Positions 1 through 64,000 of a DNA stretch of 64,000 bases are shown one piece after another. A program made the position numbers and the translations under genes. Source of the stretch: an uncultured bacterium. Its GTDB lineage: Bacteria > Planctomycetota > UBA8108 > UBA1146. The stretch lies in contig CAJXMG010000007.1 in NCBI GenBank assembly GCA_913056395.1, positions 1 through 64,000 on the forward strand, written 5' to 3'. The first letter of the stretch is position 1. Each line of letters begins with the position of its first letter. The notes beneath the pieces were generated by a model, which made no database searches, had not been told where the DNA came from, and saw only the letters and a list, made by a program, of their open reading frames with translations.

Positions 1-1255
1 TGGCGATTCCGTCACCATCGAGGCCACTGTCACAGGGTTTGATGGTGCCATCCGAATCGGTGTCGACCTGGCAGCTGTCGTCCTGACCATTGAGATCACA
101 GTCGGCTCCGCCGGTCTGATCGACGTCGCAGTCGTTGGCGATGCCGTCACCGTCGAGGTCGCTGTCACAGGGGTCGATGGTGCCATCCGAATCGGTGTCG
201 AGCTGGCAGCTGTCGTCCTGACCATTGAGGTCACAGTCGGTTCCGCCGGTCTGGTCGACGTCGCAGTCGTTGGCGATGCCGTCACCGTCGAGGTCACTGT
301 CACAGGGGTCGATGGTGCCATCCGAGTCGGTGTCGAACTGGCAGCTGTCGTCCTGACCATTGAGGTCACAGTCGGTACCACCGGTTTGATCGACGTCGCA
401 CTCATTCGGGAATCCGTCGCCGTCCAGGTCGCTGTCGCAGGGGTCGATGAACCCGTCATTGTCGGTGTCGAGCTGACAGGTGTCGTCCTGACCGTTGAGG
501 TCGCAGTCGCTTCCGGCGGTCTGATCAATGTCGCAGTTGTTGAGGATTCCGTCCCCATCAAGGTCTGCGTCACAGGGGTCGATGAGGCCGTCATTGTCCG
601 TATCGAGCTGACAGGTATCGAGCTGGCCATTGAGGTCACAGTCGGCACCCGGAGTCTGGTCGATATCGCACTCATTGGCGAAACCGTCGCCATCGAGGTC
701 GCTGTCACAGAGGTCGATGAGACCATCGTTGTCGGTATCGAGCTGACAGGCATCGAGTTGGCCATCGTTGTCACAATCGGCACCCGGAGTCTGATCGATA
801 TCGCACTCATTGGCGAATCCGTCTCCGTCGAGGTCGCTGTCACAGGGGTCGATGAGGCCGTCGTTGTCCGTATCGATCTGACAGGTGTCATCCTGACCGT
901 TGAGATCACAGTCAGCGCCGAGAGTCTGGTCTACATCACACTCATTGGCAATTCCGTCGCCATCGAGATCGGCGTCGCACGGATCGATCAGGCCATCAGC
1001 ATCGGTATCGAGCTGGCAGGCGTCGTCCTGGCCGTCGGCATCGCAGTCTGCTCCGAGGGTCAGGTCGATATCACAGGTGTTCGGGATTCCGTCTCCGTCG
1101 ACGTCCAGATCGCAGGGGTCGATGATGCCGTCCAGATCTGTGTCGATCTGGCAGTTGTCATCCTGGCCATTGGCATCACAGTCCGTGCCTCCAGTCTGAT
1201 CCGGATCACAGGCGTTGTTGATGCCGTCTCCGTCGTCATCCTCATCAGGCGGACC
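1..1255 (-). repeat. 135-bp (45-aa) tandem coding repeat, about 9 copies visible, continuing past the window edge
   Basis: Motif DTDxDGxIDPCDxDLDGDGIxNxCDxDQTxGxDCDxNGQxDxCQx recurs every 135 bp (for example CTGTCACAG at 162 and 297). Confidence 0.93.
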
Positions 1256-3901
1256 AACGAGTGGTACTTCAACATTGTCAAGGGGACCAATTCCGTCTCC
1301 AACCCTGAAAGTGGGCAGGGCGATGGTTTCGACATATTCCACACCTTCCCAAGTCGGGAGCGGTGAGGGCATCAGGTTGACCTGACCCGGGTTTTCAATA
1401 TCCCAGCGAAGAAGCATGGCGCGATCCTCGTGCTGGGTGTTGTGGCAGTGTTCCACATAGCTTCCGGCAAACTCACGGAATCTCAGGGCAACTTCCATTA
1501 CTCCACAACTGTCGACTTCAGGGCCGACGCGGTATACGTCCTTGCGAGCCCAACGTTCCCATTCGGGTGGGGCTTGTCCATCTTTGGACAGGATCTGCCC
1601 TTCCTCGAAGTGGATGTGAACCGGATGGCTCCAGCCGTTGCCGCCATTTTCAATGGTCCAGATCTCAAGGTCTCCCAAAGACGGAGCAGCAGAAACACGG
1701 CGGGGGTCCATGGTGAACCCGGAACCACCGTCGGTCTTGATGGTCCACGGAGCCGAGTCGGTACCGCTACTACGACCAAATTCGAAGTGTCTGCGGGTGG
1801 CGTTGGCGATCTCCTCCGCCGAAGGTCTTGGCAGCGGAATCATTTTCTTGCCACCGACCACGTACTCCGCGGGATTCATGCTCTGGTCCACACCATTGTA
1901 GGCCTGAACACGGAACTCGAGGAACTTGCCGACACAGGGGTCTCCTCCGAGGTATCCGGTGGGAGTTTCGGTCGCCTGATAGGCTCCTGAAAGCACATCT
2001 TCCAGAGGAATCTGGTCTTCTGGTTTTCTTCCACCCTGGTGCTCGAGAAGGTTGACGAAGTAGAGCTTGGTTCCCGGGGCAAACTGGGAGAAGTCGACGA
2101 CGATGTCGTAGCGTTCGGCAATGGCGTGAGTCGGCAGAACACCGCGCTCGGTGCCGAGGGTGCCGTCGAAAGCCACGGCGTGCTCCATGATGTTGCCGTC
2201 ATTGGCGATCATGTGGAAGGGGACACGGGTGCCATTCTGGTCGACCAGAGCAATTTTCAGGTAACGAGAAACCGATCCATTGAGGATGCGGAAACGGTAC
2301 TTTCTGGCTGCCACATTGAAGTAGGGTTTGTACTGCCAGTTCGTGAGCAATTTGTCGCCCATGAAACCGTCAGTGTTGAAGGGGTTGAACCACAACTGCC
2401 CTTCCTGGTCCCAGGCCTTGTCGGCAATGACCAGATTGATGTCGTAGTCCCTGTTACCCCAGTCCAGTGAGGTACCACTGGGGAAGCGAAGGTTGACGCC
2501 GTCGTCGAGTCCTTCGTTACCCCGGTCGAGAGAACTGTAATAGTTCATCATTGCAGCGACGCCCTTGTAGACGTTCTGTGCCGTGAAATCGAGCATGTGG
2601 TCATGGAACCAGTGAGTACTCATCGTTTCACGCCAGTCACCTGGAATGTTGATGATTCCACCGTTTCCATCCGGCATGCCTGCACGGGGATCGGTGGCGT
2701 TGGTGTTGATGGTGTCATGACCCGCGAGGATCACCGGCCAGCGGTAGTCAAAGTGCTGTCCTGGGAAGAAGAAGGCGTTGGTGTAGCCATCACTCTCTGC
2801 GGGATTGTGACCGTTGTGCTCGTGAATAGAGACGGTATGAAGACCAAATCCACGGTTGGCACCGGGATCGAGTGGCAGACCGTTCCAAAGTCTCATCAGA
2901 ACCGGCTCACCGTATCGAACCTTTAGCAGTTTAGGAGGGAAGGTGCCGTCAAAGGTCCAAAGGGCCTCCGGATTCTGAGTCGGCATCAATGGATGGAATT
3001 TTACCTCGAGACCATTGGTCGTTCCGGCGCTGAGGCCGAGACCGTCCGGGTCATCATAGGTGTTGTGGTAGAGTCCACCCGGTCCGAATTCGCAGTCATC
3101 TCCGGAGAGACCATGCTCGTATCCGTGATCCTGCATGGAACCGCGGAATCCAAAGTTGGTTCTGGCACCGGTGATCATCGACTGGAAGACCTTGACCGGC
3201 GGGAACTCGGCCCAGCGCTGGTGAGCCCAGCCTTCACCGGGCGGACGTCCTTCGCAGGGGAGATGTTCACAGGGGCGTCCGAGATAGGATTCAATTCTGG
3301 ACTTCCATGGGTTTTGGGCAAAGTCATTGCTCAGTCGAGTGGTCTCGGCAGTCAGAGGTTGGTCGAGGAACATCTCAACCTGTGCTCCATCCGGACAGTC
3401 TTGTGCGGTCAACTCTGGAGCAGGGATCGGCAATCCATCGACGTCAAATCCACCCCCTGTGAGGGCATTGGCCTCAGCGGTTCCGGGGTAGGGCATCGGA
3501 TTCAACCCAACTTCATTCTGTAGAGTGCCGAACTCCTCGAAGCGCAGCATCTGTTGGTCGAATTCCTGGGCACCAAACATAGGACTGGGAATGCCTCCGG
3601 TTGGCAGGTCAAAAATTCTGCCCTCCAAAAGATTCGCTTCCGGAATGGTGTTGTTCGCCCAGATGAGATCGTGGGTCGCGGGAATTCCTGTTGGTCCTTC
3701 GATGGCGCCGTCCATCATGTAGTGCATGCCAGGTGGAGGCGGGATCAGCTCTTCAGAGATGATCAGTGGAACCAGTCCTGAGTTGTCGACCTGAGGTTCG
3801 CCGACAACGAAAGGGAAAGAAAAGCAGGCACAGGCAAGTATCGCGAAAAATGCCGATTTCCCCCTGGCGGAAATTGAATCGAGAGTTCTCAACATGTTCA
3901 T
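1..3901 (-). CDS. Multicopper oxidase with C-terminal Asp/Cys-rich (thrombospondin type 3-like) repeats; 3' end truncated by the left window edge
   Basis: Reverse-strand reading from ATG at 3901 (alternative ATG 3895) gives MNMLRTLDSISARGKSAFFAILACACFSFPFVVGEPQVDNSGLVPLIISEEL..., a signal peptide followed by sequence closely matching the complete paralog at 5594-10702. The frame stays open to position 1, so it is absent from the ORF track. Confidence 0.9.
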   Translation of the reverse strand, partial: MNMLRTLDSISARGKSAFFAILACACFSFPFVVGEPQVDNSGLVPLIISEELIPPPPGMHYMMDGAIEGPTGIPATHDLIWANNTIPEANLLEGRIFDLPTGGIPSPMFGAQEFDQQMLRFEEFGTLQNEVGLNPMPYPGTAEANALTGGGFDVDGLPIPAPELTAQDCPDGAQVEMFLDQPLTAETTRLSNDFAQNPWKSRIESYLGRPCEHLPCEGRPPGEGWAHQRWAEFPPVKVFQSMITGARTNFGFRGSMQDHGYEHGLSGDDCEFGPGGLYHNTYDDPDGLGLSAGTTNGLEVKFHPLMPTQNPEALWTFDGTFPPKLLKVRYGEPVLMRLWNGLPLDPGANRGFGLHTVSIHEHNGHNPAESDGYTNAFFFPGQHFDYRWPVILAGHDTINTNATDPRAGMPDGNGGIINIPGDWRETMSTHWFHDHMLDFTAQNVYKGVAAMMNYYSSLDRGNEGLDDGVNLRFPSGTSLDWGNRDYDINLVIADKAWDQEGQLWFNPFNTDGFMGDKLLTNWQYKPYFNVAARKYRFRILNGSVSRYLKIALVDQNGTRVPFHMIANDGNIMEHAVAFDGTLGTERGVLPTHAIAERYDIVVDFSQFAPGTKLYFVNLLEHQGGRKPEDQIPLEDVLSGAYQATETPTGYLGGDPCVGKFLEFRVQAYNGVDQSMNPAEYVVGGKKMIPLPRPSAEEIANATRRHFEFGRSSGTDSAPWTIKTDGGSGFTMDPRRVSAAPSLGDLEIWTIENGGNGWSHPVHIHFEEGQILSKDGQAPPEWERWARKDVYRVGPEVDSCGVMEVALRFREFAGSYVEHCHNTQHEDRAMLLRWDIENPGQVNLMPSPLPTWEGVEYVETIALPTFRVGDGIGPLDNVEVPLVGPPDEDDDGDGINNACDPDQTGGTDCDANGQDDNCQIDTDLDGIIDPCDLDVDGDGIPNTCDIDLTLGADCDADGQDDACQLDTDADGLIDPCDADLDGDGIANECDVDQTLGADCDLNGQDDTCQIDTDNDGLIDPCDSDLDGDGFANECDIDQTPGADCDNDGQLDACQLDTDNDGLIDLCDSDLDGDGFANECDIDQTPGADCDLNGQLDTCQLDTDNDGLIDPCDADLDGDGILNNCDIDQTAGSDCDLNGQDDTCQLDTDNDGFIDPCDSDLDGDGFPNECDVDQTGGTDCDLNGQDDSCQFDTDSDGTIDPCDSDLDGDGIANDCDVDQTGGTDCDLNGQDDSCQLDTDSDGTIDPCDSDLDGDGIANDCDVDQTGGADCDLNGQDDSCQVDTDSDGTIKPCDSGLDGDGIA

Positions 3902-4263
3902 GTAAGCACTCCTCCTCTTATATAGATATGTACAGACTCTTCGTTCGCAAAATAACCAACTGATTTTTATGACTTTACTTCATGGAAAACAAACAGATTT
4001 ATCCATGATCATGTATAGTCATTTAATAAACGTGTGACAGGTAAGACAGGTCAGTCATAATTGCTTAGATTTTCGTGCCAATTGCGTTGAGAGATGGCTG
4101 TTAGAGGGATTGGTTATGCTGGAGAGGGAGCTGGTGAGGGGGAGCAAGCAAGTGTTTTGTAGTCGATACGCTTTTACTCTTCATGAAGAGTTTTGTATGC
4201 TTCTTGTCATTTGCGTGTCATGTAAGTGCGGTGGAGGGGGCCGCTTCCCGATGACGTTTCCAT

Positions 4264-4301
4264 AACTGGGAGTCAACGGAAAAGAAACACTCCCAGTTTT
4301 T
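4264..4301. terminator. Hairpin after the SCO1-cytochrome c gene
   Basis: Perfect 10-bp inverted repeat AACTGGGAGT (4264-4273) / ACTCCCAGTT (4289-4298). The T-run is on the + strand only, so its role for the minus-strand gene is uncertain. Confidence 0.5.
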
Positions 4302-4319
4302 CTCTCTCATACGATAACG

Positions 4320-5593
4320 CTATCGCTCACTGCGTTTGCGAGACCTGATAGCCAGAAGACTGAGGCCGACTCCTGAAGCCCACGAAATCAGGGTCAGCGG
4401 ACTTCGTCTTGAGGTGTCTTCTGGGAGGGCTGAGGCTTTTTGGGTGGGCAAGTTTGCTTCAAGAGTGTCGATTTCGCAGGAATCGATACCGGGATTGGCA
4501 GCAATTGAATCCTGCCCTGAGGGTTCAGATTCTTCCTTGAGGACGATTTCTTCGTTCTTTTGACAGCAGTCCATCGGTTCAACCTCCTGCTGGTCTGCGA
4601 TGGCCTGAACCTCCATCACCTTCTTCATGCGTTTGGATTCGACCTTGATGAAATCGAGCAGCATTTCTGCCTCATGCTGAGAAACACGAAGGTTGGGCAT
4701 GGGAAGGCGATTGTAGCTTTCGAAAAGTTGAATTGCGGTGGGATCTTTCTCTTCGAGCATTTTGTCAGGTTCCTGAATCCAGCGAACAAGCCATTCGTGA
4801 GTTCTTCGATCTGAGACATCGAGGAGATTGGGGCCCGGTTTCATGGTTTTGTCAGGGGAGCGGCCAATCTCATGGCAGGTAGAGCAACGAGTCCGAAAGA
4901 TAGATTCCCCCTGGGTCAATTTGCGAATTTCGGGGGCGTCTTGATAGAGATTTCGAGCTTCTGATGGGGCCTTGTAATTGTGGAGCCAGGTACCAATCTC
5001 GGTAGCCAGAATATAAGGGTTCTCGAAGGGAGATTTTTTCATCCAGCGACCGGTTGCCTGATTGCCAATAATCATACTCAGGTTGTGGTCCAGAGGATCT
5101 TTGTTGACCTCTTCGATGTACAAACCCAACTTTCTTCGCAAAAGAATGATGTCTTCTTCATTCCCCGTAAAAAATTCCCAGCCTTCTTCGATTTGATAGG
5201 TCTGCATGTATTTGTTGAGAACCTCAGGGGTGTCAAAAGTGGGATCGACGCTGATCGAATACATGAATACGTCTTTGCCCACCCGATCTCCCAGAATTTG
5301 ATACAGCTCAGACAACTTCGCGGTTTCCAAGGGGCATGCGTCCGGGCAACGGGTGTAGATGAAGTTGATCATGACAACCTTGTCCTTGATCAGATCATCA
5401 AAGAAACGCACCTTTTCACCTTGGCTGGTGACCAGTTCAACATTCGGGAAGTAGTTTTCACCCCAATGGGTGCTCGCAAGGCGTGGGTCCGGTTTTTCAC
5501 CCTTTGGACCCCTGTTTTGATCGAGGCTGGATCCATGAAGGGGTGTCAGGCAGAAAACCGCAGCAAGTAGCAGGAGAGTTTTTTTGAGAGAGA

Positions 5594-5603
<10 letters not shown>
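4320..5603 (-). CDS. SCO1/SenC-family copper chaperone fused to a c-type cytochrome domain, with a C-terminal hydrophobic/basic tail
   Basis: SCO motif YTRCPDACPLETAKL and distal His in DHNLSMIIGN; then FRTRCSTCHEIG (CxxCH heme motif) with downstream MPN; C-term LTLISWASGVGLSLLAIRSRKRSER. Confidence 0.9.
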
Positions 5604-10702
<5,099 letters not shown>

Positions 10703-11020
10703 TCGGACTCCTTCACGCTGAATAACTCGATGTCAAAGAAATAGGACTTCATTGGATAGAATATGTGTCAGTTTGTAAAACAGGTGATTACAACAGTTGC
10801 AAATATTACTTATTGCATGAAGTTTTCAGATGTCATGAGAGTCACGAGCCCAGAGTGAGGTGTTTATTCAGTAGTGGAATGGCTTGAGTTGTCTAGGTGA
10901 TGAAATTCAGGGAGAGAGGTTTTTCAGACCTATGGTCATATCCCTGACTGTTCTATGATCTCTGGTTCAAAGTCCATCTGGCCAGGTCCCCGAAAAGATG
11001 ACTTTCATTTGTTGAAATGA

Positions 11021-11998
11021 GTGAGAATGCGCTCGATCCATTTGAATGACGGTGAACTCAAAGTTTGTGATCGAATGAAACCGAGTTCGGTGAGCGGGAC
11101 CGGTGAAGTTCTGTTGCGGCTGAGATTGGCCGGAATCTGTCGTACCGATTTGGAATTGGTCGCCGGTTACTACCCGTTTTCTGGAGTTCTGGGCCATGAA
11201 TTTGTGGCGGACGTCCTCAGTGGCAGTGAGCGTTGGGTGGGTCAGAGAGTGGTGGGGGAGATCAATGCCTCCTGCTATGCCTGTGATCGTTGCAAATCGG
11301 GAAGTGACCACCATTGTCCCCATCGGACTGTGCTGGGAATCGTTGGACGTGACGGCTGTTTCAGTGAGGAATTCCTCCTACCCGAAAAAAATCTGCACCC
11401 CATTCCTGATCATGTTCCGGACGAGGCGGCGGTTTTTGTGGAACCCTTGGCCGCGGCTTTTCGGATCGTCGAGCAGGTCCAGACATCCCCTGACCAAAGG
11501 TGGCTGGTGGTCGGGGATGGCCGATTGGGACAATTGGTCGCCCGGGTTTTGGCATTGCAAGGGGTGGATTTGACGGTTCTGGGCCGTCACTCCAGAAAAT
11601 TGGAGTTGCTCAACAATCACGAGATCCAAACGACCACGGAGATCGGGGAGGTGTTGCCCGAATCCGGCACGCAGGGGAAGTTTGACTTTGCCGTCGATTG
11701 TGCCGGAAATGCTTCAGGCTTTGATTTGGCGAGAAGATCCCTGCGACCAGAGGGGACCCTGATCCTCAAAAGTACCTACGCCGGGTCACTGCAGATCGAT
11801 GCCTCCGCCTGCGTGGTCGATGAGATCCGGGTGATGGGTTCTCGATGTGGTCCATTTGAGCCTGCAATCGCTGCTTTGGCTTCAGGGGAAATTGATCCCC
11901 GGGACCTGTTGGACGCGGAATTCTCCTTGAATGATGGTCTTGAAGCGTTTGCAAAAGCGGCAGAACGGGGAGTGATGAAAGTGCTTCTGAGGCCCTGA
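11021..11998 (+). CDS. MDR-family zinc-type alcohol dehydrogenase-like protein
   Basis: GHEFVADV, structural zinc Cys cluster CYACDRCKSGSDHHC, nucleotide-binding VVGDGRLGQLVARVL. Confidence 0.85.
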   Translation: MRMRSIHLNDGELKVCDRMKPSSVSGTGEVLLRLRLAGICRTDLELVAGYYPFSGVLGHEFVADVLSGSERWVGQRVVGEINASCYACDRCKSGSDHHCPHRTVLGIVGRDGCFSEEFLLPEKNLHPIPDHVPDEAAVFVEPLAAAFRIVEQVQTSPDQRWLVVGDGRLGQLVARVLALQGVDLTVLGRHSRKLELLNNHEIQTTTEIGEVLPESGTQGKFDFAVDCAGNASGFDLARRSLRPEGTLILKSTYAGSLQIDASACVVDEIRVMGSRCGPFEPAIAALASGEIDPRDLLDAEFSLNDGLEAFAKAAERGVMKVLLRP

Positions 11999-12009
11999 GA
12001 AGGCGGCTA

Positions 12010-12654
12010 TTGGACAAATTCGTTGATTCCATCGGAAACTTCCATAGGGAAAACCCCGGAGGGAGTCAACCGATGAAGATCAAACCCTGGAGCCTCAAAG
12101 ACGCTTCCGATGAAGTGATGATCCCCAGCCGAGTCATGGAGCTGTGGGAGGTCTCTCTCCAACACGGGGAAGAGACTCCGACCCATCAGCACGATGCCCG
12201 TGAAGAGCTGCTGATCGCCCTCGAGGGGCGAGGTGAAGTTCAGCAGCAGGACGGCACTCTGGATCTCTTCCCCGGGCATGTCGTCGTCGTCCCCGCAGGC
12301 ACTCCCTTTTCCCTTCAAAACCGCTCTGGACTGCCGATGAGAGGGCTTCTGGTGGCGATTCATCGTCCCGGACTGGCTCCCCAGGGAGAGGTGGACAAGA
12401 TCAGCGCAGGTGACCTCGAGTCGATGATCGAATCGATTCCAGCCCGTCTGAACAGGGCCGAGGCCTTGCAGTCGATCATTCAACTCTTCGATCTGGCAGG
12501 CCAACTGTCAGAGCAAATTGAGGAGGCGATCGGCCTCGAGACGGAAACGGGGTTGAGAACTCTCGAATCCATTGAGGAACAGGTGATGCAGGCGGTGGTG
12601 GAGATCTCGAGGGCCTGGATGCCTGGGGTCGATCTTCGTCCTCCCCGATTTTGA
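12010..12654 (+). CDS. Cupin-domain protein (start possibly the internal ATG at 12073)
   Basis: Cupin motif HGEETPTHQHDAREELLIALEGRGEV...LFPGHVVVVPAGTPFSLQN. Confidence 0.75.
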   Translation: MDKFVDSIGNFHRENPGGSQPMKIKPWSLKDASDEVMIPSRVMELWEVSLQHGEETPTHQHDAREELLIALEGRGEVQQQDGTLDLFPGHVVVVPAGTPFSLQNRSGLPMRGLLVAIHRPGLAPQGEVDKISAGDLESMIESIPARLNRAEALQSIIQLFDLAGQLSEQIEEAIGLETETGLRTLESIEEQVMQAVVEISRAWMPGVDLRPPRF

Positions 12655-12995
12655 TCAGGCCCGCTGTCCATATCCGGGGAGAACTCCCCCTTTATTTGCA
12701 AATTATTTGTGCAATTGACCGCAATTGGGCCAATTCCCCGCTTTGACAGCGGCCCATCCACGGTGCAAGATATCCTTCTGTTCGGATTGCCCTGCGGTGA
12801 TCCGTACCTGTGATCCCCTGTTGAACCCCATCCCCGCCGACCCAAAGAGTCGGGGAAGCGGTCTCAGGCATGGTTCATGGTGGTTTCCCCTTCGTTTTCG
12901 TTTTGGAAATCGGGCTTTGTCCCCGGGTTTCCCCGACGACGCATCATCGGGCACCGTTGAACAGGTCTGAGATCTGCTGATCGAAGGAAGAAGTC

Positions 12996-13475
12996 TTGTC
13001 AAAGAACACTCCGTATCGACTGATTCAGTCTGTTGGTGTGACTTCGTTCTTGTCACGACTTTCCTTTGAAAAGTGGTATTGCCGGGGGATTCTCACTTTG
13101 TTTCTGCTGATGGTCGGAGCCGGTTGTGCTCCTTCCGTGAGCAGCTCGAGAACGGTTTCTTCGGGGGCGGGGCATTCATCGGGTGCAGGGCAGTGGACTC
13201 CCATCGATCATGCCCGTTCTCAATTGGATTGGATTCGTGGCTCTTCGGGCAGCATGTCGGAAGAGGAGCTGTTTCATGCGATGAATACTCCCTGGAGTGG
13301 CAGTCGCCTGTCCACTTCACAGCGGAAGCAGTGGATTCGAAAGCAGTTGATGAAGGACTCGGGAACGGATGCTCCAGCTTCCCTGTCAGGGGCAAGAGTG
13401 CTGGATCGTCCTTCAGCGATGAGTGCCGCCGTCAACCGGTGGCAAGAGGAAATGAAAGAGAGCAGATCCGACTGA
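12996..13475 (+). CDS. Small putative lipoprotein, uncharacterised
   Basis: Hydrophobic segment followed by a lipobox-like VGAGC; Ser-rich linker. Confidence 0.5.
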   Translation: MSKNTPYRLIQSVGVTSFLSRLSFEKWYCRGILTLFLLMVGAGCAPSVSSSRTVSSGAGHSSGAGQWTPIDHARSQLDWIRGSSGSMSEEELFHAMNTPWSGSRLSTSQRKQWIRKQLMKDSGTDAPASLSGARVLDRPSAMSAAVNRWQEEMKESRSD

Positions 13476-13544
13476 ACCCGGAATCTGAAGCAGAATATTC
13501 AGTATTGAGGCTGAGAGCCTCATTTCATGTAAGGCGGCGATTTC

Positions 13545-14714
13545 GTGAAGGTCACGACAGTCGTCGAAAGTTTGAGAGAAGAGGAAGATATGGCAGAAGC
13601 ACGCAAGGGGAGAGCCGGCGCAGGCAAGGGAAAGCGCGCAGCGGAAGCGAACACCCCGAACATCGAAGGTCTCGACGGCCAGAAAAAGCAGGCCCTGGAT
13701 TTTGCACTGCAGCAGATTCACAAGAAGTGTGGTCAGGGTGCGATTATGAAATTGGGGGACCAGCGTTCCCGTCAGGCCGACGTGATTCCTACAGGAGCAC
13801 TCTCCATCGACAAGGCTTTGGGAATCGGCGGACTGCCCCGTGCCCGAGTGGTCGAGATTTACGGTCCTGAATCTTCCGGAAAGACGACCCTGACCCTTCA
13901 TGCCATCGCCAACGCCCAGAAAAACGGCGGGGTGGCTGCATTCATCGATGCGGAGCACGCCCTCGATCCGACCTACGCTGAAAAGCTGGGTGTAGATCTT
14001 GAAAACCTTCTTGTTTCACAGCCGGACAGTGGTGAGCAGGCTCTGGAGATCGCAGAGATGCTGGTCTCTTCAGGAGCCGTCGACATCGTTGTCATCGACT
14101 CGGTTGCGGCATTGGTCCCGCGTGCGGAACTGGAAGGCAACATGGGCGATTCCCATGTGGGTCTTCAGGCGCGTCTCATGAGTCAGGCATTGCGTAAACT
14201 GACCGGTGTGATTCACCGCTCCCGTACCACGGTGGTCTTTATCAACCAGATCCGTGAAAAGATCGGTGTCATGTTCGGCAGCCCGGAAACCACCAGTGGT
14301 GGTCGCGCCCTCAAGTTCTACTCCTCAGTCAGGATTGACATTCGCCGTATCGGTGCGATCAAGTCCGATGGAGATGTGAGCGGGAACCGGACCGTCGCAA
14401 AAATCGTCAAAAACAAGATGGCTCCTCCTTTCAAGAAGGCGGAGTTCGACATCATTTTCAATGTCGGAATCTCCTACCATGGGGATCTGCTCGACCTCGG
14501 AGTCGAGCATGAGTTGATCAAGCGTTCTGGAACCTGGTACTCGATGGGCGAAGAGCGCATCGGTCAGGGTCGTGAACGGGCGGTTCAATTCCTCAGGGAT
14601 CATCCGGAGATGACCCTGCAGTTGGATGCGGAATTGAGACGCCGGATGTTCCCGGAAATGTTTGCATCCGAAAGTGAGAATGAACAGGCAGAGCCGGAAG
14701 CAGCCCAGTCCTGA
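13545..14714 (+). CDS. recA: Recombinase RecA (start possibly ATG at 13590)
   Basis: Walker [82 protein letters not shown]. Confidence 0.98.
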
Positions 14715-14858
14715 TTCGTTGTTGATCGAGAGATAAATGAAAAGGTGGCAGGCCGAATCGTGTTGCAGGAAGCCGGAGACTTTTCATGGTGACTTTTATG
14801 GCGGACTTCGATCTGTTCAGGTTCCCCGTGCGATGCTGGTGGCCACTTTCAAGACTCA

Positions 14859-14906
14859 AGTGAGATGACTAGTGAGATGACTAGTGAGATGACTAGTGAG
14901 ATGACA
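14859..14906 (+). repeat. Four tandem copies of a 12-bp repeat (AGTGAGATGACT)
   Basis: Copies at 14859, 14871, 14883 and 14895; the last differs in its final base(s). Confidence 0.93.
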
Positions 14907-14917
14907 GGAGTGAAGCG

Positions 14918-17900
14918 ATGACCCAGGACGAAAGAGTCCAGGAGATGACAGGAAGATCGTCAAAGGGCGGTTCTTCCCGTTTCAACGATTCACAGCGCGG
15001 GTCGATGTTGCTGATCGCCCTCGCAGTGCTGACGTTGCTGTCGATCATTGCAGTGACCTTCGTGGCGTTGATGCGTCTCGAGCTCAAGGCGACTGAAAAC
15101 TTCCGGGACAAGAGTCGTGCACAACTGCTCTCCAAGTCCGCGGAGTCAGCGGTGATCTCGATGCTGCGCAGTCGGCCCTTCTGGGATATGCCGCGTCTGA
15201 TGAACCGGACCAATGCTCCGTGGATCTATGGCCTGGTGGGCGGAAACGGATTCAGTCGTGAAGGGGGGTTGCTCTCACTGAAAGAAAGTGAGGGAGACGA
15301 AGCCTCGCTTGCCTCGAACCTGAGCAGTCCTTCCTATCCGGGAGTTAACGCTGCAGATCCGGGTGAGGACCGTTTCAAGACCAAGTTGATCGACACCTCC
15401 GGTCAGATCTACCTGAATGGTGAGCAGGATACACTTGCCCAGATCCTGACCAATCTCGGTCGGGCCCTGAAGTCCAATGATCGATACGGGGTAAATCCCC
15501 TCTGGACCGGTCCCAATGAATCGGGTCGTCAGATCGACGGCGAAGAGATCATCAAGTTCAGAAATCGATTGCCCGATCGCCGCTTCTCATCGAAATCGGA
15601 GTTGGCCGCTCTGATCGGCCGCGAAAATCTGGCTCTCATCAGTGATTTCGTCACCGCTCATGCCTACGTCAATCCTTACACCTATCGTTCCTCCGCTGCG
15701 CTTCCGGTCGTCAACACTTTTGACTCCGGCAACAGGGGTGGCCAGAACATCGGCACGACCGGGGTGAATCGAGGAAATGATCCTCGAGACATTCAGGCCC
15801 AATCCGTGGTGGGGGCAACCCAGCTGACCTCCGAACCGAGAGCGCCCATCAACATCAATACGGCATCCGAGCCGGTATTGACTGCGGTGCTGACAGGTTT
15901 GGGTGGGCGCCGTGCTTTCCCCTTCATGCGGATCAGTAAGCAGAGCCTTGAAAGTGGCAATGCGGGCTCCATCGATCTGGGTGGTGGAACCCTGGCACCC
16001 GTCAAGGAAGAGTTGGCCATCCAGCAGACTCCGGTGTGGGTCTACAGTCAGCCGTTGCAGCTGGATCAAGCCCGTAATATCGCCCGATCGATCATTTCCC
16101 AGCGACGTGATCGGGGCCCCTTCAGGAGTTGGACTGCTTCGACCAGTTCGAATGAAGTCGGATTTGAAGACTTCGTCAACAACCTCCCGGCCAACCTGTT
16201 CCCACCGCCGTCATCGGTTTACGTGGTTAATCCACAGTCTAATCAGACTTCCAACTTTTATGGAGAACTGATCGGTGCCGATGGCTCGAGGGAGATGTGG
16301 CAGAGGGGCGTTCCCAACAGTGAGCGAGGATTGCGTCGACAGTTCAATCTTCCTGCCGATGGCAACAACGCATGGTACTACGAAATGATGCGTTCGATCC
16401 TGGTCTCGAATGCCAATCCGAATACCCGAATCAACAAGGTCAACCCGAATCGTCCTTCGTACCGCGCGGTCGACAAATCCGGACTCGTCAAATTGGCGGG
16501 TGCGGATTCCGGTTCACCCAATGCGGGGGATGTCCGCTTGGGTCACACCACCGAATTCTGCTTCGACAGCAAGGGGGTCTTCGAGATCACCAGTCTGGCG
16601 GAGATCACAGGAACCGGTCAGGGTAACGAAGTCTTCTCGGAGGCGGTATCTCGCAGCGTGGTCAAGGTTTTTGACGTTTATCACCACACGACTCAGGAGC
16701 AGTTTGAGCAGCCCTTCCGGGCCGTTCAGAAGAGCAGTTTTGCCAGTCGTGAGAATGTGACCACATGGCCCGATCCCATCGATGCACTGCAGCCGGAGTT
16801 TTACACCGGTTCCGACAAGGATGGGCGCGTCGAGATCACCGGCAAGATTGATGCAGAGATCGCCGCGACCAATCCGGCAACACGGGGGACTCGCTGGCTG
16901 AGTAACCCGACTTTGCGTCTGGCCCATACCTTCCGCTTCCGGGATGAGCAGTCGACCAGAACCTTGAGAAATCTTTTGCGGACCACCTCCAATCCGGAGG
17001 CAAAGATCCGCGAACTGGGCAAGGTTCTCGATGCGGATTACGCCCAGAAGGGAAGCACCTACAAGAAGCGTTACTCCTCCTACACCTGGGGCGCACAGGA
17101 CAGTGCACTGGAAGAGGAGAACATTCCTGAAGTGCTGATCGACGAAGCGGACCAGAACTCCGACATCATGCCGGACGGACTGAACAGCAGTATCTTCCGG
17201 ACATCCGCTCTGGGTGGCCGATTCTTGCGCCTTCCTGCGATGATTTTCCGCCAAACCCCTGCTGATCAGGGGGCCGTCGGACGCAACTATAACAATGACG
17301 TAGGAAACATGCCGTACTACAACGGTGCGGTGTCATTCTGGATCAAGCTCGAATTCAACGGCGACGATCCGACCTTCTCCGGTCTTCTTGGAGCAACGCA
17401 GGTTCAGACTGCTGTTGGTCAGAATCCCCAGGATTCTGAGGGAAGCCAGTTTTGGATCTGGAAAAACACTGAGGGCCAGTTACGTATCTCGCGCCTTTAC
17501 TACCACCAGGCATTTGCCAAGGGTTACACCAGCCAGGCGATTCCGTTGATCGGTAACGAAGACGAGGAAACCTCCGGTGAAGAAGAAGCGGAAACCGACG
17601 AGCAGAAGTTCTGGGCCAGAACCGACGTCGTCGTCAATGTGAGTAATTGGAGAGCCCATGAATGGCATCATGTGGCAGTTTCCTATGACGATCAGTCTGC
17701 GACAAACCGGATTCGTGTATGGGTTGACCATGAAAACACTGATGCCGTCAATCACAACATCGGTGAAGGCATGTTCTGTGCCCTGAACGAGGAGGAGCCT
17801 AAAGATCAGATCATGATCGGTGGTTTCTATCGTGACCAGGCAGTGGCCACTGAGGGTCTTTTCAAGTTTGGGACGAACTTTACTCGCCAGGGGGTGCAAA

Positions 17901-18460
17901 CCGCACCGTCGATCAAGCGTGTGCTTGCAAATGCGACCATCGACGAGTTTCGGGTCTACCTGGGTCAGTACACCCAGGATGACAGCCGAAAAGGCGGTTA
18001 TTACACCGAGAGACCGGCCAAGTACGCCAACGTCTTCATGGTGCCCTTTGAAGAAGGCATCCAGCGACGTAAGTTGCGCAATATGACGTGGACCCTCTAC
18101 TCACCGAAGATCTACTCGGGAGCCTCTGTTCAGTTCGATGAACCGGTGATGACGGTACTCAATGTCAATGGACAGAGTACGGGGCGGACGTTGCAGGATC
18201 CCGGAGGTAAAGCCGGGGGAGATGGCGGCGGTAGAAGCAATCAGCAGATCGCCGGAAAGTACCTGTACGCCACAGGAAGTCAGGATTACGGCACCGATTT
18301 CAATCTGGGCTTTTTGGGTTACGAGATTCAAATGCGGGCTGGAACCGCTCAGGGCGGAGCCCTCTCCGGCAGAACCATGGTGTCTCCGGCTTTGGATGAT
18401 GTAACCCTGTCCGTTTACCTGCCCTCTGCACGCTATCTGATCTCGGAGGTTTTGGAATGA
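14918..18460 (+). CDS. GspK-like minor pseudopilin fused to a C-terminal LamG/concanavalin-like domain
   Basis: N-term QRGSMLLIALAVLTLLSIIAVTFVALMRLELKATENF (class III signal/pilin helix); C-term YNGAVSFWIKLEF...WRAHEWHHVAVSYDD...RVWVDHEN...ATIDEFRVYLG. Confidence 0.75.
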   Translation: MTQDERVQEMTGRSSKGGSSRFNDSQRGSMLLIALAVLTLLSIIAVTFVALMRLELKATENFRDKSRAQLLSKSAESAVISMLRSRPFWDMPRLMNRTNAPWIYGLVGGNGFSREGGLLSLKESEGDEASLASNLSSPSYPGVNAADPGEDRFKTKLIDTSGQIYLNGEQDTLAQILTNLGRALKSNDRYGVNPLWTGPNESGRQIDGEEIIKFRNRLPDRRFSSKSELAALIGRENLALISDFVTAHAYVNPYTYRSSAALPVVNTFDSGNRGGQNIGTTGVNRGNDPRDIQAQSVVGATQLTSEPRAPININTASEPVLTAVLTGLGGRRAFPFMRISKQSLESGNAGSIDLGGGTLAPVKEELAIQQTPVWVYSQPLQLDQARNIARSIISQRRDRGPFRSWTASTSSNEVGFEDFVNNLPANLFPPPSSVYVVNPQSNQTSNFYGELIGADGSREMWQRGVPNSERGLRRQFNLPADGNNAWYYEMMRSILVSNANPNTRINKVNPNRPSYRAVDKSGLVKLAGADSGSPNAGDVRLGHTTEFCFDSKGVFEITSLAEITGTGQGNEVFSEAVSRSVVKVFDVYHHTTQEQFEQPFRAVQKSSFASRENVTTWPDPIDALQPEFYTGSDKDGRVEITGKIDAEIAATNPATRGTRWLSNPTLRLAHTFRFRDEQSTRTLRNLLRTTSNPEAKIRELGKVLDADYAQKGSTYKKRYSSYTWGAQDSALEEENIPEVLIDEADQNSDIMPDGLNSSIFRTSALGGRFLRLPAMIFRQTPADQGAVGRNYNNDVGNMPYYNGAVSFWIKLEFNGDDPTFSGLLGATQVQTAVGQNPQDSEGSQFWIWKNTEGQLRISRLYYHQAFAKGYTSQAIPLIGNEDEETSGEEEAETDEQKFWARTDVVVNVSNWRAHEWHHVAVSYDDQSATNRIRVWVDHENTDAVNHNIGEGMFCALNEEEPKDQIMIGGFYRDQAVATEGLFKFGTNFTRQGVQTAPSIKRVLANATIDEFRVYLGQYTQDDSRKGGYYTERPAKYANVFMVPFEEGIQRRKLRNMTWTLYSPKIYSGASVQFDEPVMTVLNVNGQSTGRTLQDPGGKAGGDGGGRSNQQIAGKYLYATGSQDYGTDFNLGFLGYEIQMRAGTAQGGALSGRTMVSPALDDVTLSVYLPSARYLISEVLE

Positions 18461-19437
18461 ACCCGTTCCCTTTGACTCGCCGGGGGAGCCTTTTCACTGC
18501 TCTGGCAATCTTTCTGTTTGTTGCTCTTGCGCCCCTGTCTCTCGAAGCACAGGGGGAGGGGCGTGGACCGAACGGGGAAGATCTTCGTCTCCTCGAATTG
18601 CTGAAGATTGAAGTCAGCAAGGATGACAAAACCGGGCGTTACATTCTCGATGTTCAGGGCAAGGCCCCCAAGATGCCGGCTGGCACCAAGGTCGACCTGC
18701 TTTTGACCTGGCGTTCACAACTGGTGGAAACCTTTACAGTTACACTGCCCGTGAGCAGGAAGTTTCGTGAGAGTTTCAAGCTCAAGCCTTTGGAAGCTTC
18801 TTCACACAAATACATGTTCCGATCGGTCATCGATCCGAAAAAGCAGACCTCAAAGGTGAAAAAAGAGTTGGCCGGGGATGAGGACCTGTTTCCGCCCGCT
18901 GCCGCTCCCTGGACCGAGTTTCACTTCGACAAGCAGTTTGTCATCGGCTCTCCCGAAGAAATTGCTGCTGCCAAGAAGTTGATTCAGGATTACTTCGTCA
19001 ACACTTATACCGAGTTGGCCAAGATCGATGCTTTGGTGAAAAAGAGCATTGCGGACTGCTCGGAAGGTCTGGACTTTCGCAAATCCAGCGGCGAGTTCGA
19101 CGAGTCTGCCTGGCGAAAATTCATGGACAAGAAAGTCATCGAGAAGGTCACGGATTATCAGGAGGAAATCGTCAAGGGTTTCACGGATCCGAAGTTTTTG
19201 GCTTATCGATTGGGTCTCTCCCATCTACGGGATTTGTCCATCGCCGTAGCCAAGCGTGCGACCCATGAATCCATCAAACTCTATCGGGTAGAGGGTCTGG
19301 ATCCTTCCCAGAATGATGTGAAACCTGAAAAACTGGATATCAAGGTGAAGTCCGGGAACCGTGTTCCCCGCAACTCTGATCTCAATAATCTGGTCGAAAA
19401 AATCAATGCGCTGATCGGCGTGGGAGACGAAGAATGA
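18457..19437 (+). CDS. Secreted protein of unknown function, paralog A
   Basis: Signal peptide (LFTALAIFLFVALAPLSLEAQG); start overlaps the upstream stop (ATGA); similar to the next gene. Confidence 0.75.
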   Translation: MNPFPLTRRGSLFTALAIFLFVALAPLSLEAQGEGRGPNGEDLRLLELLKIEVSKDDKTGRYILDVQGKAPKMPAGTKVDLLLTWRSQLVETFTVTLPVSRKFRESFKLKPLEASSHKYMFRSVIDPKKQTSKVKKELAGDEDLFPPAAAPWTEFHFDKQFVIGSPEEIAAAKKLIQDYFVNTYTELAKIDALVKKSIADCSEGLDFRKSSGEFDESAWRKFMDKKVIEKVTDYQEEIVKGFTDPKFLAYRLGLSHLRDLSIAVAKRATHESIKLYRVEGLDPSQNDVKPEKLDIKVKSGNRVPRNSDLNNLVEKINALIGVGDEE

Positions 19438-20423
19438 TGATGAAACTCTTGAGCTTCAAATCGCCAAAAAACGGCGGGGCCTTCATTGTTTTATTGTGGA
19501 TCGCCGTTTTGGGCATGGGGACACTGGTCTCCGCTCCGGGATGGGCCCAGGACGACGAGAGTGGGCCGCCCAAACCGCCTCCGACCTTTATCGAGTTGAC
19601 CAGCGTCAAGGCGATTAAGGTCAAAGACAATTGGCAGCTTCGGGTTGCTGGTAAGGCTACTGATCTTCCTTCAGGCTGCGTCATCGATTTCCAGATTCGC
19701 TGGAGAACCTTCGTGCTGTACGACTTCAAGATCACCCTCGACGGTTCGCGCCGAATTGATGAAAAGATCGACCTCAAAGGGCTTGTTGGTTCCATCAGTG
19801 GTGCGCAGTTGAGGTCGGAAGTTCAGCCCTCTTCCCAGAGTCGCGCTGTTCAGGATGCGATGTCGAAGGACAAGAAAAAGTATCCGATTGAAACAGCACC
19901 ATGGAAGCAGTCCTTCTGGCGTCAAAAGTTTGACATCGGTTCAGCGACCGATATCGAAAAAGCCAAGAAGAACGCCCAGTCCTTCTTCCTGGCAAAAACC
20001 AAGGAAGTGCTCAGTTTGCAAAGGGCTTTTGAAAAGGCTCGCACTGAAGCCATCGATGGAGCCCGCTTTCAGAAGGGTGGCAAGTTTGATGGAGAATCAT
20101 GGCAATCGTTCGTTGAGCGTGAATGTCGTGAAAAAATCCGTAAACTTCAAAAGGACATCAAGGAATCGTCCAAGAGCCTGGACATGATTCCCCAATCCCG
20201 GGACATGAAGTATCTCGTGGAGATCGTCAATGCCGTTGCCAAGCGATCCTATGATCGATCGATCAGCTTGTATCGCGAACTGGGCCTGAACCCGGATGTC
20301 GCTGACATGAGTCCGAAGGATATCGACGTGAATTGTCGTTCCACCAAATTGAGCAGTCTTCAGAAAACGGTCGAGAGGCTCTTCGAGAGTCAGCAGATCG
20401 ACATGTCGCAACTGTCGAGCTGA
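19434..20423 (+). CDS. Secreted protein of unknown function, paralog B
   Basis: Signal-like N-terminus (GAFIVLLWIAVLGMGTLVSAPGWAQ); shares APW...F..(Q/K)F.IGS..(D/E)I..AKK and VAKR..(H/Y)(D/E).SI.LYR.(L/E)GL(N/D)P with the preceding protein. Confidence 0.75.
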   Translation: MMMKLLSFKSPKNGGAFIVLLWIAVLGMGTLVSAPGWAQDDESGPPKPPPTFIELTSVKAIKVKDNWQLRVAGKATDLPSGCVIDFQIRWRTFVLYDFKITLDGSRRIDEKIDLKGLVGSISGAQLRSEVQPSSQSRAVQDAMSKDKKKYPIETAPWKQSFWRQKFDIGSATDIEKAKKNAQSFFLAKTKEVLSLQRAFEKARTEAIDGARFQKGGKFDGESWQSFVERECREKIRKLQKDIKESSKSLDMIPQSRDMKYLVEIVNAVAKRSYDRSISLYRELGLNPDVADMSPKDIDVNCRSTKLSSLQKTVERLFESQQIDMSQLSS

Positions 20424-20436
20424 AGGGGGCCATCCT

Positions 20437-20850
20437 TTGGAGAGGTTCTTGCGACACTCTGGTGAGAACGGTGCGGAATCGGGCGAGGCTGACCAGCGTC
20501 AGCCCCGCCCTTTTTCGTCTGGGATCACGCCTGAAGAGTCTTCGCCATTGGCCCGTCGGGCTCGGACTTTATCTTCCAGGGGGTCTTTGAAATCTCTTCG
20601 TGATTTGCAGGTCTCTGATTCCACAAGTCCCCCGACTGACCCGCTGTTCACCGAGTTGCCGGAAGAGGGTCAGGTAGAATCGGTACGAACGGGTGAGTGG
20701 GTTCCCAATCTGGACCACGAGCTGGATCAGGCCCATCGGTTTACCCTTTTGGGTCGAATCTACCGTCCGATCCGGAACTTCTTTCGTAAGGCTCTGGGAG
20801 AGTCACTGTTTGGGGGGCGATCCACCGACTCGTCCAAGGAGGGATCGTAA
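20437..20850 (+). CDS. Hypothetical protein
   Basis: Open frame in the gap before convergent purD; no recognised motif. Confidence 0.35.
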   Translation: MERFLRHSGENGAESGEADQRQPRPFSSGITPEESSPLARRARTLSSRGSLKSLRDLQVSDSTSPPTDPLFTELPEEGQVESVRTGEWVPNLDHELDQAHRFTLLGRIYRPIRNFFRKALGESLFGGRSTDSSKEGS

Positions 20851-20934
20851 TCCCCATTTCAGAATGGGATTGATCCCGCATTCAGTCGTCTGTGCTTTCC
20901 TTCGACGACCTTGGAGCAGGCGGATTGTCGAGGA

Positions 20935-22233
20935 TCAGCTTTCGCTGGGAATCGGCCCCGCGTTCCAGCGGTAGACACCGATGTCACTGCGGTGGATCTT
21001 GCCTTCAAAGTGAATCTGATCTGCACGGGAGTAAGCCTTGAGACGTGCTTCTTCCAGATCTTCTCCCAGTGCTGTGACACCCAGGACCCTTCCTCCGGAA
21101 ACCTCTACTTCACCGTTATCGGCGAAACGTGTACCGGCGTGAAAAACCTGAACGTCATCGTCGATCTCTGAGAACAGGTTTCCGCTGATGAGTTGTCCTT
21201 TACCCGGGTTTTCGGGGTAGCCCTCAGAAGCCAGTACCAGGCAAAGTGCGGAACGGGGATCCCACTGGATCGAAGCGGTGGAAGGACCGCTGGTGGCAGT
21301 GGCTTCCAGCAGATCGACAAAGTCACTTTTCATTCGCAGCAATACCGGTTGTGTCTCAGGGTCACCGAGGCGGCAGTTGTACTCGAGAACGCGGGGGCCC
21401 TCCTGAGTCCACATGATGCCGACATACAAGACTCCCGAATAATCGATACCGTCCTTGATCAATCCCTGAAGGGAAGGTTCGACAATGGTTCTGCGAACCA
21501 GGTCGAGATCCTCTGCTGTGGTGAAGGTGCCGGGACAGAAGGCTCCCATGCCCCCTGTATTGGGGCCTGTGTTTCCATCTCCGAGGGGTTTATGGTCCTG
21601 GGCAGGAGGGAGGAGAAGCGCATCTTCGCCATTCACTACGGCGAGAATGGAGACTTCAGGACCCTCCATCATTTCTTCGATGACGACCGTTTTTCCACTG
21701 TCGCCAAAAAGGGCTCCATCCAGCATTCCGGTGGCCACCTCGGTGGCATGTTGATGGTCCTCGCAAAGAATCACTCCCTTTCCCGCAGCCAGGCCACTTG
21801 CCTTGACGACGACTCTTTCAGGCAGGGTGGAGAGTGCTGCAGGAAGTTGATCAACATGGTCGACGGTGCTGGAACGTGCTGTCGGAATCTCGTGTCTCTG
21901 CATGAAATCCTTGGCGAAGGCCTTGGATCCTTCCAGCATCGCACCTTTTGAGTCTGGGCCAAAACAGGGGATTCCTTCGGCTCTCAAGAGGTCTGCGAGT
22001 CCATCGACCAGAGGGGCTTCGGGTCCGATGACAACATGAGCCACCGCTTCTTCCGAACAACGTTGGACGAATTCTGCGAAGTTATTTTTGGAAACTGCTG
22101 GCCAGCAAGCTCCAAGACGGGACATTCCGGGATTCCCCGGTGCGGAGATCACTTCACTCACTCGGGGTGAGCGCGCCAATTGAAGTGCGATGGCGTGTTC
22201 ACGGCCACCGGATCCGACCACGACGATCTTCAT
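20935..22233 (-). CDS. purD: Phosphoribosylamine--glycine ligase
   Basis: MKIVVVGSGGREHAIA start; GPEAPLVDGLADLLR; GNTGPNTGGMGAF; EYNCRLGDPETQPVLLRM. Confidence 0.95.
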   Translation of the reverse strand: MKIVVVGSGGREHAIALQLARSPRVSEVISAPGNPGMSRLGACWPAVSKNNFAEFVQRCSEEAVAHVVIGPEAPLVDGLADLLRAEGIPCFGPDSKGAMLEGSKAFAKDFMQRHEIPTARSSTVDHVDQLPAALSTLPERVVVKASGLAAGKGVILCEDHQHATEVATGMLDGALFGDSGKTVVIEEMMEGPEVSILAVVNGEDALLLPPAQDHKPLGDGNTGPNTGGMGAFCPGTFTTAEDLDLVRRTIVEPSLQGLIKDGIDYSGVLYVGIMWTQEGPRVLEYNCRLGDPETQPVLLRMKSDFVDLLEATATSGPSTASIQWDPRSALCLVLASEGYPENPGKGQLISGNLFSEIDDDVQVFHAGTRFADNGEVEVSGGRVLGVTALGEDLEEARLKAYSRADQIHFEGKIHRSDIGVYRWNAGPIPSES

Positions 22234-22250
22234 GGTTTTGCCCTCTCTGT

Positions 22251-23234
22251 TCAGGAATTCTGTGGGGGTGATTGTAAGGTGCGATCCCTGAATCCCAAAC
22301 CGAAGATCACCCACAGAAACCAGAGGATGATCCACAGGGGAAGTCCGACGATCGAAAGTGTAGCTGCCGTTCCGGACTGCACTTGGTGCGGTGAATCAGT
22401 AAACAGGTGCTCGCAGGCCCAGGACCAGAGGAAGTTGAAATCGATCCACGTCATCAGGGACAGAAACAGGAAGGTCGTTCGCTGGGGAGAGAGGGGGGGA
22501 GTTTTCTTGACTTGGAGCAGGAAAGAAAACAGCAATCCATGCAGATAGAGTGCGAGGACAGTGGCGCTCAGGTCGCCCTTGCCAAAGAGATAGGCATAGA
22601 GAAATGGAAGAGTGAAGGCAAAAACTACACCTGCTTTGCGGATCTTCAAGGCTGTGGGGCGCGACCGTTCCTCTTCCATGGAGAAGTGGGTGACTGCGAA
22701 GATGTAGATGGTCATCGTCACGGCATGAAGAGTTGCCAGAGAGTTCCATTCCGGGAGGAAACCTAGATAAAGGGTGGTACTTGAGAAGATCAACAAGCCT
22801 CGAACCAGACCCATGCAAAGGGGACCCAAAAGCGGGACGAGCTTGAAAGCACAATTGTAGAGAAGAATCGATCCGAGAGTCCCGGCACTGAACAGGAGCC
22901 CTTTGGCAGCGACATCCCCTCTCATGAGGTAGATCCCGGCCGCAGTAAACAGAGCTCCGAAAAGAGACAGAGCAATCAAACGGTCGGCTGTTTTCAGGCT
23001 GATTTCCCCACTGACGAGAGGGCGTGGAGGTTGCAGGCCATTTGCGGCATTCTCCCGATCCCGTTCCACATCGAGGCGATCATTGAGAGCCATGCCAAAG
23101 AAGTAAAAGCAAGCTCCCTGGATCAGCAGAAGAATGGTCAGTGCAGTGTCCCAGGGACCTCCAGAGATCAAGGTTGCCACCAGCACGTTCAAGAGAACTG
23201 TGGGCAGCAGTTTGATTCTCAGAAAGCGCAGCAA
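22251..23234 (-). CDS. UbiA-family prenyltransferase
   Basis: NDRLDVERDRENAANGLQPPRPLVSGEIS (Asp-rich motif) with multiple TM segments. Confidence 0.8.
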   Translation of the reverse strand: MLRFLRIKLLPTVLLNVLVATLISGGPWDTALTILLLIQGACFYFFGMALNDRLDVERDRENAANGLQPPRPLVSGEISLKTADRLIALSLFGALFTAAGIYLMRGDVAAKGLLFSAGTLGSILLYNCAFKLVPLLGPLCMGLVRGLLIFSSTTLYLGFLPEWNSLATLHAVTMTIYIFAVTHFSMEEERSRPTALKIRKAGVVFAFTLPFLYAYLFGKGDLSATVLALYLHGLLFSFLLQVKKTPPLSPQRTTFLFLSLMTWIDFNFLWSWACEHLFTDSPHQVQSGTAATLSIVGLPLWIILWFLWVIFGLGFRDRTLQSPPQNS

Positions 23235-23238
23235 CGGA

Positions 23239-25320
23239 TCACCAGAGTCGCAGGAGATCGTTGTAGGTCACGAACAGGGCCATCGAAATCAACAACATGA
23301 AGGCCACCAAATGAATCGTATTCTGAATCGAATCGGGGACAGGTTTGCCACGGATTCCCTCGATAGTCAGGAACAGAATGTGTCCTCCATCGAGGATCGG
23401 GAAGGGCAACAGGTTGAAGATTCCCAGATTGATGCTGATCAGTGCCAACAGGAAAAGCAGGTTGCCGAAACCGACCTGAGAGACTTTTCGTCCCAGGTCG
23501 ATGATTCCCACAGGACCATTCAGGTTTTTGCCGTGAACGTCCCCTGAGAAGAGGGCTTTCAGGGTCAGGAAGATCCTGCCACCCCAGATCCACGATTGGT
23601 CCATGCCAGCAGAGATGGCGGCCCCAACAGGGAGTTCTTCACGGAACTGAAGAGCGGCCATCTGTAGACCCAGGGAGGTCATCAGAGGGGCGGGTGTAAC
23701 AGTGAGTTCCATCGCTTCGCTGGAACCGGGAGCTTTCAGGGCCAGGGTTACAGGTCCTTCTGCAGCCTGGATCGCCGGTGTGATCTGACTCCACTCGTCG
23801 ATTCGGACGCCGTTGATGGACGTAACCGTTGAACCATTCTTGATTCCAGAGTTCCTTGCGGGAGATCCAGCAAGGGTTCTGCCAATGACGCACTCAGATT
23901 TGAGGGTCAGCCGCAGATTCTTCTCTTCCGTCAAACGGGTGGATTGCAAAGTCTTGGGTTCGGTGGCTGTGATCCACTGGATCAGGGTTCCACTGGGAAG
24001 TGGTGCGTCGACGTATTCTGTCACTCCTGCGAAAGAGTCGCCGATTCTGAGAATTTGGCATCCTTCTGTAATACCCAGAGATTCTGCTTCCGGTCCCGCT
24101 TTGGCAACCCAGCGGGTTGAGGTACCAATGATCAGATCTTCCAGCAACCAACGGCGAAGGTTTGCCGACTGGACCTGCACCGTTCTGCCATCGAGAAGGC
24201 GGCATTGAAGAAGAACATCCCTTTGGCCGGCTGCTTTTTCAACGGTGTACAGATCGAGAACTTCCACGGGGATCAACTTTTCACTGCCACTCTGCAGTGA
24301 GACGACCTCATCTCCGGGTTTGAAAAAGGAATCTGCGGGGGATCGAGATGCAAGGATAGTTCTCGATCGAGCAAGGATTCCGAGGCTCCCGGTTGCTCCT
24401 TCCTCCGTTGGCGGTGGGCTCAGCGGAAGACTGGCTGTCAGCGGTTTGCCGTCCCGAAGGACTTCCAGATCGAGGACCCCATCCGCTGTGGATTGACGCA
24501 TCGATCTGAGGGATCGAATCAGGAGATCAGCAGGCAAGTTTGCCGGGGAAGCCATCACCACTTCGTCCGCTGGGATGTTGAGGCGAATCGATTGGATCTG
24601 ATCGCCCTCCCTGAGACCGGCTTTGGCGGCAGGGGAGTCTTTTTCCACAGCAGCGACCGTGTTGCTGCTGGCCGGGTAGATTCCGATTCGATAGCGTCCA
24701 TCCACAGGATTCCATACTGGATCAACGGAAATTTCTTGGGTCGTCGAAGAGTCTTCACTGTTGGCTGATCGATCGATGGTCAGGCTGACCGGTTCCCCAC
24801 CTCCAGCGAGAGCGATGGCCGTAGCAACATTGGAGTAATCACTCCATTCATCCCCGTTGACTGCCACGATCCGGTCTCCGGATTTGACTCCGGCAGTCCA
24901 TGCGGGGCCACCGGGATCAGTCATGCCGACGACGGGCGACATCTGTTTGACGCCGGCGGTGAATGCCAATGCGAAAAGAATCAGTCCGAAGATCAGATTC
25001 ATTGCGGCGCCGGCTACGAGGACCAGAAGTCTTGCCGGAATCGGTTTGCGATGGAACTCGTCATCCGCATCAGTGCGTTCTTCCCCTGGATCTTCGCCGG
25101 CCATCTTGACGTATCCACCAAGGGGGACGAGGCCGATGACATATTCCGTTTCTCCCCAGGTGAATGCGAGAAGCCTGGCTTTCCAGCCAAAGATAGTCGG
25201 TTGGAATCCAACAGCGAAGGTGTGAACCTTGACCCCCACAAACTTGGCCGCGAGGAAGTGGCCCAACTCATGAATGAAGATCAGAAATCCGATTCCAAGG
25301 ATGGCGAGGATAAGATTCAA
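23239..25320 (-). CDS. rseP: RseP/site-2 protease with PDZ domains
   Basis: HELGHFLAAKFVGVKV zinc motif, PLGGYVKMAGEDPGEE, C-term NLLPFPILDGGHILFL. Confidence 0.93.
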   Translation of the reverse strand: MNLILAILGIGFLIFIHELGHFLAAKFVGVKVHTFAVGFQPTIFGWKARLLAFTWGETEYVIGLVPLGGYVKMAGEDPGEERTDADDEFHRKPIPARLLVLVAGAAMNLIFGLILFALAFTAGVKQMSPVVGMTDPGGPAWTAGVKSGDRIVAVNGDEWSDYSNVATAIALAGGGEPVSLTIDRSANSEDSSTTQEISVDPVWNPVDGRYRIGIYPASSNTVAAVEKDSPAAKAGLREGDQIQSIRLNIPADEVVMASPANLPADLLIRSLRSMRQSTADGVLDLEVLRDGKPLTASLPLSPPPTEEGATGSLGILARSRTILASRSPADSFFKPGDEVVSLQSGSEKLIPVEVLDLYTVEKAAGQRDVLLQCRLLDGRTVQVQSANLRRWLLEDLIIGTSTRWVAKAGPEAESLGITEGCQILRIGDSFAGVTEYVDAPLPSGTLIQWITATEPKTLQSTRLTEEKNLRLTLKSECVIGRTLAGSPARNSGIKNGSTVTSINGVRIDEWSQITPAIQAAEGPVTLALKAPGSSEAMELTVTPAPLMTSLGLQMAALQFREELPVGAAISAGMDQSWIWGGRIFLTLKALFSGDVHGKNLNGPVGIIDLGRKVSQVGFGNLLFLLALISINLGIFNLLPFPILDGGHILFLTIEGIRGKPVPDSIQNTIHLVAFMLLISMALFVTYNDLLRLW

Positions 25321-26465
25321 GGGATCCAGCTCCTGACTCTGTTGCGTGTTTCCTGATCCGCTTCGCAGATCACTTCCAGACTATCTGCTGGAACAGGCTC
25401 GTGTTCGTCGATGGCTCGTGCCACCAGATCATAGATGGTGAGAAATCCTGAGTCACCGGAAAGAAAGGCGTGCACCGCCACTTCATCCGCTGCATTGAAG
25501 ACGGTCCCCATCGTGGTTCCCGAATGCTTCAGTACCTCTCTGGCCAGTTCGATGGCCGGAAAGGTCTTGTGATCGACCGTTTCAAAGGTCAGTTCACCCC
25601 GCGAGACGAGATTGAGGGGCTGGAAGTTCCCGGGTGTGCGTTGAAGCAGATGCAATGCGTTGCGGATCGGAACTCTCATGTCGGGCTCACTGAGGTGGGC
25701 GATACTGCTGCCATCTTTGAACTCGACGATGGCGTGAATGACCGATTGGGGGTGAACGATGACATCGATTCCCTGATCCGGTTCGCCAAACAGTTCTACC
25801 GCCTCAATGAGTTCAAACGCCTTGTTGAACATCGTAGCACTGTCGATGCTGATTCGCGGTCCCATCTTCCATGTGGGATGAGCCAAAGCCTGTTCTGACG
25901 TGACGTCTGTCAGTCGGCTTCTGTCCCAGCCCCTGAAGGGCCCTCCGGATGCGGTCAGGGTGATTTTTGAAACGGTGGTTTCTTTGTGTCCATTCAGGCA
26001 CTGCTGGATGGCATTGTGCTCCGAGTCGACCGGAAGGATCTCGGCACCATTCTGTATCGCAGCAGATTTGAGCAAGGCTCCGGCGGTGACGAGGGATTCC
26101 TTGTTCGCAAGTGCGAGGTTTGATCCACATTGCAGAGCCTTGAGGCTGAACTCGAGTCCTGCGAATCCTGTGATTCCGTTCAGGACGAGGTCGACTTTCA
26201 ATTCTTCCAATGCCTCGTGAAGTGCTTCGCTTCCATGCTCGAAAGTATCCGGCTTGTCGCCGTCGCGGGGGGACAACACCAGGATTGCACGGGATTGCGG
26301 GTGTTGTTGCTGCTGCTGCTGCAGTTGTTCACTGTTGCTGCCGGCAGCGAGGATGCAGACTTCAAAAGCTTCAGGGTTTTCGGCGACGACCTGCAGTGCC
26401 TGTGTGCCGATGGAGCCGGTGCTTCCAAGGATGGCAAGGCGTGTGGGGGAGTGTGAGGTCGTCAT
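25317..26465 (-). CDS. dxr: 1-deoxy-D-xylulose-5-phosphate reductoisomerase
   Basis: LAILGSTGSIGTQAL, LANKESLVTAGALL, PVDSEHNAIQQCL, SGGPFRGWDRSRL. Confidence 0.96.
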   Translation of the reverse strand: MTTSHSPTRLAILGSTGSIGTQALQVVAENPEAFEVCILAAGSNSEQLQQQQQQHPQSRAILVLSPRDGDKPDTFEHGSEALHEALEELKVDLVLNGITGFAGLEFSLKALQCGSNLALANKESLVTAGALLKSAAIQNGAEILPVDSEHNAIQQCLNGHKETTVSKITLTASGGPFRGWDRSRLTDVTSEQALAHPTWKMGPRISIDSATMFNKAFELIEAVELFGEPDQGIDVIVHPQSVIHAIVEFKDGSSIAHLSEPDMRVPIRNALHLLQRTPGNFQPLNLVSRGELTFETVDHKTFPAIELAREVLKHSGTTMGTVFNAADEVAVHAFLSGDSGFLTIYDLVARAIDEHEPVPADSLEVICEADQETRNRVRSWIP

Positions 26466-26622
26466 CTTTTGTACCTGTTTTTCTGTGAAGGACAGGGTAC
26501 ACGAGGACCCGATATTTTGCAGGTCTGATTGTTCATGTGACCAGACGCTTCTTGATCCATGGGTGCGTCTCGGTTACCGATGGTTTTGTGACACCGCTGA
26601 TTCTCAAACGAAAGAGGGAAGC

Positions 26623-27456
26623 GTGCTCAGGGAGTTGTTCAGAATTCCGACACCTTTCGGCGAGTTTCCGGTCTTCGGTTACGGAGCGATGGTTTTACTC
26701 GGAGTCCTGTTCGGTGTTTTTCTTCTCAAGTTGGGTGCCCGTCGCAGGGGACTGGATGAAGAGCGAGTCACGGACCTGCCTGTATCTCTTGTTCTCTTTG
26801 GTCTTTTGGGTGGGCGTACATGGTATTGCATACAGTTTCGCCATGAAGTTTTTGCAGACGGAGACTGGACTGCAGTCTTTCGTTTATGGGAAGGCGGGCT
26901 GGTTCTTTACGGCGCCATTGCTGGAGGATTGCTCGGTTTTGTCTGGTTGCAAAGGCGTGAGCAATATGGAAACACCCGGGATTTGCTTGATCTCATCGCC
27001 CCTGCATTGGCGATCGGAATCGCATTTGGCCGCCTCGGATGCTTTCTGAACGGCTGTTGTTGGGGAGAGGTTTGTCCTCCGACTTACCCTTTTGCGGTCA
27101 GTTTTCCCCCGGGAAGTCCTCCCGCCCTGGCCTTTGGGGACGGAATTGGTGCCAGCCCACCCCTTCATCCGACACAAATTTATTCGACGATCCAGGGGGT
27201 TCTCCTTTGTGGCCTCCTTTGGTGGGTGGGCGGTCGCTGGGGGCACAGGCCGGGAAGAACATTCGCTCTTTTCCTGGGGCTCTATTCCATCGGAAGGTCC
27301 GTTATTGAGTCAATACGTGCCGATCATGGGGTTTTAGCCGGGGAGCTGACCGTTTCCCAGCAGGCTTCCCTGGTGGCTGCGGCGGTCGGAATTTGGCTCT
27401 GGATGGGGGCCCCGGAGAGGGAAAAGGGGACACCGGCAGGTTCCGAAAAGGTGTGA
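26623..27456 (+). CDS. lgt: Prolipoprotein diacylglyceryl transferase (GTG start proposed at 26623)
   Basis: FRIPTPFGEFPVFGYGAMVLLG; GRLGCFLNGCCWGEVCP; HPTQIYSTIQG. The ORF-track start at 26254 lies inside antisense dxr. Confidence 0.92.
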   Translation: MLRELFRIPTPFGEFPVFGYGAMVLLGVLFGVFLLKLGARRRGLDEERVTDLPVSLVLFGLLGGRTWYCIQFRHEVFADGDWTAVFRLWEGGLVLYGAIAGGLLGFVWLQRREQYGNTRDLLDLIAPALAIGIAFGRLGCFLNGCCWGEVCPPTYPFAVSFPPGSPPALAFGDGIGASPPLHPTQIYSTIQGVLLCGLLWWVGGRWGHRPGRTFALFLGLYSIGRSVIESIRADHGVLAGELTVSQQASLVAAAVGIWLWMGAPEREKGTPAGSEKV

Positions 27457-27513
27457 TTTCCCAAATCACCAATTGCATTGGATTTATATTTCCTGAAAAA
27501 TCGGAAATCCGTG

Positions 27514-27541
27514 TTGACGGAAGAGATTCTGTCTGTACGAT
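27514..27541 (+). promoter_or_regulatory. Candidate sigma70-type rRNA operon promoter
   Basis: TTGACG (27514-27519), 16-bp spacer, TACGAT (27536-27541), upstream of 16S. Confidence 0.5.
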
Positions 27542-27658
27542 TCTCGATCTGCTCGTGGTTTAACACTTGCGGATTCCCCCGGCATGATTTGCCCGCCGAG
27601 TCGCTTCGGTGAAACGAAGCGACCCCGGGTGCTGTCGGCTCCGCTTGAACTGCGAGAT

Positions 27659-27671
27659 TGTTCTTTGAAAA
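27659..27671 (+). promoter_or_regulatory. boxA-like antitermination element in the 16S leader
   Basis: TGTTCTTTGAAAA; GTTCTTTGAAAATT recurs before 23S. Confidence 0.65.
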
Positions 27672-27866
27672 TTTGGGCCCGTGACGCAAAGAAGGTCTGC
27701 GTTGCCCTCCCCGGGGCGACGCGACAATGACCTGAACTTTGTAGTTCGGTGAATAAATTTGACTAATAGCGACCCGGCATCACGCCTGGTGCAGCTCGTG
27801 GTCTTGGGGCATTTATGTCTCTGGCCAGGGGGCCGCCCATGTGGGTTGTCGGAGAATGCCAAAATT

Positions 27867-29407
<1,541 letters not shown>

Positions 29408-29533
29408 GATAACTTGGACCGTTGTGATGGGTGACCATCCTGCGGAACTTCTTGGGGACTTTCTTTATACGTTGCGGGCCCTTTTTTGAGATCCGGTGAC
29501 CATTCGGTTTGCCCGGAATCTGAGGATTTCCAG

Positions 29534-29607
29534 GGGCTTATAGCTCAGCTGGTTAGAGCGCATCCCTGATAAGGATGAGGTCGGTGGTTCGAGTCCACCT
29601 AAGCCCA
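29534..29607 (+). tRNA. tRNA-Ile(GAT)
   Basis: Acceptor GGGCTTA/TAAGCCC, anticodon loop CTGATAA, TTCGAGT T-loop. Confidence 0.95.
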
Positions 29608-29686
29608 TTCGCTCGATTTCCATGGATAACCCGGTGCACGGTCACGCCTTCATTGGTGTGCCAGGCTGAATCGTAACCTGTTTTGC

Positions 29687-29759
29687 GGGGATGTAGCTCA
29701 GCTGGGAGAGCACCTGCTTTGCAAGCAGGGGGTCAGGGGTTCGAGCCCCCTCATCTCCA
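29687..29759 (+). tRNA. tRNA-Ala(TGC)
   Basis: Acceptor GGGGATG/CATCTCC, anticodon TGC, TTCGAGC T-loop. Confidence 0.95.
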
Positions 29760-29765
29760 TTTCTC

Positions 29766-29779
29766 GTTCTTTGAAAATT
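29766..29779 (+). promoter_or_regulatory. boxA-like element in the 16S-23S spacer
   Basis: GTTCTTTGAAAATT, identical to the 16S-leader element. Confidence 0.65.
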
Positions 29780-29966
29780 CGGTGGTTGGTCATAATGTTA
29801 ACAAAGTTAATGTGAGCAATTTCAATTGCTCTGCAATTTTAGTCATTTTTCGAGAGCGCATGAAACTCTGGACTACTTGGATTGCTTGTTCTCCAAAGAT
29901 CACGGGCCCGGTTTTCGGCTTGCCGATTACTAGTCAATGATCCGCGGCGTGCATGTGAGAAATAGT

Positions 29967-32917
<2,951 letters not shown>

Positions 32918-33104
32918 CTATTTCTCATTTGCACGAACTGGGCATTCAGTTGTCTGGGGTAAGCATGTGCCTCGAAATGATGATTTGCAGAGTCGAGATT
33001 GATCATACACAGGTTAAATCCTGGCTTTGTGACATTGACCAGCCACCACTTTGAAATACTGCAGCGCAGTGAGTTCTTTTTGAGCTTTCTGAGTTGCCAG
33101 AGTT

Positions 33105-33215
<111 letters not shown>

Positions 33216-33228
33216 TTTTTAAAATACT

Positions 33229-33267
33229 CAGGCTGGTTCGTCTTTGACGATCCAGCCTGTTTTTTTA
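33229..33267 (+). terminator. rRNA operon terminator
   Basis: CAGGCTGG...CCAGCCTG stem extended by TCGTC/GACGA, then a T7 tract. Confidence 0.85.
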
Positions 33268-33292
33268 TGCCTATATGGATTCTGACGGATTC

Positions 33293-34060
33293 TTACTTCT
33301 TTTTGCGGTCGAGAAACTTCTGCATTCGCAGGTGTTTGTCTTCCGATTCAAAACAGATCGCCTGGCTGATGGACTCCATGAGGTCACTGCCGTGGGCACC
33401 GGCTTCTGGTGTTCCATTGATGACCATTTTGGCGAGCTGAACTGCACCCGGAGCATTTCTGGCGATCTTTTTGGCCCAATCACGGGTGGTCGCTTCCAGT
33501 TCTGAATCGTCGACAACGATATTGCTCAGACCGATTTGACACGCTTCTTCAGCGGAAATGATTTTTCCGGTAAAGATCAGTTCTCGGGCCTTGCCGACAC
33601 CGACGAGTCTTTCCAGCCGATGGCAACCTCCTGCGGCGGGAATGATGCCGAGTCCGACTTCCGGCTGTCCAAATTGAGCGGTTTCAGATGTGATTCTCAG
33701 GTCACAGGCCATCGCCAGCTCACATCCTCCACCGAGTGCATATCCCCGGACCATTGCCAGTGTCGGGCACGGAATCTCCGCCAAACGGCGAAAAAGGGTC
33801 TGGTTGACTCCCTGGAGAGCCTCTCGCGCCCCGCGTGCCTTCAACGCGGCCACGTCTGCCCCAGCCACAAAACTGTCTCCTGCGCCCCTCACGATCAGGC
33901 AACGGAGATCTTCCATTTGTTCCACTTCATGGAGCGTGTGATGGAGGGCCTGAATCATATCGCCGTCGAGGGCATTTTTCTTTTTAGGTCTATTGAGGAT
34001 CAGATGATAGACGTGGGCATGTTCAGGATCTGCTTCGAGCAGGATACGCTCTTCAGACAT
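33293..34060 (-). CDS. Enoyl-CoA hydratase/isomerase (crotonase) family
   Basis: GGGCELAMACD and FGQPEVGLGIIPAAGG retain both catalytic-Glu positions. Start MSEERILLEA. Confidence 0.9.
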   Translation of the reverse strand: MSEERILLEADPEHAHVYHLILNRPKKKNALDGDMIQALHHTLHEVEQMEDLRCLIVRGAGDSFVAGADVAALKARGAREALQGVNQTLFRRLAEIPCPTLAMVRGYALGGGCELAMACDLRITSETAQFGQPEVGLGIIPAAGGCHRLERLVGVGKARELIFTGKIISAEEACQIGLSNIVVDDSELEATTRDWAKKIARNAPGAVQLAKMVINGTPEAGAHGSDLMESISQAICFESEDKHLRMQKFLDRKKK

Positions 34061-34070
34061 GGTATCTCTT

Positions 34071-35114
34071 TCAGAATTGAAGGACGATTTTTCCCATTGA
34101 TTGGCGCGATTCCATTCTGTCATGGGCATCCGCCAGTTGTCTGAAAGGATAGACGCTGTCGATCAGGGGGACCAGTTCTCTCGATTCAAACGATTTCTGC
34201 AGTGTGGAGAGCAATGATCTGGATCCCATCGTCGAACCGATAATTTGCTGGTTCTTGAAGAAAAGCCTCTTGAGCTCAACGGGGACAAGGGATCCTGTTG
34301 TAGCTCCACAGGTAGTCAATCTCCCACCGACAGCCAATGCCAGCAGGCTCTGATTCCATGTGGCTTCACCGACATTCTCAAAGATCACATCCGCTCCTCT
34401 GCCGGAGGTCGTCTTTTTGACCTCTTTCCACCAGGATTCCTGATCGGGTTCGAGAACGTGATCCGCACCGAGTTCTCTGGCTTTTTGGCGTTTTTCTTCG
34501 GTGCTTCCAGTGGCGATCACCTGACAGCCCAGATTTTTTCCGATCTGGATCGCCATTGAGCCGACTCCACTGGTACCTGCAATAACCAGAAGCGTTTCTT
34601 CCGGTCGAAGTTGTGCTTTCTCTATCATCGATGCGCTGGTCAGTGTCGAGAGGGGAAAAGCTGCGGCTTCCTCCCAACTGACCGATTCCGGTTTTGGGAG
34701 GCATTGATCGGCTTGAACCCTGACGTATTCCGCACAGGTTCCATGGCAGGTTTCGCCCAGTATTCCGTAATTTTTGCACAGGGGGTCCCTGTCAGACTTA
34801 CAAAAAGAGCAGCCTCCGCAGGAAAACCCAGGTGAAAGCATGACCGATTGGTTCAATAACGAGGTGTCCACACCCGAGCCGACAGCGGTCACAATTCCTG
34901 CTCCATCACAACCTGGAGTCAATGGCAATGGGAATCGATGCCCCTCGACTCCGCGCCTGACCCACAGGTCCAGGTGGTTGAGTGCCATCGTTTTGAGTTG
35001 GACGACGACTTCACCGGAATCCGGTTCGGGAATCCGGGCCGATTCGAACTGAAGGGATTCTGTGCCCCCGTGTTCTTTGATGGTGACACGGGTCATTTTC
35101 TGGGCAAAGTTCAT
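34071..35114 (-). CDS. MDR zinc-binding dehydrogenase/quinone oxidoreductase-like
   Basis: TPGCDGAGIVTAVG, CGGCSFCKSDRDPLC, IAGTSGVGSMAIQIGK. Confidence 0.9.
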   Translation of the reverse strand: MNFAQKMTRVTIKEHGGTESLQFESARIPEPDSGEVVVQLKTMALNHLDLWVRRGVEGHRFPLPLTPGCDGAGIVTAVGSGVDTSLLNQSVMLSPGFSCGGCSFCKSDRDPLCKNYGILGETCHGTCAEYVRVQADQCLPKPESVSWEEAAAFPLSTLTSASMIEKAQLRPEETLLVIAGTSGVGSMAIQIGKNLGCQVIATGSTEEKRQKARELGADHVLEPDQESWWKEVKKTTSGRGADVIFENVGEATWNQSLLALAVGGRLTTCGATTGSLVPVELKRLFFKNQQIIGSTMGSRSLLSTLQKSFESRELVPLIDSVYPFRQLADAHDRMESRQSMGKIVLQF

Positions 35115-35139
35115 CGATTCCCTTGTCTGTCAGACTGCA

Positions 35140-35943
35140 TCAGAAAGCAAGATCCTCAGGACCGACAAGCCCCAGGCGATCGGCCCATTTCGGAGTTCTT
35201 TTTTCCAGGAAAGCTTCTACACCCTCACGGGAGTCAGGGTGATGAAGGATTCCTTCCAGGTAGTCCTTTTCCAGATCGGGGAGGTGTCGCGCCCATTGTT
35301 CGCGGGCCCTTCGATGAAACTGTCTTGCGGTAAACGCAAGGATGGCGGGGCTCATCGACTGGTAGGGTTTGAGTTCGTTCTCCAGAGCAGAGGCCATCTG
35401 TCCCGCTGGAACCAGTTGGTCGATGACTCCGGAGTGGGGGAATTCACTCGCTTCGCTGATTTCACCGGAGCACACCATACGCACTGCTGATCCACTGGAA
35501 GAGCGGGCAAGCATCTGGATCCAGCCTGCGGGAGGGAAGCAGCCCAATTTGATTTCGGGGAGTCCCAGCTTGGCGTTCTCGTCGACCAGAATCCGGTCGC
35601 AGGAGAGAGCCAACTCGAGTCCTCCTCCGAGACAGTGCCCTTCCACTGCAGCGATGGTGATAGCGTCCAGAGTCAGCATGGCATCGAGGCAGGAGTGGAA
35701 TTTGGGCAGCAATTGCGGCATTTTTTCAGGAGTGTGCTCTGCGATATCGGTTCCGCTGCAGAATTCACCTCCATCCCCCTGAATGACCACGATCCTGGCT
35801 ACATCGTCGTCGCGAATGCTGAGAATCGCCTCCAGTAATTCATCGCATTGATCGCAATCGAGGATATTCAAAGGAGCAGAATCCAGAATGATTCTGGCCA
35901 CTGCTATTCCAGCTTCATTTTCATTTCGGACATGTATCGGCAT
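35140..35943 (-). CDS. Crotonase-family protein; possibly cyclohexadienoyl-CoA hydratase-like
   Basis: FCSGTDIAEHTPEKMPQLLPKFH; HCLGGGLELALSCD; KLGLPEIKLGCFPPAGW. Start MPIHVRNEN. Confidence 0.82.
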   Translation of the reverse strand: MPIHVRNENEAGIAVARIILDSAPLNILDCDQCDELLEAILSIRDDDVARIVVIQGDGGEFCSGTDIAEHTPEKMPQLLPKFHSCLDAMLTLDAITIAAVEGHCLGGGLELALSCDRILVDENAKLGLPEIKLGCFPPAGWIQMLARSSSGSAVRMVCSGEISEASEFPHSGVIDQLVPAGQMASALENELKPYQSMSPAILAFTARQFHRRAREQWARHLPDLEKDYLEGILHHPDSREGVEAFLEKRTPKWADRLGLVGPEDLAF

Positions 35944-35953
35944 CGAAATCCTC

Positions 35954-36769
35954 TCAGCGTCCTTCGAACTCGGGAGACCGTTTTTCCCGGTTTGCGGCCA
36001 TTCCTTCTTTGGCGTCGTCACTCTGGAATAGCCGTTGTTGCAACTCTCTCTCCAGCGAGAGGCCATCCTGCAAACCGAGATCTGCTCCACCCTGAATGCT
36101 TCTCTTGATCAGGCCGACAGCAAGTCCTGCACTCTTGGGGGGAGCGAGTGATTGGGCATACTCCAGCACGGCTTCCCTGAAGCCCTCTTTGGGAAATGTT
36201 TTATGAACCAGGCCCTCTTTCTGAGCCTCATTCAACGAAATCATTTTGCCTTCGATGCACCACTCCATCGCAGCGGCTTTACCAAGAAGGCGAGAGAGTC
36301 TCTGGGTTCCACCCGTACCGGGGAGGACACCGAGATGGACTTCCGGTACTCCCATTTTCCCACTGTCCTCACAGGCGATACGAATGTCGCAGGCCAAAGC
36401 CACTTCCATTCCGCCACCGACGCAATGTCCTTCGATTTCTGCGATCACCAGCTTGGGGGTTTGTTCGAGGCGACTGATCGTCTCATTGGCGTGCAGGCAG
36501 AAGGAGTATTTCCAATCGGGAGTGACATCCTGAAGCATACTGATATCCGCACCGGCACAGAAAAACTTGCTGCCTTCGCTGCGAAGGATGATGACATGGG
36601 TTTCAGGATCGAACCGTGCTTCCAGAATCGCTTCATCTAGCAGTTTCATCAGTGGATAGGAATAGCAATTGGCCGGGGGCACGTCGATGGTCAGGATTCT
36701 GACCGCACCGGTCTTTTCGACATGAAGTCGGGGTTTGACTTCGGGATTCGATCCGGACTCTGCGTTCAT
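35954..36769 (-). CDS. Enoyl-CoA hydratase/isomerase family protein
   Basis: HCVGGGMEVALACDIR; MGVPEVHLGVLPGTGGTQRL. Start MNAESGSNPE. Confidence 0.9.
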   Translation of the reverse strand: MNAESGSNPEVKPRLHVEKTGAVRILTIDVPPANCYSYPLMKLLDEAILEARFDPETHVIILRSEGSKFFCAGADISMLQDVTPDWKYSFCLHANETISRLEQTPKLVIAEIEGHCVGGGMEVALACDIRIACEDSGKMGVPEVHLGVLPGTGGTQRLSRLLGKAAAMEWCIEGKMISLNEAQKEGLVHKTFPKEGFREAVLEYAQSLAPPKSAGLAVGLIKRSIQGGADLGLQDGLSLERELQQRLFQSDDAKEGMAANREKRSPEFEGR

Positions 36770-36948
36770 TGAAGTTCTCCAGCTGTTTTGAGAGGGCTTG
36801 TGAGTCGTTTCTGAAAGATTATTGGCACCCTGTCGTCGTTTTGGCAAGGGCCTGATCAACTCTGTGGCACCTCCGTCGATTGCGTTTTTTCCGGAAGGGG
36901 TCCGGTTAGCATGGTGGGGTTAATCTGGCTCTCGATGGGAGAAGGAAG

Positions 36949-37800
36949 ATGTCTGAAAACATCACAGTTATTGGTGCCGGAACGATGGGTGCGGGAATCG
37001 CTCAAGTTGCGGCAATACATGGTTATCGGACAACCCTTTGTGATGTTTCCGAAGAGCAATTGGCATCTGCGGTGGCAGCGATTGAGGCCAGTGTTGAAAA
37101 GGGCATCGCCAGAGGCAAGACCCCTGAAGAGGCACGCGAGAAGGTTCAATCGGGATTGACCACAGAAAGTGATCTTCAGCAGGCCTGTCAGGGTGCGACG
37201 GTTGTGATCGAAGCGGTGCCAGAGGACCTTGCGCTGAAGCAGTCGATTTTTCAGAAGGTGGAAGCGGTCATCGCGGATGATGCCCTTCTGGCCTCCAATA
37301 CCTCATCGATTCCGATCAGTAAACTGGCAGCGGATCTGAACTCACCCGATCGATTTATCGGCATGCACTTTTTCAACCCGGTACCGATTATGGCATTGAT
37401 CGAAGTAATTCGTGGAGAGTCTACTTCCGATGCTGCTATTGACCGGACTGTGGACCTTGCGCACCGTTTGTCCAAAGAGCCTATCGTGGTCAAGGATTCC
37501 CCCGGTTTCGCGACGAGCCGCCTGGGTTTGGTCATCGGTCTCGAGGCGATTCGCATGTTGGAAGACGGGGTCGCCAGTGCGGTAGAGATCGACAAGGCGA
37601 TGGAGTTGGGCTACCGACACCCCATGGGGCCCTTGAAACTGACCGATCTGGTTGGGCTCGACGTCCGTTTGGCGATCGCGGAAGTCCTCCATGAGCAAAT
37701 CGGAGAGCAGTTCCGCCCACCCCAGCTATTACGGGATATGGTGGAAAAAGGCCATTTGGGTAAAAAGACCGGTCAGGGATTTCATGACTGGACTGACTGA
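36949..37800 (+). CDS. 3-hydroxyacyl-CoA (3-hydroxybutyryl-CoA) dehydrogenase
   Basis: ITVIGAGTMGAGIAQVAA; SNTSSIPISKLA; RFIGMHFFNPVPIMALIEVIRG; GYRHPMGPLKLTDLVGLD. Confidence 0.94.
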   Translation: MSENITVIGAGTMGAGIAQVAAIHGYRTTLCDVSEEQLASAVAAIEASVEKGIARGKTPEEAREKVQSGLTTESDLQQACQGATVVIEAVPEDLALKQSIFQKVEAVIADDALLASNTSSIPISKLAADLNSPDRFIGMHFFNPVPIMALIEVIRGESTSDAAIDRTVDLAHRLSKEPIVVKDSPGFATSRLGLVIGLEAIRMLEDGVASAVEIDKAMELGYRHPMGPLKLTDLVGLDVRLAIAEVLHEQIGEQFRPPQLLRDMVEKGHLGKKTGQGFHDWTD

Positions 37801-37932
37801 TTCCAACCCCTGATTACCGACTGAAACCTCGACCATTGACCCCATGACCCCTCCCGGTAGAGTTTATGAGGTGAGGATTTGTGTGCGTTTTCCCCCGGAA
37901 ACGCCTCATTATTCATGCAAGGGAGTGGATTG

Positions 37933-39237
37933 ATGTCGAGAATTTCATGTCTTTTGGGCCTTCTTTGTGTCCTGTGGGTATCAGGAGTGACTGACGCGCA
38001 GGAAACGACGGTAACCCTTGGTGGGGGTTCCGGAGCCACTGGCGAAGTGATCACCAGTTCGGTGACTCTGGATTCGAGTGTGGTCGTTCAAGGCTGGTCT
38101 TTGGGGGTCTGTCACCCGGAAGCGGACTTGACCCTGTTGTCAGCAACAGACGGTGCCACCACGCAAACGGTCAACGGGGGATCCTCTCCCGACTTCAATG
38201 AAGTGAATATTACCACCGGCGGGGTGACTGTCGGTGTGGTGATCAGTTTTGTGGGAAGCAGCTCGCTTGATCCCGGGACCGGATATGACTTGCTGGCTTT
38301 GGAATATGAGCTGATCGGAGTTGCGGATGTTGCTCCGATTGATGCTGCTTTGGAGTTTTGCTCGACATTGGGTTCTCCTCCTGTGGAGAACGTGATCGTT
38401 TCAGGTGGTACCAGCCTCGTTCCTGTGCAAAACAACTCGGTGATACAAATTCTTCCGCCTCCCGATTTTTGTCTCGATCTGATTTGTACCGGTGGGGTTT
38501 CTGACTCGGTCATTACCTGGACCGAGTGCACTCCCTTCGACTACGTGCTTATTCATCGTGATGGAGAGTTGATCGCCATGAGCGATGGATCCTCATTCGA
38601 GTATGTGGATGAGAACCTGAATCCGGGATCCTATGTTTATTCATTGGTTGGAGTGGTGTTTACGGACTCTGACCCTGAGCCTAACATCGTGACCAATTTT
38701 TGCTCCACCGACATCATTCCGGTAACAGCCCAGGGGATTTCGCCTTTGACAGGTCATTACCTGGGTGGAGAGACGATCAGCGTCAATGGATCAGGATTCC
38801 TTGCCGCTCCTGACACGGTCGTATCGATCAACGGAATCCCCCTTGAGAACCAGACCATCGTCGATGACACGACCGTGACCGGTACCTTGCCTGCTTCTAC
38901 AGCGGGAGTGGGTCAGGTGGACGTGGAAGTCGTCAACTCACTGGGGTCTGCGTCCATCGATCTGGGGTTCACCTATGGGTTTATTCGTGGGGTCGTCAAT
39001 GGCGATGTCATTCTCGACATCGGTGACGCCATGTACATCGCCATGTATCTCTTTAATGGAGGTGCTGAGCCTGCATGTCTCGAGGCAGCAGAGGCGAATG
39101 GTGATGGGGTGATCGATATTGCGGATTCGATCTACGTGGTTGCCTATCTGTTCAGGAATGGGCCGTCTCCGGCAGCTCCCTTTCCCGCTGCTGGTCTCGA
39201 TGACGACCCCACCGGCGGATTTGGCTGTAATCCATGA
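37933..39237 (+). CDS. Secreted protein with an IPT/TIG-like domain and C-terminal dockerin-like EF-hand pair
   Basis: Signal peptide; ISPLTGHYLGGETISVNGSGF...V.INGIPL; C-term GDVILDIGDAMYIAMYLFNGG...EANGDGVIDIADSIYVVAYLFRNG. Confidence 0.75.
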   Translation: MSRISCLLGLLCVLWVSGVTDAQETTVTLGGGSGATGEVITSSVTLDSSVVVQGWSLGVCHPEADLTLLSATDGATTQTVNGGSSPDFNEVNITTGGVTVGVVISFVGSSSLDPGTGYDLLALEYELIGVADVAPIDAALEFCSTLGSPPVENVIVSGGTSLVPVQNNSVIQILPPPDFCLDLICTGGVSDSVITWTECTPFDYVLIHRDGELIAMSDGSSFEYVDENLNPGSYVYSLVGVVFTDSDPEPNIVTNFCSTDIIPVTAQGISPLTGHYLGGETISVNGSGFLAAPDTVVSINGIPLENQTIVDDTTVTGTLPASTAGVGQVDVEVVNSLGSASIDLGFTYGFIRGVVNGDVILDIGDAMYIAMYLFNGGAEPACLEAAEANGDGVIDIADSIYVVAYLFRNGPSPAAPFPAAGLDDDPTGGFGCNP

Positions 39238-39341
39238 TTATCGCCTGCCTGATTCGGTCCGATTGACCGATTCAGTCCTGTTCGGTATGCTTCTCAGTCC
39301 TTTAGAGACCTTCCGAACGGGAAGTGTCCCTGTGGTCAGAT

Positions 39342-39418
39342 CGGGGTGTGGCTCAGTTTGGTAGAGCGCCACGTTCGGGACGTGGAGGCCGGAGGTTCGA
39401 ATCCTCTCACCCCGACCA
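39342..39418 (+). tRNA. tRNA-Pro(CGG), CCA encoded
   Basis: Acceptor CGGGGTG/CACCCCG, anticodon loop TTCGGGA, T-loop TTCGAAT, terminal ACCA. Confidence 0.95.
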
Positions 39419-39635
39419 TTTTTTGTTAAATCTGTAGCCGTGCGGCTTGAGCTGCACGGCATTTTTTATGCTTGAAGTTGATTTATGAAGTTGAATGAAC
39501 TCTGGGGCGAATTGATGCCTCTACTCGGTGGGAAATCCCTTTTTTTTGTAAGTCATCTCTGATTTTATAGACCTTCACCTACCTGCTGGTACCGCGGCTG
39601 GGAACGATTCTCCTCATTGAAGAAACCGATGGGCA

Positions 39636-40388
39636 ATGAAAACGAAATTTACAATCGTGATTCCGTTTTTCAATGCAGAGGAATGGATCAGTAAGTGCCT
39701 CGAAAGTGTCTTGGCCCAGACGGTCGAGGACTTTCATTGTGTCGTCGCAGATGATGCTTCTACCGATCAATCCTATGAGATCTGCCAATCTCTGATTGGA
39801 GAAGATTCCCGATTCAAACTGGTTCGTAACGAGAGAAATCTTGGAGCCCTTGAGAATATCTATACCGCTACGCTAGAGCATAACCCGGTGAAAGACCCGG
39901 ACTCAGTGGTGATCCATTTGGACGGGGATGACTGGTTTCATGGAGCTGATGTCCTGTCCACTTTGGAGAATTATTATCAATCTCCAGATTGTTGGATGAC
40001 CTATGGCAGTTACATGAATCTCTCTGATGGCAAGAGAGGGGCCTATTCTCAGGAAGTGCCCCAGGAAGTTGTGAAAAGCAGGGGGTTTCGACAGCACCGC
40101 TGGTGTACCTCTCATTTGAGGACTTACCGATTGGGATTGTTTCGTCAGATTCAGAGAAAAGATCTGGTCGATTGGTTGGGCCGCTTTTATCGGAGGGCTA
40201 CTGATCACGCCCTGATGTTTCCCATGTTGGAAATGAGCGGGGAGAAAGCTCACTTTGTTGATGAGATTCTCTACGTTTACAATGACTTGAATAATCTCAA
40301 TCTTCATAAATCGAGTCGGCGCTCTCAGGGAAGACTCGCCCGAAAGTTTCGTCGCAAGAAACGATATGACTTGATTTCAGGTTGGTGA
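39636..40388 (+). CDS. Family 2 glycosyltransferase
   Basis: FTIVIPFFNAEEWISKCLESVLAQTVEDFHCVVADDASTD; VIHLDGDDWF. Confidence 0.88.
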   Translation: MKTKFTIVIPFFNAEEWISKCLESVLAQTVEDFHCVVADDASTDQSYEICQSLIGEDSRFKLVRNERNLGALENIYTATLEHNPVKDPDSVVIHLDGDDWFHGADVLSTLENYYQSPDCWMTYGSYMNLSDGKRGAYSQEVPQEVVKSRGFRQHRWCTSHLRTYRLGLFRQIQRKDLVDWLGRFYRRATDHALMFPMLEMSGEKAHFVDEILYVYNDLNNLNLHKSSRRSQGRLARKFRRKKRYDLISGW

Positions 40389-40491
40389 ACGATCCGCTTA
40401 ATCTTTCACAGCAGGGGGGCAGGTCCGTTGATCAGGCCAATGTGACCCCCAGTGACGATTGTGGTTTACGCTAAGTTTAAGGAGTGTCGTT

Positions 40492-41751
40492 ATGAATACA
40501 TTGTCTGGTGTCGACCGCGCTTCTTTGGAGCGATACGCACAATTGATCGTCTCGCGGGGTTGCAATGTGCAACCGGGCCAGTTTTTTCAAATTGGTGCCG
40601 ATTCAGTCAGTACTGATTTTGCGGTTCTGGTTGCGGAAGCTGCCTATGAGGCGGGAGCCGGATTCGTCAATGTCGATTTGTCCGATGATCGTTTTCAAAG
40701 GGCACGTGTCTTGGGCTCGGCGAAGGACGAATTTCTCGATCACGTGCCTGCACATATCCCTGTTCGCTTTGACGAAATGATCGATTCCAGATCTGCAGTG
40801 GTTCGACTCATCGGCCCCAGGGATCCGTCGGACCTTGCCGGGCTTCCTGCCGCGAAAATGAATCAGGTGCGAATGGCAGGGCACAAGGCGGCCAAAAGGT
40901 TTTACAGCGAAGGGATCGGTCTCTCCGCGGTTCAGTGGTGCGTGGCTTCTGCTGCAACGATCGGTTGGGCAGAGTCCATCATGGATGACCTCAAGGGTGA
41001 AGAGGCCCGAACCTGCCTTTGGAACGAGTTGCTGCAAATCGTCCGGGCTGATCGTGAAGATTGTTTTGATCGTTGGAGAGACCACGGTGCCCATCTCAAG
41101 GAAAGAGGGCGTCGACTGAATGAACTCCAATTGGACTCACTTCACTTTTCCGGTCCAGGGACCGATCTGACCGTGGGTCTTTCAGAGTTGGCAAGATTTG
41201 AAGGTGGTGGGGCCATGAGTCAGCGGGAGGTGGAATTTGTTCCAAACCTGCCCACTGAAGAGGTCTTTACCACTCCGGATTGGCGCCGCACAGAGGGGGT
41301 CGTCCGGGTGACGAGGCCCTTTGTGGTCAATGGAGAACTGGTCAGGGATTTGACGATGACCTTCTCTGCAGGGGAGCTGGTTGATTTCGATGCCAGTGAG
41401 GGAGCAGATACTCTGAAGGCGTATGTCGACAGTGATCCCGGGGCCCGCCGCCTCGGTGAGGTGGCTATCGTGGGAACCGATTCGCCGATTTTTCAGAATG
41501 GACGAGTCTTCAAGGAGATTCTCCTCGATGAGAATGCCGCTTGTCACATCGCTGTGGGTAATGCTTACAAGAGTTGTCTCGAAGGTGGAGAGAGCCTGTC
41601 ACAGGAGCGATTGGATGAGATCGGCTGCAATTCTTCGTCTGCCCATACCGACATGATGATCAGTGATGAATCGGTTCAGGTGATCGGTCGCAGTTCCAAT
41701 GGCAAAGAAAGTGAAATTATCCGCGATGGTGCTTGGGTACTGGGGGAATGA
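40492..41751 (+). CDS. M29-family aminopeptidase
   Basis: Overall M29-like layout: LERYAQLIVSRGCNVQPGQ; SEGADTLKAYVDSDPGARRLGEVAIVGTDSPI; SSAHTDMMI. Confidence 0.8.
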   Translation: MNTLSGVDRASLERYAQLIVSRGCNVQPGQFFQIGADSVSTDFAVLVAEAAYEAGAGFVNVDLSDDRFQRARVLGSAKDEFLDHVPAHIPVRFDEMIDSRSAVVRLIGPRDPSDLAGLPAAKMNQVRMAGHKAAKRFYSEGIGLSAVQWCVASAATIGWAESIMDDLKGEEARTCLWNELLQIVRADREDCFDRWRDHGAHLKERGRRLNELQLDSLHFSGPGTDLTVGLSELARFEGGGAMSQREVEFVPNLPTEEVFTTPDWRRTEGVVRVTRPFVVNGELVRDLTMTFSAGELVDFDASEGADTLKAYVDSDPGARRLGEVAIVGTDSPIFQNGRVFKEILLDENAACHIAVGNAYKSCLEGGESLSQERLDEIGCNSSSAHTDMMISDESVQVIGRSSNGKESEIIRDGAWVLGE

Positions 41752-42899
41752 AGCCCTCTTCGACTCCGCAAATTCAGCGACTGGAGGTTCGATCTCTCAA
41801 TCTTGAGTTGAGTGAAAGTTTTGCCATCTCTGGTGGATCTGTCGACGTCGCTGAGTTGCTCCTCTTTCGATTGATCGATGCGACCGGGAATATTGGGTTG
41901 GGGGAGGCAGCGCCTTTTCCAGCCTATGACGGCATGACTCGTGAGGCTGTTCTTGAGGCGATACCCCGCCTCGATTTTTCGTTTCTTGAAGATTCGCCGC
42001 CCTCTCAAGAAATCACTGAATCCCTGTCATGGATTGCCGAACAGTGGTCTGTGAATAAAGTATCCGGACCCCTTCTGGCGGCGGTGGAAATGAGCTGGTG
42101 GGATCTGCTTGGGAAATTCCTGCAGAAGCCGATCTGGCAGTTGTTCAGTGATCGTGAGCATTCCGCAGAAACCGGGATCACCATTGTTGTTGGAGATGAA
42201 GACCATGCCAGGAAGTCGGCAGAGAAATATAGGAAGCAAGGTTTTTCCGATTTGAAGGTCAAGCTCAGTGGAGACGTTCAGAAGGACTTGTCCAGAATGA
42301 TCGCTGTCCGCGATGCCCACCCCGAATGCCGATTGCTCTTGGATGCCAATGGCGGATTCAACCTGGCAGATGCACTCAGTTTTGTCGATGAACTTTCTGC
42401 CCTCGGTTTGGAGGTTGATTTTCTGGAGCAGCCGTTTCCTGCGGGGGCATTGGAAGAGAACCGAGAACTTGTTTCCCATTGCCCGATTCCCATTCTCGCG
42501 GATGAATCATGCACTTCAGTAGAGAGTCTGCAGGCATGCTTTAACGATGGCGCTTTTGCAGGGGTCAATCTGAAAACTCAGAAAAGTGGTGTCTGGGAAT
42601 CGGTCCTGATTCATGAAGCGGCTCTTCAATCGGGCAGGACTCTGATGATCGGTGGGATGGTCGAGTCGCCACTTTCGATGACCCTTTCCGCCCATTTGGT
42701 CAGGGGATTGGGAAGTTTCGACTGGGTCGATCTGGACACTCCACTCTTTATGAAGGAACATCCATTCATGGGCGGGATCCAATTCGACTCAGGAGCCGTC
42801 CAGTTATCAGCGGAACCCGGGTTAGGAATTTCGCTGAACCCGAATTTTGCGGGTTGGGCCGATTCGGAGTGGATTCCGGTCTGGCAAAGGGAGAAGTGA
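41748..42899 (+). CDS. Enolase-superfamily enzyme (dipeptide epimerase/MLE-like)
   Basis: KVKLSGD, LLLDANGGF, DFLEQPF, ILADESC, VNLKTQKSG; ATGA overlap with the upstream gene. Confidence 0.88.
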   Translation: MKPSSTPQIQRLEVRSLNLELSESFAISGGSVDVAELLLFRLIDATGNIGLGEAAPFPAYDGMTREAVLEAIPRLDFSFLEDSPPSQEITESLSWIAEQWSVNKVSGPLLAAVEMSWWDLLGKFLQKPIWQLFSDREHSAETGITIVVGDEDHARKSAEKYRKQGFSDLKVKLSGDVQKDLSRMIAVRDAHPECRLLLDANGGFNLADALSFVDELSALGLEVDFLEQPFPAGALEENRELVSHCPIPILADESCTSVESLQACFNDGAFAGVNLKTQKSGVWESVLIHEAALQSGRTLMIGGMVESPLSMTLSAHLVRGLGSFDWVDLDTPLFMKEHPFMGGIQFDSGAVQLSAEPGLGISLNPNFAGWADSEWIPVWQREK

Positions 42900-43843
42900 T
42901 GAATCCTTTTTCATGGTTGTTTATTGCCCTGTTTACGCTTTCGGCGCCATCTTCTTCGAGTGATTCCAATTCAGTAGATTCTCCTCCGAATGTTCCTGCT
43001 GATGAGCCGATTCCAGTGGTCACTTTTGTTCAAGAGGTCACGGGGAGGCCCGGAAGTCCTGATTCAAAGACTTATGAACAGAAAGTGGTGCTCGCAGGTG
43101 ATCGAGTCTGGGTATTGGACGAACGTCGAAATTTGATCCAAATCCTGCGTGGTGACCTTGATCCCGCAGTCCTTTGGGAGGTTTCCAGTGATCTGGCCCG
43201 CTATCGGGAGGTGACCGATCTCTCAAGGATCCAAAAAGATCGACGGATCCAGGAAGTGCAATTTGTTCGTCGGGTTGCAGATCTTCCGCAAGAAGAGAAG
43301 CGGGAAATGCTCAAAGGAGCGCATATCCGTCTCAACGATCAGGGAGAACCGATTCGCGAGATCGAGTTGGAAGAAGTGGCTCCTTCTGTGGGTGCTGAAG
43401 ACGGTTTGAGACAGGTCAAGGTTTATGAAAATGGACGACTTGTGGCCAATCTGAAGTTAGCAAACATGGAGATCCCTTTTTCATTTGCTCCGCTCCATGA
43501 AGCGACGGGAGCATTCAGTCGTGAGGTTTTTGAGGTCATTCGTGACCTCAAGGGTTTTCCCGTTTCCGGGACGATCTATGTTGTGACTGCAACATTGACC
43601 CATCCTCTGGAGTTCAGGAGTCGCGATATCGAGAAGGGCTCTGTTTCTGCCAGTTTTTTCGATCTTCCTGAAGATTGTCAAAAGGAAGAGCAGAGGGCTT
43701 TTCTGAATTGCCCGATCTGTGGGTCAGAAGTGGAGCGGGAGAGCTCCGCTGCCCGTGCCCGGGATCGAGAAGGGCAGTGGATCTTCTTCAAAACCCGGGA
43801 ATGCTTCTCGGAGTGGAAAAAGCAGCGCAAAGCTCGACAGTAA
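42899..43843 (+). CDS. Secreted/unknown protein with a C-terminal YHS/TRASH-like Cys motif
   Basis: Signal-like N-term; C-term LNCPICGSEVERESSAARARDREGQWIFFKTRECFSEW. Confidence 0.6.
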   Translation: MNPFSWLFIALFTLSAPSSSSDSNSVDSPPNVPADEPIPVVTFVQEVTGRPGSPDSKTYEQKVVLAGDRVWVLDERRNLIQILRGDLDPAVLWEVSSDLARYREVTDLSRIQKDRRIQEVQFVRRVADLPQEEKREMLKGAHIRLNDQGEPIREIELEEVAPSVGAEDGLRQVKVYENGRLVANLKLANMEIPFSFAPLHEATGAFSREVFEVIRDLKGFPVSGTIYVVTATLTHPLEFRSRDIEKGSVSASFFDLPEDCQKEEQRAFLNCPICGSEVERESSAARARDREGQWIFFKTRECFSEWKKQRKARQ

Positions 43844-43852
43844 GAGCCTTTG

Positions 43853-45259
43853 TTACTCCGCCAGTGCTTCGTGAAGTGCGCTGAGATCGACCGGCTGTCC
43901 ATGGAGTGCGCCTTCCACGATGGCTCCAATGCGAACCAGTGCCTCTCGGTCCTGGCCTTCAATTCGTGCTGTCAGGTTTGCTGTCGTGTTCGACGCACGG
44001 ATCAGCATCCAGCCGTCAGGGAACGAGAGTCGGACTCCATCGAGGTCGACCAGTTTTCCACCCTGTGCGTCGGACCGGAAGTGATCGATCAGATAGTCGA
44101 CGACCCCGAACTTGTGTTCTTCGGAAACCGGGATTTTGACCTCGGGTGTCGAGACTTTGACCGGGATGTCTGCGAAGAGGTCCGAGCATTTGCAATTATT
44201 TTGAGCCATGATTTCAAGGGTCAGGAGAGCGGCGAAGAAAGCATCGTCGAAGCCATCCCCCTTGTGATTGACACAGATATGGCCGGAGAGTTCACCGGCG
44301 AGGATCGCTCCCGTCTCCCGCATTTTTTCCTTGATGATGGAGTGGCCGGTTTTACTCAGGATCGGTTCTCCCCCTGCTTCAACAATTGCAGGCTCGATAT
44401 CGTCGGAGCATTTGACGTCGAAGATGATTTTCCCGCCGGGGACTTCCTTCAAAAGGTGGCGGGCAAAAGCGAGGAGCAGAAGGTCTGCCGAGATCTTCTG
44501 ACCGTTTTCATCGATCAGTCCGACCCTGTCCGAGTCCCCATCGAAACCAAAACCACAGGCGTAATCTCCCTCGGCGACCAGATCACAAAGCGCCTTCATG
44601 TATTTGGGCACTTCCGGATCGGGGAGATGGTTGGGAAAGGTTCCATCCGGCTCTGCATAGAGGGCATCGACTTCGATACCGAGTTTTTCAAAGAGGGGCA
44701 GGATGACTGGACCAGCAGTGCCGTTGCCACAGTCGATGGCGACCTTGAATCCTTCCGGAAAAGAGAATCGATCCACCCGGGACGCCAGATAGTCGTCGAG
44801 AATGTTGCGACTCGATCGGGAGCCCTGGTTTTCAGCGGGAGAGGCGGTCAGGCATTTCCCGTGGAGAAGTTGCAGTTCATCGCCCCAAATCGGATACAGC
44901 CCACGGGTGATTTTCAGCCCATTGTAATTAATCGGGTTATGGCTTCCCGTAATCATGACGCCACCATCGCAATTCAAATGCTTGACGGCCCAGTAAAGGA
45001 CGGGAGTGGGGACATCGTGGATTTCGATCACGTCGAGCCCTGCGGAGCAAAGCCCTTCCGTCACCGCATCGGCAAATCGGGGGCTTGATTCACGGACGTC
45101 ATGACCGACGACGATCTGGCGGGCGTTTCCTTCGGCCAGATGTAGCCCCAGCCCAAGGCCGATCTGTCGAATCCGGTCGACGGTGAGGTCTTCCTCGACG
45201 ATTCCACGGATATCGTAGGTCCGGAAAATTCCGATGGGGAGATCGATTTGCTGGTTCAT
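43853..45259 (-). CDS. Phosphomannomutase/phosphoglucomutase
   Basis: FRTYDIRGIVEEDLT; GGVMITGSHNPINYNGLK; FGFDGDSDRVGLID; GELSGHICV. Confidence 0.94.
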   Translation of the reverse strand: MNQQIDLPIGIFRTYDIRGIVEEDLTVDRIRQIGLGLGLHLAEGNARQIVVGHDVRESSPRFADAVTEGLCSAGLDVIEIHDVPTPVLYWAVKHLNCDGGVMITGSHNPINYNGLKITRGLYPIWGDELQLLHGKCLTASPAENQGSRSSRNILDDYLASRVDRFSFPEGFKVAIDCGNGTAGPVILPLFEKLGIEVDALYAEPDGTFPNHLPDPEVPKYMKALCDLVAEGDYACGFGFDGDSDRVGLIDENGQKISADLLLLAFARHLLKEVPGGKIIFDVKCSDDIEPAIVEAGGEPILSKTGHSIIKEKMRETGAILAGELSGHICVNHKGDGFDDAFFAALLTLEIMAQNNCKCSDLFADIPVKVSTPEVKIPVSEEHKFGVVDYLIDHFRSDAQGGKLVDLDGVRLSFPDGWMLIRASNTTANLTARIEGQDREALVRIGAIVEGALHGQPVDLSALHEALAE

Positions 45260-45399
45260 GGTTCCTCCGATTGATTCGGCGTGGACGGGGGCCATGCCGC
45301 TTGGGATTAGAATGGGGCGATTCCTGTTCGTCCCTGTCATGATTCCCTGTGCGGGGGTATGCTTGCTCAACTTTAGTTTTTCACGGGGGGTGGTGCAAC

Positions 45400-46773
45400 A
45401 TGCTCTTGAATTACAGTCGGCGACTGGGAATCTTTGGGATTCTGCTTTTTGCTCTGCTGGGCTTGGGTGAAAGTGTTTACGCAAACTCGCAGGCTGAGAC
45501 CCAGAGTTCTGAATCGAGTGAGCAGGCCCCGGCGGCAAGTGAACCGGAAAAGTCCATTTCCAGTATGGGTGATCGGTTTCGAAGCCTGTTGGGGATCGCC
45601 GCCTTCCTGGGGTTGTGCGTTTTTCTTTCCAGCTCCCGCAGTGATATCAATTGGCGAACTGTTTTTTGGGGATTGGGGCTTCAGTTTTTCCTGGGCTTTC
45701 TGATTTTGAAAACAGCGGCGGGCAAAGAATTGACCCTCGCGGCCAAGGATGTTTTTCAGGGGATCCTCGACTATTCGAAGATGGGGACAGGGATGGTCTT
45801 CGGTACTCTCCCTGACGTGGAAGGGGCCGGGTTCCAACTTTGGATCGTTCTGCTGGGAACCATCATCTTTGTTTCGGCGGTGATGGCCGTGCTTTACCAC
45901 CTGGGGGTTCTTCAGTTTGTGGTCTGGTGTATTGCCCGCGTCATGCAGAAAACGATGGGAACCAGTGGTCCGGAATCTTTGGCAGCGGCGGCCAACATTT
46001 TTGCCGGGCAGACCGAGGCCCCTCTGGTCATCCGTCCTTACCTGAAAAAGATGACCGATTCCGAAGTGATGGCCCTCATGACAGGTGGGATGGCGACGGT
46101 GGCCGGCAGTGTCTTTGCGGCTTACGTGGGTATGGGGATTGACGCGGGGCATCTGATGGCCGCCAGTTTCATGTCGGCTCCAGCGGCGTTGCTGATCGGC
46201 AAGGTGCTGATTCCGGAAAAGGGTGGGGAAGGGGATACCTCTGCCGCCAAGTTGGAGATTCAACGCACCGATTCCAATGTGCTGGATGCCGCCTGTAGGG
46301 GAACCAGTGAAGGGCTCATGCTGGCATTGAATGTGATTGCCATGCTGATCGCTTTTGTGGCCATGGTGGCACTGGTCAATGGGGCTCTGGGATATGTCAG
46401 TAATGGAGCTCTGTCCCTGCAGGTTCTGTTCTCTTATCTCTTCTGGCCCTTCGCCTGGTTGCTGGGGGTGGATCAACAGGATGTTTCTGCGGTTGCTGCC
46501 CTGATCGGTACCAAGACCGTCCTCAACGAGTTCGTGGCTTTCCTGGAGCTTTCCGGTGATGGCGGAAGTGGACTCACAGAGAGATCAAAAACCCTGACCA
46601 CTTATGCCCTTTGCGGTTTTGCCAACTTTGCCAGTGTGGCGATTCAGATCGGCGGAATCAGCAGCCTTGAGCCTGGTTTGAGACCCCGCCTTGCAGCCAT
46701 GGGACTGAAAGCCCTGCTTGGCGGAACCCTTGCGGCCCTGATGACCGGCTGTGTGGTGGGTGTGCTTCTGTGA
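45400..46773 (+). CDS. Concentrative nucleoside transporter (CNT/NupC family)
   Basis: GQTEAPLVIRPYLKKMTDSEVMALMTGGMATVAGSVFAAYV; ALIGTKTVLNEFVAFLEL; YALCGFANFASVAIQIGG. Confidence 0.93.
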   Translation: MLLNYSRRLGIFGILLFALLGLGESVYANSQAETQSSESSEQAPAASEPEKSISSMGDRFRSLLGIAAFLGLCVFLSSSRSDINWRTVFWGLGLQFFLGFLILKTAAGKELTLAAKDVFQGILDYSKMGTGMVFGTLPDVEGAGFQLWIVLLGTIIFVSAVMAVLYHLGVLQFVVWCIARVMQKTMGTSGPESLAAAANIFAGQTEAPLVIRPYLKKMTDSEVMALMTGGMATVAGSVFAAYVGMGIDAGHLMAASFMSAPAALLIGKVLIPEKGGEGDTSAAKLEIQRTDSNVLDAACRGTSEGLMLALNVIAMLIAFVAMVALVNGALGYVSNGALSLQVLFSYLFWPFAWLLGVDQQDVSAVAALIGTKTVLNEFVAFLELSGDGGSGLTERSKTLTTYALCGFANFASVAIQIGGISSLEPGLRPRLAAMGLKALLGGTLAALMTGCVVGVLL

Positions 46774-47570
46774 TCGACGACGCCTGCCGGTATTTGCGTG
46801 AGCGCTGGGGGGGCTGGTGCCCCAAGGTCGGCATCGTTCTGGGATCTGGGATTCAGCTGTCCGGGGATGATTTCCGTGAAGTGGATCGGGTCCCCTGCCA
46901 TGAAATCCCGGGCTTGCCAGTTCCTTCCGTGGAGGGCCATGCCGGTGAATGGACTGCTTACGACTATGGCGATCTCCCCGTTTTGCTTCTGGGTGGACGG
47001 GTCCACCTGTACGAAGGCCACTCCGTCGAGGCCGTGACCACCGGGATGGAGATCCTTGCGGGACTCGGTTGTGGGAAAGTGATTTTGACCAATGCCGCCG
47101 GAGGAATCCGGCCTGGCTGGCAGCCCGGCGAAGTGGTAATGATCCGCGGGCATCTGGATTTTCAGTTACAGGGAATGATCACTTCAGGGGGGAGTGGGGA
47201 CGTTTTCGATCCCCTCTGGCAGGAGCGAATCCAAATCCGATCAAAACGCGACGATGGATCCGAACTGGCTGAAGGGGTCTACGCAGGACTGCCGGGGCCC
47301 ACCTATGAAACACCCGCCGAAGTTCAGATGCTGCGCAAGCTGGGCGCAGATCTGGTGGGAATGTCCACGATTCAGGAAGCTCGCAAAGCCCAATCACTGG
47401 GAATGGACGCCGTTGCTTTTTCTCTGGTGACGAATGCCGCGGCGGGAACCGGTGATTCCGAGGAACTGAATCACGAAGAGGTGCTGCAGGCGGGGCGTGA
47501 CTCCCGGGATCGGGTCCTTCAGGTGGTCAGGCGGGCTCTCGCCTGCCACGCTGCCGATGCGGAATCCTGA
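46770..47570 (+). CDS. Purine nucleoside phosphorylase (GTG start)
   Basis: VGIVLGSGIQLSG; GGRVHLYEGHS; ILTNAAGGIRPGWQPGEVVMI; GPTYETPAEVQMLRKLGADLVGMST. Confidence 0.94.
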   Translation: MIDDACRYLRERWGGWCPKVGIVLGSGIQLSGDDFREVDRVPCHEIPGLPVPSVEGHAGEWTAYDYGDLPVLLLGGRVHLYEGHSVEAVTTGMEILAGLGCGKVILTNAAGGIRPGWQPGEVVMIRGHLDFQLQGMITSGGSGDVFDPLWQERIQIRSKRDDGSELAEGVYAGLPGPTYETPAEVQMLRKLGADLVGMSTIQEARKAQSLGMDAVAFSLVTNAAAGTGDSEELNHEEVLQAGRDSRDRVLQVVRRALACHAADAES

Positions 47571-47573
47571 GAT

Positions 47574-48350
47574 TCAGGATTCCTGACGATCCAGATTCAG
47601 GCTGACAAGGGCATCGAGGGCCACATTCACACATCGGTCCTCCAGTGCCGGCTTCTCCTCCGGGTTGAGGAACTGGTCATGCTGGCGCCTTCCGAAGACG
47701 GTGCAGATGCACCCTGATCGCCACTTTTTCAGCGAGGCCAGGGTGAAGAGTGTGGACGCTTCCATCTCCATATTGGCGACTCCGATGGCGGCCAGTTTTT
47801 CGATCACCTGTGGGTCGCGAGGAGGAAAGCCCTCTTCGTCGCGGCCCTGTGCTCCGTAAAAACCCGGGGCTGTGGCGGTGATTCCCATGTGAACGGGCGC
47901 TCCTTTTTGACGGGAACAGGCCATGAGTGCCTGCACCACATCCGGGTGGGCGACTGCGGGGTACCCCTCGGGGACGAAGGTGGTGGAGGTATTCTCCATC
48001 CTGACCGCACCCATGCTGACCACCAGATCTCCGAGGTGAATGTCAGGATCGAGGCCGCCGCAGGATCCGGCCCGAATCAGAATCGGGTCGTCGACGATCT
48101 TGGAAAGTTCCACCATGGCGATCTCGATATTGCTGGCTCCAATTCCCGTGGCCATCAGGGAGACTTCTTTCCCCTTCCAGGTTCCGGTGATGGTCAGGTA
48201 TTCCCTGCAGCTCCATTCTCCGCGGATTTCGTCGAGGTTTTCGGAGAAGCGTCGAACTCGCTCGGGATCTCCGGCGAGCAGGATTCTGCGGGCGACGTCG
48301 CCTCGGGCGAGTCCGATATGATATTGGCGGATCGTGTTTTCCTGATTCAT
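47574..48350 (-). CDS. Uridine phosphorylase-like nucleoside phosphorylase
   Basis: AGDPERVRRFSENL; ATGIGASNIEIAMVEL; IRAGSCGGLDPDIHLGDLVVS; ANMEMEASTLF. Confidence 0.9.
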   Translation of the reverse strand: MNQENTIRQYHIGLARGDVARRILLAGDPERVRRFSENLDEIRGEWSCREYLTITGTWKGKEVSLMATGIGASNIEIAMVELSKIVDDPILIRAGSCGGLDPDIHLGDLVVSMGAVRMENTSTTFVPEGYPAVAHPDVVQALMACSRQKGAPVHMGITATAPGFYGAQGRDEEGFPPRDPQVIEKLAAIGVANMEMEASTLFTLASLKKWRSGCICTVFGRRQHDQFLNPEEKPALEDRCVNVALDALVSLNLDRQES

Positions 48351-48605
48351 CGTCAACTCCATAGGCAAAATCTGTCCTGAAGATCATCTGTCTGGCTCAG
48401 ATTGTAACGAAATGGCCAGAAAAATTCTCCAATTGTGGCACCTGTGGGTCCACATCGGGGTTTCCGTGTTTGGTGGGAGCCCTTGGAAGTGACTCTGCGA
48501 CCATGATATTATCGAACCCGTCTCATTGCCCTGTTACCTGTCAGCACCCAGTTGCGCCATGCATGGGGGATTTCGCTGGGGGTAACCCATTTTGAAGGAA
48601 CTGGT

Positions 48606-50222
48606 ATGAAGTTTCGCTTGGATTCAATGTTGAGGCCCTCGCCTTTGAGTCTTCTGGGTCTCTTGGCACTGTTTGCCTTCTGTTTGTCGATTCCGCCCAC
48701 TGATTTGTCCGCCTCGTCGAGTACCGCTCTGGATGCAAAGCAGATCAAGAAGCTCAAGAAGGACTACGGAAAAGCAATTCAGGGTCAGCAGAATGATTCT
48801 GCCATCGACGTCATTCGCCAGATCACAGCTTTCGGTACCCCGGATGCCCTCGAGACGGTGTATGATCTGGGTTATCAGAATGGATCAGTTCCTGCGGTCT
48901 ACGATGTGATCTGTGAAGAACTCTCGATGATGACAGGTATCGTCGAGCACATTGCCACCCGATACGACAAAATCGACAGCAAGGGTGATTTCCGCGAGCG
49001 TGTCTACATGACAGACATTCTCGCCTATCCCACCAACAAACGCGGTGAGCTCAATGACCGCAAGGTTTCGTTGGAAAAGCAACTGAAGCGCATCGAAGAA
49101 AATGGCCTGCGCCCCGGAAGTGATCCATCGATCCCCGATCGCCTGAAGCAGGAGATCGATGCCCTCTCCAAGCAGATTGACCGTTTGAAGGGGCAGCAGA
49201 ATGACGAAGCCATCAAGTTGATGGTTCTGTTTCTCGATGACAAATCCCCGTTTGTACAGGGTGCAGCGGTGGAAGCCTTCCGTAAAAGTCAGAGTGCGGT
49301 TTGTGTCGAGCCGCTGATCAATCTTCTTGAAAAACTGCTCAAGAAGCGCAAGGACGTTCTTTACCATCAGGTGAGGGATGCCCTTTGGGAGCTGACGGGG
49401 CAAGATTTTGAGTTGATCGAAGAGTGGTTTGCATGGTGGGAACCGCGCCAAAACACGTTTGATCCTATGGAAGAGACCCACGATGGGAAAACCGGTGTCA
49501 AGCGCAAGCGCAGGGGAGACGATCCGGAGTTTTGGGGCGTTCCCGTCGAGTCCAAGAACATCGTGTTCGTGATCGACACCAGTGGTTCCATGAGATACGT
49601 CCACAAGGACGATATCCCAGGACTTGCCCGCGGAGATGGATCCGATGGAGGACAGAGCAGTGGTGGTGGTCAAATGACCGCCGATCAACAGCGTCTGGCC
49701 CGGTTCTGGACTCGCATGGAGATGGCCAAGCGTGAACTTCGCAAGGTGATCCGCAAGATGTCCAAGGACGCAGCATTCAACTGTGTGCGTTTTGACACCA
49801 ATGTTTCAAAGTTCAAAAAGAAGGCCACCCCCGCTTCCAATGGCAATAAAAAGAGCGCTATCAAATGGGTCGACGGTCTCAAGCACAACGGCAACACCAA
49901 TACCATGGATGCCCTGATTCAGGCGTTCAGTCAGGACGCCAGAACCAACACCATCTTCTTTTTGAGTGATGGACTGCCTTCCGTGGATGGCAAGGTCAAC
50001 GATCCGACCCAACCAATTCTCGACAAGGTTTTCGAGTTGAATCGATTCCGCAAGATCAAGATCCACTGCTTTGGATTTCACCCCTTCACTCAGGGGGGGC
50101 AGCAGATGCCTGGTCTGACTGAAGCGAATACCTGGTTGAAGAAGTTGGCGGAGACGACCGGTGGAACCTACACCGACATGAAAGTGGATCCGAAGATTAC
50201 TCCGGATAACCCGGGAGAGTGA
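48606..50222 (+). CDS. Secreted von Willebrand factor A-domain protein with a HEAT-like region
   Basis: Signal peptide; IVFVIDTSGSM (MIDAS), TNTIFFLSDGLPS; HEAT-like FVQGAAVEAFRKSQSAVCVEPLINLLEKLL. Confidence 0.83.
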   Translation: MKFRLDSMLRPSPLSLLGLLALFAFCLSIPPTDLSASSSTALDAKQIKKLKKDYGKAIQGQQNDSAIDVIRQITAFGTPDALETVYDLGYQNGSVPAVYDVICEELSMMTGIVEHIATRYDKIDSKGDFRERVYMTDILAYPTNKRGELNDRKVSLEKQLKRIEENGLRPGSDPSIPDRLKQEIDALSKQIDRLKGQQNDEAIKLMVLFLDDKSPFVQGAAVEAFRKSQSAVCVEPLINLLEKLLKKRKDVLYHQVRDALWELTGQDFELIEEWFAWWEPRQNTFDPMEETHDGKTGVKRKRRGDDPEFWGVPVESKNIVFVIDTSGSMRYVHKDDIPGLARGDGSDGGQSSGGGQMTADQQRLARFWTRMEMAKRELRKVIRKMSKDAAFNCVRFDTNVSKFKKKATPASNGNKKSAIKWVDGLKHNGNTNTMDALIQAFSQDARTNTIFFLSDGLPSVDGKVNDPTQPILDKVFELNRFRKIKIHCFGFHPFTQGGQQMPGLTEANTWLKKLAETTGGTYTDMKVDPKITPDNPGE

Positions 50223-50246
50223 TTCGCGTTTTTGCCTGAAGCTGTT

Positions 50247-50287
50247 AACACGCCCCTTTGCCGTTTCTCGGCAAAGGGGCGTGTTTT
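50247..50287. terminator. Bidirectional terminator between convergent genes
   Basis: 17-bp perfect stem AACACGCCCCTTTGCCG (50247-50263) / CGGCAAAGGGGCGTGTT (50269-50285) with a 5-nt loop. Confidence 0.93.
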
Positions 50288-51524
50288 ATTGGCGAATGAT
50301 TTGGGTGGCGACCCAATTGGCCCGGTCGAGAATATGAATTCCGGATCCCGTTTCGACCTTCAGTGTGAAGTTCTTCTTCTCCTCCAGGGGGATGGAAAAT
50401 GGTCGAGGGGCATCTTGCCATGAGATGTCATGGGGGCCCCAAACCACATTGCCGTCGACAAGGATGGAAAAGCGGGCGTTTCCGATCTCCGGTTCTTCAT
50501 CTTTGGGCTTTGCGCTGGCATCCATGCCGGCGAATCCATTGAGGGTCATATCTCCAGGCTCTGCCTTGAAGGTCAGCTCTGAGTTGGAGTGCACTCCAAT
50601 ACCCCGATCGAAGGTTCTGGCTCCGATGGTCAGTGGAGAGCCAAGGACATTTCGGTTCCTCTGCCAACTCCACGGGAACCAGCGACCTTCTCCCAATCCT
50701 TCAATTACTTCGATGGGAGTACGGTCTGTCAGGGACACCACCCGGTCATTGGCAAAATTGACCCGCAAGATTCGTCCGATCGGTATGCGAACCTCGATGC
50801 CATTACCAATCTGCAGGCGGGCTTCTTCCGGATCGAGTTGAAGAAGTCGTCCCTTTGGAGTGCTTCCCTCCCGGGTGATCACGTCTATCGACAGCCCACC
50901 TGAGGTCGATTCTCGCGGCTCGTCGTCGAGGGCCACCAATTGAAATGCACGGATCTTTGACCACTCGATATTCAAGAGACCCAGAGATTCATCGTCAAAG
51001 GTGACCTGGTTCATCTCGAGAGATTCGAGAATACCTGTCAGCCTTGCTCCGTCAGCAGTCAGGAGGACGTCGCTGTCAGTGGTGATCTCTCCCAGTTCAG
51101 ACTCTTCGACTCCTGTCGCAAAGTACTTCTCGATCAATTCGAGTGGAAGTTCGAGGACTTGTGTCAGGCTGGGTGAGTTCCAGTAAACCTGGTCACCTCC
51201 GTCCAAGCGCCGCAGATCGAAACGGCCTCTCCAGGAGCCACCGTCGCGCAGTATCAGGTTTGCCGAAGCACTCGATTCAGGCACTTTTCCAGAGAATTCA
51301 ATCTGTACCAGATCCTTCAGGGGGATCTCTGAATCGCCAATACTCAGGGAGGAAGTCTCCGGCCTTATGGAGGAAAGAGAGCCCTGAATCTTGCCCTGCA
51401 GGGTTTGATAGACCACCGGGATCTCCCGGCGGTCAGGTTCCTGCCCAGAGAGAGCCGGCGCCCATGCAAGGAGGCTCAAAATGGCCAACAGGAACAGGGC
51501 GGTCTCCCTGGTTTCCATGGTCAT
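50286..51524 (-). CDS. Secreted NPCBM/NEW2-like domain protein
   Basis: C-term FDRGIGVHSNSELTFKAEPGDMTLNGFAGMDAS...FSILVDGNVVWG; signal peptide after METRETALFLLAIL. Confidence 0.8.
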   Translation of the reverse strand: MTMETRETALFLLAILSLLAWAPALSGQEPDRREIPVVYQTLQGKIQGSLSSIRPETSSLSIGDSEIPLKDLVQIEFSGKVPESSASANLILRDGGSWRGRFDLRRLDGGDQVYWNSPSLTQVLELPLELIEKYFATGVEESELGEITTDSDVLLTADGARLTGILESLEMNQVTFDDESLGLLNIEWSKIRAFQLVALDDEPRESTSGGLSIDVITREGSTPKGRLLQLDPEEARLQIGNGIEVRIPIGRILRVNFANDRVVSLTDRTPIEVIEGLGEGRWFPWSWQRNRNVLGSPLTIGARTFDRGIGVHSNSELTFKAEPGDMTLNGFAGMDASAKPKDEEPEIGNARFSILVDGNVVWGPHDISWQDAPRPFSIPLEEKKNFTLKVETGSGIHILDRANWVATQIIRQ

Positions 51525-51779
51525 CCGGGGTTGAGAAGGCTTTTGGTAATGATCCATCGGCTGCGTCTCCATTCTGCAGTGAGCACTTGCTGATATGTGA
51601 ATCGTTGTCGTCGGGGGCGGCAAGACCTCAGCAAAGATTCGCTTTGCTGATCAGGCGTGCTTCTTGACCGGGGTAAACCTGTCACCTATTCTTCGACATT
51701 GAACACCTTTCTCAAGGTCAGAGTTGACAGGTGTTTTTGACTCAGGGGAAGCCATGTTGATTCTTGTCACCGAAGCGGG

Positions 51780-52688
51780 GTGAAAGAAGTAGGGGGAAAC
51801 TTGTCGAAAAAAGGACAAGGTACTGGGGGTAATACAGGGGGAAAAAGCAGGGTTCGGGTCTCTTCAGAGCCGGAATCAAGTATCCCCAAAGTTCCGGGAC
51901 GTGGAGAATCTTCGCCGGCCTCTACCCGAGAACCTGCAGGTCGCCGGGGGAGATCCAGATCTCGCGTTCAATTGGATCCAGCACCGGTTCAGAGACGTCT
52001 CCCTGAGATTCCGGAAGAAGTATCCTCTTCTCCAGCGACTCGCCAATCTCCACCCAACAAGGGTTGGAACTCGACCTTGGAAGTTCGTTTGTCCACTTTG
52101 GCGGTTTATGCGATCGGATTTGTCGTTCTCCTTTGCCTGGCCTTTGTCGGCGGCAGATCTTCAGTTCCTGACCCTCCTTTGGCTGTGACCAGTGAACCGG
52201 TCCCAATGGACGATCAATGGCCAATTCTGAATCCCGAGCCGTCCCCTCCACCTGGAGTTCGCAATGTTCAAGATAGTGAGGGTGACCCTGTAGAGTTGGA
52301 GATCATAGATCCCGGTTTGCAACCGACGACCGGAGCAACTGAGGGAGAAGAGAATTTTGTTCCCATAGAAATTGACCAAAAATTGTGGGCTGTCATGGTT
52401 GGGCAAAAATTGACCGCAGAGGTTGAGATTGTCGATCAACTTTTGACATATGTGGATTCCGCTCTCACCGAATCTGTTTCCAGAGTTCGGGTACGTGATC
52501 AGCGCGGAATCAAGAGATACGATGTCTATGTTGGCCCCTTTGTTACTAAAGAAGAGGCCCGAAAAGCTTATCAGCAGCTGTTGGGTTTGCGATCGACACT
52601 GGGGGTCCGTTTTGCGGATGTTTACATCACGCAGATGAATTTTTCTCCCGAAGAACTTGAGTCCCTCTCTCCTCCGGTGAAGAAGTGA
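51780..52688 (+). CDS. Single-pass membrane protein with a SPOR-like C-terminal domain (GTG start)
   Basis: TM LAVYAIGFVVLLCLAFVGG; RDQRGIKRYDVYVGPFVTKEEARKAYQQL. Confidence 0.65.
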   Translation: MKEVGGNLSKKGQGTGGNTGGKSRVRVSSEPESSIPKVPGRGESSPASTREPAGRRGRSRSRVQLDPAPVQRRLPEIPEEVSSSPATRQSPPNKGWNSTLEVRLSTLAVYAIGFVVLLCLAFVGGRSSVPDPPLAVTSEPVPMDDQWPILNPEPSPPPGVRNVQDSEGDPVELEIIDPGLQPTTGATEGEENFVPIEIDQKLWAVMVGQKLTAEVEIVDQLLTYVDSALTESVSRVRVRDQRGIKRYDVYVGPFVTKEEARKAYQQLLGLRSTLGVRFADVYITQMNFSPEELESLSPPVKK

Positions 52689-52694
52689 GTCTGT

Positions 52695-53573
52695 ATGGGT
52701 CGGTTTGATCCCCGTTGCTATCCCTGCGCACTACGCCGGGCATTGTGCACCGCAGAAAAAGTCAGCGATGATGCGTGGTTGCAACACAAGGTCCTCGACG
52801 AGGCGATGCGCCATCTTTCCGATGTGGAAACCCATCTTCCTCCTGCTGAGGTCATCGGTGATCTGCTTGGTGCTGTCCACGATGTATTGGGAACGGGAGA
52901 TCCCTGGAAAAAACAGCGAGACTATTGGGTTCAGGAGATGGTGGATGCCTATTCGGACCTGAAAGCCCGGGTGATCGCAGACGATGATCCATTGGGAAGG
53001 GCTTTGTTGATGTCTGCCCGCTCAAATGTCTTCGCCAACGAAATCCAGAGTACTCATTCGATTCGGCAAGATCTTCAGAAACTCGGCCTGAGGGAGTCCG
53101 ATCCGGTGGATCTGGAGTTCAGGCACGATGACCGGTCAGATTTTGAGAAGCGTCTCGAGGGGGCGAAGCGTCTGGTTTTCGTTCATGACACTGCTCCTGA
53201 AGTGGCTACAGACCTGATTCTGATCGACCAGTTACTTCAAAAGAATCCCCAACTCCAGACTCGGCATCTCATTAAGAGATCTCCTCTGGCCCTCCATGAT
53301 ATGGGTGACCTTTTTTCGGAATCAGGGCCTTTACGAGCCTTGGGGGAGGTGATCTCCATCGGTAACAGGCTTGGCTTGTCTGCGGACGAGTGGGAGCCGG
53401 AGGTGGCTGAGGTGATGGAATCGGCTGACCTGATCCTACTGAAAGGGGCGTCTCACCTCCAGACTCTGGAATCAGGGAAGTGGCCCGCATTCGGATTGTT
53501 CCGTGCTAAGTGCCCTGTGACAGCGGCGTCCTATCACTGCTCCATCGGGGATTTGGTTTTTGTCCGTTTTTGA
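52695..53573 (+). CDS. DUF89/ARMT1-like family protein
   Basis: RCYPCALRRAL N-term Cys pair; SARSNVFANEI; FVHDTAPEVATDLILIDQLL; LILLKGASHLQTLE. Confidence 0.78.
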   Translation: MGRFDPRCYPCALRRALCTAEKVSDDAWLQHKVLDEAMRHLSDVETHLPPAEVIGDLLGAVHDVLGTGDPWKKQRDYWVQEMVDAYSDLKARVIADDDPLGRALLMSARSNVFANEIQSTHSIRQDLQKLGLRESDPVDLEFRHDDRSDFEKRLEGAKRLVFVHDTAPEVATDLILIDQLLQKNPQLQTRHLIKRSPLALHDMGDLFSESGPLRALGEVISIGNRLGLSADEWEPEVAEVMESADLILLKGASHLQTLESGKWPAFGLFRAKCPVTAASYHCSIGDLVFVRF

Positions 53574-53668
53574 GGACAGCCCGTCAAAACGCTGAGGTTC
53601 GCTTGGTGGGGCCGCTACTCGCCGTTTTTGTCTTTAATCCGGCCCTGCTTCGTTGACAGGCCCGAATT

Positions 53669-53703
53669 GAGGACTTAATCTTCTTTTGAAAGAAGAAGTC
53701 CTC
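53669..53703. other. Long hairpin between the DUF89-like and SH3-domain genes
   Basis: GAGGACTT / AAGTCCTC with inner CTTCTTT / AAAGAAG and a 3-nt bulge. Confidence 0.7.
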
Positions 53704-53837
53704 ATCCATGCCATCAATCGGCATAACGGGGACTCATTAATGCACCTGAAATATGCAATGGCAGTGGCAAGAAACTGCGATTGCACCCATTTCAGAGCCC
53801 AGTCGTTCAGAGCCCAGTCGTCCGGAGGGGAGGACCA

Positions 53838-55208
53838 ATGCTACAGCAAATCACCGGAATCACCGGATCCAGTGAGTCTCAGCGAGTTGAGTCCTTTTCG
53901 GACATTTGCCACCCGATCCCCAGCAGAAATAATCACAGGCGTTTTTCCCTGTTGCTCGCTGGGCTGCTGGCTCTCTTGACTGGATTCCCGGCCGGCCTTC
54001 TGGCCCAGACCGCTGATCCCGTGCAATCCCAGCCGACCCTTGAGCCCTGGCTGGCCAAGGTGACCGGTAAATCGGTCAATCTTCGTGCGGGAGCTTCAAC
54101 CAATCATTTTGCCTTTTCCCGCCTGACTATGGACGCACCCGTCATCGCCATGGGTGGAAAAGGCGATTGGGTAGAGATCGTTGTTCCATCCGATCAGGCG
54201 ATCTGGATTCATGGTGATTTTGTGGAGGAGGCCGGAGAGGGACGCCTGCGGGTTACGGGAGACCGGGTCCGTTTACGTTGCACTGCCAGCACCAACCACA
54301 CCCCTCTTGGGTTGACCGTCATGGGTCAGATCCTGAAGGCTACCGGCCAGCGTAAGGCCGACTCCAAGGTTGCTGGCAAAGAGTGGGTGGAGGTTTTTGC
54401 TCCGCTCAATGCTCGCGGCTGGATCCATGGTGATTACGTCAAAAGAAGTGATCAGAAGATTGATCCTGCGAGGTTGTCAACCTTGCATGACACTCTGAAA
54501 ACCAAGCCCGGAAGCCCCTCGGGGATTCCTCCTGTTCCCGAGAATAACACCTCGTCCGATGCGAGTGTGAACTCGCCGGAAGACAAGGGCGCTGCCCAGG
54601 CAAAAAATCCGGCAAAAGAAGATCCGGCTACAGAAGATCAAAGTGGGACGATCAAGATTCCCACATTTGAATCGGAAAGGCTCAAGCAACTGTTTGAGCA
54701 GTTCCAGAAGGAAACAGAAAAGCCCCCTGTGAAATGGGACTTCTCTGACATCTTCCGCAAGATTCAAGTCTTCGAGACCACGAGTGAGGATCTCGGGGAG
54801 ATACGTGTGGTCAAGGATCTTGCCAGAACCATTAACGAGCACTTTGTTCCGCTACAGCGGAGACTCATCGAAATAGAACGTCAACAAGAAATAGCCCGGG
54901 CCAAGCGTGAAAAAGAGCAGGCGCGGGAAAAGGAAATTTTACGAAGGACAGGTCACCGCAACACGCCGGGAGATTCGAAATACCAGGCTGTTGGCTGGGT
55001 TGCACCACTGGGGAAACACAGAAAAGTTGAGGCATCACACAAATTGATGAAGGGGAATCAGCTCCTCTTTTACCTCAACGGCAAAGATTTGAATCTGGAT
55101 CAATACGTGAATAAAAGAGTCGGTATCGTCGGAACGATCAAGGAGCAAGACCCGGAATTGGGTGCAAGGCTTCTGGAAGTTCAAAAGATAGAAATTCTCT
55201 CCCGTTAA
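53838..55208 (+). CDS. Secreted protein with two bacterial SH3-like domains
   Basis: Two units: VTGKSVNLRAGASTNHFAFSRL...GDWVEIVVPSDQAIWIHGDFV and VTGDRVRLRCTASTNHTPLGLTVMGQIL...WVEVFAPLNARGWIHGDYV. Confidence 0.8.
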   Translation: MLQQITGITGSSESQRVESFSDICHPIPSRNNHRRFSLLLAGLLALLTGFPAGLLAQTADPVQSQPTLEPWLAKVTGKSVNLRAGASTNHFAFSRLTMDAPVIAMGGKGDWVEIVVPSDQAIWIHGDFVEEAGEGRLRVTGDRVRLRCTASTNHTPLGLTVMGQILKATGQRKADSKVAGKEWVEVFAPLNARGWIHGDYVKRSDQKIDPARLSTLHDTLKTKPGSPSGIPPVPENNTSSDASVNSPEDKGAAQAKNPAKEDPATEDQSGTIKIPTFESERLKQLFEQFQKETEKPPVKWDFSDIFRKIQVFETTSEDLGEIRVVKDLARTINEHFVPLQRRLIEIERQQEIARAKREKEQAREKEILRRTGHRNTPGDSKYQAVGWVAPLGKHRKVEASHKLMKGNQLLFYLNGKDLNLDQYVNKRVGIVGTIKEQDPELGARLLEVQKIEILSR

Positions 55209-55256
55209 GATCTGATTCGCTGTTGTTTCCCTGCAGATCCTTCTGCAGGAGGAATC

Positions 55257-56804
55257 TTGGGTGAATTCGAAAACTACATCGGTCCTCTGCTGATCCTTGT
55301 AGGTCTCATCGTCATTTATATTTTTGGTACACGTCACGCTGCGCGTGTGAAGGCGGAGGGGGAGAAAATTCTCTCCGATGCCCGAACCGAAGCAGAGAGG
55401 GTTCGTACTGAGAGCCGTGAAGAGACCCAAAGTTGGGCTGCCCAGCAACGCGATGAAGTCAAGAAAGAGGTCCGTGAAGCTCGCAAAGAGATCAAGGACT
55501 CTGATCGCGAATTGCGTAAGCGTGAGGACAAGCTGGATCGGAGAATGGACCTTCTTTCAAAGAAGGAGTCGAATCTCGAATCCAAAGAAGGAGATCTTGA
55601 TCAGCGGGCAAGCCGGATTCAGGACCGGGAGTCTGAAGTAGACGATCTGGTTGAGCAGCAACGTGAAAACCTTGAGCGTATTGCCAACATGTCCCGGGAG
55701 GAAGCCCGGGAGAATCTGTTGGAGAGTATGAAGAAAGAGGTCGAGCACGAAGGCGACCAAATGATCCAGCGGATGGTAGAGCGAGTCAAAGATCAGGCTG
55801 AAACGAAGAGCAAAAATATCCTCGCTTCCACCCTTCAGCGAATTTCTTCCACGTATTGCCAGGAGTCTACGGTAACCAGTGTAGAGATCGCCTCTGATGA
55901 CATGAAGGGAAGAATCATCGGTCGTGAAGGCCGGAATATTCGGGCCTTCGAAAAGTCTACCGGGGTAGACGTCATCGTCGATGACAGTCCAGGAGTCATT
56001 ACCCTCTCATGCTTCGATCCGATTCGGCGGGAAATGGGTTCCAGAGCACTGAGCAAGTTGCTTCAGGACGGCAGGATTCACCCGAGTCGCATCGAGGAGA
56101 TCGTTGCAGAGACCAAAAAATCTCTTAATGAGGAGATTCAGAAGGCCGGAGTTCAGGTTTCCTATGATCTGGACCTTCCTGGGATCCACCCCAAACTTGT
56201 GACCTTGTTAGGACGTTTGCGTTATCGCACCTCCTACAGTCAAAATGTTCTTTCCCATTCGGTGGAAGTGGCGAATATTTGCGGCATGGTTGCCGCAGAA
56301 TTCGGACTGGATCAAACCCTCGCCAAAAGATGTGGCTTGTTTCATGATTTGGGCAAGGCGGTCGATCATCAGTTTGAGGGCGGCCATCCCGAGATTGGTG
56401 CGACGATCCTTAAGCGATACGACGAAGCCCCTGAAGTGGTCAACTCTGCAGCCAGCCACCACAATGACGTTCCGCAAGAAAGTATTTATGCAGTCCTCAC
56501 TCAGGTTGCGGACTCCATCTCGGGCAGTCGCCCCGGTGCTCGAGGCGAATCTCTGGATCGATACATCGAGCGTCTTGAGAAACTCGAAGGTCTCGTGAAT
56601 TCCTTCGCCGGTGTATCCAATGCACAGGCGATTCAGGCGGGCCGTGAAGTTCGGGTCTTTGTCAACGCGCACAAGATCAATGATAAAAAGGCAACGCGTC
56701 TGGCTCATGATATCGCCAAAGAGATCGAGGATCAGTTGACCTATCCTGGCGAGATCAAGATCACGCTGATTCGGGAAACCCGGGTAGTCGAATATGCCAG
56801 ATAG
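55257..56804 (+). CDS. rny: Ribonuclease Y (start codon uncertain, non-ATG)
   Basis: N-term TM then long coiled coil; KH motif GRIIGREGRNIRAFEKSTGVDVIVDDSPGVITLSCFDPIRREMG; HD domain HSVEVANICG...GLFHDLGKAVDH. Confidence 0.95.
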   Translation: MGEFENYIGPLLILVGLIVIYIFGTRHAARVKAEGEKILSDARTEAERVRTESREETQSWAAQQRDEVKKEVREARKEIKDSDRELRKREDKLDRRMDLLSKKESNLESKEGDLDQRASRIQDRESEVDDLVEQQRENLERIANMSREEARENLLESMKKEVEHEGDQMIQRMVERVKDQAETKSKNILASTLQRISSTYCQESTVTSVEIASDDMKGRIIGREGRNIRAFEKSTGVDVIVDDSPGVITLSCFDPIRREMGSRALSKLLQDGRIHPSRIEEIVAETKKSLNEEIQKAGVQVSYDLDLPGIHPKLVTLLGRLRYRTSYSQNVLSHSVEVANICGMVAAEFGLDQTLAKRCGLFHDLGKAVDHQFEGGHPEIGATILKRYDEAPEVVNSAASHHNDVPQESIYAVLTQVADSISGSRPGARGESLDRYIERLEKLEGLVNSFAGVSNAQAIQAGREVRVFVNAHKINDKKATRLAHDIAKEIEDQLTYPGEIKITLIRETRVVEYAR

Positions 56805-57633
56805 TGAAGGTGTTTTACGGCTACTATTGATCGGGGACATCGTGGGTCGTCCGGGCCGGCGTGTGGCTCAGGAGTGGTTGCCAGAGTTGCGTGAAAAGTG
56901 GCAACTGGACGCGATCATTGCCAATGCCGAAAACTCTGCTGCCGGTTCAGGGATTACTGAGAAGATCTACGGCGAGCTCAAAAATGCCGGAGTGGACATG
57001 ATGTCTCTGGGGGATCATGCCTGGAAGCGGAAGGATAATCTTTCCGTTTTGGATGACCATCCGGATTGCATTCGTCCCATGAATTACCCCGATTCTTCCG
57101 CAGGCCAGGGGAGTTTTACTTTCGAGGTCGCCTCGGGAATCAAAATTGCATACACAATAGTGCTCGGGCGTGTCTTTATGGATCCGGTCGATTGTCCCTA
57201 TCGGTCTGTGGATCAATGGCTCGATTCGCTCGATGACGATGTATCAATTCGGATTGTTGAGTTCCATGGTGAGGCGACCAGTGAGAAGCAGGCTGCCGGT
57301 TGGCATCTGGACGGTCGTGTGACAGCGGTGGTCGGTTCCCATACTCACGTACAAACTGCTGACGCCAGAGTCTTGCCACAGGGAACGGGCTACATCTCAG
57401 ACCTCGGAATGACCGGGCCCTACGATGGAGTGATTGGCCGAGAGGCGAGTCCGGTTCTGCATAAACTGCTGACCTCCATGCATGCTCCCTTTACGGTGGC
57501 TGAGGCCAATGCCCATCTTTGTGGCGTATTGTTGGAGGTCGATTCGAAGTCCGGACGCTGCCTGTCGATTCATCCCGTCGATTTGCCAGAGGGTGAGATC
57601 GGCCACTTCAGCCATGATTTTGTGCAACGGTAG
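56794..57633 (+). CDS. ymdB: YmdB-family metallophosphoesterase
   Basis: LLIGDIVGRPGRRV; ANAENSAAGSGIT; MSLGDHAWKRKD; VGSHTHVQTADARVLP; overlaps rny. Confidence 0.94.
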   Translation: MPDSEGVLRLLLIGDIVGRPGRRVAQEWLPELREKWQLDAIIANAENSAAGSGITEKIYGELKNAGVDMMSLGDHAWKRKDNLSVLDDHPDCIRPMNYPDSSAGQGSFTFEVASGIKIAYTIVLGRVFMDPVDCPYRSVDQWLDSLDDDVSIRIVEFHGEATSEKQAAGWHLDGRVTAVVGSHTHVQTADARVLPQGTGYISDLGMTGPYDGVIGREASPVLHKLLTSMHAPFTVAEANAHLCGVLLEVDSKSGRCLSIHPVDLPEGEIGHFSHDFVQR

Positions 57634-57715
57634 CTTTCCATCCCCAATATTTCTGCCGATTTTTCTCTCCCATCGCTAAGATGTGGGTTCTACCCATTTG
57701 AGAGAGAGATCATCC

Positions 57716-58174
57716 TTGAGAGTGCTGATCCAGCGTGTTTCTGAGGCCAGTGTGGAAGTTTCCGGTGAAGCGGTCGGCTCTATTGGAAGGGGCCTGCTTG
57801 TGTTCGTCGGATTTGGCAAGAAATCAACAGTTGGAGATATCTCATGGATGGTCGAGAAATTGAATGGGCTGAGGGTTTTTCCCGACTCTGAGGGGCAAAT
57901 GAACCTGAACATTCATGAGGTTTCCGGTGAAGTTCTCGTCGTGAGTCAGTTCACGCTATACGGAAGTTGCCAAAAAGGTCGCCGTCCATCTTTTGAGCCA
58001 GCCATGTCACCGGGAGAAGCAGAAGTCCACTACGATCAATTTGTTCAGCAGTTGAACCAGTCATTCAGTTCAAAGGTCGAGACCGGATTATTCGGGGCAG
58101 ATATGCAGGTGTCTCTGACCAATGATGGCCCCGTCACTTTCTGGCTTGAAAGAGAGTCGGGGGACGATGTCTGA
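57716..58174 (+). CDS. dtd: D-aminoacyl-tRNA deacylase (TTG start)
   Basis: RVLIQRVSEASVEV; VVSQFTLYGSCQKGRRPSFEPAMSP; FGADMQVSLTNDGPVTFWLE. Confidence 0.95.
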   Translation: MRVLIQRVSEASVEVSGEAVGSIGRGLLVFVGFGKKSTVGDISWMVEKLNGLRVFPDSEGQMNLNIHEVSGEVLVVSQFTLYGSCQKGRRPSFEPAMSPGEAEVHYDQFVQQLNQSFSSKVETGLFGADMQVSLTNDGPVTFWLERESGDDV

Positions 58175-58967
58175 GTTTCTCGACTACTACTCCGTTTTGG
58201 GTCTCGACATGGATTGCTCCCATGATCAGATCAAAAAGGCGTTCCGTAAAAAGCTACTAGAAGTTCACCCGGACAAGTCTGCGTTTCCCAGGGACCCAGA
58301 GGAGATGCGCAGGCTTCTCGAGGCGCACGACGTGTTGTCTGATTCAGACAGTCGTCACCGATATGATCAGATGTGGAACATCGTCTTCCGTGAAGAACTT
58401 CTCGATAAAACCCCCCATGTTACTGATAGCGAACGTCCGGCTGCCAGGGCGAGAAGTATTCTTTTCCTGTTGCTGGAACAAAGGCAGCGGGAAGCGGTTC
58501 AGCGATTGGAAGATCTGGGCCCCGGTGCCCGTCTGTTCCTGAAAAAACACCTGACCGATGATGAGTTTGTGGATTCCTGTTTTTTGATTGGCGAATACCA
58601 CGAAGGCATACGTCAAAGGTCACGAGCTCTGGAATGGTACGAAGACCTTTTGCGTACCGAGTCTCGCAGGCAAAACCATCGCCCGTGCTATCCCGAGGCG
58701 GTGGATCGTGCAAAGAAACTGTTGCTCAAAAAGACCAATAAAGTTTCAGATCCCCGTGTCTCCCTTGAGTACTTGCGCAGGGCGGAGCAACTGGGGCTGG
58801 ATCGGCAATCCCGTGGTGAGGTGGCTCGAAAGAGAGCGCGCTGTTATCTGGATATGGGAATGAAGGTCGAGGCTGGCAAGCATTTGACAGAGGCGGTGCG
58901 TATTTCACCAGTGTCCAAAGCTTTGAGGGAATTGATGGCAGAGCTGGATGGTTACTGGGATGAGTGA
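58167..58967 (+). CDS. J-domain protein with a TPR-like C-terminal region
   Basis: DYYSVLGLDMDCSHDQIKKAFRKKLLEVHPDKS...DSRHRYD. Confidence 0.85.
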   Translation: MSEFLDYYSVLGLDMDCSHDQIKKAFRKKLLEVHPDKSAFPRDPEEMRRLLEAHDVLSDSDSRHRYDQMWNIVFREELLDKTPHVTDSERPAARARSILFLLLEQRQREAVQRLEDLGPGARLFLKKHLTDDEFVDSCFLIGEYHEGIRQRSRALEWYEDLLRTESRRQNHRPCYPEAVDRAKKLLLKKTNKVSDPRVSLEYLRRAEQLGLDRQSRGEVARKRARCYLDMGMKVEAGKHLTEAVRISPVSKALRELMAELDGYWDE

Positions 58968-60135
58968 GAATCTTCACGTGCTGATACTTGCCGGCGGTTC
59001 AGGCCGGCGATTGTGGCCGTGGAGTCGACCAGGAATCCGCAAACCGGAGTTGCCTCTGGTTTCTAGTCGAAGCCCTCTTGAAGAGACGATCGATTCTTCC
59101 CTGCTTTTCGTCCCACCAGAGCGCATTCATCTGGTTGCCGCAGAAGGGTATCTCTCTGATCCGGGGTTATGCCAGTGGATAATTGAGCCGAGGGGGAGAA
59201 ACACTTTGCCCGCTATCATGCAGGGGGCGAAGTGTTTGTATGAACAAGACCCTGAGGCATTGCTTCTCGTTCTGCCTGCTGATCAGCACGTTTTCGACAG
59301 GGATCCATTCAGGGGGGGGCTTCTGGAAACGATTCATGAGCTTCAAGCCCAACCCGATACTTTCTGGATTCATGGCACCGCTGCAGAACCTTCTTCCGAT
59401 TTTGGCTGTATTTCGCAGGATACTTCTACAGGTGCCGTGGACTTCGTGGAGAAGCCAACGCCAGAGAGAATTCATAAGATCAAATTGGAGATCGAAGCGA
59501 CAGGTTCGACCAGAAAGTGTTTTCGTCATTGTGGGATCTTCGGCTTCGGTGCCAAATTCTTCATCGAGCAAATGAAGCAACTCGGAATTGAAACTGTTGA
59601 AGAGACTCCGGAGTTGTCGATCGACCACTACCTCTTGAGTAGCAGTGATTTCTCAAGCCAATTAAAATTTCGGGATCTTGGCCATCGTTGGAGTGATCTC
59701 GGGGACTGGAAGACGATTCGTGAAATCAGGTCCCGTTTTCATTCATCGAATTCCCGTGTGATGATTCGTTGGTCTCCATTTGAAGAGCTTCCCCGTTATC
59801 CATTGGGAACTCCTGTGGTCATGGATGGTGAGGAACCTGTGATTCACGGGGAGGATTCGAGAAGAGTGGTGGCGTTGGGAATGGGTCCGTTTGAGATCTT
59901 CTTCGGTCCTGAAGGAATTCGTTTTATTGGATCAGAGCAGCAGAAATCACTGGATCCGACCGGTATCGTTCTCAATACAACCGGAGAATCGCTGAAGATC
60001 AGTGGGCTGGTCGGAGGATTGGTTGTGTGCATGGAAGATTTGATCCTGGTTTGCTCTGAAAGGGGGTTGGCCTCCGGGTTGATCCCTGAAGCCTCGCAGA
60101 TTCTCGATGGGGAAATGTCGAAAGGTTCATCATGA
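58960..60135 (+). CDS. Mannose-1-phosphate guanylyltransferase-like nucleotidyltransferase
   Basis: VLILAGGSGRRLWPWSRPGIRKPELPL; EPRGRNTLPAI; LVLPADQHV; VDFVEKPT; LGHRWSDLGDWKTI. Confidence 0.88.
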   Translation: MSENLHVLILAGGSGRRLWPWSRPGIRKPELPLVSSRSPLEETIDSSLLFVPPERIHLVAAEGYLSDPGLCQWIIEPRGRNTLPAIMQGAKCLYEQDPEALLLVLPADQHVFDRDPFRGGLLETIHELQAQPDTFWIHGTAAEPSSDFGCISQDTSTGAVDFVEKPTPERIHKIKLEIEATGSTRKCFRHCGIFGFGAKFFIEQMKQLGIETVEETPELSIDHYLLSSSDFSSQLKFRDLGHRWSDLGDWKTIREIRSRFHSSNSRVMIRWSPFEELPRYPLGTPVVMDGEEPVIHGEDSRRVVALGMGPFEIFFGPEGIRFIGSEQQKSLDPTGIVLNTTGESLKISGLVGGLVVCMEDLILVCSERGLASGLIPEASQILDGEMSKGSS

Positions 60136-60569
60136 GTGTGTGGGTTGGTATCGATCCCGGCGAGAAACGAATCGGTATGGCCAGAGCGGATGCCATGGGG
60201 GTGCTGGCTACGCCCAGGGGAGTGTCTGCCAATCGGAATGAGCTTTTGCGGTGGCTGAAATCCGTCGAGGAGGATTACGGATTGGCGGGGGTCATCGTCG
60301 GTTGTCCCCGAAACATGGACGGCTCATTTGGTCCCATGGCACTGAGGTCTCTGGAGTTGACCCGTTGGCTTCGGCAGGGGGTAGAGGTTCCGGTAAGGCT
60401 GTGGGACGAACGGTTGACGACGCAACAGGCCCAGAGTGTCGGCAAAGAGGCTGCGATTGACGAGAAAGCGGCTGCGATCCTGCTTCAGTCCTATTTGGAC
60501 GCAGGAACGCCGGATACCGACGATCCTCCCGGATTGCTGGATGCGGATTCAGGGAAAAGCACGGGTTGA
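60132..60569 (+). CDS. ruvX: YqgF/RuvX-family Holliday junction resolvase-like
   Basis: VGIDPGEKRIGMARAD; VIVGCPRNMDGSFG; LWDERLTTQQA. Confidence 0.92.
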   Translation: MSVWVGIDPGEKRIGMARADAMGVLATPRGVSANRNELLRWLKSVEEDYGLAGVIVGCPRNMDGSFGPMALRSLELTRWLRQGVEVPVRLWDERLTTQQAQSVGKEAAIDEKAAAILLQSYLDAGTPDTDDPPGLLDADSGKSTG

Positions 60570-60714
60570 GGGCCAATTTCAGCCAGAATGGCCACAATTT
60601 CTTGCCCTTCTGGTCAGTCTAGGTAGCATTCATACCTTGGGAAGGGACTGAACAGCTTCGCTGGAGCGTTTCCGCACTGTTCAGAACCACAAGAGACAAA
60701 GGTATCGTTTTTCG

Positions 60715-60984
60715 ATGAGCATTACAGCAGAGCGCAAGGCTGAACTGATCCAGGAGTACAAGACCTCTGAAAATGACAGGGGTTCCGCCCAGATCCAGAT
60801 CGCCATTCTTACCGAAAGAATCAGAAACATCACGGACCACCTCCGCACGATGAAAAAGGATTTTGCGAGCCGTCGTGGCCTCCTGATTCTGGTCGGCAAA
60901 AGGACGCGCCTTTTGAAGTATCTCCAGCAAAAAGACAGGGCTGAATATCTTCGCCTGATCGAGTCGCTGGGATTGCGTCGCTAG
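60715..60984 (+). CDS. rpsO: 30S ribosomal protein S15
   Basis: [52 protein letters not shown]. Confidence 0.97.
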
Positions 60985-61181
60985 AGAACCGATTCTGCAC
61001 ATTCAAGTTGCGGATTGCGATTCTTCATCGAGAGTCACACACCGAATACTGTGTCTTGGTCCATTTTATGCGATCGAGTCCGGTCGTTCCCTCTCCATTG
61101 GCGATTTGCCGTGGAGATAGTGTGAGTCGATCCCTCATTTCCCTCTGAATCTAAAAAGTTTCGAAGACAAGAATCTAATAA

Positions 61182-61218
61182 GACGCAAGGTGCGTCGGCA
61201 GCATGGGCTGCCAGGAGG
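61182..61218 (+). promoter_or_regulatory. Tandem hairpins directly upstream of the pnp Shine-Dalgarno
   Basis: GACGC-AAGGT-GCGTC (61182-61196) abuts GGCAGC-ATGG-GCTGCC (61197-61212), then AGGAGG. Confidence 0.7.
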
Positions 61219-61222
61219 ATAC

Positions 61223-63472
61223 ATGACTCATGTAGTTTCAAGAGAAGTTGGGGGCAAGACCCTCAGCATCGAGACCGGCCTGATTGCCAAGCAGGCAGCC
61301 GGAGCGACCATTGTTCGCTGGGGAGACTGTGCAGTTTTCTGTGCAGTGACCTGGGGAGAGCCCCGTTTTGGCGGTGATTTCTTCCCGCTGACCGTGGACT
61401 ACCGCGAGAACAACTATGCGGCCGGAAAGATCCCTGGAGGATTCTTCAAGCGTGAAGGCCGTCCAACCACCAAGGAAATCCTGACCGCAAGGCTGATTGA
61501 CCGTCCGGTTCGTCCGTTGTTCCCCGATGGGTTCATCAAGGATGTTTCCGTAGCCTGTGCCGTACTGTCCGCGGATCGTGAAAATGACCCGGACATTCTC
61601 GCCATGATTTCGGCTTCTGCGTCTCTGAGCATTTCAGAGTTGCCTTTTGAGGGGCCCATCGGTTCCGTTCGTATTGGACGGGTCAACGGTGAGTTTGTGG
61701 TGAATCCCGATCATGCCACTCGCGAAGAGAGTGACGTGGACCTCGTTGTTGCAGCCACCAAGGAAGCGATCGTCATGGTCGAGGCCGGTGCGCTGGAAGT
61801 CGACGAGTCGGTCATGATCGATGCGCTTGAGCTGGCTCATAAAGAGTGCCAGGTCATCATCGAAATGATCGAGGAGTTGACCGGTCTTGCTGGCAAGCCG
61901 AAGATGGAGTTCGTTGCCCCTGAGGTCGACGAGGAACTTCGAAACAAGGTTCATGGCATGGCCTACGATCGCTTTCGTGAGGCGATTCGGGTCACCGGCA
62001 AGCATGAGAAAAAGCGGGCCATGGATGTCATTAGTAATGAGATCCTCGAAGAGCTCTGTCCCGCTGACCAGGTTGAGGCCGGAACCTGTCCCGATCCCAA
62101 AGATGTGAAATCGTTCCTGGGTGGGGTCAAGAAAAAGGTCGAGCGGGATCTGATCATTCAGGAATCGAGCCGTGCTGACGGCAGAGGCTTGACCGATATC
62201 CGCCAGATCGATACCGAACTCAGTTTCCTTCCGCGTACTCATGGCTCTGCCGTGTTTACCCGTGGTGAGACTCAGGCCATCGTCACTGCAACCCTTGGTA
62301 CTTCCTTTGACGAGCAGCGGATTGACGGCCTGATCGATGAGAAGCGTGAAAGATTCATGCTTCATTACAACTTCCCGGCCTATTGTGTGGGTGAGTCTTG
62401 GCCGAATCGCGGACCGAAGCGTCGGGAGATCGGACATGGTGCCCTCGCCGAGCGCTCGATTCGTTCCGTATTGCCCGATCACGATGATTTCCCTTACACC
62501 CTTCGCGTGGTCAGTGACATCACCGAGTCCAACGGATCGTCCTCCATGGCCAGTGTCTGTGGTGGAGTTCTGGCCCTGATGGACGCCGGTGTTCCCCTGA
62601 AGCGTCCGGTCGCCGGTATCGCCATGGGTCTGATCGAAGACGGTGATAACCACTACGTTCTGTCCGACATTCTCGGTAGCGAAGATGCCCATGGAGACAT
62701 GGATTTCAAAGTGACCGGAACCCAAAAAGGAATTACCGCTCTGCAGATGGACGTCAAGATCTCCGGCCTGAGCCGTGAGTTGATGGGGCGTGCTCTTGAA
62801 CAGGCCAAAGAAGGTCGAATCCATATTCTTCGTGAAATGCTCAAGAAGTTGGACCGCCCGCGCGAGGAGGTCTCTCCGCTCGCTCCGAAAATCATGCGAA
62901 TCAAGATCGATCCGGAAAAGATTGGCATCGTGATCGGCCCTTCTGGAAAAGTCATCAAAGGCATTCAGGAGGAAACTGGCGCAACTATCGAGATCGAGGA
63001 TACCGGTACGATCACGATCTGGGGCAAGGACAACGAGAGTGCAACTGCAGCCAGAGAGCACATCGAGATGTTGACCCAGGATGTCGAAGTGGGCCGCGTC
63101 TACAACGGCAAGGTCGTTTCCATCAAGGATTTCGGTTGTTTCGTCGAAGTGCTTCCTGGCCAAGAAGGTCTTGTTCACGTGTCTGAGCTTTCCGGTGATT
63201 ACGTGGACGACGTCAACTCTGTGGTCAGCCGTGGCGACGAGTTGCGCGTGAAAGTTCTTGAGAGTGATCCTCAAGGTCGCTTGCGTCTGTCTCATAAAGC
63301 CGTCCTGATTGACGAGGGCAAAATTGAGCCCACTGCTGTCGCTCAGGGGGACGGAGACCGTGGTCGCGGTGGTGATCGCGGAGGAGACCGTGGACGTGGT
63401 GGAGACCGTGGACGTGGAAGAGGTGGTGACAGGGGACGCGGTGGAGACCGCGGTCGTGATCGCCGTCGCTGA
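61223..63472 (+). CDS. pnp: Polynucleotide phosphorylase with an RGG/DRG-rich C-terminal tail
   Basis: PNPase core, KH (IGPSGKVIKGIQEETGATIEI), S1 (GRVYNGKVVSIKDFGCFVEVLPGQEGLVHVSEL), tail GDRGRGGDRGGDRGRGGDRGRGRGGDRGRGGDRGRDRRR. Confidence 0.97.
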   Translation: MTHVVSREVGGKTLSIETGLIAKQAAGATIVRWGDCAVFCAVTWGEPRFGGDFFPLTVDYRENNYAAGKIPGGFFKREGRPTTKEILTARLIDRPVRPLFPDGFIKDVSVACAVLSADRENDPDILAMISASASLSISELPFEGPIGSVRIGRVNGEFVVNPDHATREESDVDLVVAATKEAIVMVEAGALEVDESVMIDALELAHKECQVIIEMIEELTGLAGKPKMEFVAPEVDEELRNKVHGMAYDRFREAIRVTGKHEKKRAMDVISNEILEELCPADQVEAGTCPDPKDVKSFLGGVKKKVERDLIIQESSRADGRGLTDIRQIDTELSFLPRTHGSAVFTRGETQAIVTATLGTSFDEQRIDGLIDEKRERFMLHYNFPAYCVGESWPNRGPKRREIGHGALAERSIRSVLPDHDDFPYTLRVVSDITESNGSSSMASVCGGVLALMDAGVPLKRPVAGIAMGLIEDGDNHYVLSDILGSEDAHGDMDFKVTGTQKGITALQMDVKISGLSRELMGRALEQAKEGRIHILREMLKKLDRPREEVSPLAPKIMRIKIDPEKIGIVIGPSGKVIKGIQEETGATIEIEDTGTITIWGKDNESATAAREHIEMLTQDVEVGRVYNGKVVSIKDFGCFVEVLPGQEGLVHVSELSGDYVDDVNSVVSRGDELRVKVLESDPQGRLRLSHKAVLIDEGKIEPTAVAQGDGDRGRGGDRGGDRGRGGDRGRGRGGDRGRGGDRGRDRRR

Positions 63473-63497
63473 TCCGCTATTGATTTGATTCTTGGAA

Positions 63498-63529
63498 GGG
63501 GCAATCCTGAGAGGGTTGCCCCTTTTTTT
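63498..63529 (+). terminator. Rho-independent terminator after pnp
   Basis: GGGGCAATCC...GGGTTGCCCC (10 bp with one wobble) followed by T7. Confidence 0.92.
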
Positions 63530-63544
63530 GTGCGAAAGTGGATT

Positions 63545-64000
63545 ATGAACCGTCTCCTTCTCAAATCTGCAAGACGCTATCCCAGTTCAGATGCTGGACT
63601 GGAAGATCTGCTGATCGATTCCGGGAAAGTGGTGCAGTGGATTCCCTCCGGGTCTGAAAACCCTTCCGTGGATCAAGTCGTCGATCTCGAGGGTCGCTGG
63701 GTGTTACCCGGATTCGTCGACAGTCATTTGCATCTTCTGTACACCGAGCAACATTCACGGCAAATCTCATTGGCCGAGAAATCCCTGGACCGCTGTATCA
63801 CTGATCTGAAGGCCGCAACCCGTGAAGGGGGTTCATTGGTCGGTCATGGCTGGAGAGATCCTCTGCCCGCTGAAATGCTGCCGACTCCGGCCGCATTTCT
63901 GGATCGCCACTTCCCGGACAAGGCTGTCCTGCTTTGGAATGCGGACTTCCACAGAGTGCTCGTGACTCCTGTGATTCTTGCTCAACTTGGCAAGGAATCG
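63545..64000 (+). CDS. Amidohydrolase-family protein, 3' truncated by the window edge
   Basis: MNRLLLKSARRYPS...VVDLEGRWVLPGFVDSHLHLLYTEQ (PGFVDSHLH metal motif); open to position 64000. Confidence 0.85.
   Translation, partial: MNRLLLKSARRYPSSDAGLEDLLIDSGKVVQWIPSGSENPSVDQVVDLEGRWVLPGFVDSHLHLLYTEQHSRQISLAEKSLDRCITDLKAATREGGSLVGHGWRDPLPAEMLPTPAAFLDRHFPDKAVLLWNADFHRVLVTPVILAQLGKES

Follow-up and report, generated by a model that had tools for sequence, protein, structure and literature searches.

Modular pilins are established in Streptococcus sanguinis and include a concanavalin A-like lectin pilin with a GspI-like partner (PMC8179133, PMC9934059). This lectin pilin, PilC, is a 52.8-kDa protein that joins a short pilin part to a concanavalin A-like module, binds the GspI-like PilA and is thought to sit at the pilus tip together with this I-type subunit (PMC9934059). 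The principle of a lectin-type modular pilin is therefore already known. In type IVb pili, the large tip pilins TcpB and CofB are co-encoded with the secreted proteins TcpF and CofJ, which dock on the tip pilins through their N-termini (PMC9565799). The locus described here resembles both systems. Like PilC and PilA, it joins a pilin module to a concanavalin A-like module (protein A), with an Ig-like part involved, and like CofB-CofJ and TcpB-TcpF it encodes a large putative tip pilin together with secreted proteins (B and C), whose docking on A we propose. Unlike PilC, which is encoded in a type 4 pilus locus and has a short pilin part, A is an 1180-aa protein with a GspK-type core; the Ig-like domain is found on the separate secreted proteins, and the locus of A holds no other pilins. 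From CofB-CofJ and TcpB-TcpF it differs in the class of pilin. What is new is that the carrier is a GspK, that the Ig-helical partners are separate proteins and that the split layout extends across the phylum.

The window analysed, 64,000 nt in length (C7:1-64000), belongs to the genome of an uncultured marine Planctomycetota bacterium (2.77 Mb in 57 contigs, 95% complete). Its closest named relatives are MAGs of uncultured Planctomycetota; several carry marine names, for instance MCMED-G47, which is 98% identical over gene A. The coordinates, strand and lengths of A, B and C are exact (Table 1), the three ORFs lying where the original prediction placed them, and both predicted ATGA overlaps can be read in the DNA, at 18457 between A and B (...GGAATGAACC...) and at 19434 between B and C (...GAATGATGATG...). 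A fourth gene of the cluster, D, is present here and in several relatives. Consensus scans for promoters and terminators gave nothing above chance. Just upstream of A, at window positions 14859-14905, lies a 12-bp tandem repeat (AGTGAGATGACT) in 3.9 perfect copies; it was considered as a possible expression switch and rejected, as close relatives lack it.

Table 1. Features of the recA-A-B-C-D cluster (positions in the window; residue numbers refer to the encoded protein)
Feature	Position	Strand	Basis and remarks
recA	13545..14714	+	PF00154 E 4e-136; synteny; kept upstream of A across the whole class
Gene A, giant minor pseudopilin of GspK type, 1180 aa, with a LamG-like region at the C-terminus	14918..18460	+	
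A, class III (prepilin) leader, residues 1-28, ending in invariant Gly28	14918..15001	+	Alignment; NF037980 match starts at residue 26
A, hydrophobic N-terminal helix, residues 29-60, among the most conserved stretches	15002..15097	+	Alignment, model
A, GspK core, residues 155-329: IDTSGQIYLN motif, helical alpha-domain, PININTA / T2SSK motif at 311-329	15380..15904	+	PF03934, 5vtm profile match
A, LamG / concanavalin A-like region, residues about 795-1015: VSFWIK, HEWHHVAV and NATIDEF motifs	17300..17962	+	PF13385 in homologs
Gene B, Sec-exported, Ig-like beta sandwich and helical bundle, 326 aa	18457..19437	+	AlphaFold model; ATGA overlap with A
B, mature N-terminal segment, residues 32-44 (QGEGRGPNGEDLR), most conserved part, candidate docking peptide	18550..18588	+	
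Gene C, paralog of B, 329 aa	19434..20423	+	ATGA overlap with B
C, conserved mature N-terminal segment, residues 39-55 (QDDESGPPKPPPTFIEL)	19548..19598	+	Conservation 0.93 vs 0.77-0.79 for the rest
Gene D, small protein, 137 aa, TTG start	20437..20850	+	Homologs after C in loci L025, L029 and L034

Protein A has the features of GspK/XcpX, namely a prepilin leader with predicted cleavage after Gly28 and no Glu at +5, a hydrophobic helix, an alpha-domain and an NxNTA motif. In the alignment of homologs, the invariant Gly28 is followed by [ST]-M-L-[LI]-[IV]. The GspK model NF037980 matches residues 26-85 (E 8e-10) and stays below its curated equivalog cut-off (38.7 vs 130 bits), while PF03934 falls on residues 311-329 as a sub-threshold match in A itself and reaches E<0.01 in 7 of 28 homologs; GspK was detected in 24 of the 28. 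A profile built from these 28 homologs matches 5vtm, the solved Pseudomonas T2SS protein K, through the GspK core (E 6.6e-6), so the predicted kinship with GspK-like minor pseudopilins is borne out. Unlike GspK, which comprises 273 aa in the 5vtm chain, A adds about 600 residues including the LamG-like region, and it is not part of a T2SS operon. The order of the motifs suggests a GspK part of about residues 26-600, to which the LamG-like region and a C-terminal beta region were appended.

The Verru_Chthon cassette, represented by models for proteins A-D (TIGR02600, 02598, 02599 and 02596), likewise combines a giant K-like protein A with pseudopilin partners. TIGR02600 (Verru_Chthon cassette protein A) matches residues 30-85 of our A (E 7e-6). 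This match is confined to about the first 60 mature residues and, at 24.1 vs 332 bits, falls far below the cut-off. A also differs in that it does not lie in a contiguous A-D cassette, the K gene being split from the cassette here. To our knowledge, the definition of the Verru_Chthon cassette includes no Ig-helical partner of the B/C type. Our literature search on Verru_Chthon and on a planctomycetal GspK-LamG protein turned up no description.

The C-terminal LamG-like region of A, also part of the original prediction, was recovered at the level of sequence profiles. Its signal is weak in the sequence of A itself (PF02210, E 0.059), and the concanavalin A-like lectin family PF13385 was detected in the homologous region of 8 of the 28 homologs (best E 1.5e-8), which places a pilin module and a LamG-family module on one chain. 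A whole-chain model of A from 11 orthologs had a mean pLDDT of 39.6 and was confident only in parts of the GspK core, and the putative jellyroll fold therefore has its support in sequence. The region may bind sugars or glycans. LamG-like domains are not always lectins.

Proteins B and C both carry Sec-type signal peptides and are 25-29% identical, with E-values of 1e-30 to 1e-42 between orthologs, in keeping with the paralogous secreted proteins that had been predicted. Searches of Pfam and NCBIfam assigned neither to a family, so that B/C constitute a partner family defined here. AlphaFold modelled B (pLDDT 85) as an Ig-like sandwich at residues 47-125 and a long helical bundle at 166-278. 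A fold search with this model found no PDB structure at E<1e-3; the best-ranked matches, among them Asf1 and Wzt carbohydrate-binding domains, were beta sandwiches of a generic kind and were not taken as homology. In each protein, conservation is highest in the mature N-terminal segment, which reads QGEGRGP... in B and Q[DE][DE]SGPPKP... in C (for B, 0.92 vs 0.81-0.82 in the folded parts). In the model of B this segment is mostly of low confidence, with pLDDT <50 at residues 24-36. Since it resembles the docking peptides of TcpF and CofJ, we propose that B and C perhaps dock on A via their mature N-termini.

Gene A was found full-length and in single copy in all 16 high-quality genomes of the class and in 28 of 29 class genomes overall, except that a few copies are cut by contig ends; the sole genome without it is 55% complete. 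Across the order, A is kept at 47-98% identity, with very strong conservation over its full length. An 1180-aa protein that is conserved across the order and full-length throughout the class cannot be attributed to chance. The order recA-A-B/C is class-wide, with purD, ubiA, rseP and dxr on the opposite strand. The recA-A junction spans window positions 14714-14918, and the gap shrinks to 9 nt in relatives (L031:6802-6811); as the adjacency is class-wide and the gaps can be this short, recA and A may be co-transcribed.

Wherever the sequence runs on beyond A in a class or order genome, a B/C-type gene comes next, as it does at most phylum loci. The co-occurrence of the paralogs with GspK-LamG elsewhere, on which the original prediction had been staked beforehand, was thus observed. 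The prediction of two partners describes this order. In G009 and G016, too, B and C are separate, intact genes. As most of the class has one B/C gene and this order two, the tandem pair is a derived state that arose through later duplication of one gene.

Among 294 sampled Planctomycetota genomes, 76 encode homologs of A, typically of 1000-1500 aa, in which the GspK leader, helix and core motifs are kept across the phylum. By a simple heuristic, which takes the longest nearby ORF, 37 of 42 A genes have a downstream partner with a signal-peptide-like start. Six of the partners from the phylum loci are significant B/C homologs by profile (E<1e-6), and further ones are similar among themselves. 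A-like proteins also occur on two Omnitrophota contigs. On one short contig (L132; G123:C85), two A-type genes lie on opposite strands, and a separate secreted partner follows each of them.

The locus had been described as an orphan without other T2SS genes. Within the window, no secretin or GspE match was found, and no pseudopilin or T2SS gene adjoins A here or at any other locus read in the class and phylum. Beyond the locus, neither statement holds. A second GspK cluster begins about 12 kb past the window end. Its K gene (K2; C7:80340-86039, L065:340-6039), about 16 kb past the window end, encodes a giant GspK-like protein (1899 aa) and shares its operon with genes for two FHA proteins, a PilM-like protein and more pseudopilins; K2 was not found by the search with A at the thresholds used. 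A genome-wide check for GspD/E/F/G revealed a full canonical T2SS operon, D-E-F-G-H-I-J, on contig C23, with a GspK nearby (K1; 554 aa, NF037980 E 9e-14). In all, the genome encodes three GspKs (K1, K2 and A), five secretins, several GspE-type ATPases and several platform proteins, including sets not adjacent to pilins, and it also holds type 4 pilus machinery. K1 and K2 lie near J-type genes of their own, while A has no J-type gene beside it.

A pseudopilin cassette without a K gene is present on contig C9 (C9:9068-12637, L066), where two GspG/H-like genes, one GspI-like gene and one GspJ-like gene follow each other; some of these genes give partial NCBIfam matches to Verru_Chthon cassette proteins B and C. 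This K-less layout of four to five pseudopilin genes recurs in other class and phylum genomes of several families. The J protein of C9 is found in 27 of 29 class genomes. Outside the class, C9-type J proteins with matches extending beyond the N-terminal helix occur in 17 genomes from 10 families, and all 17 encode A. Matches confined to the N-terminus, which any pseudopilin can give and which we therefore set apart, occur in 20 further genomes, 8 of them with A. As a control, the canonical T2SS J was found in 141 genomes, of which 45 encode A and 96 do not. The co-occurrence tests gave Fisher P values of 1.6e-13 and 3.6e-7, with genomes treated without regard to shared ancestry. Of the 55 A-positive genomes outside the class, 38 have no long C9-type J match, which may be due to divergence. 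In G020, about 12 kb separate A from the K-less cassette on the same contig.

In the reading we propose, and to which we give an even chance, a dedicated type 4 filament (a pseudopilus or pilus) has A as its K-type tip subunit, takes its partners from the K-less cassette and has B/C docking on A. This reading is suggested by the GspK core in A, by the lack of a K in the C9 cassette, by the finding that, outside the class, long-matching C9-type J occurs only together with A, and by the partial Verru_Chthon matches of A and of the C9 genes; the absence of a pseudopilin gene next to A, the many A-positive genomes without a long J match and the short reach of the TIGR02600 match argue against it. 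The gene for the K tip would have moved away to recA and gained a LamG head, its partner minor pseudopilins H, I and J being supplied by the separate cassette. Prepilin peptidase would cut A after Gly28, the hydrophobic helix would pack with I and J, and A would cap the filament, with the LamG-like module exposed as a head that binds a ligand, probably a glycan. After export by Sec, B and C would join the tip on A in the periplasm, perhaps by way of the conserved peptides at their mature N-termini, either serving the tip as structural adapters or travelling outward with it as cargo. The pilus-tip or surface-display complex of the original prediction remains the best reading. The orphan label is misleading at the level of the genome, where a K-less cassette, a complete T2SS and type 4 pilus machinery are found at other sites, and this cassette tracks A across the phylum.

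Alternatively, A could be a second K for the canonical T2SS of C23, with B and C as its substrates or accessory proteins, to which the complete D-E-F-G-H-I-J operon and the Sec-type signals on B and C would be suited. The canonical J is enriched in A-positive genomes as well (45 of 55). However, the canonical system already has a K in the C23 region, and the canonical J fails to track A, being present in many genomes that lack A, whereas the long-matching C9-type J is never found without it. This makes a second K for the canonical system improbable.

We consider it slightly less probable still that A is a non-polymerising scaffold in the periplasm or at the surface, using its pilin-like N-terminus only as a membrane anchor, with B and C as subunits of an envelope complex. 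The giant size of A, its very strong full-length conservation and the lack of adjacent pilins would fit such a scaffold, but the retention of the GspK leader, helix and core motifs across the phylum would not, nor would the tracking of a K-less pseudopilin cassette by A.

The least probable of the alternatives is that A forms the tip of a DNA-uptake pilus with a large module grafted on a GspK-like pilin, as in ComZ of Thermus, a modular competence pilin (PMC8179133, PMC6561018): it would explain the class-wide linkage to recA and accords with ComEC in 25 of 29 class genomes, but recA lies beside A in none of the loci read outside the class, the extra module of A is LamG-like rather than a beta-solenoid, and ComEC, which occurs in many bacteria, discriminates little.

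If A is indeed the K-type tip of a dedicated filament, the idea of lectin-tipped modular pilins would extend from streptococcal pili to a pseudopilin K subunit. Members of the Planctomycetota are major degraders of polysaccharides. Microscopy in Planctopirus and Gemmata has shown that gold-labelled dextran binds to pili-like fibres (PMC5394234), and in the literature on such dextran-binding fibres we found no paper naming the binding subunit. The class-universal GspK-LamG protein, its conserved secreted partners and the K-less tip cassette that tracks A provide a concrete gene set. One speculative and on balance unlikely extension is that this set builds a hitherto undescribed planctomycetal filament that captures extracellular polysaccharide via a lectin-bearing GspK tip and co-exported Ig-helical partners. 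If this were true, the filament of A, B and C would be a molecular candidate for dextran-binding fibres of this kind.

Elsewhere in the window, positions 5594-10702 of the minus strand encode a secreted protein of 1702 aa. As read from its translation, the N-terminal part appears multicopper-oxidase-like and is followed by about 20 Asp-rich repeats of a calcium-binding type (DxDxDGxxDxCD) and a dockerin-like end.
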